DNA from: a bacterium
GTDB lineage: Bacteria; Zhuqueibacterota; Zhuqueibacteria; Residuimicrobiales; Krinioviventaceae
Assembly: GCA_029561455.1 (NCBI GenBank)
Contig: JAKQIY010000034.1
Span: 1 to 64,000, forward strand
Length of the DNA: 64,000 nucleotides
Reading direction: 5' to 3'
Shown: positions 1 through 64,000 of the stretch, piece by piece
Position numbering within the stretch: position 1 is the first letter of the stretch
Layout: every line of letters begins with the position of its first letter
Program-made: the position numbers and the translations under genes
The notes under the pieces: generated by a model
Databases searched by the model: none
Told to the model about the DNA's origin: nothing
The model's input: only the letters and a program-made list of their open reading frames with translations

Positions 1-210
1 GTGATGATCGTGGGGAATATGTATGGCATTCCTCTAAGCGCTTTACACTCCCGTCTGTCTGGAAGGCCGTATACAGATAGTACTTTGGTTTACGAGTTGT
101 GTTTTTTAATTGCCGGTTTGGCGCTCATTCCCTTTGCCGTTTTGCACGCATGCGCCCGGTGGATTTTGGGACTGCCGAATGTAAGGTTCGGGAAAATAAG
201 TCAAGAGTGA
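1..210 (+). CDS. C-terminal end of an unidentified membrane-associated protein (partial)
   Basis: The reading frame is open from the first base of the window and ends in TGA at 208-210, so this is probably the 3' end of a longer gene whose start lies upstream. The visible 69 residues hold one hydrophobic stretch (about residues 34-55) followed by a short polar tail, as in a membrane protein ending in the cytoplasm. I recognise no family motif. A GTG at position 1 could in principle be a start, but nothing upstream is visible to judge it. Confidence 0.45.
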   Translation: MMIVGNMYGIPLSALHSRLSGRPYTDSTLVYELCFLIAGLALIPFAVLHACARWILGLPNVRFGKISQE

Positions 211-475
211 TTATCGGGATTTTTTCTTTATTAAAACCTGCATGTTAGTTTTATCAATCCCTCAGTCGGAGTGGGTTAAATCGCTATCCGGGCAGTGATT
301 CATCGGAAAAAATCTCCAGAAAACAAAAGTAATGAAAAATCGCTTGCTTTTTTCCGTAAATTATTTATCTTAAACTGTATACTACGCGAACGTCGACCGG
401 GGCGGAATGGATAGACCGGATTTAATTGATAATAACTTGTTTTAGAAACCAACTCATAATCGGGAGGAAAGTGAG

Positions 476-1318
476 ATGAAAAAATACCTGTTTACAGTAG
501 CCTGCTTTGCTTTATTATCCTTGTTTTTGGCGTGTCAGCGCAATATAAATGATGCAACGGTTGCCGATGATTTTAACTATCCCGATTATGCGGGGAGAAC
601 CACCGCGATTGATTCAAAAATAAACATTTCCATCGTTGTCGAAAGTGAAAAAGCCGATGCGGATATTGCGCTGGCTTTTTTCACTGAAAAGGTTTATCCG
701 AGCGCCGGTTATCAGATCATCGGCGGCATAACCAGAACCGAAAACGTGTATAAAATATATTTAAAAGATATAGGCATACCGGAAGGCCCGGCTGCGGCCG
801 TTCTGAGTTACGCTTATGCAAAATTTACTTTGTCAAAACCTGCGCCGGGTAACTATGGTATGGATATTTATGTTGACGGTCATCTTGTAAAGGGAGTTTT
901 TACCGTTACCCGGGATTCCTATACCCTGACCATCCGCTCTAATGATTATATCGGTACGGCTAATGAAACCATCAATCGTATTCCGCAAAACCTGATCTGG
1001 GGACAAGCGGAATCGATCAAACCGGCGCCATATCAGGCATTTCTGGATTCCCTGACAATCCTTGGAGCACAGCAACATAATTTACAAACCGGCGATTACT
1101 ATTTTTTCAAAATTGATCCACAGCGAAATATACATACCAATTCCGCTCTAGGAATGACAAACGGCGGTTATTTTATTTATACATTTCCCGGCGATACAAT
1201 TCTAATCCGTAACCTGGTGAAGAGATTTGCCAAAAGATATGCGGATTCAATTTTTATTCAACTGGTCGGCAGCAGAGGCGAGAGGTATTACAGCACGGTT
1301 TTAAAAAAAGAACCGTGA
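476..1318 (+). CDS. Predicted lipoprotein of unknown function
   Basis: The 280-residue product begins with a short charged n-region, a hydrophobic core and a lipobox ending at Cys20 (L-A-C-Q), so it is a probable type II signal peptide substrate anchored to a membrane by lipidation. The start is well supported by a strong GGGAGGAAAG ribosome-binding site at 461-470. The mature part is rich in beta-prone segments and has no enzyme motif I recognise. It stands alone: 265 bases upstream hold no gene, and a FISUMP lipoprotein follows about 200 bases downstream. Family unknown. Confidence 0.75.
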   Translation: MKKYLFTVACFALLSLFLACQRNINDATVADDFNYPDYAGRTTAIDSKINISIVVESEKADADIALAFFTEKVYPSAGYQIIGGITRTENVYKIYLKDIGIPEGPAAAVLSYAYAKFTLSKPAPGNYGMDIYVDGHLVKGVFTVTRDSYTLTIRSNDYIGTANETINRIPQNLIWGQAESIKPAPYQAFLDSLTILGAQQHNLQTGDYYFFKIDPQRNIHTNSALGMTNGGYFIYTFPGDTILIRNLVKRFAKRYADSIFIQLVGSRGERYYSTVLKKEP

Positions 1319-1335
1319 TGATAATAAAAAATATA

Positions 1336-1360
1336 TTCACCGATAATTTCCCTCGGTGAA
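1336..1360 (+). terminator. Inverted repeat after the first lipoprotein gene
   Basis: An 8-bp perfect stem (TTCACCGA / TCGGTGAA) with a 9-base loop begins 17 bases after the stop codon. No clear T-run follows on the plus strand, so it may be a weak terminator or an mRNA-stabilising 3' hairpin. Confidence 0.35.
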
Positions 1361-1522
1361 AGCAGCCTTTCCACTTCTTTAGCCTCTTTTGCATATATAA
1401 TCAAGTTCGAGTAGTCAAGTTGTAAAAGCTTTATTAATTGTCAGGGAAAATACTCCCGTACCTCTCACCGGAATTGAGCATTCATAACCTGGTGAGAATT
1501 AATTTTGCTGAAGGGATTTTGT

Positions 1523-2590
1523 ATGAAAAGTGTTAAACTAATACTGGTTTTACTTTTTTTAATACTACTCCTGAACAGATGTGGTGACAAGAGTAGTCCG
1601 ACGAACTCGGCAAATAAACCGCCGGCCTGTGATGTTACCGGAAGATGGCTCCTGTCTGTTATTGTTACCGGCGGGGTGCAACTGCCAGTCGGCACACAAT
1701 TCTATGCAGACATAGTAATCAGACAAGCGGATGATGGCACAGCAACCGGATCGATAGTTACCGAAGGCGGAGCAGCTTCGCAATTAACCGGACGTATGTC
1801 AGGCACTACGCTGAGTTTTACTATACAACAAAGTACGCCATGTAACGGCACATTTAACGGTTCCGGTACAATCACTGAAAATTGCACCAAATTAACCGGC
1901 AAGTATTCAGGATCGGATTGCAATGGCACTTTGAGAGCAAACATTACTTCTTTAGATTTTGAACCATTACTTACCGGTACAATGTCCGATTACGATGGTA
2001 ATACCTACCAGACCGTTAAAATCGGGGAACAATGGTGGATGGCTGAAAACCTGCAAGTAACGCATTACCGGGATGGCACAGAGATTCCCAATGTCACCGA
2101 CAACAGCGCCTGGGCCAATTTAACAACCGGCGCTTATTGCGATTATAATAACAATCCTGCAAATTCTTCCACGTACGGAAGATTGTATAATTTGTACGCA
2201 CTTTTAAATAATAGTAATATTGCCCCTGAAGGGTGGCATATTCCAAGTACAACAGAATGGGAAACATTAGCCGATAACCTTGGCGGTATGTTGGGCGCCG
2301 GCGACAAATTGAAAGAAGCAGGTACAGCACACTGGTCATGTACAAATTCTACCGCTACTAATGAAAGCGGCTTTACAGCATTACCGGCAGGTATGCGTAA
2401 TTCCAATGGCGTTTTTGAAAAGTTGGGAGAATATACTGTTTATGGGTCAGTAATACGGATTGGGCCTTTGCCGCCGATGGTGTCAAATTATAAACTATCA
2501 TGTGCCGATAACGATCTCTTTCCGACAGGTAGTAGTGGCTCATCAGGCATTTCCGTTCGGCTGGTAAAAGACTCTACCAACAGTAATTAA
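1523..2590 (+). CDS. Lipoprotein with a C-terminal FISUMP (Fibrobacter major paralogous) domain
   Basis: The start chosen is ATG 1523, with AAGGGA at 1511-1516; a TTG at 1505 is in frame but lacks a site. The 355-residue product opens with a hydrophobic signal and Cys20 in a lipobox-like context. Residues about 35-145 form a threonine/glycine-rich beta domain. Residues about 153-350 carry the FISUMP signature: D-x-DGN-x-Y-x-T-V-x-IG-x-QxWMAENL, then a GR-LYNLYA block and G-WH-IPS-x-x-EWE. FISUMP proteins are secreted or surface lipoproteins of Fibrobacteres and Bacteroidetes, often in many paralogues; their role is not established. A strong terminator follows. Confidence 0.85.
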   Translation: MKSVKLILVLLFLILLLNRCGDKSSPTNSANKPPACDVTGRWLLSVIVTGGVQLPVGTQFYADIVIRQADDGTATGSIVTEGGAASQLTGRMSGTTLSFTIQQSTPCNGTFNGSGTITENCTKLTGKYSGSDCNGTLRANITSLDFEPLLTGTMSDYDGNTYQTVKIGEQWWMAENLQVTHYRDGTEIPNVTDNSAWANLTTGAYCDYNNNPANSSTYGRLYNLYALLNNSNIAPEGWHIPSTTEWETLADNLGGMLGAGDKLKEAGTAHWSCTNSTATNESGFTALPAGMRNSNGVFEKLGEYTVYGSVIRIGPLPPMVSNYKLSCADNDLFPTGSSGSSGISVRLVKDSTNSN

Positions 2591-2597
2591 AGTATTA

Positions 2598-2635
2598 TTG
2601 TGCCCGGTTTTTCAAATCGGGCACAAGCTGCTTTT
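2598..2635 (+). terminator. Rho-independent terminator of the FISUMP gene
   Basis: A perfect 9-bp GC-rich stem (TTGTGCCCG / CGGGCACAA, 2598-2606 and 2618-2626) with an 11-base loop starts 8 bases after the stop and is followed by a short T-run. Confidence 0.8.
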
Positions 2636-2956
2636 ACCTTTGGTCATTTTAACAATGGCCAGGTCAAACATCAATTACAAGCAAAACAGTGGGGCTTTAT
2701 CACACTTTAATAACTTATTTTCCATAAGGATAAAAGAGTAAGATATTTTTTGAATAAAAAAATATGATTTAACACACCAGGCAAAATCTGTGTTTGGGGT
2801 TACTGTTTTTTACCCGGGTTAACCAAGAATACTCTGCATTATTTAAATATTAAACAAAAACTACTTGTGCATCTTGAATAAAATTCATTACATTAAAGAA
2901 ATAATTTATCTTAAAATCAAAAATGATTAACTTTGTAAAGTCACAAGGAAAACAAT
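2636..2956. other. AT-rich gene-free spacer upstream of the amylase
   Basis: Between the FISUMP terminator and the GH13 gene I see no reading frame of substance and no RNA gene. The stretch is AT-rich, with poly-A/T tracts around 2744-2770. It presumably carries the amylase promoter, but I cannot pick a confident -35/-10 pair. Confidence 0.5.
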
Positions 2957-4624
2957 TTGAAGTATAGCAAGATATATTGTATACTACTGCTGTTAGTTTT
3001 TTTATTTTCTACTCCCTCTAATTCCCAGTCTCACCAGTCCTGGAGCTATAACAAGATCATCTATGAAGTCAACGTCAGGCAATATACTGAAGAGGGCACC
3101 TTTGCCGCTTTTGCTGCGCACTTGCCGCGACTGCGGGATATGGGAGTCGGTATTCTCTGGTTCATGCCTATTCATCCTATTGGCGAACAAAACCGCCTGG
3201 GCAGCCTGGGAAGCTATTATTCGGTGCAAAATTACCTCGATGTCAACCAAGAGTTCGGTACACTGGAAGATTTTAAAGACCTGGTCGATACTGCCCATAG
3301 CATGGGTATGTATGTCATCATCGACTGGGTCGCCAATCATACCGCCTGGGATAATACCCTGACCACAACCCATCCGGACTGGTACACAAAAGACAGCTAT
3401 GGCAATTTCGTGCCGCCGGCCGGAACCAACTGGACGGATGTGATCGATTTGAATTATAGTCAACAAGGACTACGTGATTACATGATCGACGCCATGCAGT
3501 ACTGGGTAGAACAGGCAGATATTGACGGCTTTCGCTGCGACGCCGTAAGCTGGGTGCCCCTGGATTTTTGGCAAACGGCTATTACAGAGTTAAAAACCCT
3601 CAAACCCGGTTTGTTTATGCTGGCGGAAGATGATGGTGAACAATACCAGGATGCAGGATTTGATATAAGCTATTCCTGGGGGTATCATGGTTTTGGCGAC
3701 GGCCTGTTAAATAAAGTCTATAAAGATATTAACACGGCTAACGATTTATGGAATTACCTGGGCAATGAACAAAACGCTTTTTCGCAAAATCATTACCGCC
3801 TGCACTTTACCGCCAATCACGATGAAAATTCATGGTATGGCACCGTATTTGAACAGTTCGGCAACGCGGCTGAAGCTTTTGCGGCGCTGACCTCGGTCAT
3901 CAACGGTATGCCGCTGCTTTATAGCGGCGAGGAAGCGGGTCTCGATAAACGGCTGGCTTTTTTTGATAAAGACCTCATCGACTGGCAGCCGCATCCTTTT
4001 GCGGATATGTACAAAACATTGTTCACATTAAAAAAAGATAACCAGGCCCTGTGGAATGGCGGCAATGGCGGAAAATTAACACGGATAGGGACAACTAACA
4101 ATTATGATATTTTTGCATTTATCCGCGAAAAAGAGAATGATAAAATTTTCGCTGTTTTCAATCTTTGTCCCAATACTATAAATATTACATTTAGCGGTTC
4201 GAAACATTTTGACCGGTATGCCGATGCCTTGGCAATGGACTCGGTCTCTTTTGCCAAGGGTTCGTCTCTTACTTTAGCCGGCTGGAAATACAAAATTTAT
4301 CACAAAGAAGCGGCGACTACCGGAATTATTGATGAGAGCGGGACGCCGGCAAGTCTGGTCTGCCAAAATTATCCGAATCCTTTTAATATGTCGACTGCAA
4401 TACTGTTTAATGTAACGGATGTGCAAAAAGTATCTCTGGAAATATATAATTCACTGGGGGAAAAAGTGAAAACGCTTTATAGCGGTTATACCGCGCCGGG
4501 CGCGCATTCGTTTGCCTGGGATAGTAAAAATGATGCCGGATACGCTGTAACCAGCGGTGTATATTTTTTCAAGCTCACATCCGGGGGCGAAAGCCAGGTA
4601 CAAAAAATGATGCTGCTGCGTTAA
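2957..4624 (+). CDS. Secreted GH13 alpha-amylase-family enzyme with C-terminal sorting domain
   Basis: The TTG start has AAGGA 7 bases upstream. Residues 1-23 are a signal peptide. The GH13 catalytic barrel is marked by its four conserved regions: DWVANH (Asp123), G-F-R-C-D with the predicted nucleophile Asp195, the acid/base Glu224 in L-A-E-D, and N-H-D with transition-state Asp289. A beta-rich C domain follows, then from about residue 473 a QNYPNPFN-type C-terminal domain with the usual final beta strands. The family hydrolyses or transfers alpha-glucans; exact specificity is not readable. The sorting domain implies export by a type IX-like system or surface attachment. It is a single-gene unit. 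Confidence 0.93.
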   Translation: MKYSKIYCILLLLVFLFSTPSNSQSHQSWSYNKIIYEVNVRQYTEEGTFAAFAAHLPRLRDMGVGILWFMPIHPIGEQNRLGSLGSYYSVQNYLDVNQEFGTLEDFKDLVDTAHSMGMYVIIDWVANHTAWDNTLTTTHPDWYTKDSYGNFVPPAGTNWTDVIDLNYSQQGLRDYMIDAMQYWVEQADIDGFRCDAVSWVPLDFWQTAITELKTLKPGLFMLAEDDGEQYQDAGFDISYSWGYHGFGDGLLNKVYKDINTANDLWNYLGNEQNAFSQNHYRLHFTANHDENSWYGTVFEQFGNAAEAFAALTSVINGMPLLYSGEEAGLDKRLAFFDKDLIDWQPHPFADMYKTLFTLKKDNQALWNGGNGGKLTRIGTTNNYDIFAFIREKENDKIFAVFNLCPNTINITFSGSKHFDRYADALAMDSVSFAKGSSLTLAGWKYKIYHKEAATTGIIDESGTPASLVCQNYPNPFNMSTAILFNVTDVQKVSLEIYNSLGEKVKTLYSGYTAPGAHSFAWDSKNDAGYAVTSGVYFFKLTSGGESQVQKMMLLR

Positions 4625-4787
4625 ACATTGTTCTTTATCCTGAAAACTGCATAATTATATGGAACCATATTCATGTTTTGTTTATATTGTTTAGTGAATC
4701 TTGTTCATTTATAGCAGGTGATTATATATAGAGTGGCGATCCTTTTAAGTGCGGAAATCAATTACACTATAATAAAGCAGGAAAGAT

Positions 4788-5909
4788 ATGGAACTAGTCC
4801 CGGTTGCCCAAAAACATGATCTGCAAGCCTTTATCAATTTTCCATACAAGCATTACCAAAACGATCCCGTTTGGGTGCCACCTTTACGACAAGAGCAGCG
4901 CAATCTTTTTGCTCCCCAAACTAATCCTTTTCTTGAGCACTGCGACCGGCAACTCTTTTTATTAAAAGACCAGGGCAAGGTCATTGGCCGCATTGCCGCA
5001 TTTATCGATCATATCGCCATGGATTTCTGGGGGGAACGCATCGGCTTTTTGGGTTATTTTGAATGTATACAGGATAAAACAGCCACCAGGCTGCTGCTGA
5101 GCGCGGCCAAAAGTTGGCTGCTGGAAAAGCGCTGTACGAAAATGCGCGGCCCGTGGAGTTTTACCTCGCAGGAGTGGGGCATGGTTGTAGAAGGATTCAC
5201 GCCGTCGCCGGTGGTTATGGCGCCTTATAATCCCCCGTATTACAACGAGTTGCTGACAGATTTTGGTCTGCTCAAAGTTAAAGATCTGTTATGCTGGTAT
5301 ATCGATATTGCCGAAGGCTATCAAGTGCCGCCACGGGTAATTGAACATACCCAGGCGATAGCAAAACGCTATGGGATTCGCGTTCGCCGGTTAGATATGA
5401 AAAATTATGATGCGGAAGTACAGACCCTGATTGAACTGTCCAATGCTACTATTATCAGTAATTGGGGCTATACCCCGGTAACGGATGCCGAAGCCAAAGC
5501 GATGGCCCGCGACATGAAACCGGTCATACAACCCAAATGTGTGTTGTTTGCCGAGAATCAGGACGGCCGTCCGGTCGGTTTTGCTATTACCCTGCCGGAT
5601 GTTAATTCCCTGCTAAAGGGATTGAACGGACGCTTGTACCCGTTTGGCTTTATAAAACTACTATGGGGACTGCCGCGCCTGCATCGTTACCGTATGTTTG
5701 CCCTGGGAGTAATTCCGGAATACCAGGGCAAAGCGGTGGACAGTCTTATTTATTGTATGCTAAATGATTCGCTGTACAGTAAGGATTTGTGGGTCGAGAT
5801 CAATTATGTGCTCGAAGACAATATGCCGATGATCAATGCCATTAATAAACTGGGCGCCAAACCGTTGCGAAGATACCGGGTGTATGAGATGGATATTTCT
5901 TCCCAATGA
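4788..5909 (+). CDS. GNAT-like N-acetyltransferase family protein
   Basis: The start ATG has AGGAAAG just upstream. The 373-residue product matches in layout a conserved family of about 370-380 residues with a split GNAT fold: an N-terminal half containing FINFPYKHYQNDPVWVPPLR, and a C-terminal half where A-L-G-V-I-PEYQGKAVDS resembles the acyl-CoA pyrophosphate-binding loop. Substrate is unknown. It stands alone between the amylase and the propeller gene, with about 160-190 bases on each side. I am fairly sure of the family, not of catalysis. Confidence 0.7.
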   Translation: MELVPVAQKHDLQAFINFPYKHYQNDPVWVPPLRQEQRNLFAPQTNPFLEHCDRQLFLLKDQGKVIGRIAAFIDHIAMDFWGERIGFLGYFECIQDKTATRLLLSAAKSWLLEKRCTKMRGPWSFTSQEWGMVVEGFTPSPVVMAPYNPPYYNELLTDFGLLKVKDLLCWYIDIAEGYQVPPRVIEHTQAIAKRYGIRVRRLDMKNYDAEVQTLIELSNATIISNWGYTPVTDAEAKAMARDMKPVIQPKCVLFAENQDGRPVGFAITLPDVNSLLKGLNGRLYPFGFIKLLWGLPRLHRYRMFALGVIPEYQGKAVDSLIYCMLNDSLYSKDLWVEINYVLEDNMPMINAINKLGAKPLRRYRVYEMDISSQ

Positions 5910-6101
5910 GTCCATTATTAGTGGGAAATTTAATATCCACCTTTTGTAACAAATAAATATTTCAAACCGTAAGATGATACGGATACAAAATATTTTTCTA
6001 GTGCAGCAAATCAAAACCGAGTCATCGCCGGTTATTATCAACAAAATTCAATGTAAATAATAATTTTATGTCACCTGACCAAATATAAAAAAGGACTTGT
6101 T

Positions 6102-7829
6102 ATGTTCAAACGCAAACCCCGTAAACCAAAACAGCAGAAACCGGTGCGATTGTGGCCGGGACTAGTGATGGCAATACTGATTGTACTTTTCAAAATTCTC
6201 GCTCCTATAGTAATACCGGACGCCTTGCCGATTGCCGTATTAGGCGGAGCTTTGTTCGGTTTATTAATAATTATCTGGTGGGCGTTTTTCAGCCGGGCGC
6301 CCCACCTGGAACGCTGGAGCGCTGTTGGGTTGATAATTGTTGCTATTATCGGCACAATTCCGCTGCTCCATCAGTCAATTGCCCGGGGCGGCATGGGAAT
6401 GTTGTTCCCCATCCTCGCCTTGCCGATAATTTGCGTGGCTTTTGTGGTTTGGGCGGTTGTCAGTCGACGTTTTACTAAACGGCTTCGTTTAATTACCATG
6501 GCGGCCACTATTATTATTGCCACCGGCGCCTGGACTTTATTACGCACCGCCGGCATAACCAATAACGGGCAATCGGATTTTTCCTGGCGCTGGACTGCAA
6601 GTCCGGAAGAACGGCTATTGGCAGAATCCGGTCAAGAACAGATACAAAGCGCCGTTGTTGCGTTGCAGGATACTACACAGGCGGTTTGGCCGGGATTCCG
6701 CGGCCCCAGGCGCGACGGTATTGTTTACGGCAGCAAAATTTCAACCGATTGGGCTACCAATCCCCCGCAGGAACTCTGGCGGCAGCCGGTCGGCCCGGGT
6801 TGGTCTTCCTTTACCGTGTGTGGAGAGTTGTTCTATACCCAAGAGCAACGCGGCGATGATGAAGTGGTTTCCTGTTATCACCTGCTCACCGGCGAACCGG
6901 TATGGATACACAGCGACAAAGCCCGCTTCTGGGAATCGAACGGCGGGCCTGGCCCACGCGCCACACCGACTTTTAGTAATGGACGCATATACTCACAAGG
7001 CGCAACCGGCATACTCAACGCACTTGATGCAAGCACCGGCAACGTGATCTGGTCGCGCAATGCCGCTACCGATACCGATACCAAAACCCCAATATGGGGA
7101 TTTTCAGGATCGCCCCTGGTTGTAGATAGCCTGGTCATCGCCGCCGCTGCCGGATCACTCATTGCGTATGATCTGGCTAACGGCAATCCCTGTTGGAGCA
7201 AACCGGATTCCGGTATTGAAAGTTACAGTTCCCCGCACCTGGCAACAGTTAACGGTGTGCGGCAGGTTCTTTTTCAATATCAGCCCGGCGTCATCAGCGT
7301 TAATCCCGCCGACGGCGCTCTGCTTTGGGAATATGCCTGGAAAGGCACTCCTATAGTTCAACCAACCATTACTCCGGATAATGATATTCTCATCAGCATC
7401 AATGAGCGGGACGGTATCCGTCGTATTAAAGCAACTGCGGGAGACAGTGGATGGAGCACGACCGATGTTTGGGCCTCTGCGCGCATCAAACCCTACTTTA
7501 ACGATTCCGTTATTCACAAAGGCCATGTTTATGGCTTTGACGGCCCGATGCTGGCTTGCATTTCGCTTGATAATGGCGAGCGGAAATGGCGCGGCGGGCG
7601 CTATGGCCGCGGTCAGTTCGTATTGTTGGCCGATCAGGATGTGTTGCTGGTGATCTCGGAAAAAGGCGAACTGGCGCTGGTTAATGCAGTCCCGGAGCAA
7701 TTTACGGAACTGGTGCGTATACCGGCCATAACCGGCAAAACCTGGAACCATCCGGTCCTGGCCAATGATATTCTGCTGGTGCGCAATGATCAGGAAATGG
7801 CGGCGTTCAGGTTGGCGTCAAACGAATAA
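6102..7829 (+). CDS. Membrane-anchored PQQ-like beta-propeller protein
   Basis: The start ATG has AAAAAGGA upstream. Residues 1-20 are strongly basic, then four hydrophobic segments between about 20 and 150 form a membrane module. From about residue 195 to the end lie repeated blades with tryptophan docking motifs such as GEPVW, GNVIW, GNPCW, GALLW and GERKW. This resembles BamB or PQQ-dependent dehydrogenase propellers, but the residues of a PQQ dehydrogenase active site are not evident. Similar PQQ-repeat proteins are common in Planctomycetes and FCB bacteria; function is mostly unknown. A 7-bp hairpin follows the stop. Confidence 0.85.
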   Translation: MFKRKPRKPKQQKPVRLWPGLVMAILIVLFKILAPIVIPDALPIAVLGGALFGLLIIIWWAFFSRAPHLERWSAVGLIIVAIIGTIPLLHQSIARGGMGMLFPILALPIICVAFVVWAVVSRRFTKRLRLITMAATIIIATGAWTLLRTAGITNNGQSDFSWRWTASPEERLLAESGQEQIQSAVVALQDTTQAVWPGFRGPRRDGIVYGSKISTDWATNPPQELWRQPVGPGWSSFTVCGELFYTQEQRGDDEVVSCYHLLTGEPVWIHSDKARFWESNGGPGPRATPTFSNGRIYSQGATGILNALDASTGNVIWSRNAATDTDTKTPIWGFSGSPLVVDSLVIAAAAGSLIAYDLANGNPCWSKPDSGIESYSSPHLATVNGVRQVLFQYQPGVISVNPADGALLWEYAWKGTPIVQPTITPDNDILISINERDGIRRIKATAGDSGWSTTDVWASARIKPYFNDSVIHKGHVYGFDGPMLACISLDNGERKWRGGRYGRGQFVLLADQDVLLVISEKGELALVNAVPEQFTELVRIPAITGKTWNHPVLANDILLVRNDQEMAAFRLASNE

Positions 7830-7839
7830 ATTTTATTGT

Positions 7840-7865
7840 GCGCACCGGGAGTGTTCCTGGTGCGC
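7840..7865 (+). terminator. GC-rich hairpin after the propeller gene
   Basis: GCGCACC (7840-7846) pairs with GGTGCGC (7859-7865). The hairpin starts 10 bases after the stop. There is no T-run, so termination is uncertain; it also argues against starting the next gene upstream of it. Confidence 0.45.
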
Positions 7866-7888
7866 TGATGATCATAAACCGGACAACT

Positions 7889-8284
7889 ATGAGCAGAAAA
7901 CGACAAGATCATGAAGCGCCGCAGGCGGAAAATAAATGGGGCTGGCGGTATCATCATCTCGGCATCCCGACGACCGGGCCTATACAAAATGAAAAGTATC
8001 TGCCGCAATTCAAATTTTACGTGGGCGGATTCGATAGCAGTCCCTTTGGCATCGAATGGATGCGCTTTGATGTGGACAGTCCCATTCACGAATTGATCAA
8101 AACAGTTCCGCATCTTGCCTTTGAGGTCGATGATCTGGATGAGGAACTGCGCAAACATAACCTGCAAATATTAACACCACCGAACTCGCCCGGCGAAGGC
8201 ACGCGGGTCGCCATGATTGTACACAATGGCGCGCCGGTTGAATTGATAGAATTTGAAAAAAAGCGAAAAAACAAGATTTTATGA
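7889..8284 (+). CDS. VOC/glyoxalase-like protein
   Basis: The product of about 131 residues contains a single VOC-like domain: W-R-Y-H-H-L-G-I near the N-terminus, a central H-L-A-F-E-V-DDLDEEL segment, and V-A-M-I-V-H-NGAPVELIEF at the end, the usual order of metal-binding strand and glutamate. The frame is open back to 7838, but the first 17 residues overlap a hairpin and look non-native; ATG 7868 or ATG 7889 are the likely starts and neither has a strong ribosome site. VOC proteins act as glyoxalases, isomerases or resistance proteins; substrate is unknown. Confidence 0.7.
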   Translation: MSRKRQDHEAPQAENKWGWRYHHLGIPTTGPIQNEKYLPQFKFYVGGFDSSPFGIEWMRFDVDSPIHELIKTVPHLAFEVDDLDEELRKHNLQILTPPNSPGEGTRVAMIVHNGAPVELIEFEKKRKNKIL

Positions 8285-8328
8285 CTTGATTAAAACTTGT
8301 ATCAAATTTTAATAAAAGGAAATGATAA

Positions 8329-8562
8329 ATGGTAGCTTTTTTTGCCGCACTTTTTCCCCTGGGTGCTTTAGAAATTATGATTATCCTGTTGGTGATATTT
8401 TTTCCACCAATACTTGTGCTGGTTTCAAAACGTGCAAACGGCAGCAAAAAATATGGCTGGCTGCTCATCACCTTATTTTTATCATGGCTGGGTTATTTAC
8501 TATTCCTGTTAATTACAAACAAGCCGGTTGAAAATGGGAATGCAAATTTGCCAGAAAAATAA
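8329..8562 (+). CDS. Small two-helix membrane protein
   Basis: AAAAGGAAA lies just before ATG 8329. The 77-residue product has two hydrophobic helices (about residues 3-31 and 43-62) separated by a basic loop S-K-R-A-N-G-S-K-K, and a polar C-terminal tail. The pattern recalls the small phospholipase-D N-terminal (PLDc_N) or superinfection-immunity-type membrane proteins, but that is only a resemblance. It may share a transcript with the upstream VOC gene, 44 bases away. Confidence 0.65.
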   Translation: MVAFFAALFPLGALEIMIILLVIFFPPILVLVSKRANGSKKYGWLLITLFLSWLGYLLFLLITNKPVENGNANLPEK

Positions 8563-8683
8563 ATTTGTCCTTTGTAACTCATCGCTCGGACCTTCGGGTA
8601 TCTATAAAAGCACCGATCTGTTCACCTGGGATTGTACTTTTCTGCCTCCGGCCGAAAAAGGTGTTATGAGTATTACATCATAA
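8534..8683 (+). pseudogene. Possible gene remnant: short ORF with a sialidase-like segment
   Basis: A 49-codon frame overlaps the end of the small membrane protein. Its middle, S-G-I-Y-K-S-T-D-L-F-T-W-D, resembles the repeat of exo-alpha-sialidase or GH43-type propellers (xSTDLxxW). There is no convincing ribosome site, and the rest of such a domain is absent on both sides. I read it as either a degraded fragment or chance coding; confidence is low. Confidence 0.25.
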
Positions 8684-8726
8684 ACATGAGACAGGGAATT
8701 AATTATATAACAAAAAGAATATTATT

Positions 8727-9371
8727 ATGAACACCGAAAAACGCAATTTTGATAAAGACGCAGCACTGTGGGACGAAAATCCCGTCCGGCTGAAAATGAC
8801 CCAGGACATTGCTAACACCATCATTACCCACATCCCTTTGTCATCCGCATTGGATGTGCTGGATTTTGGCTGCGGCACGGGACTCGTCACTTTCCAATTG
8901 CAACCGCTGGTGCGCTCCATCACCGGCGTCGATAGCTCGCAGGGTATGCTCGAAATGTACAAAGCCAAGATCGACAAGCTGAAATTGTCCAACGTTAAAG
9001 CAGCCCTTATCGATCTGGATAAGGGAGACAAATTGTCCGGAGAATATGATGTGATCGTCAGCAGTATGACCCTGCATCATATCCCGAATATTGAGGAGCT
9101 TTTCAAACAATTCCACGCCATCCTCAAACCCGGCGGCTGGTTGGGTATTGCCGATCTGGACCAGGATAGCGGCCTGTTCCATAAAGACAATACCGGGGTC
9201 TTTCATTATGGCTTTAACCGCGCGCAACTACGCCAGTCTTTAATGGATGCAGGTTTTGTACATGTCAGCGCTGTTGACGCCGCCAAAACGGAACGAACGG
9301 GTAAAGATGGCATAACCAGGCAGTTCAGCATATTTTTAATGAGCGGGCAAAAGGACAGTGCGGGATATTAA
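8727..9371 (+). CDS. Class I SAM-dependent methyltransferase
   Basis: The 214-residue product has the classical Rossmann-fold motifs in order: motif I L-D-F-G-C-G-T-G (about residues 46-53), motif II acidic G-V-D-S-S, motif IV D-V-I-V-S-S-M-T-L-H-H-I, and post-motif L-K-P-G-G-W. It belongs to the UbiE/Methyltransf_11-12 group and lacks any extra substrate domain, so the acceptor (small molecule, quinone or protein) is unknown. It stands alone, with about 43 bases upstream after the doubtful 8534 ORF and about 220 noncoding bases downstream. Confidence 0.88.
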   Translation: MNTEKRNFDKDAALWDENPVRLKMTQDIANTIITHIPLSSALDVLDFGCGTGLVTFQLQPLVRSITGVDSSQGMLEMYKAKIDKLKLSNVKAALIDLDKGDKLSGEYDVIVSSMTLHHIPNIEELFKQFHAILKPGGWLGIADLDQDSGLFHKDNTGVFHYGFNRAQLRQSLMDAGFVHVSAVDAAKTERTGKDGITRQFSIFLMSGQKDSAGY

Positions 9372-9591
9372 TAAAGTTAAATAGCAGAGTTGGAATTATC
9401 TACCTGGTTATGATAATTTCCTGGGAATTGAAAAAATTAATGTGAAAAATATATTCTGTTTCCCAGCAGAACCGGCTATGGTTACGCTTAAAGATGTTAA
9501 AACAAAAAAAAACTTGCATCTTTCCTTTTAATTGAATAAATAATAATTGTAAAAAAATCTTGCTGTTTTTTATCCACAGTAAAAAGTAAAA

Positions 9592-9771
9592 ATGTGTAAA
9601 GTCGTTACCAAAAAAAATCTGACTGATTTCAATGAGATCAAAGAAAACCTGGCATTTTGGCTGACCAAATCCCGGGCGGAAAGAATCTCAGCCGTTGAAC
9701 ACCTCAGAAAGCAATATCATGGAGATACAATCAGACTACAAAGAGTTGTTCGAGTGTTTCAACGCTCATAA
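9592..9771 (+). CDS. 59-aa small protein overlapping a nucleotidyltransferase gene
   Basis: ATG 9592 opens a 59-codon frame ending TAA 9769-9771. It is basic and helical, with W-L-T-K-S-R-A-E-R-I-S-A-V-E-H-L-R-K-Q and a C-terminal HGDTIRLQRVVRVFQR motif. From memory, small proteins of this look (acidic-basic helix, E-R-x-x-A-V-E-x-L-R, then RLQRV) sit directly upstream of stand-alone nucleotidyltransferases in many bacteria. It overlaps the downstream gene by 53 bases, so the two are probably coupled. Function is unknown; a toxin-antitoxin or antitoxin-like partner role is inference. Confidence 0.65.
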   Translation: MCKVVTKKNLTDFNEIKENLAFWLTKSRAERISAVEHLRKQYHGDTIRLQRVVRVFQRS

Positions 9772-10165
9772 AGTACAATATATGATCGTCGGATCTTACG
9801 CTCTGGCATTCCACGGCGCACCCAGATACACCGGGGATATTGATGTCTATGTAAAACCGGATCAAAAGAATGCCGTTAGCATTATTAAAGCCCTGGACGA
9901 TTTCGGTTTCGCATCGCTTGGCCTTGTCACAGCCGATTTTGAATGGCCGGATAAAGTGGTGCAATTAGGCGTATCTCCTATACGAATTGACCTGATGACA
10001 TCCATCTCCGGAATGGACTGGGAAACAGCCTTTAAGGGTAGTGAAAATGGTTATTATGGAGATGTTCCGGTAAAATATATCGGCCGCCGGGAATTTGTTG
10101 CCAATAAACGCGCTTCCGGCAGACAAAAAGATTTAGCCGATATTGAAGCCCTGGATGAGTTATAA
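9719..10165 (+). CDS. Stand-alone nucleotidyltransferase (AbiEii/MNT-like)
   Basis: The start ATG 9719 lies inside the preceding 59-aa gene; a TTG at 9695 is less likely. The 148-residue protein carries the pol-beta-type nucleotidyltransferase signature G25-S26 followed by D40-x-D42 (V-G-S-Y-A-L-x-x-H-G, then G-D-I-D-V-Y-V), and ends with an N-K-R-A-S-G-R-x-K-D-L-A-D-I-E-A-L helix typical of DUF6036/AbiEii-like proteins. Relatives transfer NMPs to proteins or tRNAs, some as toxins of type II/IV or VII toxin-antitoxin systems. Pairing with a small upstream gene supports a toxin-antitoxin-like module, unproven here. Confidence 0.8.
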   Translation: MEIQSDYKELFECFNAHKVQYMIVGSYALAFHGAPRYTGDIDVYVKPDQKNAVSIIKALDDFGFASLGLVTADFEWPDKVVQLGVSPIRIDLMTSISGMDWETAFKGSENGYYGDVPVKYIGRREFVANKRASGRQKDLADIEALDEL

Positions 10166-10359
10166 ATAATAATTAAAGCAATGAACAGTTCCCGGCGCGA
10201 GCAGGTAACCTGCCGGATAACAAATGAAGGCCGAGATTAATAACAAAGGCTGTGACCTGTTCTGTAAATATAACCATTTTGGGGGCGTACAAATTACACA
10301 CCTGGTTTCCACAGAATAATAAAAATGAATATCAACTAACCTTGCAGAAAGAACATGTC

Positions 10360-12540
10360 ATGAACAGGGTCACCGGTAAAAGTATTATTCTTCTCCTCCT
10401 TTTAACATGCAGTAATTTACTTGCGGCGGCTGATAGGACAAAACTACTGTCGCAATTCACCACCGATTCCGTGATAATCGACGGCCAGACCGAACCGGTC
10501 TGGGATATTGCCGAATCTTTACCTGTCGCCATCAGCATGACCGCCAACTTGTCCGCCCCAGCGCCAGAATGCAAAACCAGCGGCACAGTCCGCTCGCTGT
10601 GGGACGGCGCAATACTGTACCTGTTGATCGACGTGAACGATACCGACATCACTACCACCGCTAAACTGCCGGGCGATCAGGACGGCGTGGAAATATATGG
10701 CGATTTCTATAATGACAAGATGCCCAAAAATGAAGAAGACGACTGGCTGATCCGTATTAACTGTGTGGGAGATGTGACCGGCAGCGGCGCATACCAGGAG
10801 CGCCTGCAAGGCTCGGCTGTATTTGCTAAAACCGACAGTCAGGGTAAGCCATGCGGTTATGTCGTTGAACTGGCGATTTACATCGGCGGCATACCCATGC
10901 AAAACGGCTCGAAAATGGGATTCGAGTTTTGCATTAATGATGCTGTAACTCTTACACAAAAATGCCAGTATCGTATTTTCTGGAGCGACGGCAATAACAA
11001 GGGACTGGACGACAACAGCCGCTGGGGCGTCGTTAAATTAAGCGGCTGGGACGGCAAGACTGCCAAAGCTCTCGATACTTTTCTGCTGCGCGCCGCCATC
11101 TATAAAGCGGAAAAGCTGCCGCGCGGTATCTGGGTGAGCGAAACAGAACTGGATAACGCTCTAGCCGCTGCCAAACAAACGCCGGCAGCGACCAAACAAA
11201 AGCAAATCGACCACACCGCCGCCCAATTGGATAACGCGCTTCAAGCTCTGCGCCGTAGCGGTAAATATCCCGATCCCTTTGCTCTGAAAACGGTAAACTC
11301 GCTGCCGGATCCTTTCACATTTTTCAACGGCAAAAAGGTTGTTTCTGTGGCGGACTGGACTGCCCGCCGCGCGGAAATATTGGACCTGGCGCAGTATTAC
11401 GAATATGGATACCTGCCCAAACCGCCGCAATCAGTAACTGCGGTGGTGAATGACGACAAGATGACCATTACCGTTCAGGATAAGGGCGTTACCGCCGCTT
11501 TCGAGGCGGTCCTCACCATTCCAACCGTCCGGCAATGCGGTAAGTCCGGCCCGTATCCGGTGATTGTCAGTATCGATTTCTGGCCGCAGAAAGCCAATCC
11601 CGTTTTTCTAAAGGCAGGTTACGCCGTGCTGAGCATTATTTATACCAGCGTCGCAAGCGACAACTATGACCGCCAGGGTGCGTTTTACGAACTGTATCCC
11701 TACAATGTGACGACCGGTCACGACGCCGGAACCTTGCTGGCCTGGGCCTGGGGCGCGAGCCGCGCTGTGGATGCGCTGACCTGGCTGACGCAAAACGACG
11801 CCGCTTATAAAAACAAGTTCGCCCTGGACAAGCTGGTCGTTACCGGGTTTTCGCGCTGCGGCAAAGCGGCGCTGGCGGCGGGGCTGTTTGACGAGCGCTT
11901 TGGCGTGGTCAATCCCGGCGCGTCCGGCTGCGGCGGCTGCGCGGTGTATCGTTACGATTCCTTCGGCAACACGCCGCATCGTTCAGCGCCGTTCGGTAAT
12001 GTATATGACTGGGGCGTCTCCACCGGCTGCGAGGTACTGGGCGATAAAACCCGCCACCAGGGACATAACGCCAACGAGATGCTGCCGCGCTTTTTGAATC
12101 CCCCGCGCATTTACAAGACTGATACCCACGGCTATGCGGAACGGCTGCCGTACGACCATCACGAGATCATTGCCGCCATTGCGCCGCGCGCCGTACTCAT
12201 CACCACCGCCAATAACGATTACGCCAACGGCGCCGAGGGCGATTGCATCGGACTGGAAGGCGCCAAACCGGTGTACCAGTTTTTAGGCGTCCCGGCCAAC
12301 CTGGCGCTGAACATCCGCACCAGTGGCGAAAACAGTCCCTGGGGCGGCGGCCATTTTCAGGATGATGCGCAAATCGCCAACCTGGTGCATTTTGCCGATA
12401 TGGTCTTTTTCGGTGTTCCGCTAACAGAAGAACTGCAAAGTAAATTCTATACCAATCCCTACCTGTCCACGTTTGATAAATACTATGGCGAACTGGAAAA
12501 GATGATGCCGTGGCTGAAGGATGTGGCGGGGGGAAAATAG
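10360..12540 (+). CDS. Secreted CBM9-like plus CE15 glucuronoyl-esterase-like protein
   Basis: The start is ATG 10360, since the residues before it (open back to 10252) are not signal-like; residues 1-22 are a signal peptide. Residues about 28-235 resemble a CBM9 carbohydrate-binding module (I-I-D-G-x-x-E-P-V-W opening, acidic DGVEIY strand). A helical linker follows, then a CE15-type alpha/beta hydrolase (about 300-715) with the nucleophile motif G-F-S498-R-C-G-K and predicted catalytic His665 in G-G-G-H-F. CE15 enzymes cleave ester bonds between lignin and xylan glucuronic acid. The segment P-G-A-S-G-C-G-G has Ala where fungal enzymes carry the triad Glu. The gene is visibly GC-richer than its neighbours. 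Confidence 0.85.
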   Translation: MNRVTGKSIILLLLLTCSNLLAAADRTKLLSQFTTDSVIIDGQTEPVWDIAESLPVAISMTANLSAPAPECKTSGTVRSLWDGAILYLLIDVNDTDITTTAKLPGDQDGVEIYGDFYNDKMPKNEEDDWLIRINCVGDVTGSGAYQERLQGSAVFAKTDSQGKPCGYVVELAIYIGGIPMQNGSKMGFEFCINDAVTLTQKCQYRIFWSDGNNKGLDDNSRWGVVKLSGWDGKTAKALDTFLLRAAIYKAEKLPRGIWVSETELDNALAAAKQTPAATKQKQIDHTAAQLDNALQALRRSGKYPDPFALKTVNSLPDPFTFFNGKKVVSVADWTARRAEILDLAQYYEYGYLPKPPQSVTAVVNDDKMTITVQDKGVTAAFEAVLTIPTVRQCGKSGPYPVIVSIDFWPQKANPVFLKAGYAVLSIIYTSVASDNYDRQGAFYELYPYNVTTGHDAGTLLAWAWGASRAVDALTWLTQNDAAYKNKFALDKLVVTGFSRCGKAALAAGLFDERFGVVNPGASGCGGCAVYRYDSFGNTPHRSAPFGNVYDWGVSTGCEVLGDKTRHQGHNANEMLPRFLNPPRIYKTDTHGYAERLPYDHHEIIAAIAPRAVLITTANNDYANGAEGDCIGLEGAKPVYQFLGVPANLALNIRTSGENSPWGGGHFQDDAQIANLVHFADMVFFGVPLTEELQSKFYTNPYLSTFDKYYGELEKMMPWLKDVAGGK

Positions 12541-12544
12541 CAAA

Positions 12545-12568
12545 ACCGGCGTTTACCCGGCTTTTTTC
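12545..12568 (+). terminator. Likely terminator of the CE15 gene
   Basis: Four bases after the stop, two CCGG halves separated by a 7-base loop are followed by a run of six T. The stem is short, so this is a modest candidate. Confidence 0.4.
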
Positions 12569-12680
12569 TCGTCCCAAGCCTCCCGGCTTGAAACGCAACT
12601 TGGCAGCCTCAGGCTGGAATACGTAAAAAGAACTAAACTATAAATTACATACAGTTTTCCGGCAGAACCGGGCGATTGTA
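12567..12680. repeat. Structured interspersed repeat, copy A
   Basis: First of three related copies (others at 14401 and 14732). It has three modules: a stem-loop GTCCCAAGCC-TCCC-GGCTTG, a second stem CAGCC-TCA-GGCTG, and a third CCGG-CAGAA-CCGG followed by GCGATTGT. It lies between the convergent CE15 and GH99 genes. No coding potential. Confidence 0.7.
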
Positions 12681-12718
12681 ATAAAAGGCCCGGGATTGGG
12701 AAACCTCGGGCATCTTGA

Positions 12719-14227
12719 TTACCTTAATAAAATTAATTTCCTTGTTTGAACAAATTCTCCTGCATTCAACTGATAAAAATAAACTCCACCCGGAACATTC
12801 CCGGCATTCCATTCCGTCTGATGTGAGCCGGCTAAAAGATCAATCGAAACCAGCGTGGCAATCCTTTCTCCCAAAAGGTTGAAAATCTCCAACGTCACAA
12901 ACTCATCATAAGGAATTGAAAATTCTATTTTTGTGCATGCATTAAATGGATTGGGATAGTTTTGCTCAAGCAGGAAGGAACGAGGTAAAGACCTTACTTG
13001 TTCTTGCGTTTCCGAAGGAATATCTGACAGTAAAATCCTCACTATATCTAAATACCTGGTCCCGTAACCTTCGTAAGTAAACCCCAGAGTATAATCCTGG
13101 CCACTTGAGCTTATATCGGTATTTGTAGGAGCAGCGACAATTGTAGGTTCAATTTGGCTTCCTTCGTGCCACTCGTTGAAAGAAGTTATATCAATAGCAT
13201 TGATTGAGGAATCGACGTGATTTATTGCCATCTTTGTAAATTGGTAAAACGTGGAGACATTATTTGAGTCAGGGTGAATCTGGGTGGGAATAATATAATG
13301 ATTCACGTTCAACCTTACTGCCCGGTCATTAAAACCAGGCGTGGTATTCGGAATAAAGTCAACGCCTAAATTATTTGCAATGGCAGAATATTGACTAAAA
13401 ATTTCGGAAACATCATCAATAAAATTTGTATTTGCAGGGTAACCTGCATACTGCCATGGTCCGTGCATATTATATGCAGTGATGGCATCAAAAGCCGCAA
13501 TACGGGTCTGATCGGGAGAATCCCAATAAACCTCATCACCAACGATATAGATATCGTATCCGCGTGCAATCATGTCTTGCCTTAGTAACTGAAGTGCATG
13601 GGCATATTCCCCGGTAAATACCCTTGTCAGGTAAAAATATACCACCGGTCTGTTGTTAATCCGATAATAGCTTGGATTTGAGAAATAAGTTGTTGCAATA
13701 TAGTCAAAGTCAGACCGCAATTTGGCAATATCCTCATCATCAAATACAATTCGATCATTTTGAAACTTTAACAAATTACCTGATTCATATAATAGACAAA
13801 AGGTAGTATTATATTCCTTCACGTTGGTAGCGATCTGTGAACGAATAATAGTATCAATTTCGTTCCATGGTCCCCACCCCCACCAGCTACATATCCAGTT
13901 ATCAATACCATACGATTGTGACCATTCCAAATGCTTTTTTACCAAAACATCGGAATTACTATTGTATTCGTCAAGATAGGGTGGCTGCGGCGGGAGAAGT
14001 TTTTCCCCCAGGTATCCATCCGGCCAATGGGTATAACCGGTGTTCCCCCACCAGGAATAGTAATATACGCTTACCACTTTATCTGAAGCGATTGTATTTT
14101 CGTATATACAAAAGAATAATGTTACAAAAGCGACAAAGGGAAGCACCAGTCTGTTTATAGATATTTTCTCTTTTTTACACAACAGTTTCACAATATGCCT
14201 GATCAAATTCAATCTATCCCTACTCAT
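12719..14227 (-). CDS. Secreted GH99-like glycoside hydrolase with C-terminal sorting domain
   Basis: ATG at 14227 has GAGG six bases upstream and is preferred over ATG 14245. The roughly 502-residue product has a late signal anchor (about residues 24-46), a barrel domain opening with V-S-V-Y-Y-Y-S-W-W and containing the hallmark S-F-N-E352-W-H-E355-G, matching the two-glutamate site of GH99 endo-alpha-mannosidases/mannanases (also WbsX-like domains). The C-terminal 85 residues are a QNYPNPFN sorting domain like those of the amylase and the giant protein. It probably acts on alpha-mannan-like glycans outside the cell. It is flanked by copies of the structured repeat. Confidence 0.85.
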   Translation of the reverse strand: MSRDRLNLIRHIVKLLCKKEKISINRLVLPFVAFVTLFFCIYENTIASDKVVSVYYYSWWGNTGYTHWPDGYLGEKLLPPQPPYLDEYNSNSDVLVKKHLEWSQSYGIDNWICSWWGWGPWNEIDTIIRSQIATNVKEYNTTFCLLYESGNLLKFQNDRIVFDDEDIAKLRSDFDYIATTYFSNPSYYRINNRPVVYFYLTRVFTGEYAHALQLLRQDMIARGYDIYIVGDEVYWDSPDQTRIAAFDAITAYNMHGPWQYAGYPANTNFIDDVSEIFSQYSAIANNLGVDFIPNTTPGFNDRAVRLNVNHYIIPTQIHPDSNNVSTFYQFTKMAINHVDSSINAIDITSFNEWHEGSQIEPTIVAAPTNTDISSSGQDYTLGFTYEGYGTRYLDIVRILLSDIPSETQEQVRSLPRSFLLEQNYPNPFNACTKIEFSIPYDEFVTLEIFNLLGERIATLVSIDLLAGSHQTEWNAGNVPGGVYFYQLNAGEFVQTRKLILLR

Positions 14228-14400
14228 CTCAGACCTCACTCTCATTCATTTAATAGTACCTTGCAAGATAGAGCAATTTTTTATTTATTCCTGATGAAAT
14301 CCTGGACTAGTTCTGATACCGGATTAACTCATATATATAGTAAACATCATAATTTTATTAGCAATATACATGCCGCAATACTGTCCAGATATTGCTCTCT

Positions 14401-14512
14401 TCTCGTCCCAGGCCTCCCGGCTTGGGACGTACATTCACAGCTTCTTGCTGTGGAAAGACAAAGCGAAAGTTGCAAGTTTTTTCCGCTATCCCGGCAGAGT
14501 TGGGCGATTGTG
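14401..14512. repeat. Structured interspersed repeat, copy B
   Basis: Same three modules and order as copy A: GTCCCAGGCC-TCCC-GGCTTGGGAC (10-bp stem), CACAGC-TTCTT-GCTGTG, and CCCGG-CAGAG-TTGGG then CGATTGT. The second stem differs from copy A on both sides so that pairing is kept. Same orientation as A and C. Confidence 0.7.
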
Positions 14513-14552
14513 ATTACGGGCTGGAGATACCGGAACCAGAGAATAAAGAAAA

Positions 14553-14617
14553 GCCCCTTTAGGGGCGTTATGTCTCTAGCCAACCAATCTCCCACCCAAT
14601 CAAACCCCTTTAGGGGT
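14553..14617. repeat. Pair of CCCC-TTTA-GGGG palindromes
   Basis: Hairpins GCCCC-TTTA-GGGGC (14553-14566) and ACCCC-TTTA-GGGGT (14604-14617), 51 bases apart. Their closing pairs differ but stay complementary. Such short palindromes resemble REP-like repeats linked with IS200/IS605-type transposases in Bacteroidetes-related genomes; no transposase is present here. Confidence 0.55.
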
Positions 14618-14731
14618 GGAACAAAGTAGTTTAGTTACTGGAACCAGGCAATCAAATATACAAAGGATTTAAATTCAAGAAATTATTAATGAAGAGATGC
14701 AAAGAACGGGGAGGTAAAGGAATAGTGTTTC

Positions 14732-14831
14732 TTCTCTTTTCCAGCCTCCCGGCTTGGGACGTATTTTACAGCTTCATGTTGGAAACCGGGTAAATTTTTA
14801 AGTTGTCTTTTCCCCCGGCAGAACCTGCCCA
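14732..14831. repeat. Structured interspersed repeat, copy C (shorter, diverged)
   Basis: It keeps the first module (CCAGCC-TCCC-GGCTTGGG), a weakened second stem (ACAGCTTCATGTTGG) and the start of the third (CCCCCGGCAGAACC). It lies just downstream (3' side) of the minus-strand YdeI-like gene. Confidence 0.6.
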
Positions 14832-14864
14832 CACAGGGGTCAGCGACCCGGAGTCAGGTAAAAA

Positions 14865-15419
14865 TTAATACAACATTCCCGTATAATTACTTTTTAATGC
14901 TTCAGTTATTTTTACCAGTCTCTTTTTCCGCGTTTCCCCGGTTTTGGCTTCACAATAGAAACCGGCAAATTGCTTTTGTCTTGACGGCGGTTTTGCTGCA
15001 AATAAACTCAATATCTCTTTATCTTGTTTCAATTCCTCTGTAAGGATTGCTATTTTTTCATTCATATCAATGACTTTATTATTATCATTCGTTTCTGCTT
15101 TGAATACATCGATTCCGGCGTTTGTCATCAAGCCATTCTTTAACAGTTTTTCATAGATGGATTTATTTTTTTCCGACCACTTTTTGGTATCTTTTCTTTT
15201 TGAAAAATATTTTTTATAGGTTTTATCATCGATGGATTTCATCAAGCCGTCAATCCAGCCAAAACAGAGTGATTCTTCCAATGCGTCATTGGCGGTAAAG
15301 TTTTTATCCCCCTTGACAAATATGATCCATATTCCGTCTGCTTGATTATGATTATTCAAAAGCCAGGCTCTAAAGTCATTTCGATTTTCAAAGAGTAATG
15401 TTTCATTATTATCGTTCAT
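14865..15419 (-). CDS. YdeI/OmpD-associated family protein
   Basis: ATG 15419 has GAAAGG eight bases upstream on the minus strand; a GTG at 15440 is also in frame. The 184-residue protein has the family layout: F-x-x-R-x-D-F-R-A-W-L-x-x-N-H near the N-terminus, E-E-S-L-C-F-G-W-I-D-G in the middle, F-S-K-R-K-x-x-K-K-W-S-E-x-N, and a helical C-terminal part. Relatives are small cytoplasmic proteins of unclear role, some linked to bacteriocin or stress protection. It sits alone between two noncoding repeat regions, consistent with an accessory island. Confidence 0.8.
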   Translation of the reverse strand: MNDNNETLLFENRNDFRAWLLNNHNQADGIWIIFVKGDKNFTANDALEESLCFGWIDGLMKSIDDKTYKKYFSKRKDTKKWSEKNKSIYEKLLKNGLMTNAGIDVFKAETNDNNKVIDMNEKIAILTEELKQDKEILSLFAAKPPSRQKQFAGFYCEAKTGETRKKRLVKITEALKSNYTGMLY

Positions 15420-15620
15420 GCTCACAACCTTTCTCTCCACACTATTTCGATTATAAAATAATATTGATTTTCAGGGCCCGCAATATTCCATAACAGTTTT
15501 TGAGACGTTTAAAATAATACAAATACACAAACATTTGCAAGAGAAAATATACTCATCAAGTATAACAGGTTATAAGTTTATTAACAATATCAGGATTTGG
15601 ATGAAAAAGGAAATATAACG

Positions 15621-15867
15621 AACCCTGAATATCATTTTCCAGGGCCATCATTAGTGCAGAGTTGTACTCGCCCTTTATTTCCCAATCCAGGGCGCAGGTT
15701 GAGAGGGGATTTCCAATCCCATTTCATTTCATAAAACCCGGTGAACAACAACACAGCCCACTGCTTTGCCGAAAGAAATATGCAGACTGAAACCTGCTTT
15801 GCTGCTCAAAAAGCACGGGATGGAATCCCGCTTCTACTTTGGGCCCTGGATAATGATGTCCAGGGCT
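15621..15867. mobile_element. MITE-like inverted-repeat element of about 250 bp
   Basis: Terminal 26-base arms (15621-15646 and 15842-15867) are inverted copies with about 22 of 26 matches, and each arm is itself a CCCTG...CAGGG hairpin. Inside, GCAGGTT (15694-15700) pairs with AACCTGC (15791-15797), and two further hairpins occur, GGGATT-TCC-AATCCC and CGGGAT-GGA-ATCCCG. There is no ORF with protein character. The layout suits a non-autonomous transposable element or REP-type bimer. I could not identify target-site duplications. Confidence 0.5.
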
Positions 15868-15976
15868 ATCGGATGAAATGAATGGCATTTTGACTTTTAC
15901 TTGTAACCTGTTCTACATTTTTTGGGTTTTTGATACAGCCCCGATCAGCCTCATAGTATTCGTTGGAATAACAAAA

Positions 15977-16086
15977 GCGCACCGATCATCGAGTAGGACG
16001 GTCATGCGCCGCGAGCTTGTGCAGCGCATAAAAGCGCTGCACTCCGAGAGTCGTCGGGCAAAAAGCCCCGGTCATCGGGTAAGCTC
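15977..16086. other. Compact multi-stem element, possible structured RNA or repeat
   Basis: Within 110 bases lie four consistent helices: GCGCACCG with CGGT...GCGC (15977-16009), a perfect 9-bp hairpin GTGCAGCGC-ATAAAA-GCGCTGCAC (16019-16042), GGGC-AAAAA-GCCC (16056-16068), and GAGCTT (16013-16018) closing with AAGCTC (16081-16086) around the last two. This multiloop is more ordered than chance would suggest. It lies downstream of the stop of the giant minus-strand gene, so it could also act in its 3' end. Family unknown. Confidence 0.4.
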
Positions 16087-16122
16087 ATTCCTTACCTTAT
16101 CATACAACCCCCGACCTGTTTT

Positions 16123-19100
16123 TTACTTGACCAGGGCAATCTTTTTTACAAACCGGCCTTCTTTGGTATTTAATACCATGTAATACACACCGGCAGCTAC
16201 CGGCAATTCCTGGTTATTGATGCCTTCCCAAACACAACTATGATAACCGGGATTGATAACCGCATTGATTAGAGTCTTGACCTCGCGTCCCAATATATCA
16301 AACACTACCAGGGAAATGTGAGAAGGCTCCGGCAATTCGTACCGAATAGTCGTGGTTGGATTGAACGGATTGGGATAATTCTGCTGCAGGGCGAACCGTT
16401 TCGGCAGTTCAGGCTGGACACGAATGGCTTCGTGTTCGGTCATAAATCCGCTATTTTGCACGTCCACCAGCCGGTAATAACAAGCGTGGCCCGCTTCTGC
16501 TTCAGAATCGGTATAATTATATTCGCCCTTTTGATTTGCCGGGATCAGGCTGCTGATCTGGGTGTATGGGCCTTTTTCCAGCAAGGCGCGCTGCACATAA
16601 AATCCCAGGTTATCCGATTCAGAGCGGGTTTTCCAGTTCAGTTCAATACCGGTGTAGGCTTTAAAAGCGCCGCTGAAACTCTGCAATTCAATCGCAGTGG
16701 TGATATCGCCCGTCCACACGAAAGAAACGCTATCTTCCAGGTCATACACCAGGGCAGTAACGGTAACCCTGCCGAGATTGAAATTTTGCGATTCAAAGCG
16801 GTAATTGGCCGCCGCCGCTTTGGGAGCCTGGTTTACAAACCACAGGTAATTGATAGTATCATCGGTATCATCATCGACCGCTTTAACAAAGAAATTAATT
16901 GCCTGGCCTTTTTTCAACGCGCCCAGGTTGCGGTTTGCCGGCAAACATTCTTCGGTAATTATACGCGGCGGACGGTTAACATTAAGTACAGTTAACTGGG
17001 CATACTTTTCACTTTTCGCGCCCACATGATCCGTTGCCGTAAATTTTACCACATACTCGCCTGCCTGGTTGAATCCCGGTCGCCATGAAAACACATTCCC
17101 GTTCAGGGTTGCGCCGCCCGGCAGATTTAAGGCGGAGAGGGTGACGGTGTCGTTTTCCGCATCAGTAATTGTTATCGTAAAAGACAGCGAATCATTTTCG
17201 TTTACAGCATAATTATCAGATACCAGGGTAATGACCGGGGCATTGTTTTTGAGCGCCGTGGCCTGGAATTGTAAAGGTGAATTTTGTAATGTACTGTTTG
17301 TGGCCGTAACATACTGGGTCTGTTTAACCGAGCCAAGCTGCCAGAAAGCCCGGGCCATTCCCAGGGAATCACTGGTTATCGTTCCCGCCGGAACAATATG
17401 ACCATGGCCGGTCTGCGGAGTAAAGAGTATTGCAATACCCGGAACGCCGTTGCCAAATTGATCCTCTACTTTAACCAACAAAGGATTGTTAAGCAGGTGG
17501 TCGGTAACACCGGTTTGGTTGTTGCCGCCGGTAATACCCATGCTGAACGCCGTATCCGGAGTGGCGGTGAGGGTGAACAATAATGTATCACCCGGCAGGG
17601 AGGCGCTGGTAACCCGAACCAGGTTCCTGCCGCTGGTCATACCGAAGCGGTAGTTGACCGAGGCCAGACCGGCAACATTGGTATTTTGCAAAGCATTGCC
17701 GATAATTGTTCCGGCGCCTGAATGAATAGCAAATTGCAGCGCAACGTTTGCGACAGCATTGTTATTATTATCGCTCACTTTAACCACCAGTGGTTCGGGA
17801 ACCTGCTGACCAATTTGGGCGCTCTGCTTGTTGCCGGAGTGGATCGCCATTTTTTGCGCCTGTTCGGCAAAAGAAAATACCCGGAAAGTGACGCTTTTTT
17901 GAGTACCGATTATTTTTGCCGTAATGGTGGTTTCACCGGCTGTTGCACCCATGGTAACCGTGGTTTGCGCAAGGCCGTTGGCATTGGTTTTCACCGTACC
18001 GCTATCTGCAACCGCCAGCAGGGTGTTGGCAACCGAAAACAAAACGCCAATATTCCTGGCCGGGCGGCCGTCATTATCGTGAATGGATACAACTAACGGC
18101 AGCGGTATTTTACCGTTGATCACAGTCTTTTGGCTGTCGCCGCTTACTTTTTCAATGAGCAGGTTTTCCGGCTGCATTATGTAGATTGTAAATTGCACTG
18201 GGTTGCCCTGCAAGCCGGGAGCATTGGCATTGACCAGTAATTCGCCGGCTTGTTCAGGTACCTGAATATTGGTAGATGCACGGCCGTCACTGTTGGTATA
18301 TACCGGCTGTGCAGCGGAGAAAAGAGCCTCTGTATTATTACAGGTGAACGTTACCGGATAACTATATACCGGTAAATTCTGCGCATCGGTTATGCGTACC
18401 ATCATGGGTTCCGCTAAACTTGAACCCGGATAGGCGATGATGTTTTCATCGCTGATGCGTTGAATTTTTGTCGCAGTGGTGGAGAAAAAGGTGATTTTCG
18501 CCGAATCTGCCAGCCAGATATTATCATCCGTATCCTTTGCCGTTATATACAAATCTCCGGGTTGGGCTGAACGAGCCTGGGCCAGGAATTGCCCCAGGAC
18601 ATTTGTCGCTCCCGCAAGGGGAGATACCGTAGCAGCGAGTCCATGAGTATAAATCTGCAATCTGCATCCCGGCACCGGATTATCATATTTATCTTTCAAG
18701 GTAACAGTAATTTGCGCATTATTGGCGCCGGAAGCGGGAACCGGCGATTCGGTAATAATAGAGGAATGGGCCGGGTCGGTTTTACCCGGTTCGCCATGTG
18801 CATGAAAAAGAACCGGTGAGCCCTGTAATTCCACACCTTTGTTCAAAGAACGGGCATGAATGAGATGGGCATTATTGCCGATCGCATTGCCTAAAGTATA
18901 GACAATATCGGCAACACCATTTTGTTTAGTGAGCACCAGGGTATCGGTGGAAGCGCTGAATTGACCGCCGCCGGAAATAACTGAAAACTGCACCGGCTGG
19001 TTTGCTACCGGGAAACCCAGTTCATCGTGAACAATTACCGCAAAGGGCTCCGGCAACGGTTCACCGACCGGGCCGGATTGCTCGGATCCGGATAACAGGG

Positions 19101-22100
19101 CTATGGTTTTAGCATTGGAAACAACCGCCCAGGCGCTGAAATAAAGCGGAGAATTGAGCAAGTGCTGTTGATTATACAGCGCTGAAACCGCCACCCGTTG
19201 TTCATTGGCCTGGTTCCCCAAACGCCATTGCGTTCCGGCAATGCCGCGGGAATTGGTTAAAACCGATAAGGTATCTTTGTTGTTGGCGGTAAATTTACCG
19301 CCGCCGCTGCTGATTTGAAACATTACTTTAAAATCAGGGATCGGCAAATTATCGGCGTCGCATACTTTGACGAACAATGAATCGGGCAGGATTTGTCCCG
19401 GCGCTCCCAGTAAACCGCTGGTACTGGTAATGGGAATGATCTTGTTGGCCACCCCGGTTTTGGTTGAGGCGTAGAACGTGACCGGGCTGCCGTTGAGCGG
19501 AGCGCTATTGTAAAAACTTTTAGCCACTACAACATGGTTGTTCGTACCCAGTTCCTGTCCCAGTGTTAAATAAGCTTCAGCAACCCCGTTGGTATCGGTA
19601 TTGCTGGTTATGGTTTTAAGACCATTAAAAGTGCCCTGGATTGTTTCCACATCGAATTGGACAGGGTGATTTTTTATGTTATTTTCAAAGATATCGGTAA
19701 TTCTAACCTGGAATGGCCGGTTGAGCGTCATGCCCCGCACTCCGCTTTGATTATTTCCCGATATATAGGTCATTTCGTGAGGCGCTTCGGGCAGGCCGGT
19801 CGCAGTAAACGTAATGGTTTCCGGATTCAGGCCGGCAAACACGGCTTGAATTTCGTTTGCCCCGCTTTTTTGTCCCAACTTGTAAACTGCGCTAGCTAAC
19901 CCCGATGGGTTTGTGGATTTTGTTACCAGAGTTTGGTTATCAACCAGACCATTGCCTTTTGCTGCCCAAAATTGCACGGCAAAATTGGTTACCGCGTTAC
20001 GGAATTGATCCATTACTTTCACTTGCAGGGGCTGGGGTAATTCCCGGTTGACAATTTCGGTTTGTTTGTCGCCGGAGATCATTTCGGCAATAGCCGCCGG
20101 GCCCGGGGTCGCTGAGGCATTGAAGGTAAGTGGCGAACCGGGCAGGGGATTGCCGCCAAAAGTTGCGGTAACCTGGATGACATAGTAATCCGTCCCGGCA
20201 ACCTGACCAGTGGTGAATCCGGCTTTGGCGTTTCCGTTCTTTTTGGTTTGCGATAGAATTTGTGTGCTGCCGTTAAATCGACCGCCGTTAGTCGCTGTGA
20301 AAATGACTTGCTGACCGGCGATGGGATTTCCCCAGGCATCGATAACGCGGACCGTCAGAGAATCGGCCAGCTTTTGTGTAACCTGGGCGGTTTGATGATT
20401 ACCGGAAATCGGCAACAACAGCGCCGGGTTGTCGGCAGTCGCCGTTGCTGTGAAATTCATTGGCGAGCCATTGATTGCGCCGCCATCCACCTTTAAAATT
20501 TGTGCGCCGGTATTTTTGCCGAGCAGCCAGTAACCTTCGGCAATACCTTCAGCATTGGTTAATAATTGTGACAGCGATTCCGTAGCTACCGGTGTCCCCG
20601 ACAGGTAAGCGGAATATGCCGCAGCGCTGATAACGCCGCCGGAATCGGACGTTACCGAGAACCACACCGGAAAGCTGACCGCCGGGCTGCCATTCTCTTC
20701 AAGAACTTTAACCTTGATCGGGGTGGGTAAAAAATGCACTACTTTGCCGGTTTGATTGTTGCCGGAAACATATTGCATATCGCTGGCAACTCCGCGTATA
20801 GCGGCGGTAAATACTACCGGGGAACCCGCTAATCCGTCGGCAGCGGCATTGACCTGTTGAATGCTGCTGCTCTTACCGGGCGTCAGGACTGTGCTTGCTT
20901 GTCCCTGGGAATTTGTAAGTTGCGAACCGGCGGGATTGATGACGCCGCCGCCGCTTACAACAGTAAATACCACCGGAATGCCGGCTATGGGATTGTTAAA
21001 AGCATCGTTAATTTTTACCACCAGGGGCTGGGGCAGGGGAACATTAACATCACCCGTCTGGCCGTTGCCGGATACCGCTTTAATAACCACAGCCGGACCG
21101 GGTTGAGCAGTCAAACTGAATTGCACCGGGCTGCCTGAAACCGGAGCGCTATTGTGCTCCAGGCTTGCCCGTACTGTAACCGTACCCGCAGTCTGGTTCA
21201 ACTGCACAAAACGCCGCGCCAAACCTTCGCGATCCGTCAGGCCGGGTGAGGTATTACCATTTTCTTCCGCGCCGGTTGGTATATAATTTACATCCTTTGT
21301 TATTAACAATTTGTCGATATGCGGGCGCCCACTTGCTATGTTAATTGTAATGGTGTGAATTCCCGTATTCAACGTATAGAGTATGGCATTACCGTCAGTT
21401 CCATTTATTCGTACCCAGCGCCATCCTTCACCGGCGGACAAGGTCGGCTTGCGTTGTGGATTATTATCAATAGTTATCCCCAAATTGTCGGCAGAGCCGG
21501 CATTGGCATAACGCAGCCAGACAATATACTGGTTGCTTTCAGCTATTTCCTGTTGAAATACTGCATTACCGTTGCTGCCAAGAAATGCCGGCAGGGAGAT
21601 AAAGCCGTTACCCGAAGCGGAAGCATCATAATACCATTGCATTGCGCCGGTCAATTGCCCGGTTTCGGCTTCGAGTGAAATGGCGTCATGGGTTACTTCC
21701 GGCAGAAATAATTGGGCATCGCCGCCGGTAACCTGAAATACCACATTTGCTCCGGGCACCGGACGTCCGGATGCATCCGTTACTTTTACGACTAGCGGGT
21801 CATCCAGTGTTTCACCAACGCTGCCGGATTGGTGATTACCGCTGTATTCACTAAGCAAAGCCGGTTCGGTGCCGGTATTTTCCGGTAGTTCCGGTTTTAT
21901 GGTTATCAACTGGTTGGCCGCAACCGATCGGACAACCACCAGGGTGCCGTCGGTAAAACGGGCTAACACGTCACAAGTTGTATTGGCCCCCAGGCCAAAA
22001 TGTTGGATGGGTGAATACTGTGAATTGTGCCCGGTTCCGGAAATGACTTGTTTATAACCCAGCAAATTTTCGCTGCTGCCCAGATAACCTGCCTTATATA

Positions 22101-24576
22101 ACCAGATCTTGGTGCCATAGCCGCCGATATTATTATCCGGGCCGTAGGTTTGCACCCGCAGGTAACTGTTGCTGTTTTTCAGGTTATTGCGCATACAAAT
22201 ATTAAAAGCGTCGGAACGGGTGACGAGGAAATCCATGTCGCCGTCATTATCGTAATCAAAAGCAGCGCCGCCGCGACTATCACCGGCATAGAATTCCGCG
22301 CCGGTATCGGTTTGCTTTTCGAACAGCCAGTTGCCTTTGTTCAGGTACAATTCCGAGTACGAAGCATAATTGGTTGCCAGAATATCTTGCCGGCCGTCAT
22401 TGTCATAATCAGCTACAACTGCGGAATAGCCGTCAAGGCTCATGTTTACCTGGGTTGAAATATCTTCAAACACACCGTTGCCGTTGTTTTTGAAAACCCG
22501 CAGCGTTGGGTAACGAACCTGCCCGGTATGCGTGGATGTGACAATCAAATCCAGATCGCCGTCATTATCCAGGTCGGCCCAGTTGGCGCCGTTTGGGTCA
22601 TATTTTGTATAGTCAATGGATATGCCGGCAGCGGCAGCGCCGTCGGTAAAATGGCCGGAACCGTTATTTACCCATAGTTTACTGGGAGTGTCTCTTTTCA
22701 CCGCAAATACATCAACATCGCCATCGTTATCAAAATCGGCTGCTGTAGCGGACATACTGTATTTGCCGTTTTCCGCAACATCTTCCAGGCCCCGCGTGGC
22801 GAGAGTGAACTTGCCGGTGCCATCATTCAGGTAAAATTCATTAATGTCTTCTGAATTCAGGGCGAACAGATCCATATCCCCGTCGTTTTCACAATCAAAA
22901 GCCAGCGTTGCTGTGGTGGTTCTGTAAACGTCGAGAATTCCGGCAGATTGAGTGATCTCTTCAAAATCCTGGTTATTAATATTTCTGTACAATTTGTTGC
23001 TGCCCGGTGAGTTACCATTAAACAGATCATAATCACCATCATTATCGATATCGGCAAAAACTGTTCCCCAGCTTTTGTTGGCATCTTCTATGTGAAATGT
23101 TGCCGCGCTTTCGGTAAACGGGAGTTGGTCATTGTTGACATAAAAGCCTTCCCGCGGTGCAGCGAGAGCGCTGGCTGTGCGGCTGATATACAAGTCGTCG
23201 TGGCCGTCGCCGGTAATATCGGCAACCGATATTCCTTTATAGGCAAAATAGCGATCCGGGAATCCGGCGACATTGGCTTCCCAGGTAATTTCCCGAAACC
23301 ATTTCTGTGTGCCGTTTAAAAGATAGCTGATGGTTTTATAATATTCTTTGCCCATCATAAACAACCCGGCTTTTTTGGGATGCATAGTATCCCACATTGG
23401 GTTGCTGGTGGATTCCGACCAAAGATATGGATTCTCCTGAAAGCGGGAAAATTGATCACAAGTATATACCGGTTCAGGTTGACCGGTTCTTCTGCCGCTC
23501 TGAAAATCCAGTACCAGGCGGTTGAATTCCATATTCAATTCAAGCACTTTGGCCCTGGTCATGTTATCGGTAGTATCTTCCATAGGGACGATAAGACTGA
23601 CAATGATGTAATTCAGATCAGAACCATTTTCGCCATTATGCCATTTTAACAAATAATCGACCAGAACCGCCATTTCACCGGCCTGGGTATTTTGGACTAT
23701 ATTGTCGATCTCGTAAGGACTGGTTTTTTTGTACTGGGTATTGATATTATTGGTGCCCAGGTGAATGGCGACAATGTTCGGGCGATAAGTATTCATGGGA
23801 TTGGTCACGTCCATATTACCGGTGTCTCCGCCTAGTAAACTGGCAGGATAAAAGTCGCAAATTTTTCGGGAGGGACGCATGTGCGCTTCATACGGCGCAT
23901 CACCCCAGCCGCCGACAAAATCAAAGTTGTAACCGTTATTGGTCAGTTCCTGGTAGAGAGATTTACGCACTCCTTCAGCCGCGCCATCATACTGACCCCA
24001 AAAAATCGAATCGCCTATGAGCATGATGCGGGTTTTGTCGCTCAGGATTATATCCTCCACCTGCATGACCCCAAGGGGATTACCGCTGCTCTCCACATTA
24101 GCTACCAGCACTTTGACCTGGTCTGTATATCTGCCGGGAAAAGTGATTTGCAGTGTGCCGTCCGCATTGAATTCACCTGTTGCCGCTAACTGAAAGTCCT
24201 TGTTGTCTTTAAACTGTTTCGTAAATATCCAGGCAACGGCCGGGCTACCCGGTTTAATTTGGGTGTTCTCAGCCAGGGTTAAATTGATTTTTCCGGTTAA
24301 CTTTTGCCCGTATTTCATATCTATTTCCACATCATAGACGACCTCCGCATCGAGCCGGGGGGCTTGAAGCTGATCGGTATTGGCGGAATTGAGAAATTTG
24401 GCGGCCTCGGAACCGCTTACTTTATGATAGCGTATGCTGCCGGGTTCTGCAATCCTGTAGGTCAGGTTGTCATTTTCAAAAGGCTCAACGTCAAAACGGG
24501 GCAGGTTAATATCTGCGCGGGTCATTTCTGCAAGACTAATGAGAACCACCAGGGCGACAAGGTTCCTGATTTTCAA
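16123..24576 (-). CDS. Giant secreted mosaic: SGNH hydrolase, FG-GAP, UnbV, Big_1 repeats, sorting domain
   Basis: The TTG start at 24576 has GGAG six bases upstream; residues 1-21 are a signal peptide. Order of domains in 2817 residues: SGNH/GDSL esterase (about 180-430; G-D-S190, G-T-N-N, D396-x-x-H399); seven FG-GAP/VCBS calcium-type repeats (about 445-800; D-x-D-x-D-G-D-x-D); ASPIC/UnbV (about 815-895); about 13 Ig-like Big_1 repeats (about 913-2450), most opening S-G-N-x-Q-T-G; a cadherin/PKD-like part (about 2450-2630); an Fn3-like part; and a QNYPNPFN sorting domain (2736-2817). A CBM6-like domain (about 966-1100) interrupts Big_1 repeat 1. It probably forms a long surface stalk presenting an esterase; substrate unknown. 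Confidence 0.9.
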   Translation of the reverse strand: MKIRNLVALVVLISLAEMTRADINLPRFDVEPFENDNLTYRIAEPGSIRYHKVSGSEAAKFLNSANTDQLQAPRLDAEVVYDVEIDMKYGQKLTGKINLTLAENTQIKPGSPAVAWIFTKQFKDNKDFQLAATGEFNADGTLQITFPGRYTDQVKVLVANVESSGNPLGVMQVEDIILSDKTRIMLIGDSIFWGQYDGAAEGVRKSLYQELTNNGYNFDFVGGWGDAPYEAHMRPSRKICDFYPASLLGGDTGNMDVTNPMNTYRPNIVAIHLGTNNINTQYKKTSPYEIDNIVQNTQAGEMAVLVDYLLKWHNGENGSDLNYIIVSLIVPMEDTTDNMTRAKVLELNMEFNRLVLDFQSGRRTGQPEPVYTCDQFSRFQENPYLWSESTSNPMWDTMHPKKAGLFMMGKEYYKTISYLLNGTQKWFREITWEANVAGFPDRYFAYKGISVADITGDGHDDLYISRTASALAAPREGFYVNNDQLPFTESAATFHIEDANKSWGTVFADIDNDGDYDLFNGNSPGSNKLYRNINNQDFEEITQSAGILDVYRTTTATLAFDCENDGDMDLFALNSEDINEFYLNDGTGKFTLATRGLEDVAENGKYSMSATAADFDNDGDVDVFAVKRDTPSKLWVNNGSGHFTDGAAAAGISIDYTKYDPNGANWADLDNDGDLDLIVTSTHTGQVRYPTLRVFKNNGNGVFEDISTQVNMSLDGYSAVVADYDNDGRQDILATNYASYSELYLNKGNWLFEKQTDTGAEFYAGDSRGGAAFDYDNDGDMDFLVTRSDAFNICMRNNLKNSNSYLRVQTYGPDNNIGGYGTKIWLYKAGYLGSSENLLGYKQVISGTGHNSQYSPIQHFGLGANTTCDVLARFTDGTLVVVRSVAANQLITIKPELPENTGTEPALLSEYSGNHQSGSVGETLDDPLVVKVTDASGRPVPGANVVFQVTGGDAQLFLPEVTHDAISLEAETGQLTGAMQWYYDASASGNGFISLPAFLGSNGNAVFQQEIAESNQYIVWLRYANAGSADNLGITIDNNPQRKPTLSAGEGWRWVRINGTDGNAILYTLNTGIHTITINIASGRPHIDKLLITKDVNYIPTGAEENGNTSPGLTDREGLARRFVQLNQTAGTVTVRASLEHNSAPVSGSPVQFSLTAQPGPAVVIKAVSGNGQTGDVNVPLPQPLVVKINDAFNNPIAGIPVVFTVVSGGGVINPAGSQLTNSQGQASTVLTPGKSSSIQQVNAAADGLAGSPVVFTAAIRGVASDMQYVSGNNQTGKVVHFLPTPIKVKVLEENGSPAVSFPVWFSVTSDSGGVISAAAYSAYLSGTPVATESLSQLLTNAEGIAEGYWLLGKNTGAQILKVDGGAINGSPMNFTATATADNPALLLPISGNHQTAQVTQKLADSLTVRVIDAWGNPIAGQQVIFTATNGGRFNGSTQILSQTKKNGNAKAGFTTGQVAGTDYYVIQVTATFGGNPLPGSPLTFNASATPGPAAIAEMISGDKQTEIVNRELPQPLQVKVMDQFRNAVTNFAVQFWAAKGNGLVDNQTLVTKSTNPSGLASAVYKLGQKSGANEIQAVFAGLNPETITFTATGLPEAPHEMTYISGNNQSGVRGMTLNRPFQVRITDIFENNIKNHPVQFDVETIQGTFNGLKTITSNTDTNGVAEAYLTLGQELGTNNHVVVAKSFYNSAPLNGSPVTFYASTKTGVANKIIPITSTSGLLGAPGQILPDSLFVKVCDADNLPIPDFKVMFQISSGGGKFTANNKDTLSVLTNSRGIAGTQWRLGNQANEQRVAVSALYNQQHLLNSPLYFSAWAVVSNAKTIALLSGSEQSGPVGEPLPEPFAVIVHDELGFPVANQPVQFSVISGGGQFSASTDTLVLTKQNGVADIVYTLGNAIGNNAHLIHARSLNKGVELQGSPVLFHAHGEPGKTDPAHSSIITESPVPASGANNAQITVTLKDKYDNPVPGCRLQIYTHGLAATVSPLAGATNVLGQFLAQARSAQPGDLYITAKDTDDNIWLADSAKITFFSTTATKIQRISDENIIAYPGSSLAEPMMVRITDAQNLPVYSYPVTFTCNNTEALFSAAQPVYTNSDGRASTNIQVPEQAGELLVNANAPGLQGNPVQFTIYIMQPENLLIEKVSGDSQKTVINGKIPLPLVVSIHDNDGRPARNIGVLFSVANTLLAVADSGTVKTNANGLAQTTVTMGATAGETTITAKIIGTQKSVTFRVFSFAEQAQKMAIHSGNKQSAQIGQQVPEPLVVKVSDNNNNAVANVALQFAIHSGAGTIIGNALQNTNVAGLASVNYRFGMTSGRNLVRVTSASLPGDTLLFTLTATPDTAFSMGITGGNNQTGVTDHLLNNPLLVKVEDQFGNGVPGIAILFTPQTGHGHIVPAGTITSDSLGMARAFWQLGSVKQTQYVTATNSTLQNSPLQFQATALKNNAPVITLVSDNYAVNENDSLSFTITITDAENDTVTLSALNLPGGATLNGNVFSWRPGFNQAGEYVVKFTATDHVGAKSEKYAQLTVLNVNRPPRIITEECLPANRNLGALKKGQAINFFVKAVDDDTDDTINYLWFVNQAPKAAAANYRFESQNFNLGRVTVTALVYDLEDSVSFVWTGDITTAIELQSFSGAFKAYTGIELNWKTRSESDNLGFYVQRALLEKGPYTQISSLIPANQKGEYNYTDSEAEAGHACYYRLVDVQNSGFMTEHEAIRVQPELPKRFALQQNYPNPFNPTTTIRYELPEPSHISLVVFDILGREVKTLINAVINPGYHSCVWEGINNQELPVAAGVYYMVLNTKEGRFVKKIALVK

Positions 24577-24936
24577 TTTTCACTCCATTTTATAACACTT
24601 TTAATTCATTAGCGATATGATACCAGATCACTTGAATTGTTTAATAAATTTTTTACTTTATGCTAATATTTAGGGCTAACCTGTTAATTGTTCCATGTTT
24701 GTGTATTGATAAAATTTACTAAAATATTTGCTCAATTCATATCATAAAGGTATTACTAGAGTTATATTATTTCCTGTCCCTTTAATACAGAAATTTATAT
24801 CCAATGCGTAAATTCCGGGCGCTGTCGCTTGCGCTTGTAGTAAAAACAGAAATAAGGAAATTTTTTCTTGTGATTTTTATTGAACTAAGTGTTTTTATTT
24901 CTTATTTTTAAGAGCTTTTGTTCAAGGGAATTTCGC
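24577..24936. other. Divergent intergenic region between the giant gene and folB
   Basis: An AT-rich stretch that must carry the promoter of the minus-strand giant gene. A short frame at 24889 runs into folB but lacks a ribosome site. No RNA gene seen. Confidence 0.5.
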
Positions 24937-24965
24937 TTGACAATAGCGGGTTATTTTAATATATT
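24937..24965 (+). promoter_or_regulatory. Sigma70-type promoter for the folB operon
   Basis: TTGACA (24937-24942), a 17-base spacer and TATATT (24960-24965) lie about 30 bases upstream of the folB start. The match to the vegetative consensus is near perfect. Confidence 0.7.
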
Positions 24966-24996
24966 CATTTTTATTAAGCATGGAATAGAAAGGTCG

Positions 24997-25362
24997 ATGA
25001 AGGGCGATAAACTGAGAATTCTGGGCATGACGTTCCATGCCTATCACGGACTGGATGACAGCGAGCAAAGAAACGGACAACGCTTTGAAATAGATATTGA
25101 ATTATCCTATGATAGTTCCAAAGCTGCGCAATCCGATAAATTAAAAGATACCATAGATGTACGAGAAGTTTACCGGGTTGTGTATGATATTGTCATAAAC
25201 AAACGTTTTTATTTGATTGAATCGCTCAGCCAGGCAATTGCCGATGCAATTTTAGCGCAGTTTGCCGCCGATCTGGTAACTGTGCGTGTGAAAAAACCGG
25301 TAGCCCCGTTGGGCGGTCTGGCGAATGGTACGGAAATCGAAATTACCCGCAGCAGAACCTGA
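24997..25362 (+). CDS. folB: Dihydroneopterin aldolase
   Basis: The enzyme converts 7,8-dihydroneopterin to 6-hydroxymethyl-7,8-dihydropterin and glycolaldehyde in folate synthesis. The chosen start ATG 24997 gives 121 residues, the usual length; the frame is open further upstream but that part is hydrophobic noise. Motifs seen: L-R-I-L-G-M-x-F-x-A-Y-H-G at the N-terminus, G-Q-R-F-E-I-D-I-E-L, D-T-I-D-V-R-E-V-Y, E-S-L-S-Q-A-I-A and V-R-V-K-K-P. It overlaps folK by 38 bases and the pair forms an operon with the kinase downstream. Confidence 0.92.
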   Translation: MKGDKLRILGMTFHAYHGLDDSEQRNGQRFEIDIELSYDSSKAAQSDKLKDTIDVREVYRVVYDIVINKRFYLIESLSQAIADAILAQFAADLVTVRVKKPVAPLGGLANGTEIEITRSRT

Positions 25363-25894
25363 CCCCGGATTGCCGCAGGTCTTTATCGGAGTGGGCGCCA
25401 ATATCGGCGACCGCGCCGGTTATATGCTCCAGGCGTTGCGGCAAATACAATTGTTACCGGATACGGAAATTATGCAGGTATCCGGGTTTTACAATACGGA
25501 ACCGGTGGGTTTAAAGGAGCAAAATGATTTTTTAAATGCAGTGGTGCAAGTGCGAACCCTGCTTTCACCGGAAGACCTGTTACGCGCACTGCAAAAAATT
25601 GAACAAAACCTGGGCCGGGTGCGTACTATTCACCGGGGCCCGCGTACCATCGACCTGGATATTTTATGCGCCGGCGATATAACAAGTAATACGGAATATT
25701 TAACTTTGCCGCACCCGGAGATGGTCAAGCGTCGGTTTGTGCTGACGCCTTTATGTGAACTGGCTCCCGATTTCCGGGTTCCCGGTTATGAGCAAACCGT
25801 GCAGCAGTTGTTAAAAATAACGCCGGATACCAGTAAAGTGGAATTAATGATGACCTCCTGTCAAGTTTTAAAAAAGCTTAATGAGGTTGACTAG
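25325..25894 (+). CDS. folK: 6-hydroxymethyl-7,8-dihydropterin pyrophosphokinase
   Basis: It transfers pyrophosphate from ATP to hydroxymethyldihydropterin, the step after FolB. The 189-residue protein shows the HPPK landmarks: G-V-G-A-N-I-G-D-R near the N-terminus, S-G-F-Y-N-T-E-P-V-G, Q-N-D-F-L-N-A-V, the R-x-I-H-R-G-P-R-T-I-D-L-D-I-L signature with Mg-binding aspartates, and L-P-H-P-E-M-V-K-R-R-F-V-L. The first 15 residues extend beyond the core and overlap folB by 38 bases, so the true start could be slightly internal. Confidence 0.93.
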   Translation: MVRKSKLPAAEPDPGLPQVFIGVGANIGDRAGYMLQALRQIQLLPDTEIMQVSGFYNTEPVGLKEQNDFLNAVVQVRTLLSPEDLLRALQKIEQNLGRVRTIHRGPRTIDLDILCAGDITSNTEYLTLPHPEMVKRRFVLTPLCELAPDFRVPGYEQTVQQLLKITPDTSKVELMMTSCQVLKKLNEVD

Positions 25895-26553
25895 TGACCA
25901 AACCAAGATATATAACCATTGAAGGCGTGATTGGCGCCGGAAAAACCAGTCTGGCGAAAAAACTGGGCGAATACCTGGATGCCCTGATCATTTATGAACA
26001 GCCGGAAGAAAATCCTTTTTTAAAGGATTTTTACCAGGATCCGCAGCGCTATGCTTTCCAGGCACAGATCTTTTTCCTGCTCAGCCGATACCGGCAGCAA
26101 CAGGAAAATGTGCAGCCGGATCTGTTCCACGAAGTGATGATCGCCGACTATTTATTCGCCAAAGACCGTATCTTTGCCCACTTGAACCTGGATGACCGTG
26201 AGTTGTTCCTGTATGATAAAGTAGCCAGCATGCTGGAACAGACCGTACAAAAACCGGACCTGGTAGTTTACCTGCAATCTTCACCCGAACGCCTGATGTA
26301 CAATATCCGCCAGCGCGGACGCTCTTATGAAAGAAATATATCCCTTGAATATATTACATCACTTAATGAGGCATACAACAAGTTCTTTTTCCATTATACC
26401 GATACGCCCTTGCTGGTCATTAACAGCACCCAGATCGATTTTGTAAACAATGCTGAAGAATTCAAAGATTTAGCTGAACAAATAATGCGCCCGCACTATG
26501 GCCTTGAATACTATTCCCCGGCGCATCAGGATAGTAAATTAAAAAAGAAATAA
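25894..26553 (+). CDS. Deoxynucleoside kinase
   Basis: GTG 25894 shares a base with the folK stop and has GAGG upstream. The 219-residue cytoplasmic protein has a P-loop E-G-V-I-G-A-G-K-T-S, the Y-E-Q-P-E-E-N-P-F segment for base binding, D-Y-L-F-A-K-D-R (DRS-like) and a lid R-Q-R-G-R-S-Y-E-R. This is the dCK/dGK family that salvages deoxyadenosine, deoxyguanosine or deoxycytidine; exact substrate is not readable. Linkage to folB-folK as here is common in FCB-type genomes (recollection). Confidence 0.87.
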   Translation: MTKPRYITIEGVIGAGKTSLAKKLGEYLDALIIYEQPEENPFLKDFYQDPQRYAFQAQIFFLLSRYRQQQENVQPDLFHEVMIADYLFAKDRIFAHLNLDDRELFLYDKVASMLEQTVQKPDLVVYLQSSPERLMYNIRQRGRSYERNISLEYITSLNEAYNKFFFHYTDTPLLVINSTQIDFVNNAEEFKDLAEQIMRPHYGLEYYSPAHQDSKLKKK

Positions 26554-26584
26554 CTATAACCAGCCTATTTTGCTGTTTTAAAAT

Positions 26585-26610
26585 GGGGACTGATCCCCGG
26601 CTGTTTTTTT
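26585..26610 (+). terminator. Terminator after the folB-folK-kinase operon
   Basis: Stem GGGGA-CTGA-TCCCC (26585-26598) followed within 5 bases by seven T residues. The short stem makes it moderate. Confidence 0.55.
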
Positions 26611-26628
26611 AGAAAAGGTTTTTCCTCC

Positions 26629-26805
26629 ATGTTGTTATTTTATATCATAATGGGGATCCTGATCTACTGGATATTAAAAATTATCATCAGATCTTTATTT
26701 GGCATTAAACCCAAGGTAGAAGTTAAAGGATCATCACAAAAAAAACCGCTCGATTTAACCAATCAGGAAGTGGAAGACATCGATTTTAAAGAAATTAAAG
26801 AATAA
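26629..26805 (+). CDS. 58-aa single-pass membrane protein upstream of msbA
   Basis: ATG 26629 is preceded by AAAAGG. The product has one N-terminal transmembrane helix (about residues 2-25), a basic stretch, and an acidic tail L-T-N-Q-E-V-E-D-I-D-F-K-E-I-K-E. It ends 9 bases before the msbA-like gene, so the two are probably co-transcribed. The size and acidic end recall short conserved membrane proteins of Bacteroidetes and relatives; no function is known to me. Confidence 0.65.
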   Translation: MLLFYIIMGILIYWILKIIIRSLFGIKPKVEVKGSSQKKPLDLTNQEVEDIDFKEIKE

Positions 26806-26814
26806 TCTGAATAT

Positions 26815-28674
26815 ATGAAAATCTTTTTCCGTATTATAAAATATCTGAAACCGTATTGGTTTCGGCTGTCATGTTCTATACTTTGTATCATTTTCTTTAC
26901 CATAACCAGCAGCGCTTCCCTGATGTCGATCATTCCGTTTTTGAATACCATCTTTAAAGCGCCCGTTGAAACGCAAACGATCAGCAACCCGGTTACAGAT
27001 TCTGCAAATGGACTGTTAGAGTCGGCGGTTCCCAAATCGATGAACAGTTTGTGGAAATCGCTCAAGTCCAGGCTTTACGGCTATTTTGCCACCGAAAACC
27101 GCCATCTTGCCCTGCAGCGGGTATGCGTGGTTATTATTATCCTGATTCTTTTCAAAAACCTGTTTTCTTATTTACAGGCTTATTTCATGGCTTTTGTGGA
27201 ACAGGGGGTGATCAAGGATATTCGCGACGACTTGTACCGGCATATAAACAAGCTGTCCCTTAGTTATTATCATAAAACCCGCACCGGGCACATCATTTCC
27301 CGGATCACCAACGACGTTACGCTCATCAACAATGGTATATCCGCCAGTTTTGTAACCCTGGTTAAAAATCCTTTGTTGATCTTTGTTTCTTTGGGGCTTG
27401 CTTTTATTGTCAGTTGGCAGTTATCGTTGATCGCTTTGATTGTAGCGCCGTTCAGTCTGGGTATTATCGGCTGGATCAGCTTGAAACTACGCAAGCAGAC
27501 CATTGATTCCCAGGAAAAACTGGCCAATGTGACCAATGTATTGCAGGAGACCATTACCGGGGTGCGCATCGTCAAAGCTTTTGCTATGGAAGATTTTGAG
27601 ATCAAAAAGTTCATGAATGAAACCCGGCAATATTTTAATACCCTCATAAAAATTAATATTACCCGCAATCTTGCTTCACCGCTCACCGAATTCCTGGGCA
27701 TCTGTGTAGGTGTAGGCATTCTATGGTTCGGCGGCGATATGGTTTTAAGAGGAAAGCTGATCACACCCGATGAATTTATCTTTTTTTTGCTGCTGATCTT
27801 TTCGATCATGCAGCCGGTAAAAGAACTGACCAGTGTGAATAACCGCATTCAGGAAGCTCTGGCTGCCGGTTCACGGGTTTTCAGTGTCCTCGACCTGGAA
27901 CCGACCGTTAAAAACGCGGATAATCCGATAAGTAAAGATCAATTTAATGATGCCATTCGCTTTGATAATGTCAGTTTCTATTATAATAAAGGCGCACTAG
28001 TTCTGCAAAACCTCAATGTTAATGTTAATAAAGGTGAAATTTTGGCCATCGTCGGCCCCAGCGGCTCGGGAAAATCTACAATGGTTGACTTGTTACCCCG
28101 TTTTTATGATCCTGTGCAGGGCGCAATTTATATGGATGATATCAATATCCGGGACATCGAAATTGCCGGGCTGCGCCGCCTGATGGGGTTTGTAACCCAG
28201 GAGACCATTCTGTTTAACGACTCGGTGCGCAATAATATTGCCTACGGTCTGGAGGAAAAATCTCTGGATGATGTGATCGGTGCGGCGAAAATTGCCAATG
28301 CCCACGAATTTATTGAAAAACTGCCCCAGGCATACGATACCAATATTGGTGAAAGGGGAGTTACCCTTTCGGGCGGCCAGCGGCAGCGGTTAGCAATTGC
28401 CAGGGCAATATTAAAGAATCCACCGGTATTGATCCTCGATGAGGCAACTTCAGCGCTGGATACCGAATCCGAAGTACTAGTGCAGCAAGCCATTGAAAGA
28501 CTCATGAAAAACCGCACTACTTTTGTTATTGCCCATCGTTTATCGACAATTTTAAATGCCGACCGTATTATTGTGCTGGAGCAGGGAAAAATTGTGGAGC
28601 TTGGCACACATTCGGAACTGGTTAATCAACCGGGATTATATCAAAAACTGTATAATATGCAGTTCAGGTTATAA
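26815..28674 (+). CDS. msbA: MsbA-like ABC exporter (fused permease and ATPase)
   Basis: The 619-residue half-transporter has a six-helix type I exporter domain (about 15-350) and a nucleotide-binding domain with Walker A G-P-S-G-S-G-K-S-T (414-422), Q-loop V-T-Q-E-T, signature L-S-G-G-Q-R-Q-R, Walker B V-L-I-L-D-E-A-T-S-A-L-D and H-loop A-H-R-L. It resembles MsbA lipid A-core flippases, acting as an inner-membrane homodimer; a drug or peptide exporter remains possible. A periplasmic insert of about 70 residues sits between helices 1 and 2 (about residues 42-105), longer than in E. coli MsbA. Confidence 0.85.
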   Translation: MKIFFRIIKYLKPYWFRLSCSILCIIFFTITSSASLMSIIPFLNTIFKAPVETQTISNPVTDSANGLLESAVPKSMNSLWKSLKSRLYGYFATENRHLALQRVCVVIIILILFKNLFSYLQAYFMAFVEQGVIKDIRDDLYRHINKLSLSYYHKTRTGHIISRITNDVTLINNGISASFVTLVKNPLLIFVSLGLAFIVSWQLSLIALIVAPFSLGIIGWISLKLRKQTIDSQEKLANVTNVLQETITGVRIVKAFAMEDFEIKKFMNETRQYFNTLIKINITRNLASPLTEFLGICVGVGILWFGGDMVLRGKLITPDEFIFFLLLIFSIMQPVKELTSVNNRIQEALAAGSRVFSVLDLEPTVKNADNPISKDQFNDAIRFDNVSFYYNKGALVLQNLNVNVNKGEILAIVGPSGSGKSTMVDLLPRFYDPVQGAIYMDDINIRDIEIAGLRRLMGFVTQETILFNDSVRNNIAYGLEEKSLDDVIGAAKIANAHEFIEKLPQAYDTNIGERGVTLSGGQRQRLAIARAILKNPPVLILDEATSALDTESEVLVQQAIERLMKNRTTFVIAHRLSTILNADRIIVLEQGKIVELGTHSELVNQPGLYQKLYNMQFRL

Positions 28675-28827
28675 TTTAGCTGGCAGCATCAGGTATTGGT
28701 TTTTTCAGGATGATTATCCCGGCTAAAACTGTTTTAATTTACTACCTGTATGAATAAGAAAGTGTTTTAAATTTGCCGGAACCGGTGTCCCGGGAATTTT
28801 TTACATTCAAATTATTAATAACTGGCT

Positions 28828-30120
28828 ATGGAAAAAAATCCTAAAATCACTGCAAACGACCTGGAAGAACATATCAGGGAGCATGATAAACTTAGACTGC
28901 TGCTGAGTGTTACCAGGAATATTTCCCGCGAACTGGAGATCGATCGTTTGTTAATGCTGATTATGGATGAAGTAAAAAATGCGCTGAATTGCGACCGCTG
29001 TTCCGTTTTTCTGGTGGACCGTGAAAAAGGTGAGTTGTGGTCCAAAGTCGCGCATGGCGAAAAGGAGATCCGCTTTCCCAGTCATCTCGGCATTGCCGGT
29101 TATGTGGCATCCTCAGGTGAGATTCTCAATATCAAAGACGCGTATGCTGATTACCGTTTTAATCCCGATATCGACCGGAAAACCGGTTATAAAACTTTTA
29201 ATATGCTCAATGCGCCGCTGCGCAACCAAAAAGGGGAGATCATCGGCGTTTTTCAAACTCTTAATAAAAAAGGCGGGGCGTTCACCGTTGATGATGAAGA
29301 ATTATTGTCCGCTATTGCCGTTCTCTCCGCCAGCCAGATTGAAAACGCCCAACTCTATGAAGAGCAACGTAAGACCTTTGACAGCTTTGTCGAAACCCTG
29401 GCCAGCACCATCGACGCCCGCGACCCGTTAACCTCCGGGCATTCGCAGCGCATAACCATGTATGCCGAAGAAATTGGCAAGCTGGTGGACCTCGATGATC
29501 AGGAACAACGGGTGTTACGTATTTCCTCATTATTACACGACTATGGTAAAATTGCCATCCGGGAATCTATTTTGACTAAAGCAAGTGAACTGACCCAACA
29601 GGAATATGAACACATCAAGGAACACCCCAATTTTACCAAAAGTATCCTCGAACGCATCAATTTTTCCCGCGATCTGGCGGATGTGCCGTTGATCGCTTCA
29701 TCGCATCACGAAAAACTGGACGGCAGCGGCTATCCAAAAGGATTAAAAGGCGACGACATCCCCAAATTAAGCAGGATCATTGCGGTAGCCGATATTTTTG
29801 ATGCGCTCTCTTCCCGCCGCCATTACCGTGATCGTATGCCGCTTGCGGATATTTTTGCTTTGTTACATAAAGAGGCCGGTTCCAAGTATGACGCCGTCTT
29901 CATCGAGGCGTTGCAACGTATGCGACTCGATAAACTGGTGTTGATCCTTGAACAGGACGATATTGGTCAGCCTGATCAACAAAACTTGCAATATCTGGAA
30001 AAGTTTACCATTAATGATTTGCTCGATGCTATTAAAACCCATGTCGATTCTGAACTTGTAACCGGTTTTGAAAAGTACTATCTGCGTAATTATCTGGAGC
30101 GCCCTGGCTCTAAACTATAA
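28828..30120 (+). CDS. GAF domain plus HD-GYP phosphodiesterase
   Basis: A 430-residue cytoplasmic protein. Residues about 12-175 contain a GAF sensor domain (E-I-D-R-L-L-M-L-I-M-D-E, C-D-R-C-S-V-F-L, G-I-A-G-Y-V). Residues about 190-385 form an HD-GYP domain with H237-D238, H-H-E-K-x-D-G-S at 293-300 and the diagnostic G301-Y302-P303. HD-GYP enzymes hydrolyse cyclic di-GMP (some cGAMP). The GAF ligand is unknown. A C-terminal helical extension of about 50 residues follows. It stands alone, with about 150 noncoding bases upstream. Confidence 0.9.
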   Translation: MEKNPKITANDLEEHIREHDKLRLLLSVTRNISRELEIDRLLMLIMDEVKNALNCDRCSVFLVDREKGELWSKVAHGEKEIRFPSHLGIAGYVASSGEILNIKDAYADYRFNPDIDRKTGYKTFNMLNAPLRNQKGEIIGVFQTLNKKGGAFTVDDEELLSAIAVLSASQIENAQLYEEQRKTFDSFVETLASTIDARDPLTSGHSQRITMYAEEIGKLVDLDDQEQRVLRISSLLHDYGKIAIRESILTKASELTQQEYEHIKEHPNFTKSILERINFSRDLADVPLIASSHHEKLDGSGYPKGLKGDDIPKLSRIIAVADIFDALSSRRHYRDRMPLADIFALLHKEAGSKYDAVFIEALQRMRLDKLVLILEQDDIGQPDQQNLQYLEKFTINDLLDAIKTHVDSELVTGFEKYYLRNYLERPGSKL

Positions 30121-30154
30121 TAACTTGAATATTAAAAATATAAAGGGATATGCT

Positions 30155-30547
30155 ATGAGCAGAAAAACAGTAAAAACCACCAAAGCGCCGGGCGCTATTG
30201 GCCCTTACAATCAGGCAGTGATCTGGCAGGGTAATGCTGTGGTATTTACAGCGGGACAATTAGGCATTAATCCCGGCAGCGGCGATCTGGTTACCGGAGG
30301 TATTGAAGAACAAACCCGCCAGGCGTTGGTTAATGTTCAGGCTGTGCTCGAGGCTGCCGGGTCTTCACTTTCACGGGTATTAAAAACTACAGTGTTTTTG
30401 CAAAACATGCAGGATTTTACTGCCATGAATCGGGTATATGAGGCATTTTTCCCCTCCGATCCTCCGGCCCGTTCCGCGGTGCAGGTTGCCCGGCTGCCCA
30501 AAGACGCGCTGATTGAAATTGAAGCCATAGCCGGATTGGATCAATAA
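30155..30547 (+). CDS. ridA: RidA family enamine/imine deaminase
   Basis: ATG 30155 has AAAGGGA upstream; the frame is open to 30068 but that part overlaps the previous gene. The 130-residue protein shows K-A-P-x-A-I-G-P-Y-N-Q-A, V-F-T-A-G-Q-L-G, the E-E-Q-T-R-Q-A-L-x-N-V block, and P-P-A-R-S-A-V-Q-V-A-R-L-P with the substrate-binding Arg and I-E-I-E-A-I-A. RidA hydrolyses reactive enamines and imines released by PLP enzymes such as threonine dehydratase. It ends three bases before the next gene. Confidence 0.93.
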   Translation: MSRKTVKTTKAPGAIGPYNQAVIWQGNAVVFTAGQLGINPGSGDLVTGGIEEQTRQALVNVQAVLEAAGSSLSRVLKTTVFLQNMQDFTAMNRVYEAFFPSDPPARSAVQVARLPKDALIEIEAIAGLDQ

Positions 30548-30550
30548 GGA

Positions 30551-31180
30551 ATGGGATATAAAAGATATTTATACCCGGTGATCTTGATTATATTGCTGAC
30601 AACTATATGCCGGGCGCAAACCGCAGTTCAGGACAGTACGCTTGCAGTTATCCCGGTTGATTCGGTAAACGCCGATACTGCACTACTCGCGTTGCCGTCG
30701 GCGACCGATACCACAGCAACTGCAACAATTGCCGATACCACTGCCGCCGGCTTGCAAGTTAACGGCGAACCGGTTGCTGTTACACCGGTAAAAAAATCAC
30801 CCAAAGGGGCAATGATCCGTTCACTGATCCTGCCCGGCTGGGGGCAGTTTTATAACGGTAAATGGTTCAAGGGCATTGTCATCGGCGGTACGGAAATCGG
30901 CCTGGTGATCGATGCGGTTATCCAAAACCAGATGGCGGTAAGGGCCACCGAGCAACTGGAAAGAGAGTTCTACCAGGAAAACCGCAGCCTTGCTATCTGG
31001 TGGCTGGGCGCCGCCATTCTTTATAGTATAACCGATGCATTCGTCGATGCGCATCTCTATGATTTTGACGCCAGCCCGGAATTAAGTATGACCATTAAAA
31101 AAGCCAATGAATCCTTTGAACATACAGGTTATTCAGTTTTTGCAATGAATCTGGCAATACCGTTAAGTAAAAAGAAATAA
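30551..31180 (+). CDS. DUF5683 membrane protein
   Basis: Residues 1-22 are a signal peptide or anchor. A Ala/Thr-rich periplasmic-type linker follows (to about residue 80), then the DUF5683 core: P-K-G-A-M-I-R-S-L-I-L-P-G-W-G-Q-F-Y-N-G-K-W-x-K-G, a hydrophobic segment, and Y-S-I-T-D-A-F-V-D-A-H-L. The domain is widespread in Bacteroidetes and allied phyla; function unknown. The ATG lies only 3 bases after the ridA stop, with AAGGA directly abutting, so translation may be coupled. Confidence 0.82.
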   Translation: MGYKRYLYPVILIILLTTICRAQTAVQDSTLAVIPVDSVNADTALLALPSATDTTATATIADTTAAGLQVNGEPVAVTPVKKSPKGAMIRSLILPGWGQFYNGKWFKGIVIGGTEIGLVIDAVIQNQMAVRATEQLEREFYQENRSLAIWWLGAAILYSITDAFVDAHLYDFDASPELSMTIKKANESFEHTGYSVFAMNLAIPLSKKK

Positions 31181-31205
31181 CAGTACTAAAAGCAGGGAGG
31201 TTAGA

Positions 31206-32582
31206 GTGCAGGAAAAGACACAAGGTCGGGGAGTGTGGAGTACCAAGGCGGGGTTCATTCTGGCGGCAGCCGGCTCGGCCATTGGTTTGGGCAATATCTG
31301 GCGTTTTCCTTATGTCACTGGTCAAAACGGCGGTGCGGCTTTTGTTTTAATTTATATCCTATGTGTTATCTGTATCGGCTTGCCGGTAATGATCGCCGAA
31401 CTGAGCATTGGCAGACGCTCGCAGTTAAACCCGGTCGGCGCATTTCGCAAACTTGCTCCCGGCAGTCCCTGGGTGGCGGTGGGTATGATAGGTGTCGCTA
31501 CCGGAATTGGTATTTTATCTTATTACTCGGTAGTTGCCGGATGGACAGTTGGTTATTTTTTCAAAACCGTTGCCGGTGATTTCTCCCGGTTCATAACCAG
31601 TGATACTTCAGGACAAATTTTTAACAGTTTTGTCCGTAATCCCACTGCTGCAATCGGATTTCTGTTCCTGTTTTTAGTATTAACTGCTGCTGTTGTTATG
31701 GGGGGAGTGGCCAAAGGCATCGAACGCTGGTCGAGAATTCTGATGCCGGCATTGTTCATATTATTAATTTTGTTAACGATTCGTTCCGTAACCTTGCCAA
31801 ATGCCGGGGAAGGTTTGTCATTCTATTTAAAACCGGATTTTTCAAAAATAACCGCCGGTACTATCGGTAAAGCGCTGGGGCAAGCCTTGTTCTCGCTCAG
31901 TCTCGGCATGGGCGCCATGATCACCTATGGCAGTTATATTGCCAGAAAAGAAAATATTCCAGTTGCGGCAGGCTATGTATGCCTTTTTGATACCCTCATT
32001 GCCATCATTGCCGGGTTGATGACTTTTCCGGCGTTATTTGCCATGGGATTACGCCCTGATGCCAGCGGCCCCGGCCTGGTTTTTGTTTTATTACCGACAA
32101 TATTTGCCAAAATGCCGGGCGGATTTATTTTTGGCGCTGGTTTTTTCCTGTTATTAACCCTGGCGGCGCTTACCTCGACGATCTCTTTGCTTGAAGTTGC
32201 GGTCTCTTATATGGTGGATGAATGGAAGTGGAAGAGGTTACGTGCGGTTGTGTTGATGAGCGGACTCGCTTTTATAATCGGTATTCCTTCAGCATTATCA
32301 CAGGGCGCTTCACAGTGGCTTTCCTCCCTGCCCCTGGTACATCTCAGTTTTCTGGATTTGGCTAATGTATTACTGGGCAACTATTCGCTTACAGTCGGCG
32401 CATTTTTGATCGCTATATTTGTCGCTTACAAATGGGGTATCAAATCGACGCGGCAAGAGATAGAAGCGGAAGGCAACGTTTTTCACTTTGGCCGGATATG
32501 GTCTTTTTTAATTCGCTTTATATGTCCCGTTGCAATTCTGATTATTTTTATTTATATTATTATAACAGGAGATTTCTTTTAA
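31206..32582 (+). CDS. Sodium-dependent transporter, NSS/SNF family
   Basis: GTG 31206 is preceded by GGGAGG five bases away. The 458-residue protein has about 11-12 hydrophobic helices and the family signature at the N-terminus: A-G-F-I-L-A-A-A-G-S-A-I-G-L-G-N-I-W-R-F-P-Y, with the unwound helix 1 (G-L-G-N) that binds sodium and substrate. Bacterial members such as LeuT and TnaT carry amino acids. It sits between a DUF5683 gene and a YfiM-like gene, giving no hint of substrate. Confidence 0.92.
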   Translation: MQEKTQGRGVWSTKAGFILAAAGSAIGLGNIWRFPYVTGQNGGAAFVLIYILCVICIGLPVMIAELSIGRRSQLNPVGAFRKLAPGSPWVAVGMIGVATGIGILSYYSVVAGWTVGYFFKTVAGDFSRFITSDTSGQIFNSFVRNPTAAIGFLFLFLVLTAAVVMGGVAKGIERWSRILMPALFILLILLTIRSVTLPNAGEGLSFYLKPDFSKITAGTIGKALGQALFSLSLGMGAMITYGSYIARKENIPVAAGYVCLFDTLIAIIAGLMTFPALFAMGLRPDASGPGLVFVLLPTIFAKMPGGFIFGAGFFLLLTLAALTSTISLLEVAVSYMVDEWKWKRLRAVVLMSGLAFIIGIPSALSQGASQWLSSLPLVHLSFLDLANVLLGNYSLTVGAFLIAIFVAYKWGIKSTRQEIEAEGNVFHFGRIWSFLIRFICPVAILIIFIYIIITGDFF

Positions 32583-32589
32583 TTTATTT

Positions 32590-32976
32590 ATGCGAATAAT
32601 TAGTATCTTCTTGTTTATATTGATTTTTTCTGTTTGTTTACCGGCCGCCGAAACCGGAAATATCAGCGCCGATTCCCTGGCGGAACGCCGAAACATAACG
32701 AGTCAGGATCGCTGGATCGCCAAAGATAAAGTGCATCACCTGGCTGCCAGCGCATTTTTGACGGGATTCGGTTATTATGCAGCAAATAAGGAAATGCAGT
32801 TCTCCTGTAAAGCGGCGCAAAATTTTTCCGTAACATTTTCATTCTCTTTCGGACTTTTAAAAGAATGTTACGATGGCACATACGGAAAAAGCGCTCCCAG
32901 TTATAAAGATATTGTCGCCGATCTGGCGGGTATCGGCATTGGATTAATGCTATTAAAAGTTGAGACAAATAATTGA
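32590..32976 (+). CDS. YfiM/DUF2279-like small exported protein
   Basis: A signal peptide (residues 1-20) precedes a core with K-D-K-V-H-H-L-A-A-S-A-F-L, F-S-F-G-L-L-K-E-x-Y-D-G and S-Y-K-D-I-V-A-D-L-A-G-I-G-I-G. This order of DKxxH, KExxD and DxxADxxG recalls the YfiM/DUF2279 family of small periplasmic or lipid-associated proteins. No lipobox is evident. Its stop overlaps the TTG start of purF by three bases. Function unknown. Confidence 0.65.
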   Translation: MRIISIFLFILIFSVCLPAAETGNISADSLAERRNITSQDRWIAKDKVHHLAASAFLTGFGYYAANKEMQFSCKAAQNFSVTFSFSFGLLKECYDGTYGKSAPSYKDIVADLAGIGIGLMLLKVETNN

Positions 32977-34403
32977 ACAAAAAAAATAAACGAATACTGG
33001 ATAAACCGGAATCGAATTGTGGAATTGTAGGCGTTTATGGCGACCCGGAAGCCGCCCATTCAAGTTATCTTGCATTATATGCTTTGCAGCATCGCGGCCA
33101 GGAAAGCTCCGGTATTGCTGCCAGCGACGGCAAGCAAATTCGTCGTCACACCGGGCAGGGTTTGGTTGCCGATGTTTATGCAAATCCAAATGTTCTAAGT
33201 TATTTACAAGGTCCCATCGCTATTGGTCATAACCGCTATTCTACTACCGGTTCTACACATCTCGTCAATGCCCAACCCTTGTTATTGACCGGCAAGGATG
33301 GCGTCCTGGCGATCAGTCATAATGGTAATTTCACCAATTCCGGCACATTACGCCATGAACTTGAGGACAAGGGTTCCATATTCCAAACCACTACCGATAC
33401 TGAAGTTGTTGCTCATCTTATCGCCCGGTCGAAGGAAAAAGAGTTCTCAGCCAAAATTATTGATGCCCTGCGCCAGATAACCGGCGCTTATTCATTGTTG
33501 CTCATGACCACCGACTGCATTTATGCCATACGTGATCCGCATGGCGTGCGCCCCTTGTGCCTTGGCAAAAAAGACAACGCCTGGTTTGTTGTCTCGGAAA
33601 CCTGCGCTCTCGATATTATCCATGCCGAATATGTGCGGGATATTGAACCCGGCGAATTGTTGGAAATCAGCAAGGACGGTCTGAAAAGTTATGTTATAGG
33701 AAAGCAGGATTGTCAGCATGCCTGTATTTTTGAGTATATTTATTTTGCCCGTCCGGACAGCAAGATATTTAATGAAAATGTCGACAAGGTGCGGCGCAAG
33801 CTGGGTAAAAATTTAGCTTTGGAATGTGAAACCGACGGCGATATTGTCATCTCCGTGCCCGATTCCAGCAATACCGCGGCCGTCGGGTTTTCGCGCCGCT
33901 CTAATATCAAGTTCGATCTTGGCCTGATCCGCAATCATTATATTGGCAGAACCTTTATTCATCCCCAGCAAAATATGCGCGATTTTAGCGTCCGCATCAA
34001 GTTTAATACGGTAAATGGCATACTCAATGGCCGTAAAGTGGTAGTTGTTGAAGATTCGATTGTACGCGGCACGACTCTCAAGCAACTGGTCAAACTGATC
34101 CGTCAGGCCGGGGCGGTAGAAGTCCATGTGCGCGTCAGTTCACCACCGATCATTTCGCCCTGTTATTATGGTATGGATTTCCCCAGTAAAAAGGAGTTAA
34201 TTGCCAATAACCGGTCGGTAGATGAAATTTGCAAATTTTTGGGATGCGATAGTTTGCATTATCTCTCCCTCGAAGGGTTGTTAAATTCTGTCGAACCCGG
34301 TAACGGTGGTTTTTGTACCGCCTGTTTTACCGGTGAATATCCTATTCCTGTTGAACAAAAAATCGGCAAGTTTCAACATGAAAAAGAGGATAAAAGTAGA
34401 TAA
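32973..34403 (+). CDS. purF: Amidophosphoribosyltransferase
   Basis: This enzyme makes 5-phosphoribosylamine, the first committed step of purine synthesis. The N-terminal nucleophile is Cys17 in S-N-C-G-I-V-G-V, so a 16-residue propeptide must be removed. The glutaminase half shows Q-H-R-G-Q-E-S-S-G-I; the PRTase half shows V-V-V-V-E-D-S-I-V-R-G-T-T. Four cysteines (in H-A-C-I-F-E, S-P-C-Y-Y-G and G-F-C-T-A-C-F) fit the [4Fe-4S] type as in Bacillus. The start appears to be TTG 32973, with no ATG before Cys17. Confidence 0.94.
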   Translation: MNKKNKRILDKPESNCGIVGVYGDPEAAHSSYLALYALQHRGQESSGIAASDGKQIRRHTGQGLVADVYANPNVLSYLQGPIAIGHNRYSTTGSTHLVNAQPLLLTGKDGVLAISHNGNFTNSGTLRHELEDKGSIFQTTTDTEVVAHLIARSKEKEFSAKIIDALRQITGAYSLLLMTTDCIYAIRDPHGVRPLCLGKKDNAWFVVSETCALDIIHAEYVRDIEPGELLEISKDGLKSYVIGKQDCQHACIFEYIYFARPDSKIFNENVDKVRRKLGKNLALECETDGDIVISVPDSSNTAAVGFSRRSNIKFDLGLIRNHYIGRTFIHPQQNMRDFSVRIKFNTVNGILNGRKVVVVEDSIVRGTTLKQLVKLIRQAGAVEVHVRVSSPPIISPCYYGMDFPSKKELIANNRSVDEICKFLGCDSLHYLSLEGLLNSVEPGNGGFCTACFTGEYPIPVEQKIGKFQHEKEDKSR

Positions 34404-34423
34404 ATAATAATTAATGGAGTCTG

Positions 34424-35434
34424 TTGATAAAATGGGGGAAAACTGCGCCGGCGCAAATTATGAAAAAAATGATCAAGTATCTGGACTATTTTTTTGTTCT
34501 CCGACCTACCTTGTTTTTCCCGGTATGGACCATGTCCCTGGCGGGATTATGGGCGCAGACTCGTTTTACCGCTTCTTCCCGGCAGCCTTCCTGGTTCGGT
34601 ATCGGCAGCTTTGAACTTGAAATCCTGTTTTATGAATTGTTATTAACGCTGTTGATGGGTTCGGTTTTTCTGCTCAACCAGATCGAGGATGTGGAAAGCG
34701 ACAAGCTAAATAATAAATTGTTCCTCATAGCCAATGGCGATATTTCCATTGGCAAAGCTTATCTGGAAACAATTATTCTGGCCGCAGCTCCGGTTATTTA
34801 CCTGTTGCTGACCCGTTTTGAACTGGGAATCACCCTGATCATCGCCTATTTTGTAATGGGTTGGTTATATAGCAGCCGGCCTTTTGTGCTTAAAAACAAG
34901 CCGGTAGGCGGTATAATACCCAATGTTTTCGGTTTCTATATAGTCTTTTCGTATGGCTGGATGATAAACGGGGAGCCGGGCATGGACATGTTATACCATG
35001 CAACTCCTTATGTGTTGGGCCTGCTGGGCGTTTATTTCTTTACCACCATCCCCGATATCGAAGGCGACCGCGGCGCTAATAAAATTACGGTGGCGGTGAA
35101 ATATGGCGCCAATAAAATAATCATCACCGGTTTGATTGTAATAATCCTGGCTCTTAATGCCGCCGCTATCATGCGCGACCTGGTTATTGTCATTCCCATT
35201 TTTTTAATATTTCCTTTTTTTGTAAAAACCGCCATAACCAAATCGGTCGCTGATGTTTTGCAAACCAATAAATTTGCCGCTTTATTTCTTTCTTTGGTTA
35301 TTTGTTATCGGTTTCCATATTACCTGGTTATTATGATTGTGTTGTATTTTTTCTCAAAATGGTATTATAAAGCAAGATTCAATATTAACTATCCCAGTTT
35401 ACACAAGCAGGAAACAGCGAATGAAAAAAATTAA
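34424..35434 (+). CDS. UbiA-family prenyltransferase
   Basis: A polytopic enzyme of about 9 helices that joins a polyprenyl chain to an acceptor. It carries both Mg-diphosphate motifs: N85-Q-I-E-D89-V-E-S-D93 and D211-I-E-G-D215. The TTG start has GGAG upstream, but ATG 34460 is a good alternative and puts the first helix nearer the N-terminus. Immediately downstream are a ferredoxin and a geranylgeranyl reductase, so the product is probably later saturated. The acceptor could be geranylgeranylglyceryl phosphate, a quinone ring or another head group; sequence alone does not decide. Confidence 0.88.
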   Translation: MIKWGKTAPAQIMKKMIKYLDYFFVLRPTLFFPVWTMSLAGLWAQTRFTASSRQPSWFGIGSFELEILFYELLLTLLMGSVFLLNQIEDVESDKLNNKLFLIANGDISIGKAYLETIILAAAPVIYLLLTRFELGITLIIAYFVMGWLYSSRPFVLKNKPVGGIIPNVFGFYIVFSYGWMINGEPGMDMLYHATPYVLGLLGVYFFTTIPDIEGDRGANKITVAVKYGANKIIITGLIVIILALNAAAIMRDLVIVIPIFLIFPFFVKTAITKSVADVLQTNKFAALFLSLVICYRFPYYLVIMIVLYFFSKWYYKARFNINYPSLHKQETANEKN

Positions 35435-35603
35435 TTACAATCGGGAGTTGTGTGATTTTTGCGGCACCTGTGTCAGTGTCTGTCCCCAGGATGCCATTGA
35501 ATTGTCGGAGAATAACCTGGAAATAACGGACAAGTGTACAGTATGTATGAATTGTGTATATATATGCCCCCTGCGCGCCCTGGAGGTGAAGAATGAAGGA
35601 TAG
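35421..35603 (+). CDS. 2[4Fe-4S] ferredoxin
   Basis: ATG 35421 overlaps the end of the UbiA gene by 14 bases and has AGGAAA upstream. The 60-residue protein has two cluster motifs: Cys11-x2-Cys14-x2-Cys17-x3-Cys21-Pro and Cys39-x2-Cys42-x2-Cys45-x3-Cys49-Pro. It overlaps the reductase gene downstream by 11 bases. The tight coupling suggests it feeds electrons to that reductase, as shown for the geranylgeranyl reductase and ferredoxin pair of Methanosarcina acetivorans. Confidence 0.93.
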   Translation: MKKINYNRELCDFCGTCVSVCPQDAIELSENNLEITDKCTVCMNCVYICPLRALEVKNEG

Positions 35604-36762
35604 ATATGATGTTATTGTAGTCGGCGGCGGGCCGTCCGGGTCGATGGCGGCTATGTTTGCTGCCCGGGCCGGTGTATCGGTGCTCATGCTGGAAAAAGAC
35701 CGGGAAATCGGTTTGCCGGTTCGCTGTGCGGAAGGTGTTGGCGATAAAGGCTTGCGCTCAGTCGTCGATATAAATCCCAACTGGATTGCACAAAAAATTA
35801 CCACTGTCAAGTTAATTTCCCCTGCCGGAATGGAAGTTGTTATCGGGACTGATGAAGTTGGTTATATTCTGAACCGGAAAATGTTCGATCCCGGCCTGGC
35901 GGAACTAGCTGCACAGGCAGGTTCGGAAATTATTACCAAAGCCTATGTTAATGGTTTGTTATTGGACAACAACAAGGTAACTGGCGTTCGGGTGAGGACT
36001 TTGGGCAGGGAATTCCAGGTTAAAGCCTCTATTGTCATCGGCGCCGACGGCGTCGAATCGCGGGTTGGCCGCTGGGCCGGTATAAAAACCTGGGAAAAAC
36101 TGAACGATATGGAAACCTGTGCCCAGGTTACTGCTCAAAATATTAATGTGCAGCAGGATGCTATTCATTTATATTTTTCAAATACCCGCGCCCCCAAAGG
36201 ATATTTATGGGTTTTTCCCAAAGGGAATGGTTTGGCCAATGTCGGCATCGGCATCTCCGGCGAGGCCTCGCGCCATAAAAGCCCGTTTGCTTATTTGTTT
36301 GAATTCCTGCAAACTAATTTCCCTCAAGCAGCCATCATTACAACGGTAGCCGGAGGCGTCCCCTGCGCCCGTGAACCGGAAAAGATCGTTGCCAATGGCT
36401 TGATGCTGGTTGGCGACGCTGCTCGTCAGGTCAATCCTGTTTCCGGCGGCGGTATTGTTACCGGCATGATCGCCGGAAAGATCGCCGGTCAGGTTGCCGG
36501 CCAGGCTATTATCGATGGCAAAACCGATGAGAAACGTCTGGCGGAATATGCCCGGCTTTGGCAAAAAGCCGAAGGCAAAAAGCATAAAGTGTTTTACAAA
36601 TTGAAAGAATTTGTGTATAATATGAGCGATAAGGATTTGGACGATACGGCTAAAATTGCATTACAAATCCCCCAGGATAAACGGACAATCCTTCAGCTTT
36701 TTAAAACCGCCCTGGTGCAAAAGCCGGCTTTAATATTGGAAGCGATCAAAGTCCTTACCTAG
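35593..36762 (+). CDS. Geranylgeranyl reductase family FAD-dependent oxidoreductase
   Basis: ATG 35593 has a near-perfect GGAGGTGA site. The 389-residue flavoprotein has a dinucleotide fold at the N-terminus (V-V-G-G-G-P-S-G, about 9-16), E-K-D-R-E-I-G, C-A-E-G-V, a second FAD block V-I-G-A-D-G-V-E-S and a third G-D-A-A-R-Q-V-N-P-x-S-G-G-G-I. This is the archaeal-type GGR/ChlP family that saturates isoprenoid double bonds. With the UbiA and ferredoxin genes it makes a plausible lipid or quinone saturation unit. Confidence 0.9.
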   Translation: MKDRYDVIVVGGGPSGSMAAMFAARAGVSVLMLEKDREIGLPVRCAEGVGDKGLRSVVDINPNWIAQKITTVKLISPAGMEVVIGTDEVGYILNRKMFDPGLAELAAQAGSEIITKAYVNGLLLDNNKVTGVRVRTLGREFQVKASIVIGADGVESRVGRWAGIKTWEKLNDMETCAQVTAQNINVQQDAIHLYFSNTRAPKGYLWVFPKGNGLANVGIGISGEASRHKSPFAYLFEFLQTNFPQAAIITTVAGGVPCAREPEKIVANGLMLVGDAARQVNPVSGGGIVTGMIAGKIAGQVAGQAIIDGKTDEKRLAEYARLWQKAEGKKHKVFYKLKEFVYNMSDKDLDDTAKIALQIPQDKRTILQLFKTALVQKPALILEAIKVLT

Positions 36763-36770
36763 AGGCTAGA

Positions 36771-37370
36771 ATGAAAACTGGCGTTGCAGAATTACTGAAA
36801 AAAGATCAACATTTATTTGGCTTGCCCAATATTATCACATTGTCCCGGCTGCTGTTTTTGCCGTTTATTATTTATTTTCTAACCCTGGGAAATACCACTG
36901 GCGATAAACTGGCAGTCCTGTTTATGTTCCTGTCCTGTGTTTCGGATTATATGGATGGCTATTTTGCCCGAAAACTGGATATGAAATCTTCATTCGGTTG
37001 TATGCTTGACCCGTTCATCGACAAGATCATGGTTGGCTCGGTCATGCTGGTGCTGGCTTGTCAAAAAGGCTTGCCAGCCTGGTTTGTGATAATTGTAATT
37101 CTCAGGGACTTGTTTATTCTGACGGCCAGTTTGTATGTTATTAAACGGAAAAGATATGTCGCTCAATCAAATATGCTGGGTAAATACACCACAGGTTCTT
37201 TTGCCATTGTCATTATTTTGTTTACTATCAATGTGCCGGTGGTGAAATATATTGCCATGTGGATTGCAATAATTCTGGCGCCGCTATCATTAATTAAATA
37301 TTTTATGTCGCATAAAGAAACGATCATTGTAAAGAAAAGTACCAGGGAAAAGTTAGATTCTGCCGAATAG
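36771..37370 (+). CDS. CDP-alcohol phosphatidyltransferase
   Basis: AGAGG precedes ATG 36771. The 199-residue membrane protein has the full family motif, starting at D62: D-G-x2-A-R-x8-G-x3-D-x3-D, and about five to six helices. The family (PgsA, Pss, archaetidyl transferases) swaps CMP for an alcohol head group. PgsA-type PGP synthase is the default reading, but its position directly after the reductase raises the option of a head-group enzyme for an isoprenoid lipid. It ends the cassette; ftsY follows after 45 bases. Confidence 0.88.
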   Translation: MKTGVAELLKKDQHLFGLPNIITLSRLLFLPFIIYFLTLGNTTGDKLAVLFMFLSCVSDYMDGYFARKLDMKSSFGCMLDPFIDKIMVGSVMLVLACQKGLPAWFVIIVILRDLFILTASLYVIKRKRYVAQSNMLGKYTTGSFAIVIILFTINVPVVKYIAMWIAIILAPLSLIKYFMSHKETIIVKKSTREKLDSAE

Positions 37371-37415
37371 GCAGCTACAGGTACAAAAGAATATTCTATA
37401 CGGCAGGTGTCTCGC

Positions 37416-38333
37416 GTGTTATCTATCACTGCAAAATTAAAAAACGGCCTGGCAAAAACCAAAGCCGGCTTGCTCGGTAACCTCAACCAGATCATCAGTA
37501 AAACCCGCAGGATCGATGAAAATACCCTGGCGGAACTGGAAGAAATGTTAATTTTAAGCGATCTTGGCGCTGATACGGCAGAGCAGATCATTGCGCAGTT
37601 ACGGGAAAAATGCAAGCTGGAAGCCATGCTGGAACCGGATGAGATCATCCGGGTTTTGAAGGAACTTTTGATAAAATTTTTATCAAGCAGTCCACAAGCC
37701 AGGACTGATTTTTCGCAATATAAACCATTCGTCATAAGCATAGTTGGTGTAAACGGCACCGGTAAAACGACCACCATCGGTAAACTGGCGCATAAATTTT
37801 CCGGCCAGGGTCACAAGGTAATGCTGGCCGCCGCCGATACCTTTCGGGCTGCGGCAATTGACCAGTTAGGAGAATGGGCGGCGCGCAGCGGCGTGGATAT
37901 GATCAAACCCCAGATCGGCGCCGACCCCGCGTCGGTTGCTTTTGACGCCGTCAATGCGGCTATTGCCCGCAATGTCGATATACTGCTGGTGGATACCGCC
38001 GGGCGTTTGCACACCAAAGTCAACCTGATGGCTGAACTGGAAAAGATCAACCGTGTACTTGGCCGGCAGCTTACCAATGCGCCGCACGAAACCTTGCTGG
38101 TTATGGACGCCACCACCGGGCAAAACGGTTTAACGCAGGCCAAACAGTTTGCCCGGGCTGTTAAAGTATCGGGCATCGTATTGACCAAACTGGACGGCAC
38201 CGCCAAAGGCGGCATTGTCTTTTCTATTTTTCGCGAGTTGGGTATACCGGTAAAATATATCGGGCTGGGTGAGAAACTGGATGACCTGGAAGAGTTTGAC
38301 GCCGGATTGTTTGTTGAGGCATTGTTACAGTGA
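37416..38333 (+). CDS. ftsY: Signal recognition particle receptor FtsY
   Basis: The SRP receptor GTPase, which docks ribosome-SRP complexes at the membrane. GTG 37416 has AGG upstream and is preferred over GTG 37407. Only the N and G domains are present (305 residues); the acidic A domain is missing, as in many bacteria. Motifs: G-V-N-G-T-G-K-T-T-T (G1), D-T-F-R-A-A-A-I-D-Q-L (I-box), D-T-A-G-R (G3), T-K-L-D-G-T (G4). The stop overlaps the rimO start. Confidence 0.95.
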   Translation: MLSITAKLKNGLAKTKAGLLGNLNQIISKTRRIDENTLAELEEMLILSDLGADTAEQIIAQLREKCKLEAMLEPDEIIRVLKELLIKFLSSSPQARTDFSQYKPFVISIVGVNGTGKTTTIGKLAHKFSGQGHKVMLAAADTFRAAAIDQLGEWAARSGVDMIKPQIGADPASVAFDAVNAAIARNVDILLVDTAGRLHTKVNLMAELEKINRVLGRQLTNAPHETLLVMDATTGQNGLTQAKQFARAVKVSGIVLTKLDGTAKGGIVFSIFRELGIPVKYIGLGEKLDDLEEFDAGLFVEALLQ

Positions 38334-39607
38334 AGATCGGTTATATCAGTCTGGGGTGTCCTAAAAATGAAATTGACCTCGAATATATTCTTGGCTGTTT
38401 TGATGATCGCTTTTCTATTGTGCATGACCCGGCTGAAGCCGATTGTATTATTATAAATACCTGTGCTTTCATAGAACCCGCCAGGCAGGAATCTATTGAG
38501 CAGATTTTATATGTTACGCAATATAAAAAAAATAATCCGGCCCTTAAAGTAATTGTCACCGGCTGTATGCCGCAGCGTTATAAAGATGCCCTGCAACGGG
38601 AAATCCCCGAGGTTGATAAATATTTTTGCAGTAACGATATTGCAGAAACCCGCCGGCACATAATGGATTATTTTCAGACGCGGCCTGTGCCACCGGCAAG
38701 AGGACGGATCACTGCGTCTCATTTCGCCTGTTTAAAGATTGCCGATGGCTGCGATAACCGTTGCAGCTATTGCGCTATTCCCCTTATTAAAGGGCCGTAT
38801 AAAAGCCGGCCTTTTTCAGAAATTCTGGATGAAGCTGAAGCGCTGACTGCGAATGGAGTGAAAGAACTGATCCTGGTCGCCCAGGATACCACCCGCTATG
38901 GCGCCGATTTCAATTATAAAAAAACTCTTGCCGATGTCCTGATCGCACTGAATGATATAAAAGGTCTGGAGTGGATACGCCTGATGTATACACACCCGGC
39001 GCACTGGAATGACCGGCTAATTGAAACGATGGCGGGCCTGGACAAGGTTGTGCGCTATATCGACCTGCCGATTCAGCATATTTCGGATACTATTCTGGAA
39101 AAAATGGGCCGCAAAGTAACCCGTAAACAGATAACCGCTCTTGTTGAAAAACTGCGTATGAATATCCCCGGCGTGGCGTTGCGGACAAGTATCATCACCG
39201 GCTTTCCCGGTGAGACCGTTAAGGAATTCCGTGAACTGCTGCAGTATCTGGCGGAGGTCCGATTTGAACGGCTCGGTGTTTTTACCTACTCGCATGAAGA
39301 AGATACACGGGCATTTTCCCTGGCCGATAATGTCTCGGCCAAAGTGAAAAAACAACGGCAGGAAAAAATTATGGATCAGCAGGCGGAAATTTCGGCAGCC
39401 AATAATGAAAAGCTGATCGGTCAAATTATGGATGTAATAATCGATGAAGAGTATCCAGATAATAACCTGTCTTTTGGCAGAACCCGTCAGGATGCTCCAG
39501 AGATTGATAATTCGGTAATCGTCAAACCCGCCGTCCCGGTTGGCGATATCCGTTCCGTAAAGATTATTGCCGCCAATGAATACGAGTTGTATGCCGATTT
39601 AATTTAA
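38330..39607 (+). CDS. rimO: Ribosomal protein S12 methylthiotransferase
   Basis: A radical-SAM enzyme that adds a methylthio group to Asp of ribosomal protein S12. GTG 38330 overlaps the ftsY stop by four bases. The N-terminal MTTase domain starts Y-I-S-L-G-C-P-K-N with cluster cysteines; the radical-SAM motif is C141-x3-C145-x2-C148 in G-C-D-N-R-C-S-Y-C; a TRAM-like domain ends the protein. The K-N-E-I-D and S-Y-C-A-I-P features favour RimO over MiaB. Confidence 0.93.
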   Translation: MKIGYISLGCPKNEIDLEYILGCFDDRFSIVHDPAEADCIIINTCAFIEPARQESIEQILYVTQYKKNNPALKVIVTGCMPQRYKDALQREIPEVDKYFCSNDIAETRRHIMDYFQTRPVPPARGRITASHFACLKIADGCDNRCSYCAIPLIKGPYKSRPFSEILDEAEALTANGVKELILVAQDTTRYGADFNYKKTLADVLIALNDIKGLEWIRLMYTHPAHWNDRLIETMAGLDKVVRYIDLPIQHISDTILEKMGRKVTRKQITALVEKLRMNIPGVALRTSIITGFPGETVKEFRELLQYLAEVRFERLGVFTYSHEEDTRAFSLADNVSAKVKKQRQEKIMDQQAEISAANNEKLIGQIMDVIIDEEYPDNNLSFGRTRQDAPEIDNSVIVKPAVPVGDIRSVKIIAANEYELYADLI

Positions 39608-39819
39608 GGTCTTGAATTGGTAGAAATTTTTATAATTCTGAATTTCCCTGAAACCGGGAATTGACAAGTTGCGTTAAAGGAATGATTATTGTTAAATATA
39701 ATGTTTTATTTATTAAATGAATATCGTAACTTGTTTTTGTAAAGAAATTCTGTTGTTATGTAAAAATACAATATGGGACTATCTTTACAGGCAATTTCTC
39801 AATTATAAAGGGCGAAAAG

Positions 39820-41109
39820 ATGCAAAAATTAACATTGTTAACCGTGTTTTTACTCTGTTGGGTTGTTGCCACTGGAACCCTGGCCCAGGTGGATATGAAC
39901 CAGAGCGGGGATAACAAAGGGCCTGAATTTCATATCGATGTTGCCAATATGGCTGTGCCGACCAATAATGAATTAAGCAGGTTATTTATTTATATCGAAG
40001 TAGTATATGACGAATTGCAATTCATTAAAATTCAGGATGGCTATGAAGCCAATTATGAAATAACCGCAGTGGTTTTTGATAAAGATAATTTCCAGGTAGA
40101 TGGTAAAATATGGCGTGAAACTGTTACGGTGAACAGTTATGATCAAACCAACGACAGGAATATATTTCACCAGACGCATACCAGGTTTGACCTGGAGTCG
40201 AAAAAGTATAAAATTGTAGTTTCCGTTTTGGATGTGGATACGGAAAAAAGCCGCGCCATCCGTTTTAACACCGAGTTGCGCGAGTTCCCGACAGCAAAAA
40301 CATCCATCAGCGATATCTTGTTCCTGCGCGAATATACCACCGATTCTCTTGGAATCAAGTCCATCAACCCGGTATTGACCAACAGTCATAAAGGGTTGAT
40401 AACACCGGCATTCGCCTACCTGGAAATTTACAATCCCACCGGTGAAACTGAAGCACAGATAGAGTATAAAATTAAGGGGATAAATACCAAGTTTGAAAAA
40501 AGCGGAACCGACACCACTGCCCTTGCCGGGCAACGTACTTTGTACGCTTTCAGGCTGCCGGTCGACAGCTTGCGCCATGATACCTATAACCTGAATATGA
40601 CCGTCAAAACCGGGAAAAAGAAAGTTTCCATCAGCAAGTCTTTATATATACGATTTCAGGGTATTCCGTTTACTGCGGATGATATTGAAACAGCAATCAA
40701 ACAGTGTATGTATATTGCCACGGTCGATGAGTGGAAACAGATGAAAAATGCTCCTGATGAAAAAAAACTGGAAGAGTTTAAAAAATTCTGGAAACGGCAC
40801 GATCCAACACCCGGAACCGAGGTGAATGAAGCTATGGACTCGCATTATAACCGGGTGGAATATGCCAACCAGCAATTCTCGGTGATGCAGCGTGAGGGCT
40901 GGCAAACCGACCGCGGTATGGTCTATATTGTACTTGGCCCACCGGATGATGTGGTACGCGATCCCTATCCCAGCGATTCCCGGCCCTGGCAGGTATGGAA
41001 TTACTATCGCATCAATCGCCAGTTCGAATTTCTCGATTTTACCGGTTTTGGCGATTACCGGTTTTATCAACCCTATTCCATGTACGAATTGCAGCTCTAT
41101 TTACGATAA
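39820..41109 (+). CDS. GWxTD domain protein
   Basis: A signal peptide (residues 1-23) leads into a beta-rich region of about 270 residues, a helical part, and a C-terminal GWxTD domain: G-W-Q-T-D-R-G-M-V-Y-I-V-L-G-P-P-D-D-V, then W-N-Y-Y and F-x-D-x-x-G-F-G-D-Y. GWxTD proteins occur mainly in FCB-group and Acidobacteria-like bacteria; their role is unknown, probably in the envelope. About 210 bases of noncoding sequence precede it and a strong terminator follows. Confidence 0.9.
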   Translation: MQKLTLLTVFLLCWVVATGTLAQVDMNQSGDNKGPEFHIDVANMAVPTNNELSRLFIYIEVVYDELQFIKIQDGYEANYEITAVVFDKDNFQVDGKIWRETVTVNSYDQTNDRNIFHQTHTRFDLESKKYKIVVSVLDVDTEKSRAIRFNTELREFPTAKTSISDILFLREYTTDSLGIKSINPVLTNSHKGLITPAFAYLEIYNPTGETEAQIEYKIKGINTKFEKSGTDTTALAGQRTLYAFRLPVDSLRHDTYNLNMTVKTGKKKVSISKSLYIRFQGIPFTADDIETAIKQCMYIATVDEWKQMKNAPDEKKLEEFKKFWKRHDPTPGTEVNEAMDSHYNRVEYANQQFSVMQREGWQTDRGMVYIVLGPPDDVVRDPYPSDSRPWQVWNYYRINRQFEFLDFTGFGDYRFYQPYSMYELQLYLR

Positions 41110-41124
41110 ATGAACCATTTCTGC

Positions 41125-41151
41125 AAGCCCGGCCTTTTGACCGGGCTTTTG
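41125..41151 (+). terminator. Rho-independent terminator of the GWxTD gene
   Basis: Perfect 8-bp stem AAGCCCGG / CCGGGCTT (41125-41132, 41141-41148) with an 8-base loop, running into a T-rich tail. Confidence 0.88.
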
Positions 41152-41186
41152 TATATTGTTAACCTCAACCGAATTATGGATCTATT

Positions 41187-42143
41187 GTGAAAATCGTCAT
41201 TCCAGCCCGCCTGAGCCAGGGTGATGTGATCGGGATAATTTCGCCGGCCGGCGCATTAACCGGCGAAAAACTGGTCAATTATCAAAAAGGTCTGGATTAT
41301 TTACAGGCGCGGGGATTTAAAGTTGTTGAAGGGGAAAATGTAAAAAACCAATTTGGATATCTCGCCGGGGAAGATGAATTGCGCCTTGCCGATTTAAACG
41401 CCATGCTTCGCAATGCCGAGATCAGGGCGATTTTTTGTAGCCGCGGCGGCTATGGCGCTCCACGTATTCTGGAAGGAATTGATTACCGCGCCGCCCGCAA
41501 ACACCCCAAAATTTTGCTCGGTTACAGCGATATTACCGCCCTGCAGTTGGCTTTATACCACCGCGCCGGACTGGTTTCTTTCTCCGGGCCAATGGTTGCT
41601 ATTGATATAAATGATAAAATTCCTTATTTTACGGAAAACCGGTTATGGAATATATTGTCCGGCAACCACGAGACTGTAATTAATTTTACGGATTTTGCCG
41701 CGCCGGTGAAAATATATCATCACGGCGTTGCTGTCGGCAGGCTACTGGGTGGGTGTTTATCCGTTATTAGCGGTATGCTCGGCGCACCTTATCTGCCGGA
41801 TTTTAAAAATGCCGTGCTTTTACTCGAAGACGTGGGCGAGGATTTGTATAAAATTGATCGTTACTTTTCACAACTCTACCACGCCGGAATATTGCAGCAG
41901 GTGCAGGGCGTGATTTTAGGCGATTTTGTTGATTGCCAAAACCGCAAGCCGGGCGATCCCGGTCCTGATTTCGATGACATTGTTTATTATTATACTCAAA
42001 AAACCGGCGTTCCGGTTGTCGGCAACATTCCTTATGGTCACGGCCAGGTTAAGCTGACCTTGCCAATCGGCAGCCGGGTGCGTCTGAATACTTTCAGGGG
42101 AGTACTTGAATTTTTGGAGCCGGTAGTGCATGAAAACAAGTGA
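41187..42143 (+). CDS. LD-carboxypeptidase, peptidase family S66
   Basis: The family cleaves the L,D bond of murein tetrapeptides (LdcA) or microcin adducts (MccF). GTG 41187 is the start. Landmarks: I-I-S-P-A-G-A near the N-terminus, C-S-R-G-G-Y-G-A, the nucleophile Ser114 in G-Y-S-D-I-T-A, and C-terminal G-H-G-Q-V-K-L-T-L-P-I-G. No signal peptide, so a cytoplasmic role in cell-wall recycling fits. The next gene, purN, overlaps by 14 bases. Confidence 0.9.
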   Translation: MKIVIPARLSQGDVIGIISPAGALTGEKLVNYQKGLDYLQARGFKVVEGENVKNQFGYLAGEDELRLADLNAMLRNAEIRAIFCSRGGYGAPRILEGIDYRAARKHPKILLGYSDITALQLALYHRAGLVSFSGPMVAIDINDKIPYFTENRLWNILSGNHETVINFTDFAAPVKIYHHGVAVGRLLGGCLSVISGMLGAPYLPDFKNAVLLLEDVGEDLYKIDRYFSQLYHAGILQQVQGVILGDFVDCQNRKPGDPGPDFDDIVYYYTQKTGVPVVGNIPYGHGQVKLTLPIGSRVRLNTFRGVLEFLEPVVHENK

Positions 42144-42771
42144 TGAACCTTTACGAGTTACAGTATTTGCTTCCGGCAGGGGGTCGAACCTGGAAGCAAT
42201 CCTGAAAAATATTAATGCAGGAAAAGTGAATGCCCGTATTGTTGCGGTGATCAGTAATAATTCTAAAGCCGGCGCGCTGGAACTGGCCGGGAAAAATAAT
42301 ATTCCGGCATACCATATATCGCAAAAACAATACACCGACGAACACTTGTTCAGCGATGCCTTGTTAAAAGTATTACAACAGCACAATACTCAATTGATCG
42401 CCCTGGCCGGGTATATGAAGAAAATTCCCCTGCCGGTCATACGCGCTTTCAAAGACCGCATTTTAAATATTCATCCGGCTTTGCTGCCTTCTTTTGGCGG
42501 TCATGGCCTGTATGGTCATTTTGTTCACGAAGCAGTATTGAACTATGGCTGCAAAATATCGGGCGCCACCGTTCATATTGTCGATGAGGACTATGATACC
42601 GGTCCACCGGTGTGCCAGCAATGTGTGCCGGTGCTGGAAAATGATACCCCGGATACCCTGGCAGCCCGGGTTTTGGCTGTGGAGCATGAAATCTTTTCAC
42701 AGGCCATTCAGTTGTTTGCCCAGGGCCGCGTTCAGGTAAAAGGGCGCAGGGTAATTATTGCGGATCGGTAA
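42130..42771 (+). CDS. purN: Phosphoribosylglycinamide formyltransferase
   Basis: It transfers a formyl group from 10-formyl-THF to GAR in purine synthesis. GGAG lies upstream inside the LD-carboxypeptidase gene. Motifs: F-A-S-G-R-G-S-N-L-E-A-I, I-S-N-N-S-K-A, L-A-G-Y-M-K, the catalytic N-I-H-P-A-L-L-P-S-F-G-G-H-G and D-E-D-Y-D-T-G-P. At 213 residues it has normal length. It shares a transcript with the S66 peptidase gene. Confidence 0.95.
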   Translation: MKTSDEPLRVTVFASGRGSNLEAILKNINAGKVNARIVAVISNNSKAGALELAGKNNIPAYHISQKQYTDEHLFSDALLKVLQQHNTQLIALAGYMKKIPLPVIRAFKDRILNIHPALLPSFGGHGLYGHFVHEAVLNYGCKISGATVHIVDEDYDTGPPVCQQCVPVLENDTPDTLAARVLAVEHEIFSQAIQLFAQGRVQVKGRRVIIADR

Positions 42772-42805
42772 AAACCATATCTGCAAGATAAGTGTTTGTG
42801 CGGTA

Positions 42806-42834
42806 TTGATTAACGCTTGAAAATTTAGTATATT
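42806..42834 (+). promoter_or_regulatory. Sigma70-type promoter upstream of purH
   Basis: TTGATT (42806-42811), a 17-base spacer and TATATT (42829-42834), about 115 bases before the GTG start of purH. No purine riboswitch is evident in the leader. Confidence 0.55.
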
Positions 42835-42948
42835 ACTTTTAAAACAGTATTTAATTTATAAGCTAATGTAAAAAAATAATGGCAGATAAATGTATTGAAA
42901 CTTTGTCTGACAAGTCTGATTAAAAAAACGACAACAAAAGGAATTCCT

Positions 42949-44514
42949 GTGGAAAACAGAATAATTGTCAAACGCGCATTGATCAGTGTTTATGAAAAAA
43001 ACGGACTGGCCGAATTTGCCAAAATTCTGGCCGGGTTAAATATTGAAATCCTTTCCACCGGCGGCACCGCCGCGTTTTTACAAGAACAGGGAATACCGGT
43101 AACCTCGGTTTCGGATGTTACCGGTTTTCCGGAAATCCTCGGCGGACGGGTTAAAACTCTGCATCCATTTATTCATGGCGGTATATTAGCCAAACGTTAC
43201 AAAAGCGAACAAATGCAGGAACTGCAAGATCATAATATCAAACCCATAGATATGGTTGTGGTTAACTTGTACCCGTTTGAAAAAACCGTCGCCAACCCGG
43301 ATGTAACTTTGGACGTAGCGCTGGAAAACATTGATATTGGCGGACCCTGTATGATCCGCGCAGCGGCAAAAAATTTCAAAGGTGTTGCCGTATTGACCGA
43401 CCCGACGCAATATGCACGGGTAGGAGAGGAACTGGCTGCTAATAACGGCTCCATATCCCAGGAATTGAGCAAAGCTCTCTCCGCCGCTGCTTTTACCCGC
43501 ACCATGCAGTACGACAGCGCTATTTCGGCATATATGAACGTCGGTATAGCAGTGGAAGAGATGCCCGCCACCCTATCGGTCAATTTACATAAAGTTCAGG
43601 ACTTACGCTATGGCGAAAATCCGCATCAACAAGCGGGTTTTTACGCTAACACTGCGCTGCCGGCTTTTGGCATAGTTGCCGCCAAACAATTACAGGGCAA
43701 GGAATTATCTTATAATAATATTCTCGATTTAAATGCCGCAGTTGGCCTGATTCACGAGTTTGTAAAGCCGGCGGTAGTAATTTTAAAACATAACAATCCC
43801 TGCGGCGCGGCGGTCGATAAAGATATTGCCTCAGCTTTTGAAAATGCTTTAAAAACCGACCCGGCTTCGGCTTACGGGGGCATTGTTGCCGCCAACGCGG
43901 AGATAGACGAACAAGCTGCGGAAAAAATGGGTAAATTATTTTTAGAAGTAGTTGTCGCCCCCGGTTTTTCGGAACAAGCGCGGCACATTTTTGCGGCCAA
44001 AAAGAATTTGCGCCTGATCGAATGGCCAAAGGATACGGCGTTGTTCAAAGGGTATGATATGAAAGCCGTCTCCGGTGGTTTTCTGTTGCAAAATTTTGAT
44101 ATTGGTTTCGATGATAGTCTGGATTATAAAGTAGTAACCAAACGCCAACCCACTGAAGCTGAACTAAAAGCCATGCAATTTGGCTGGCGGGTGTGTAAAT
44201 GGGTCAAGAGCAATGCGGTCATTTTTGTAAATGAGAAACAGACTTTGGGAATCGGCGCCGGGCAAATGTCGCGCGTGGATTCCTCACGTTTTGCCGTGCA
44301 AAAGGCAGCCAATGCCGGTTTAAGTTTGCAGGGTTCGGTGGTTATTTCCGATGCTTATTTCCCGTTCCGTGACGGCGTCGACGCCGCCGCGGCTGCCGGC
44401 GCTACTGCCATTATCCAACCCGGCGGTTCTATCCGTGATGAAGAAGTCATCCTGGCCGCCAATGAGCGTGAAATGGCTATGGTTATGACCGGTATCCGGC
44501 ATTTCCGGCATTAA
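42949..44514 (+). CDS. purH: Bifunctional AICAR transformylase / IMP cyclohydrolase
   Basis: It performs the last two steps to IMP. GTG 42949 has AAAGGAA upstream; an open frame reaches 42895 but the extra residues are atypical. The product has 521 residues. The N-terminal cyclohydrolase shows R-A-L-I-S-V-Y-E-K-x-G, S-T-G-G-T-A and G-R-V-K-T-L-H-P; the transformylase shows [18 protein letters not shown] and the terminal [11 protein letters not shown]. Confidence 0.95.
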
Positions 44515-44567
44515 TAAGGTTAATTTGCCAACAGTCGGGTTAATATATAACTGAAAAAGAAAAGCTT

Positions 44568-45593
44568 ATGAAGCTGTCAACAATCCTGTCCAATGATTTA
44601 GCAATCGATCTTGGCACCGCCTATACGCTGGTTTATGTAAAGAACCGCGATATAGTTTTGAATGAGCCGTCGGTGGTTGCGCTGCGCAAACGCACCCAGG
44701 AAATACTGGCGTTTGGTAACGAGGCTAAAGAAATGGTTGGCCGCACGCCGGGAGAGATCATCACCGTCCGGCCGCTCAAAGATGGGGTGATCGCCGATTT
44801 TGACCTGGCGGAGCAGATGATCCGCTATTTTATCAAAAAATCTGCCCCGTCGCTTTTACCCCGGCCACGGGTGGCTATTTGCATTCCTTCCGGAATTACC
44901 GAAGTGGAAAAACGCGCTGTTCGCGATGCCGCCGAACATGCCGGCGCCAAAGAAGTGTATCTCATTCTCGAACCCATGGCGGCGGCTATCGGCCTGGGTT
45001 TGCCAATCGACCAGCCTGTCGGCAGTATGGTGATCAATATCGGCGGCGGCACTACGGAAATTGCGGTCATTTCCATGTACGGTATTGTCAACGCCAAATC
45101 GATTCGCATTGGCGGCGATGAAATGAACGAGGCAATCATCCAATATTTTAAAAAGGAATTCAACTTGCTGATCGGCGAAAATACCGCCGAACTATTAAAA
45201 TGTGAATATGGCTCGACTGCGCCGGTAGTGGCCAGGGGGGAGACAACCGTCAAGGGCCGTGATTTGATAGAAGGAATACCCAAGAACGTAACCATCACCG
45301 CGGTGCAGGTGCAGGAAGCATTATCTGAAACCGTGAATACCATAGTCGAAGCGGTCAAACAATGCCTTGAAGCTACCCCGCCGGAACTCTCCGCCGATAT
45401 TCTGGATCGCGGTATATTAATGTCCGGCGGTGTATCGTTGCTGCGCGGCCTGGATATTCGTTTACGCCAGGAAACCAACCTGCCGGTCATTGTTGCCGAA
45501 GAACCAAAACTGGCTGTGGTGCGTGGCACGGGTATGGTTTTGGAAAACCTGAATATTTATAGAAAGATCCTTACTCATATTAAACATTACTAA
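44568..45593 (+). CDS. mreB: Rod shape-determining protein MreB
   Basis: The bacterial actin that guides side-wall synthesis, so the cell is probably rod-shaped. The 341-residue protein shows the phosphate-1 loop D-L-G-T-A-Y-T, phosphate-2 N-I-G-G-G-T-T-E-I-A, adenosine-loop G-I-L-M-S-G-G-V-S-L-L-R-G, and R-P-L-K-D-G-V-I-A-D-F. The next gene is a class A penicillin-binding protein; mreC and mreD are not beside it. Confidence 0.95.
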   Translation: MKLSTILSNDLAIDLGTAYTLVYVKNRDIVLNEPSVVALRKRTQEILAFGNEAKEMVGRTPGEIITVRPLKDGVIADFDLAEQMIRYFIKKSAPSLLPRPRVAICIPSGITEVEKRAVRDAAEHAGAKEVYLILEPMAAAIGLGLPIDQPVGSMVINIGGGTTEIAVISMYGIVNAKSIRIGGDEMNEAIIQYFKKEFNLLIGENTAELLKCEYGSTAPVVARGETTVKGRDLIEGIPKNVTITAVQVQEALSETVNTIVEAVKQCLEATPPELSADILDRGILMSGGVSLLRGLDIRLRQETNLPVIVAEEPKLAVVRGTGMVLENLNIYRKILTHIKHY

Positions 45594-45641
45594 TCCGCAT
45601 TATAATATCTTTTATTCATACAAAACAGAAACGGTTACAAC

Positions 45642-47843
45642 TTGAAAAGAATTTTTAAAAAAACCACAGATAACAGTCCCCAGCCGGACTCTTTAAAAAA
45701 ACCTGGCAAAAGAATCGCACTTTTATTACTGGTATTGGGTATACCGATCGCAGCTCTGGCCGGATTTTATATTTATATCTCTGCAAATTTGCCATCTTCC
45801 GAAGTGCTTGAAGTTACCACACCCAATCTGCCTTCCCGGGTTTATTCTGCCGATGGTGTGCTGCTCAAGGAATTTTTTACCGAAAAACGAGTTTATAAAC
45901 CATTATCCGCAATTCCAGATATGGTCAAGAATGCCATTCTTGCCACTGAAGACCATCGTTTTTTTCATCATTGGGGCATAGTGCCGTCGCGCTTTTTTAA
46001 AGTGACAATCGCTTATCTGACCACCGGCAGCAAGCAGCAGGGGGCCAGCACGCTTACCCAGCAACTGGCGCGTACCCTGTTTTTAACCCGTGAAAAGACA
46101 GTTATCCGCAAGTTAAAAGAAGCGATTTTATCCATAAAACTGGAACGTATGTATACCAAGACCGAATTACTTGAAATGTATATCAATCACATGTCTTTCG
46201 GTTATGGAACTTATGGAATAGAGGCGGCGGCGGAAAAATATTTTAATAAAACTGTCGATCAAATCTCGGTTGCCGAATGCGCGGTGCTGATCGGCGTTTT
46301 GCAGCGTCCAGCCAATATTAATCCGGAAATGTATGATAAAGATCAACGTTATCGTGATTATGTGCTGGAGCGTCGCAATACCGTACTCTCGCGTATGCAG
46401 GAAAATGGTTTTTTAAGCAGCGAAGAATATCAACAAGCGGTCAATTCCCCGATTGAATTTTCCAGAGAAAAAGATATTATATCAGTAGACATCGCCCCTT
46501 ACTTTACCGAAGAAATCCGTCGGACGCTATATGAAGAATATGGCATGTCAATATATACCAGCGGTATGGAAATATATTCAACGTTGGACAGCCGTGTTCA
46601 GGCATGTGCGGAAAAGGCGGTGCGTAACTGGCTGCCCCAAATTCAAAAAGTTGTGAGTAATAATATGCACAAGCGCAAGAATTTCATTCGCCTGGTGCCC
46701 CCCAGTATGCTGCGTAAAAGGACCATCCAGCAGCTTATGGAAGACAAGGCTCTGGTCGATTCCCTGGTCAATGTTAAATGCGCAGTGCAGGTGGGTTTTA
46801 TTGCCATCGACCCTGCAAACGGTCATATTTTGGCTATGATTGGCGGCAGGGATTTTGAAGAAAGTGAATTTAACCGAGTAACCCAGGCGGTGCGGCAGCC
46901 GGGTTCGGTGTTTAAACCTTTTGTATTTACTGCGGCCGTCGATAACGGTTATATGCCCTATTATGAAAAGCTCAATCAACCCATTGTTGTGCACATGGTT
47001 GACGGCACCCGCTGGACGCCGCATAATTATGACGGTTCGCTGGGCGGGTTGACGACACTGCGAGAGGCTTTGAAAAAATCGTTGAATCTGGTAACGGCGC
47101 GACTGGTGCAGGAAGATGTGCCGCCCAGCCAGGTTATCCGTTATGCCCGTAACCTCGGCATTACGACTCCACTTGAAGCTGTTGACGCTATTGCCCTTGG
47201 CGCTATCGGAGTGCGGCCGATTGAAATCATTTCTGCATTTGGTGTCTTTGCCAATAAAGGAGTGCTTGTAGAACCAAACTATTTGGTACGCTTGGAAGAC
47301 AAGTACAATAATATACTCGATAAACCGCATCCGCAAAGCAAGGGGGTGCTGCGTGAAGAAACAGCATATATAATGGCCAGTTTACTGGGATCAGCAGCTA
47401 CATCAGGTACCGGGGCGGCTATGCGCTCCGTCTACCAGTTTTATCGTCCGGTAGGGGCTAAAACCGGCACCACCAATGGCTTTACCGACGCCTGGTTTAT
47501 TGCTTTTACTCCGCAAATCGTAGCCGGAGTGTGGATCGGCCTTGACGATCCTTCTTTAACACTTGGCGAAAAACAGTCCGGCGCCCGTGTTGCCTTGCCC
47601 ATTACCGCGCCGTTTATGAAAGCCGCTCACGATACCCTGGGCCTGCCGATTGTTGATTTTGAACGTCCGGCAGGGATAGTTGATGTGGAAATTTGCGCCG
47701 AAACTAAACTACTGGCCACCGATAATTGCCCGGATGTATTAAAAGAGATATGCGATGTTCGCTTTTTGCCGCAAAAGCATTGCGATGTTCATACCGGCGA
47801 CAAGGGAAATCGTCCACCCGCGCAAAAACGCCTGAGTTATTAA
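45642..47843 (+). CDS. Class A penicillin-binding protein (PBP1A-type)
   Basis: A bifunctional peptidoglycan synthase: one N-terminal membrane helix (about 24-48), a GT51 glycosyltransferase with Glu103 in E-D-H-R-F-F and G-A-S-T-L-T-Q-Q-L-A-R, and a transpeptidase with S422-V-F-K425, S-L-N and K607-T-G. A cysteine-rich C-terminal tail of about 40 residues (four Cys) lies outside the catalytic domains. The TTG start has no clear ribosome site. It follows mreB by 48 bases, consistent with joint expression in wall elongation. Confidence 0.94.
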   Translation: MKRIFKKTTDNSPQPDSLKKPGKRIALLLLVLGIPIAALAGFYIYISANLPSSEVLEVTTPNLPSRVYSADGVLLKEFFTEKRVYKPLSAIPDMVKNAILATEDHRFFHHWGIVPSRFFKVTIAYLTTGSKQQGASTLTQQLARTLFLTREKTVIRKLKEAILSIKLERMYTKTELLEMYINHMSFGYGTYGIEAAAEKYFNKTVDQISVAECAVLIGVLQRPANINPEMYDKDQRYRDYVLERRNTVLSRMQENGFLSSEEYQQAVNSPIEFSREKDIISVDIAPYFTEEIRRTLYEEYGMSIYTSGMEIYSTLDSRVQACAEKAVRNWLPQIQKVVSNNMHKRKNFIRLVPPSMLRKRTIQQLMEDKALVDSLVNVKCAVQVGFIAIDPANGHILAMIGGRDFEESEFNRVTQAVRQPGSVFKPFVFTAAVDNGYMPYYEKLNQPIVVHMVDGTRWTPHNYDGSLGGLTTLREALKKSLNLVTARLVQEDVPPSQVIRYARNLGITTPLEAVDAIALGAIGVRPIEIISAFGVFANKGVLVEPNYLVRLEDKYNNILDKPHPQSKGVLREETAYIMASLLGSAATSGTGAAMRSVYQFYRPVGAKTGTTNGFTDAWFIAFTPQIVAGVWIGLDDPSLTLGEKQSGARVALPITAPFMKAAHDTLGLPIVDFERPAGIVDVEICAETKLLATDNCPDVLKEICDVRFLPQKHCDVHTGDKGNRPPAQKRLSY

Positions 47844-47899
47844 AAAGGAGAGAGCCGGATTGCATATTAAAGCAACCCGATCCGGTAAAACAACAGTGG

Positions 47900-47929
47900 G
47901 CGGGATAGTTTTACTATCCCGCTTTTGTT
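47900..47929 (+). terminator. Rho-independent terminator after the mreB-PBP operon
   Basis: Perfect 9-bp stem GCGGGATAG / CTATCCCGC with a 5-base loop, followed by TTTTGTTTG. Confidence 0.92.
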
Positions 47930-48011
47930 TGTTCAAGACTATTGTTGTTTCCCGGCTTTTGAACCGATTGCCCTTTGGCAGTGTATAACAAGTGAAAACC
48001 GGAATATTAAC

Positions 48012-48040
48012 TTGAAAATGTTATTAATTATTGATAAATT
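48012..48040 (+). promoter_or_regulatory. Candidate promoter of pdxS-pdxT
   Basis: TTGAAA (48012-48017), 17-base spacer, TAAATT (48035-48040), close to the pdxS start. A moderate match only. Confidence 0.4.
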
Positions 48041-48068
48041 ATTTACTTGATAATGTATGAGGCTTGAA

Positions 48069-48953
48069 ATGAAAGATGCAAATGATATAAAATTAAAGAT
48101 CGGCCTGGCAGAGATGCTCAAAGGCGGCGTGATCATGGATGTTACCACTCCTGAACAGGCTAAAATTGCCCAGGATGCCGGCGCTGTAGCCGTGATGGCC
48201 CTGGAGCGTATTCCTGCGGATATTCGCGCTCACGGCGGTGTAGCGCGTATGTCGGACCCGACGGTAATCAAAGCCATCCAGAAAGTAGTATCCATACCCG
48301 TCATGGCGAAATGCCGGATCGGCCATTTTGCAGAAGCACAGGTATTACAGGCATTGGGAATCGATTTTATCGACGAAAGCGAAGTTCTGACCCCGGCGGA
48401 TGAAGAATTCCACGTTGATAAATGGAAATTCAAAGTACCTTTTGTCTGCGGTTGTCGTGACCTGGGCGAAGCCCTGCGCCGTATTGCCGAAGGCGCCGCT
48501 ATGATCCGCACCAAAGGTGAAGCAGGCAGCGGTAACATAGTTGAAGCCGTGCGCCACATGCGTAAAGTACAAAGCGGTATTAAAAAGATCACCGTGTTGG
48601 GTGACGAAGAACTGGTAACCGAAGCGAAAAACCTGGGTGCGCCGGTGGAACTGGTTCGCGAAGTGAAAAAGCTGGGCAAATTACCGGTGCCGAATTTCTC
48701 CGCCGGTGGCGTTGCTACCCCTGCCGATGCCTCTCTGATGATGCAGCTTGGCGCTGAAACCGTATTTGTAGGCAGCGGTATTTTTAAATCATCCGACCCG
48801 GCCTTACGCGCCAAAGCAATTGTTGATGCTACCACACATTACATGGATTTTGACTTGATCGCCCGCGTTTCCGAGGGCTTGGGTGAAGCTATGCCAGGTC
48901 TGGAGATCGCCGCAATCCCGGAAGCGGAACGTATGGCCAATCGTGGCTGGTAA
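48069..48953 (+). CDS. pdxS: Pyridoxal 5'-phosphate synthase, PdxS subunit
   Basis: PdxS builds PLP from ribose 5-phosphate, glyceraldehyde 3-phosphate and ammonia. ATG 48069 has GAGG six bases upstream, better than ATG 48057. Motifs: [23 protein letters not shown], catalytic Lys in [17 protein letters not shown], and [12 protein letters not shown]. It is directly followed by pdxT, its ammonia donor. Confidence 0.96.
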
Positions 48954-48984
48954 TACCGATTGCCGATTGACAGAATGGAATAAC

Positions 48985-49554
48985 ATGTACATTGGAATAT
49001 TGGCATTGCAGGGGGATTTTGCCAAACATCAGGAAATGCTTGCCATGCTGGGTCAGGATACCATGCTGGTACGTACCCGCCAGGAACTGGAATTATGCGC
49101 AGGCCTTATCATCCCCGGTGGAGAATCCACCACATTGTCCCTGTTACTTAACAAACACACCTTGCGTGACGCGATTATCCGGTTTGCCGGTGAGAAACCG
49201 GTTTTCGGTACTTGCGCCGGGTCTATCCTTTTATCGCGCTCGGTGGTAAAAGACCCTGTCGAATCCCTGGGATTGATTGATGCTGTTATTGAACGCAATG
49301 CTTATGGCCGGCAAATTGATTCCTTTATTGACGACATTGATGTTCGCCTCAACGGCAATGTTCAAAAAGTAGAGGGCTTTTTTATTCGCGCCCCCAAAAT
49401 CATTTCTATCGGCAAGGGTGTTGTCCCCCTGGCCTGGCATCAGGGTAATATTGTAATGGCCGAACAAAATAATATACTCATTGCCACTTTTCATCCGGAA
49501 TTGACTAAAAATCCAGCTGTTCATAACTATTTCCTGAAAAAAATCAAACCATAA
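48985..49554 (+). CDS. pdxT: Pyridoxal 5'-phosphate synthase glutaminase, PdxT subunit
   Basis: The glutaminase that channels ammonia to PdxS. ATG 48985 gives the normal 189-residue length; the frame is open upstream into pdxS. Seen: I-G-I-L-A-L-Q-G-D at the N-terminus, I-P-G-G-E-S-T-T, nucleophile Cys77 in G-T-C-A-G, and H170-P-E172 completing the triad. Confidence 0.95.
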   Translation: MYIGILALQGDFAKHQEMLAMLGQDTMLVRTRQELELCAGLIIPGGESTTLSLLLNKHTLRDAIIRFAGEKPVFGTCAGSILLSRSVVKDPVESLGLIDAVIERNAYGRQIDSFIDDIDVRLNGNVQKVEGFFIRAPKIISIGKGVVPLAWHQGNIVMAEQNNILIATFHPELTKNPAVHNYFLKKIKP

Positions 49555-49576
49555 TCCGGCTGCAACCAGGAGCACA

Positions 49577-50545
49577 ATGTTTCTATACGACGTCAAAGGG
49601 ATTAAACTCAATAAAACCAACCTGTGGCTCGATGCCCATCGCAATACCGATTTTTCGTTCGTTTCCCATGGTCACAGCGATCACCTAAAGAACCACAAAA
49701 AGATCCTGGCCACGCCTGCCACTATCCGGTTTCATGCCATGCGCGCCCGCCAGAAAGAGATCATTCCTCTGGATTATGAGACGGCTTACGAACTGGATGA
49801 TATGAGAATATGTTTGTACCCGGCCGGACATATTTTGGGTTCCGCGATGATATATGTGGAGCGCCGCAACATATCGCTGCTTTATACAGGGGATTTTAAA
49901 TTACAACCCAGCGCTACCTGTGAAGCCATTACCATTCCCCGCGCCGATTACCTGATCATGGAATCTACCTTTGGGCATCCGGAATATGTTGTGAACAAAA
50001 GCCGGGAAACGCTTATTGACGAGATTGTTTTTTTTATTCATGATTGTGTTAAAAAGAATTTTACCCCGGTCATAATGGGGTACAGCCTCGGTAAGGCCCA
50101 GGAAGCTATGAAAATTTTAGGAGACCTGGGCTACCATGTTTTGGTGCATCAGTCCGCCTGGCGGTTTGCAAGCGTGTATAATGAGTATGGTATTCAGTTC
50201 CCAAATTGCGAACCCTGGGGGGAACAGAGTGTAGAGCCGGGCGACGTGTTGATCATTCCGCCGCATTTAATGGGCTTGCGCAAACTGAAAAACCTGCCGT
50301 CGCGGTTTAAAAGCGTGTTCCTGTCCGGCTGGGCCAATTCCGCTACCGGCGCCCGTTTCGGTTGCGACCATTGTATTGCCCTCAGCGATCATGCTGATTT
50401 TCAGGAATTATTACATTTTATTAAAGCTGTCAACCCGCAAAAGGTTTTCACCACACATGGGGATATCAATTTCCCAGATTATATACGCGATATCGGTTAT
50501 GAGGCGGAATTGTTGCAGTTACAGAGCCAGGTAATTCTGGAATAA
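49577..50545 (+). CDS. Metallo-beta-lactamase-fold nuclease-like protein (beta-CASP type)
   Basis: AGGAG precedes ATG 49577. The 322-residue protein has the MBL metal motif S-H-G-H-S-D-H near residue 30, A-G-H-I-L-G-S (motif 3), Y-T-G-D-F (motif 4) and a later S-D-H-A-D-F and T-H-G-D. It resembles the predicted exonucleases of the mRNA 3'-end processing/DNA-ligase-associated group. No ligase gene is adjacent. Substrate (RNA or DNA) is not readable. Confidence 0.8.
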   Translation: MFLYDVKGIKLNKTNLWLDAHRNTDFSFVSHGHSDHLKNHKKILATPATIRFHAMRARQKEIIPLDYETAYELDDMRICLYPAGHILGSAMIYVERRNISLLYTGDFKLQPSATCEAITIPRADYLIMESTFGHPEYVVNKSRETLIDEIVFFIHDCVKKNFTPVIMGYSLGKAQEAMKILGDLGYHVLVHQSAWRFASVYNEYGIQFPNCEPWGEQSVEPGDVLIIPPHLMGLRKLKNLPSRFKSVFLSGWANSATGARFGCDHCIALSDHADFQELLHFIKAVNPQKVFTTHGDINFPDYIRDIGYEAELLQLQSQVILE

Positions 50546-50645
50546 GCGGCGCAGAGTGTGCAATTAAACAGATCCGGCTTTTATTACAGGTATGGAAAGT
50601 GCAGGGTAAAAAGACAATCGGATCATAATAAAAAGGAAAAGCCAG

Positions 50646-53177
50646 TTGTCAAACATCAAAAAATACTTTTCCCAAACCGCTGCGGCGACAATGAAAAATG
50701 CCATTCAGGAAGCCGGCGGCAATGAAGTATTTTTTGTTGGTTATACGGAAGAAGATCTGATCGTCCACAAGGTCGATGTGGTTGCACGGGGCAACAAGTC
50801 CGCAGTACCGGCGGTTCTGCAAAAAGCACGCGAAGCGGATGTTGTTATACATAATCACCCATCCGGATTTTTAAAGCCATCCGACGCCGATCTGGCCATT
50901 GCCGCCAGTCTCGATGCGTTTAGTGTAGCCTTTTACATAATTAATAATCAAGCCGACGATGTTTATGTGGTGGTCGAGCCTTTTAAAAAGAAAAAGCACA
51001 TTCCGGTTGCTGCCGATAAATTAAAACAATTGCTGGCGCCGGGCGGGCCCATATCCGGGGTATTATCGGGATTTGAGGTCAGGCCGCCGCAGTTGGAAAT
51101 GATCGACACGGTGAGCCGGGCATTTAATGAAAGCAAGATCGCGCTCATTGAGGCCGGTACCGGTACCGGCAAAACTATGGCTTATTTGTTACCGGCAATC
51201 CACTGGGCTGTGCAAAATAAAGACCGGGTTGTAATTTCGACCAATACCATAAATTTGCAGGAACAACTGGTTAAAAAAGATATTCCCCTGTTGAAAAAAA
51301 TTTTGGGATTTGAGTTTGAGGCTATACTGGTCAAAGGCCGGTCCAATTATGTGTGCCTGCGCAAAGTAGATGAACTGGAAGCGGATTTTGCATCGCTGGC
51401 CGATGAAGAAGAGACTGAAGAGTTGAAAACCCTTATCCGCTGGGCGCGGCAGTCCAAAGACGGTAGCAAAGCAGATTTAACTTTTATTCCGGGATTGTCG
51501 GTATGGGAAAAACTGGCTTCCGAAAGCGATACCTGCACACGCAGCAAGTGCCGCCATTTCAGGGAGTGTTTTGTCAATAAAGCGCGGCGTAATGCAGTGC
51601 GCGCACAAATCCTTATCGTCAATCACCACCTGTTGTTTGCCGATCTGGCAATTCGCCAGCAAACCGGCAGCTTTGAAGACGCTGCAATTTTACCGCCTTA
51701 TGAATGCATTATCTTTGATGAAGCGCACCATTTGGAAAATGTCGCTACCAGTTACTTTGGCAGCCGAATTACCCGCGCCGGGATCATCCGTATATTACGC
51801 CGTTTGCACCGCCAAAAACGAGCTATCGCAAAAGGGTATTTGCTAAACGTCAGTAATAAACTGCAATCTTCCGATAACATCATTCCCGGTGATATTCAGC
51901 AAAAATTACTGGACAAGATTTTTAATGCCATTATTCCTAACATTGAAAATTTATCGGATATGACCGATGAATTGATGGATTTTTTATACGAAGTACTGCA
52001 ACGTGTTGATAACAATGAAGAAAGCCGGGAGAAAAAAGTTCGCCTGCTGCCCCCGGTTGTAGATAAGGTCTTTAACCAGACCGTGTTGGGCGAACAGTTT
52101 CGCGATTATATCCAGGCCATGAAAACCCTGGCTACCGATTTGAACAGCCTGGTAAGCCAGATCAAAAAACTGGTGCAAGAAAGCGAAGAAGATACCTGGG
52201 ACAGCCTGTTCATCAACATCGAAGCCAGCGCCGAACGGGTCGCCGCAGTTGCCGATATTTTACATGAAGTGATTTTCAAACAGGATGAAGAAAATATCCG
52301 CTGGATCGAAGCCAAACCCGGATATAAAAACCAAAATTTATTGCATTTTCAGGTATCGCCGCTGCATGTTAAAGATATGATGAAAAAAGCGGTGCTTGAT
52401 GTTTTCGATACTATTGTTATGACCTCGGCAACGCTGACTACGGAAAACAGTTTTGATTTCATTTCCGGCCGGTTGGGGTTGACGGAACTGAGCAACGACA
52501 AAAAAATCTTTTTGCAGCTGCAATCGCCGTTCGATTACGCCAAACAGGTGGTTATTGCTATACCTACCGATATTCCTGATCCGCGTCACCCTGCCTTTGC
52601 ATCCGAACTCGCCGACGCCATTTACCGGGCGTTGATCATTTCCAGGGGCAGGGCGTTTGTGTTGTTTACTTCTTATGGTTTATTGCAAATGATCTACCGG
52701 CAGTTGGAAGGGCAGCTTGGCGCCGCCGGTATCCGTTGTCTTAAACAGGGTACGCTCAATCGCCACGATTTGTTGAATTTGTTCAAGCAGGATACCGGTT
52801 CGGTTCTGTTCGCTACCGACAGTTTTTGGGAAGGAGTAGATGTGGAAGGCGAAGCGCTGGAATCGGTCATCATTACCAAATTACCGTTCCGGGTGCCCAG
52901 CGAACCAGTCATAGAAGCCCGCTACGAAGCGATTGAAAAAAATGGCGGCAACGCCTTTTTAGAATACGCAGTACCGATGGCAGTGTTAAAATTCAAACAA
53001 GGTTTTGGCCGCCTGATCCGTCGTAAAACCGACCGCGGCTGTGTAATTATTTTTGATAACCGGGTAGTCAGTAAAAATTATGGCAAACGGTTCCTGGGGT
53101 CGTTGCCGGAATGTCACCAAGTCATTGCTCCCAGGCAGCAGGTCTATTCCGAACTGGACAAGTTTTTTACCGGGTGA
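50646..53177 (+). CDS. JAMM (RadC-like) domain fused to a DinG-family helicase
   Basis: TTG 50646 has AAAAGGAAAAG upstream. Residues about 8-125 form a JAMM/MPN domain with the metal motif H69-N-H71-P-S-G...P-S79-x-x-D82. Residues about 155-840 form an XPD/DinG helicase: Walker A G171-T-G-T-G-K-T177, four cysteines (one in N-Y-V-C-L-R-K, three in C-T-R-S-K-C-x5-C) fitting an Fe-S cluster, D358-E-A-H box, M-T-S-A-T-L-T and C-terminal Q-G-F-G-R-L-I-R-R. DinG enzymes unwind G-quadruplex or R-loop substrates 5'-3'. The JAMM part could be a protease or nuclease-like module. Confidence 0.88.
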   Translation: MSNIKKYFSQTAAATMKNAIQEAGGNEVFFVGYTEEDLIVHKVDVVARGNKSAVPAVLQKAREADVVIHNHPSGFLKPSDADLAIAASLDAFSVAFYIINNQADDVYVVVEPFKKKKHIPVAADKLKQLLAPGGPISGVLSGFEVRPPQLEMIDTVSRAFNESKIALIEAGTGTGKTMAYLLPAIHWAVQNKDRVVISTNTINLQEQLVKKDIPLLKKILGFEFEAILVKGRSNYVCLRKVDELEADFASLADEEETEELKTLIRWARQSKDGSKADLTFIPGLSVWEKLASESDTCTRSKCRHFRECFVNKARRNAVRAQILIVNHHLLFADLAIRQQTGSFEDAAILPPYECIIFDEAHHLENVATSYFGSRITRAGIIRILRRLHRQKRAIAKGYLLNVSNKLQSSDNIIPGDIQQKLLDKIFNAIIPNIENLSDMTDELMDFLYEVLQRVDNNEESREKKVRLLPPVVDKVFNQTVLGEQFRDYIQAMKTLATDLNSLVSQIKKLVQESEEDTWDSLFINIEASAERVAAVADILHEVIFKQDEENIRWIEAKPGYKNQNLLHFQVSPLHVKDMMKKAVLDVFDTIVMTSATLTTENSFDFISGRLGLTELSNDKKIFLQLQSPFDYAKQVVIAIPTDIPDPRHPAFASELADAIYRALIISRGRAFVLFTSYGLLQMIYRQLEGQLGAAGIRCLKQGTLNRHDLLNLFKQDTGSVLFATDSFWEGVDVEGEALESVIITKLPFRVPSEPVIEARYEAIEKNGGNAFLEYAVPMAVLKFKQGFGRLIRRKTDRGCVIIFDNRVVSKNYGKRFLGSLPECHQVIAPRQQVYSELDKFFTG

Positions 53178-53196
53178 GAAAATATGTCAATCGGGT

Positions 53197-53234
53197 TGTA
53201 CCTGCAAGTACATCGCCCTGTACCCTGGTGTACA
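53197..53234. other. Two tandem TGTAC-N6-GTACA hairpins
   Basis: Two identical 5-bp stems with different six-base loops (53197-53212 and 53219-53234), 6 bases apart, lie in the 190-base gap between the helicase gene and the next gene. They could be a protein-binding tandem operator or a leader structure. No T-run follows. Confidence 0.4.
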
Positions 53235-53367
53235 ATGAACGGGTCTTTTATTTAAGGGGAGTAGATTATGGTGATTTAACATGCGGTTTTTAAATGACTT
53301 GCAAAGTGTTGGTCTTGAGGTGCACTTTGGCATACCGGTTGCAAAAAATCCTCAAAAAGAAGGTTGT

Positions 53368-54831
53368 ATGAAAAGTTATTTTAAAATACTTTTGGTTGTT
53401 TTATTGTTGGCGCTACCGGCATTTTCGCAGCGACGCTTGATTGAACTGGACAATTTAAACAAACAAATTAAAACCGTACAGGAATTATTACGTACCTCTC
53501 CAAATGCTGATGCCGAACAATATGTGCGACAAGCTGAAAAAATACGCGATGAAGCCGTGCAATTGCTCAGCCGCCAACGCAATGGTTTGGCTATGAATAA
53601 AATCAGGGTTGCCGGCGACCTGGTTAGTAAAGCTGTCAACCTTTTATCCGAAACGCGAGCCGGAGAAATGCGCGACCAGGTTGATGAATTGATCCGTACT
53701 GCGGAGCAGTTACTTGCCGGCAAGAGCAATACCGAGGCGGAACGTTTACTGGGCAATGCCAGGGAAAGCCGCACTGCTGCCGGTGATTATCTAACCAGGA
53801 ATGATAATCAGAACGCCAAACAAGAATTTCGGCTGGCCAAATTATATGCCGAACGATGCATTAACCTGTTGCAAGGCTTGACACCAGTTCCCGGTACAAA
53901 TCTTCAGGATGAACAAGCCCGTTTCGAGGAGCTGCTGCAACGGGCTGAAAAGGCTGTAGCAAATTGTGCTAATGAACGGGCCCGGAATTTAGTTGGTAGT
54001 GTCCGAGAGCAACGGCAAAATATTGAGCAGGCCCGGCAAACTGGCAATGAACAAGTAGTAAGAAAGCTCTATAACAGTAACACCCGCTTGTTGTTGCGAG
54101 CTATCGATCTGTGCCAGGGACGAGATAGCTCGTTACGGGAACAGGCAATTGAGGAAGTTGAATTACTGGGCGACCTTTTAAAATCTGTTCAGGAGCAACA
54201 AAATAATGGACAGGCGCCCTCAGAACATACATTCGTACAACGGGCCGGGCAGTTTTACCGGCAGGCCCTTGCCGCTTTGGACAACAAAAACTATAACCGG
54301 GCTTCGCGTCAGGCCGCACAGGGACGGATTATGCTAAGCCGGTTGTGGAGCGGCAACAACCGGGAAAGTATGGAGCAAAAAGCCAGGGGTGAGTTGGAAC
54401 AACTTGCTTACAATGTGGAGCAGAGCAAAACTGATCCTGCCATTACAGCCGATCCTCAAAAATCTGCTCTTTTACAAGCTGCCCGGATTAGTGTGGATGA
54501 CGCCGGGCAATTTTTGCAAAAAGGCAGAATCCGGCTGGCCCTGGAAGCCATATATGCCGGCAATCGTTACCTGTCGGCAATTACTGTTTCTGGTCAGGCT
54601 GCAACTGACCAGGATGCGGAAATACTGCAAAATGAATTAAAAACGCTCCGCGATTCGATAGAGCTTTTCCAAAAAGATAAAACACTGAATGAAACAGCAG
54701 CCGCTATGCTGGCGGAAGCGCACAACAAAGCGCAAGCAGCCGCCCTGGCCCTGGAACAACATTACCTGCAACTGGCCCGGGAGAACATTGATTTGGGGTC
54801 AGCCCTGGTTGAAAAGATAAAAAGCCAATAG
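53368..54831 (+). CDS. Secreted helical-repeat protein of unknown function
   Basis: The start ATG 53368 gives a signal peptide (about 1-18, ending A-F-S-Q) and has AGAAGG upstream; an upstream in-frame ATG at 53281 is less likely. The mature 469 residues are almost all alpha-helical, charged and Ala/Gln/Arg-rich, with recurring segments of about 75-80 residues like A-E-x-L-L-x-x-A-x-x-x-R-x-x-A. It looks like a coiled-coil or TPR-like periplasmic scaffold. No family recognised. Confidence 0.7.
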   Translation: MKSYFKILLVVLLLALPAFSQRRLIELDNLNKQIKTVQELLRTSPNADAEQYVRQAEKIRDEAVQLLSRQRNGLAMNKIRVAGDLVSKAVNLLSETRAGEMRDQVDELIRTAEQLLAGKSNTEAERLLGNARESRTAAGDYLTRNDNQNAKQEFRLAKLYAERCINLLQGLTPVPGTNLQDEQARFEELLQRAEKAVANCANERARNLVGSVREQRQNIEQARQTGNEQVVRKLYNSNTRLLLRAIDLCQGRDSSLREQAIEEVELLGDLLKSVQEQQNNGQAPSEHTFVQRAGQFYRQALAALDNKNYNRASRQAAQGRIMLSRLWSGNNRESMEQKARGELEQLAYNVEQSKTDPAITADPQKSALLQAARISVDDAGQFLQKGRIRLALEAIYAGNRYLSAITVSGQAATDQDAEILQNELKTLRDSIELFQKDKTLNETAAAMLAEAHNKAQAAALALEQHYLQLARENIDLGSALVEKIKSQ

Positions 54832-54967
54832 ACCAATTAGCTAAAAAAATCATCTCCTCTTAAATAGATACCCGCATAACTTTGTTCTTTTTTACCAGGA
54901 TAAAATTTTGTATTTTTAGCAGTGTAAAATCAGCTTTTACTTTTTCAGGTCGTTACAGGTACGTATT

Positions 54968-55615
54968 ATGACAGAAAAAAAACGTTCTTTTATCCCCGGC
55001 CTGGTGATAATCTTGCTGGGTATTGTATTGTTATTACATAATTTGCACATTATAAGCCAGTTGGAAGAATTTATCGGCGGTTTATTTTTCCTGACCATTG
55101 CCTATTTCTGCCTTCAGGTAGTAAAACGTAATCCCCGGCACGTATGGTCTCTGCTTGTCGGCATTTTCTGCTTTATATTCGGCATTGCATTATTGTGCAA
55201 GGCCATCAATCTTTTACGGGGCGATTTGATCGGCGCCGCCTTTTTTTGGGGAATTGCTGTTGCCTTGAGTTATATTTATTACCGCGACCAGCAAAAATGG
55301 TGGAGTATAATTCCGGCGGGGACCTGTGTTACCCTGGGAGCAATTGCGCTGCTGGATGCCCTGGATATAACCCCTGCTGATTATAATGGGGTCGTGTTTT
55401 TCTTGGGTATGGGGTTGACTTTTGTTTTTTTATGGACCCTGGCGAATGACGCCAACAAATTAAAATGGGCGCGGTTCCCGGCAATAAGCTGTTTACTGTT
55501 ATCCCTCTATATCTATATTGACCAGGTCATTACAATCGGCATTGATAGTCTTGCCGCCGGTCTGTTGATTCTGGCCGGTGTTTTCATTGTTTTCCGGGCC
55601 TGCAAACGCCGATGA
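54968..55615 (+). CDS. Polytopic membrane protein (LiaI/LiaF transmembrane-like)
   Basis: About eight hydrophobic helices in 215 residues with glycine-rich turns, G-L-V-I-I-L-L-G-I-V-L-L-L-H-N-L near the N-terminus being the usual opening of DUF5668/LiaF-like transmembrane regions. No soluble domain. The stop overlaps the next gene by four bases (ATGA), so the exporter gene is translated with it. Function unknown. Confidence 0.7.
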   Translation: MTEKKRSFIPGLVIILLGIVLLLHNLHIISQLEEFIGGLFFLTIAYFCLQVVKRNPRHVWSLLVGIFCFIFGIALLCKAINLLRGDLIGAAFFWGIAVALSYIYYRDQQKWWSIIPAGTCVTLGAIALLDALDITPADYNGVVFFLGMGLTFVFLWTLANDANKLKWARFPAISCLLLSLYIYIDQVITIGIDSLAAGLLILAGVFIVFRACKRR

Positions 55616-56808
55616 CACTGATCCGTTCCCGTTTCATTCCCTTACCCCGTTCATTACAGGAACCAATGCAGGCCGACCGGGTTGCGCTCTTGTCCGCCGG
55701 GCATTTTATAAACGATTTATATCCGGGATTTGTGGCGCCGTTGCTGCCATTACTGATGAACAAGATCGGCTTTGGCCTGACGGCTGCCGGCGTGCTGGTA
55801 TCGGTAATGACCATATTTAATTCTCTTACCCAGCCCCTGTTCGGCCATCTTGCCGACAAGACCCGCCGCCCGGTATTTATCATTCTGGGCCCACTGGTTA
55901 CCGCCGTGTTTTTAGGCTGTATCGGCCTGGTTAATTCCTTTACCGGAATAATGATTCTATGTATCCTGTCCGGGTTGAGTATCTCGGCATTTCATCCGCA
56001 GGCCGCAGTCTATTCGGGGCGGGCTGGCGGTAATAAAGCCGGGCTGGGAATGTCGATCTTTGTCACCGGCGGCAGCGCTGGCCATTCCCTTGGTCCGGTG
56101 GTCATTATTCCTATTGTTACCTTGTGGGGGTTAAAGTACAGCCCGGTTACGATCATCCTGGCAGTAATAATTACAACGTTGTTATATTATTCCATGCCGG
56201 TATTTTCCCATGCACCGGTGGAATCTTATAGTGCTGATGCAGTAAAACCCCGCCGGCATCTCAAAAAGATCATTGCCTTTTTATGGGTTATTATCACCAT
56301 CAGGGCTTTCATTATTTCATCGTTTACCACTTTTTTACCCGTTTATTTACATGATAAAAATTTATCCCTCTTCCTGGCCGGCTCGTCATTGACTATTTTT
56401 GAAATGGCTGGAGCAGCCGGTTCATTACTGGGCGGTGGTATTTCTGATCTTTTAGGGCGAAAAAAAGTGATTGTCTTGTCACTCTGGCTGTCGCTGCCAT
56501 TTTTTTACCTGTTTTTACACTCCACTGGTGTTTGGGCTTTTATCTTTCTGGCAGTAGCGGGATTATTTATTTTTGCATCCATACCGGTCGTCATTGTTAT
56601 GGCCCAGGAATTGTTTCCTCACAGGGTAAATATGGTAACCTCATTTATGATGGGCGTATCCTGGGGCGTTGGTGGATTGATGGTGACGCCGGTAGGTTAC
56701 CTGGCCGAGCGCATCGGTCTCGGTTCCGCATTAATGTATTTATTGGGTTTTGGTGTGTTAGCCGCAATCGCCACAATGTTTTTACCTGAAACCAGGAAAC
56801 AAATTTGA
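55612..56808 (+). CDS. fsr: MFS exporter, fosmidomycin-resistance (Fsr) type
   Basis: A 398-residue major facilitator protein with about 12 helices. The N-terminal part carries the Fsr-type pattern A-G-H-F-I-N-D-L-Y-P-G-F-V-A-P-L-L-P, motif A-like G-H-L-A-D-K-T-R-R, and S-A-F-H-P-Q-A-A. In E. coli Fsr exports fosmidomycin, but the natural substrate is unknown. It overlaps the preceding membrane protein gene by four bases. Confidence 0.82.
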   Translation: MTLIRSRFIPLPRSLQEPMQADRVALLSAGHFINDLYPGFVAPLLPLLMNKIGFGLTAAGVLVSVMTIFNSLTQPLFGHLADKTRRPVFIILGPLVTAVFLGCIGLVNSFTGIMILCILSGLSISAFHPQAAVYSGRAGGNKAGLGMSIFVTGGSAGHSLGPVVIIPIVTLWGLKYSPVTIILAVIITTLLYYSMPVFSHAPVESYSADAVKPRRHLKKIIAFLWVIITIRAFIISSFTTFLPVYLHDKNLSLFLAGSSLTIFEMAGAAGSLLGGGISDLLGRKKVIVLSLWLSLPFFYLFLHSTGVWAFIFLAVAGLFIFASIPVVIVMAQELFPHRVNMVTSFMMGVSWGVGGLMVTPVGYLAERIGLGSALMYLLGFGVLAAIATMFLPETRKQI

Positions 56809-56882
56809 GCCTGGCAGTGTTTCAGTGGTACCGATTCGTAAAAGTGGTGCGCAGTGTAGACAAGTGAATTAAGGAATAAAGC

Positions 56883-58286
56883 ATGAACAGTAAAAACATT
56901 CTGCAATTATTACCCTCCATAGATTCATTGTTGAATGATGCCAAGGCCCGTTTACTGGCTGATAAATTCTCACGTAAAGTTGTCAAGTCAACCTGCCATA
57001 CGATATTGCAGGAACTCCGCGAAAAGTTGATCCATGATGACAATGCGGTAAAGCAAACCCGCCGGGAGTTTAGTGAGTTTATATTGGCCCGGGCAGAATC
57101 CCTTTTAACCGGCGAATTCAGTTCCAGCCTTGTGCCGGTGATTAATGCAACCGGCGTTATTTTGCATACCGGACTGGGGCGGGCACCGCTTTCATCTGCG
57201 GCGCGTAAAAATGTTGCCAGGGTTATGCGGGATTATTGCAGCCTGGAGATTGATCTGACCGACGGCAAACGGGGAGAAAGAACTGAGCATGTGCGCAGCC
57301 TGCTCTGCCGCCTCACCGGCGCCGAATCAGCCCTGGTAGTCAACAACAATGCCGCGGCGGTTTTTATTACCCTCAACTCCCTGAGTTTCGGCAGGGAGGC
57401 GGTTATATCGCGGGGACAACTGGTAGAGATCGGCGGCTCGTTTCGCATTCCGGATGTGATGGAAAAAAGCGGCGCGATAATGCGCGAGGTGGGAACCACC
57501 AACAAAACCAAAGCTGGCGACTATGTTAAAGCTATCAATTCGCAGACCGGAGCGCTTGTCGCTGCGCATACTTCCAATTACCGCATAATGGGTTTTACCG
57601 AAGAGGTTGGCCTTGAGGAACTGGTGCGGATTGCCGCGCCGCATAATATTCCGGTCATCCACGACCTGGGCGGCGGTGTGCTGGTTGATTTGCAGCAATT
57701 TGGTTTGCCTTATGAGCCCCTGGTGCAGGATAGCATCACTGCCGGGGCGGATGTGGTTACTTTTAGCGGCGATAAAGTGCTGGGCGGCCCGCAATGCGGT
57801 ATTATCGTCGGCAAAAAATCATTGCTCGATCGTATCCACGCCAACCCGATTATGCGCATCGTCCGCTGCGATAAATTGACCTATGCCGCCCTGGAAGCGA
57901 CCCTGAAAAGTTATTTTCAACCGCACAAAATCATCAAGACCAATAAAACCCTGAAATTGCTCACTGCATCCCCGGCATCGGTACGCAATAAAGCGGAAAA
58001 GTTGGTAGAGGCTTTACCGGCGGCTGTCCGGGATCGTTATAAAATAATGATAGAAGAGAGTCAGGCGCAAACCGGCAGCGGGGCGCTGCCGTTGGAACAA
58101 ATTGCCAGTTATGCTGTAACATTACAGGAGGCCGGCGCCGGAATCGATGATATGGCGGCGCAGTTACGTAACAATAATCCCCCTGTTTTGGGTTATATCA
58201 AAAACGGGCGACTGTACCTGGATCTGCGTACGGTAGGAAAGCAGCAAATCAATCAAGTCGCTATGGCGATAGAGCGGTTAAAATGA
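56883..58286 (+). CDS. selA: L-seryl-tRNA(Sec) selenium transferase
   Basis: SelA converts Ser-tRNA(Sec) to Sec-tRNA(Sec), so the genome probably encodes selenoproteins. AAGGA precedes ATG 56883. The 467-residue PLP enzyme shows an N-terminal helical region, N-A-T-G-V-I-L-H-T-G-L-G-R-A-P, R-G-Q-L-V-E-I-G-G-S-F-R-I-P, H-T-S-N-Y-R-I-M-G-F and the PLP lysine K298 in S-G-D-K-V-L-G-G-P-Q. selB, selD and a tRNA-Sec are not in the window. Its stop abuts the stop of the opposite-strand gene. Confidence 0.95.
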   Translation: MNSKNILQLLPSIDSLLNDAKARLLADKFSRKVVKSTCHTILQELREKLIHDDNAVKQTRREFSEFILARAESLLTGEFSSSLVPVINATGVILHTGLGRAPLSSAARKNVARVMRDYCSLEIDLTDGKRGERTEHVRSLLCRLTGAESALVVNNNAAAVFITLNSLSFGREAVISRGQLVEIGGSFRIPDVMEKSGAIMREVGTTNKTKAGDYVKAINSQTGALVAAHTSNYRIMGFTEEVGLEELVRIAAPHNIPVIHDLGGGVLVDLQQFGLPYEPLVQDSITAGADVVTFSGDKVLGGPQCGIIVGKKSLLDRIHANPIMRIVRCDKLTYAALEATLKSYFQPHKIIKTNKTLKLLTASPASVRNKAEKLVEALPAAVRDRYKIMIEESQAQTGSGALPLEQIASYAVTLQEAGAGIDDMAAQLRNNNPPVLGYIKNGRLYLDLRTVGKQQINQVAMAIERLK

Positions 58287-58934
58287 TTATTCATATACAA
58301 CCTGGGCGTTTTTTACTTTACCCATTATTTTACTACCTTCCCGCAGGGTGACCATTACTTTTATATCCTTCGCTCGAACAATTACATCCCCCTCAATGAT
58401 GGAACCGCCGGAAAGTGTGAGCTTTAAAATCCAGTTATCATAAGAATTATTTTTGTTATGGCTGTGTTTTACAACCAGATCCCTTTCCACTATACTGCCG
58501 TTTTGTAAATAAATATTTCCTGTATAAGTGGTTATATTCCTTTTCACCCGAACGCTGTCCAATTCGATCATCGCATTCACCGTTTTGATACTGCCCAAAA
58601 TCTCTACACCGGGATTACAGGTAACAAAACCATTGACGGTCTCTATATGGGTTAATATCCTCGAATTCCGTCCTATAGTTACGCCGCCATTAACAGTTTG
58701 CAGTTTTTTAACTGTGGTGTTATCGCCAATATCAATATTGCCGTTAACGGTTCTGCATGCGCCGGTAACCCGGCAATCATCGCCAATGTTCAGGTTGCCG
58801 TTTATTGTAGTCATTCCACCATTTTTCTTTTTACCATCTCTAATGGTTGTACTTTTATTTATACTGATATCCATTGCTGACGCGACCGTAACCAGGGCGA
58901 GAATGAATATAAAGCTAATGATGTATCTGTTCAT
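58287..58934 (-). CDS. Secreted bactofilin-like polymer-forming repeat protein
   Basis: A signal peptide (residues 1-20) precedes a right-handed beta-helix-like ladder with repeated turns of about 17-19 residues: T-I-N-G-N-L-N-I-G-D, T-V-N-G-N-I-D-I-G-D, T-V-N-G-G-V-T-I-G-R and so on. This resembles the bactofilin (polymer-forming) fold but is exported, unlike classical cytoplasmic bactofilins. No catalytic motif is visible. It is convergent with selA, with no bases between the two stops. Confidence 0.7.
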   Translation of the reverse strand: MNRYIISFIFILALVTVASAMDISINKSTTIRDGKKKNGGMTTINGNLNIGDDCRVTGACRTVNGNIDIGDNTTVKKLQTVNGGVTIGRNSRILTHIETVNGFVTCNPGVEILGSIKTVNAMIELDSVRVKRNITTYTGNIYLQNGSIVERDLVVKHSHNKNNSYDNWILKLTLSGGSIIEGDVIVRAKDIKVMVTLREGSKIMGKVKNAQVVYE

Positions 58935-59257
58935 GGTTGTTTCCTTTCCTGTTTATTTTTTTATTCAGGAATTCCTGTAAAACGATATTAATAAATGTAA
59001 CGTCTTTATGGGATCGGGAGAAATTCTGTTTTAAAAAAATCTCTGGTTGTAACCTGTTAAAATCAATTACAATCAGAGATAATAAACTTTACCCTAGTTG
59101 AGACGAAAATTTTAGTAATATGTTTCATCACCCGGTTATTATAAAGTTATTGTGTTACGACCTGCCGGTCAATATCAAAATATTTATTAAAAAACCGGTT
59201 TCAGCTTATAAACCAGCCTTGAAAACTGTATTCGAGGCAGCAAAACTTAATTTTTAA
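58935..59257. other. Gene-free region between the bactofilin-like gene and secD
   Basis: About 320 bases with only short, non-protein-like frames. It carries divergent promoters; the one for secD is listed separately. No RNA gene seen. Confidence 0.5.
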
Positions 59258-59287
59258 TTGACTTTTATACCGAAAAAATAGTATATT
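59258..59287 (+). promoter_or_regulatory. Sigma70-type promoter upstream of secD
   Basis: TTGACT (59258-59263), an 18-base spacer and TATATT (59282-59287), about 50 bases before the secD start. Confidence 0.6.
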
Positions 59288-59337
59288 AGCTGGCTATTCA
59301 TGTTTGTAGATAATTTCTTTTGGGAGGTTGTTAATTT

Positions 59338-61389
59338 ATGCAAAAAGAGCACGTGTTCAGACTGGTACTCATTCTGGCTTTGGTTGTTTTATCAGTTGTT
59401 TCATTATTTCCAACTTTGCAGTTAGGCGGATTGCAGAAAACCGAAACTGCAATGGTGGATGAAATAAAAACATTGACCGGATTGACCAGGGCGGAAATTG
59501 AATCCGGTTTGACTTCCGGGAACCTGGAATCCCTGGTTCGCAGAACTATATCCGGCGATACTCTGGAAAAAGCCCTGGAATTAAGCGACAAATTAATAAA
59601 GCATAATTCTAAAATTACCCGGGTGGAAGGCAAATCTATTCGTCAGGGTTTGGATTTACAAGGCGGTACCTACCTTGTTTATGAAGTCGATCTGCCGCAA
59701 TTATTGCGCGATAAAGCCAAAAATAAAGATAGCCGACTGGAAGATATCATCACCGCGACTATAAAACAAAGTGAAGAAGGAATAGATTTCTTTACATCGC
59801 TGCAGGAAAACTTTACCAGCCGCCAAATCGGTTTAAATCGTTATTTTGGCAGCAAAGGGCAGACTGATGAAAAAATAATTGAAGAATTACAAAATGAGGC
59901 GACCGACGCCATCGACCGCACCCTGGAAAATATCCGTAACCGTATTGACCAGTTTGGCGTGTCCGAACCTTCAATTCAAAAAGAAGGCAACCGCCGGATT
60001 GTCGTACAATTGGCAGGTATTCAAAATATCCAGCGCGCCAAAGCGGTCATTGGTAAAACTGCCTTGCTGGAATTTAAACTCGTAAAAGACGCCGATATTG
60101 TCATTTCTGTTATAAATGATATCGACCGGGTTATGCGCAAAATGCGTATGGGTGAGGACATAATTACCGATCAACAACCTGGAACTGACGCAACTCAGGA
60201 TACTACCCTGGGTGAAAAAGCGGAAGATAAACAAGTATCGCTTAGTGAATTGTTTGGCGACCAGGCTGATACTACTGTTGAAGCGGATACGACCGGCGGT
60301 GTTGTTGTCGATCAAAAAACCTTTTCCGAAAAGCCGTTCTCTTCATTATTAAGGCAATTGTCCGGTCGCAGTGAAATATTTGTTCCTCTTAAAAATGAAC
60401 AGGTTGTGCAAAGAATATTACAAATACCCGAAGTTGTGGATGTATTACCTGGCGACGCGGAATTTTTATGGGGACGGGAAACGACCACATTGGGTGAAGA
60501 ACAGTTCCTGGAATTACACCTGGTTAAACAGGAACCGGAATTGCTTGGTTCAATGCTGACCGATGCCCAGGTGCAAATTGGCGGAGGCGGTGATCAAAGC
60601 ATGCGCGCCGGCGCTGCCGAAGTTCACATGGAATTGAACAACGAAGGCAGCAAAAAATTTGCAGTATTTACCGGTATGAATGTCGGTAAATTTTTAGCAA
60701 TAGTACTTGATAATAAAGTCGCTACCGCGCCGCGCATTAAGGAAAAGATTCCCAGCGGCAGCGCACGCATCGAGGTGGGCAATATGGATGAAGCCAAAGA
60801 CCTGGCGCTGGTTCTGCGCGCCGGCGCTTTACCGGCCCCGATCCATGCTATTACTGAAAACACAGTTGGGCCTTCTTTGGGAAGGGATTCTATTGATAAA
60901 GGCAAAAATTCCGCAATCATTGGTTTGGCTTTAGTAGTGCTGTTTATGATTTTTTATTATCGCGGTTCAGGCGTTATTGCCGATTTTGCCCTGTTTTTAA
61001 ATATTATATTTGTTTTAGCATTTATGGCCGGATTCCATGCCACACTTACCATGCCCGGAATTGCCGGTATTATTTTAACGGTTGGTATGGCGGTTGACGC
61101 TAATGTTTTAATTTTTGAAAGAATCCGCGAAGAACTGCGTACCGGAAAAACCATTCGCGCCGCGATTGACAGTGGTTACAGCCAGGCATTCCGAACCATT
61201 CTGGATGCCAACGTTACCACGTTGATTACAGCCGTAGTACTCTATAGCTTCGGCACCGGCCCGATCAAAGGCTTTGCATTAACATTATCAATCGGTATCA
61301 TTGCCAGTATGTTTACGGCAATTGTTGTTACCCGTTTGATATTTGATATGATCACAGCACGTTTTGCAATAAAGAAATTAAGTATCTAA
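59338..61389 (+). CDS. secD: Protein translocase subunit SecD
   Basis: GGGAGG precedes ATG 59338. The 683-residue protein has helix 1 near the N-terminus, the P1 motif region R-Q-G-L-D-L-Q-G-G, a long periplasmic domain with an acidic low-complexity insert (about 285-330), and a five-helix C-terminal block with T-V-G-P-S-L-G and A-V-D-A-N-V-L-I-F-E-R-I-R-E-E. With SecF it uses the proton gradient to help complete export through SecYEG. Confidence 0.96.
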   Translation: MQKEHVFRLVLILALVVLSVVSLFPTLQLGGLQKTETAMVDEIKTLTGLTRAEIESGLTSGNLESLVRRTISGDTLEKALELSDKLIKHNSKITRVEGKSIRQGLDLQGGTYLVYEVDLPQLLRDKAKNKDSRLEDIITATIKQSEEGIDFFTSLQENFTSRQIGLNRYFGSKGQTDEKIIEELQNEATDAIDRTLENIRNRIDQFGVSEPSIQKEGNRRIVVQLAGIQNIQRAKAVIGKTALLEFKLVKDADIVISVINDIDRVMRKMRMGEDIITDQQPGTDATQDTTLGEKAEDKQVSLSELFGDQADTTVEADTTGGVVVDQKTFSEKPFSSLLRQLSGRSEIFVPLKNEQVVQRILQIPEVVDVLPGDAEFLWGRETTTLGEEQFLELHLVKQEPELLGSMLTDAQVQIGGGGDQSMRAGAAEVHMELNNEGSKKFAVFTGMNVGKFLAIVLDNKVATAPRIKEKIPSGSARIEVGNMDEAKDLALVLRAGALPAPIHAITENTVGPSLGRDSIDKGKNSAIIGLALVVLFMIFYYRGSGVIADFALFLNIIFVLAFMAGFHATLTMPGIAGIILTVGMAVDANVLIFERIREELRTGKTIRAAIDSGYSQAFRTILDANVTTLITAVVLYSFGTGPIKGFALTLSIGIIASMFTAIVVTRLIFDMITARFAIKKLSI

Positions 61390-61440
61390 GATACAATGAC
61401 CGGTTGTTAAATAACCATTTTCTGAGGAGACAGAATCAGA

Positions 61441-62346
61441 ATGCAATTTTTTAAAAACCTGAATGTGGATTTTATCGGTAAGCGCAAACTCGCTTACCTG
61501 TTTTCCGCAACCCTAATCCTGTTAAGCCTGGTGTCTTTAATACTGCACCGGGGACCTAAATATGGTATCGATTTTACCGGCGGTACATCGCTGCAGGTAA
61601 AGTTTGAAAAGCAAATAAATGTTGGTGATGTCCGTAATTCCGTGAGCAAGATTGGTTTTGGTAATGCGGAAATAAAAAGAATAGGTCTTGCGGAGGATAA
61701 TGAATTTATCATCCGTGTCGAGCAAATGAGTGAAGGTTCGGATGCAGCGGTAATGATGGAAGATCAGCTGACCAAAGATTTCCCGGAAAATCCGTATGAT
61801 ATTCGCGCCGTTACCGAGATTGGCCCAACCATCGGTAGTGAATTACGCCGTGCGGCTATTTTTGCAGTTTTATTCTCAATGATTGGTATCCTCATTTATA
61901 TCAGTTGGCGGTTTGAATTCAAATTCGCGGTTGCCGCCGTACTGGCATTATTTCATGATGTTATTATTACTCTGGGATTCTTTTCCGTTTTAAATTATGA
62001 AATTACCCTGGTCGTTATCGCCGCCTTTTTAACAATTGTTGGTTATTCGCTGAATGATACGATTGTAGTATTCGACCGAATTCGTGAGAACATGAAGGTA
62101 TTACGCCGCGAACCGTTTGCCAGTATGGTAAATATCAGCATCAATCAAACTTTGAGCCGCACGATCATCACCTCGTTCACTACTCTGATTGTGGTTATTG
62201 TGCTTCTCATTATGGGCGGAGAAGTAACATTTAGTTTTGCTTTTGCCATGTTTGTCGGTATTATCATAGGAACATATTCATCCATCTATGTTGCCAGCCC
62301 GATTGTTATCGAATGGCATAAACGAGCGGAATTGAAAAAGAGATAA
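61441..62346 (+). CDS. secF: Protein translocase subunit SecF
   Basis: The partner of SecD, 52 bases downstream, with GAGGAG before ATG 61441. The 301 residues contain Y-G-I-D-F-T-G-G-T-S-L-Q-V near the N-terminus, E-I-G-P-T-I-G-S-E-L, V-G-Y-S-L-N-D-T-I-V-V-F-D-R-I-R-E-N and S-I-N-Q-T-L-S-R-T-I, all SecF hallmarks, and about six helices. Confidence 0.96.
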   Translation: MQFFKNLNVDFIGKRKLAYLFSATLILLSLVSLILHRGPKYGIDFTGGTSLQVKFEKQINVGDVRNSVSKIGFGNAEIKRIGLAEDNEFIIRVEQMSEGSDAAVMMEDQLTKDFPENPYDIRAVTEIGPTIGSELRRAAIFAVLFSMIGILIYISWRFEFKFAVAAVLALFHDVIITLGFFSVLNYEITLVVIAAFLTIVGYSLNDTIVVFDRIRENMKVLRREPFASMVNISINQTLSRTIITSFTTLIVVIVLLIMGGEVTFSFAFAMFVGIIIGTYSSIYVASPIVIEWHKRAELKKR

Positions 62347-62373
62347 TAAATCTTTTTTTTGTGGAGAAAAATC

Positions 62374-62715
62374 ATGGAAATGAAAGAACACATAGAAAAT
62401 GGTGTTGTGGTCATAGAGTTATCGGGAAAGATTATGGGCGGCCCGGATGCGACTACTCTTAATGACAAATTACATGATTTAATTGAAGCTGGAAATACCC
62501 AGGTCGTAGCCGATCTGGCCAATGTTAACTGGATGAACAGTTCCGGCCTGGGTATATTGATCAGCGCCCTGACAACCATTCGCAATGCCGGCGGCGACCT
62601 GAAACTGGCGGCGGTTACTGAAAAAATTCTCAGTCTTTTAAAAATTACCAAACTCCTGGCAATTTTTAACACTTATGACAATACCGAAGCGGCAGTAAAA
62701 AGTTTTTTAGATTGA
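62374..62715 (+). CDS. STAS-domain anti-sigma factor antagonist
   Basis: ATG 62374 has GGAG seven bases upstream. The 113-residue cytoplasmic protein is one STAS domain: V-V-V-I-E-L-S-G-K-I, a central V-V-A-D-L-A-N-V-N-W-M-N-S-S-G-L-G with the Ser-Ser phosphorylation site of SpoIIAA/RsbV-type proteins, and a C-terminal helix. It would be bound or phosphorylated by an anti-sigma kinase, not present here. It follows secF by 27 bases. Confidence 0.88.
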   Translation: MEMKEHIENGVVVIELSGKIMGGPDATTLNDKLHDLIEAGNTQVVADLANVNWMNSSGLGILISALTTIRNAGGDLKLAAVTEKILSLLKITKLLAIFNTYDNTEAAVKSFLD

Positions 62716-62834
62716 AAAGCGCCGCTGTATATACCATGTTCACAGGGGGTGTGTATTTTAATTTGCCTTTATTTAAATTCAATGTGATCATGATAAATTG
62801 AGTATAGCGCCGGATGACCGGCTATAGCGTTTAA

Positions 62835-64000
<1,166 letters not shown>

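Follow-up and report, generated by a model that had tools for sequence, protein, structure and literature searches.

What is a gene of 2817 codons that seems to unite an esterase, an integrin-like propeller, a stalk of Ig repeats and a sorting domain: a true protein, or two genes joined by an assembly error? And if it is a true protein, what might it do? The gene lies in the window, i.e. the whole 64,000-nucleotide stretch of DNA that was analysed, which belongs to a genome of 5.85 Mb that is 98.8% complete and comes from an uncultured bacterium, probably of the KSB1 group.

Reading frame and domain layout

The gene is a single uninterrupted frame, and the coordinates and length given in a preliminary description, made from the sequence alone, are exact (Table 1). 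The strand, unstated there, is the minus strand, since stops are found throughout the plus strand. GGAG stands 6 nt upstream of the start codon, and the signal peptide already proposed is retained as a putative one.

The anatomy was established with Pfam, NCBIfam and models built from the orthologue alignment. From N to C terminus, the signal peptide is followed by a beta-domain, an SGNH domain, an FG-GAP/UnbV propeller and a stalk of 13 Big_1 repeats; beyond the stalk come a cadherin/PKD-like part and, last, the type IX sorting domain. On the 2817-aa protein, Pfam matched Big_1 in 12 stretches (6.8e-76), FG-GAP_3 in 7 stretches (1.6e-36) and UnbV_ASPIC (1.4e-8, in agreement with the UnbV domain described before), as well as Invasin_D3, He_PIG/Big_9 and FlgD_ig; Lipase_GDSL was weak on the full protein alone (0.004). 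Domain searches and structure prediction, the checks that the preliminary description proposed, between them recovered the SGNH domain, the propeller, the Big_1 stalk and the sorting domain. Note that the second part of the pre-sorting region (from about residue 2620) recurs ahead of many sorting domains in the same genome.

Table 1. Features of the gene and its conserved neighbours, in window coordinates
Feature (residues)	Position	Strand	Basis
Whole gene, 2817 aa, TTG start	16123..24576	-	
Putative signal peptide (1-21)	24514..24576	-	By eye: KIR, hydrophobic stretch, TRA-D
N-terminal beta-domain (31-164)	24085..24486	-	Kept in order orthologues; strands in model; 3skv/7toh match
SGNH esterase domain (181-425)	23302..24036	-	GDSL matches of relatives; 2vpt fold
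Catalytic Ser190, block I, GDS	24007..24009	-	Invariant in 15-sequence alignment
Gly222, block II, oxyanion hole	23911..23913	-	Invariant in 15-sequence alignment
Asn276, block III, oxyanion hole	23749..23751	-	Invariant in 15-sequence alignment
Asp396-x-x-His399, block V	23380..23391	-	His invariant, Asp 14/15
Seven-bladed FG-GAP propeller and UnbV/ASPIC cap (441-895)	21892..23256	-	Pfam; CRTAC1 9etn, Z 38.0
Big_1 repeat 1, first half (908-958)	21703..21855	-	Repeat model
CBM35-like module inside Big_1 repeat 1 (about 962-1096)	21289..21693	-	Profile and predicted structure
Big_1 repeat 1, second half (1108-1155)	21112..21255	-	Repeat model
Big_1 repeats 2-13 (1165-2440)	17257..21084	-	Pfam, repeat model
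He_PIG/Big_9 cadherin-like domain (2444-2530)	16987..17247	-	Pfam
PKD/fn3-like pre-sorting region (2531-2720)	16417..16986	-	Domain type read from sequence
T9SS type A sorting domain (2734-2813)	16138..16377	-	Pfam, TIGR04183
folB, folK and deoxynucleoside kinase, divergent, accompanying the gene in most genomes of the order	24889..26553	+	

The length and the mix of domains are out of the ordinary, and a frameshift or an assembly error joining unrelated genes had been raised as a possible source. This is not the case: besides being uninterrupted here, the SGNH domain and the propeller share one frame in 14 other genomes, 10 of which also keep the whole stalk and the sorting domain. The search of related genomes for the same architecture was successful, and we reject the artefact, whose probability is negligible.

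Head, stalk and export

The SGNH superfamily is marked by a Ser in block I, a Gly in block II, an Asn in block III and DxxH in block V (PMC9487903). All four are present in the window protein, together with the alpha/beta/alpha fold. Indeed, Ser190, Gly222, Asn276 and His399 are invariant in the 15 aligned sequences and Asp396 is found in 14 of them; the triad S190/D396/H399 had been correctly picked, and the oxyanion residues G222 and N276 can now be added to it. Block I usually reads GDSI or GDSF in the family, with GNSI in two orthologues. GDSL families match all 15 aligned relatives (best 8e-14), and the GDSL-family score of phylum relatives reaches 67 bits, above the cut-off. When the SGNH segments of CBM-stalk proteins were aligned, 30 of 35 had the complete S/G/N/D/H set; among the other five, two alignments end before block V and a third comprises that block alone, Asn replaces Asp in a fourth, and the last has lost the set (AGEDF).

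The solved proteins nearest to the 15-sequence SGNH profile are the PDB chains 2vpt (3.8e-12) and 5b5s (4.7e-7). The AlphaFold model of the head (residues 22-905, pLDDT 74.7) matches 2vpt with a TMt of 0.74 (E 7e-8) and also matches the acetyl xylan esterase 7toh, so that the SGNH nature of the N-terminal part is borne out by its relatives and by this fold. The matches to 3skv (SsfX3) and 7toh (PbeAcXE) extend over about 400 columns of the head, i.e. beyond the SGNH domain alone. Membership of CE3 was considered and not accepted: there is profile kinship to CE3, but the calcium loop of that family, DFVGXnDxD (PMC9487903), is absent from the window protein, which reads DFVGGWGDAPYEAHMRPSRKICDFYP with no DxD, as it is from 37 of 43 aligned stalk-protein segments. 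Because this motif is missing, we call the domain CE3-like rather than CE3.

The propeller had been likened to that of integrins. The likeness holds (Z 28-29 with integrin alpha chains), but the closest fold is CRTAC1 (9etn), with a Z of 38.0 over 440 residues. The seven FG-GAP blocks said to carry D-x-D-G-D are recovered as seven stretches, while the strict calcium-loop motif is found in only six of them, the seventh being degenerate (DCENDGDMD, about residue 562).

In the stalk, a repeat model built here recognized 14 Big_1 pieces, which make 13 repeats, the number estimated before, because the first Big_1 is cut in two by an insert of 125-135 residues. Ahead of the insert the match to the model breaks off at model position 51, and behind the insert it continues from that same position, which looks like a clean domain insertion. 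The repeats are 21-43% identical to each other (mean 32%), and 6-9 of 11 have a single orthologue repeat as reciprocal best match, mostly at the same ordinal position. This low identity and the repeat-by-repeat matching indicate, as far as sequences tell, that the stalk is old and its repeats individually conserved, rather than a recently expanded array.

The insert, overlooked in the preliminary description, is a CBM35-like module according to the AlphaFold model of residues 897-1262 (pLDDT 84.8). Model residues 66-200 match CBM35/CBM6 domains, namely 3zm8 (Z 15.8, rmsd 2.1, 125 aligned), 2w47 (Z 13.2) and 4qb2 (with glucuronic acid; Z 13.1), and Ig domains of intimin and FdeC match both flanks. 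The insert profile likewise found the CBM35 chains 5x7o (9e-10) and 2w1w (8e-7) in the PDB; Pfam CBM_35 reached no better than 0.017, with matches in 2 of 11 members, and the fold matches to CBM6 chains are nearly as good. The ligands of CBM35 modules include uronic acids.

The sorting domain scored 28.2 bits with TIGR04183 (cut-off 23), in line with its earlier designation as type IX-like. The same genome encodes SprA (897 bits, one 2077-aa frame), five peptidases of the C25 (PorU/gingipain) family and 18 PorV-type proteins above cut-off, and it carries the same sorting domain at more than 100 other places. An export route therefore exists, and the window protein would be exported by the T9SS. 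Given its sorting domain and the C25 proteins, it is most likely held on the outer surface by its C terminus.

Distribution and neighbourhood

The SGNH-propeller protein occurs in 19 of the 22 genomes of the order, the window's included: it is full in the latter and in 14 others, present as pieces at contig ends in three (G002, G010, G021), and broken in frame in G006 (L046:5156-6300, around the SGNH part). The broken frames possibly reflect decay or sequencing error, the latter being conceivable in view of the 5-contig assembly. Among the 22 genomes, the protein was not found in G001, G005 (73% complete) and G013 (80% complete), and the SGNH-propeller fusion was found in none of the 38 other genomes of the class.

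The stalk reaches much further. A split-Big_1/CBM35 profile matched all 82 phylum genomes searched (E up to 1e-3, plain Big_1 matches included), with a near full-span match in about 60 genomes among the matches listed. Twenty such proteins were sampled from different families; 18 have SGNH near the N terminus, and in the four of these 18 that were scanned with Pfam, fn3 follows it. Most of the phylum retains SGNH and CBM35 and lacks the propeller; complete family members keep 11-16 Big_1 pieces. The combination, previously judged unusual, is the standard form in its order, and the family of which it is a variant spans the phylum. As judged from sequence comparison, this is a real protein family and not a one-off oddity, with relatives in most phylum genomes searched. 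A Marinimicrobia-titled record with the full module suggests that its range may exceed the phylum. Two stalks of one family (L162 and L163, in G038 and G025) have the split Big_1/CBM35 with a head that is not recognisably SGNH, one of them with a DUF7257 match. Far outside the phylum, a 1059-aa protein of Actinoplanes lutulentus (L064:9098-12277) has an SGNH domain followed by an FG-GAP propeller, a pairing that is perhaps independent.

Paralogues in the window's genome show other combinations. P0002, which has no stalk, carries an SGNH domain and a propeller and shares 64% identity with the head; it lies within a run of T9SS-sorted secreted proteins (G000:C68:58000-85000; L011, L012). P0003 has SGNH, fn3, CBM35 and stalk, and no propeller. 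A pair of giant genes lying side by side (2270 and 2316 aa; G000:C76:22667-36500; L009:4665-18516) each encode a propeller, a Big_1 stalk and a sorting domain and are devoid of SGNH. This set suggests that heads and stalk are swapped as modules, in keeping with a platform for presentation.

At 12 loci in four families, the gene lies next to, and divergent from, one or more of folB, folK and the deoxynucleoside kinase gene. An operon with a polysaccharide locus is rejected, as the conserved neighbours are folB-folK-dNK, on the opposite strand; the gene adjoins folate genes and not a polysaccharide-utilisation cluster, so no partner names a substrate. In G001, of the same genus, the site beside folB is filled by other, unrelated genes (L168:4104-16000), which makes loss likely there and argues that the gene is not essential. 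Also in the window are genes for a glucuronoyl-esterase-like protein with CBM9 (10252-12540, plus strand), a GH99/WbsX-like protein with a sorting domain (12719-14245, minus strand) and an alpha-amylase with a sorting domain (2957-4624, plus strand); none of these three nearby genes is conserved together with the giant gene.

Proposed function and related systems

We consider it probable that the protein is a T9SS-exported surface rod presenting a carbohydrate (probably O-acetyl) esterase and a CBM35 to polysaccharide. The T9SS would export the giant protein, whose C-terminal sorting domain would fix it to the outer surface, and the stalk of 13 Ig repeats, predicted to be roughly 50-60 nm long, would carry a distal head made up of the SGNH carbohydrate esterase, a rigid CRTAC1-type propeller and the CBM35-like module clipped into its base. 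The CBM35, and perhaps the propeller too, would keep polysaccharide close to the esterase, which would strip ester (probably O-acetyl) groups by a Ser-His-Asp mechanism and so let the cell's other secreted glycosidases act. A surface rod with a de-esterifying enzyme had been suggested before; it fits the conserved catalytic residues, the stalk, the sorting domain and the T9SS, and the carbohydrate enzymes encoded close by speak for it too. As to its target, polysaccharide gains weight from the CBM35-like module, whereas the other candidate, another cell, finds no support.

The same parts could be read as those of an adhesin in the first place, with the propeller and the Ig rod binding a cell or protein and the esterase clearing or remodelling acetylated surface glycans at the contact. 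The Big_1 repeats do resemble those of intimin and FdeC, the propeller resembles integrin alpha heads, and the tandem paralogues keep propeller and stalk without SGNH; but CRTAC1 is by far the best fold match of the propeller, the CBM35-like module and the CE-type esterase point to glycans, and it is the propeller that most of the phylum lacks while SGNH and CBM35 stay. We therefore regard this reading as unlikely. Less probable still is that the protein is exported and then released as a soluble multidomain esterase: a T9SS sorting domain tells the export route and not the final place, and many T9SS cargos are released, yet a stalk of 13 Ig repeats, kept at 11-16 pieces in complete members of the family, would be of little use to a free enzyme. 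Finally, the substrate of the SGNH domain might be the capsule or lipopolysaccharide of the cell itself, on which the domain would remove or transfer acetyl groups, given that some O-acetyltransferases have an SGNH fold and a structure close to that of CE3 (PMC9487903); the domain's distal exposed position, the CBM35 and the lack in the ORF of an acyl-donor partner such as an AT3 domain make this highly improbable.

The surface rod presenting an esterase to polysaccharide may have a broader meaning. It is conceivable, albeit tentative, that a hitherto undescribed class of surface machines is common to the phylum, namely giant T9SS stalks on a CBM35-split Big_1 serving tethered polysaccharide capture and de-esterification; that their heads are exchangeable (SGNH-fn3, SGNH-propeller or non-SGNH) is an equally tentative proposal. 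If true, such a machine would have a purpose comparable to that of the cellulosome, yet in one chain. The window protein itself hints at how bacteria of the KSB1 group might retain polysaccharide outside their cells and trim it there. What looked like an oddity of one genome becomes a phylum-wide family of proteins in uncultured bacteria that is open to testing, and the predicted structure offers a clear case of a sugar-binding-type module spliced into an Ig repeat. A literature search, mainly in open-access journals, on the architecture and on KSB1 with sorting domains returned nothing relevant, and the family is apparently unreported so far; the KSB1 genome paper reports CAZymes, and a search of it for adhesin or Ig-like terms gave no match (PMC9012183).

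Each part has known counterparts. With the CE3 esterases CtCes3-1 (2vpt, C. thermocellum) and TcAE206 (5b5s, T. cellulolyticus), the window protein shares the SGNH fold, all catalytic blocks and the DFVG block II, but its SGNH domain, of about 245 aa, lacks the calcium loop, has longer loops and is fused to propeller and stalk. A beta-domain precedes SGNH as in the two-domain acetyl xylan esterase PbeAcXE (7toh) and the acyltransferase SsfX3 (3skv); by contrast, the GNSI signature is absent and identity is low (9-15%). The seven-bladed propeller with calcium loops and UnbV cap is that of CRTAC1 and other FG-GAP-ASPIC-UnbV proteins (9etn), except that it is bacterial and placed between esterase and stalk. 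The insert shares fold (over 120-125 residues) and sequence matches with CBM35 modules (3zm8, 2w47, 4qb2), but is nested within a Big_1 Ig domain. Tandem Big_1 rods are common to intimin, invasin and FdeC, and the intimin/invasin type first ascribed to the protein goes no further than these repeats: instead of an N-terminal translocating barrel (a Pfam scan of the window protein, E up to 1, found no outer-membrane beta-barrel family), its N terminus consists of the putative signal peptide, the beta-domain and SGNH, and a T9SS signal stands at its C terminus. The protein is thus of a kind already known, the modular T9SS-exported carbohydrate-active protein, to which it adds a variant.
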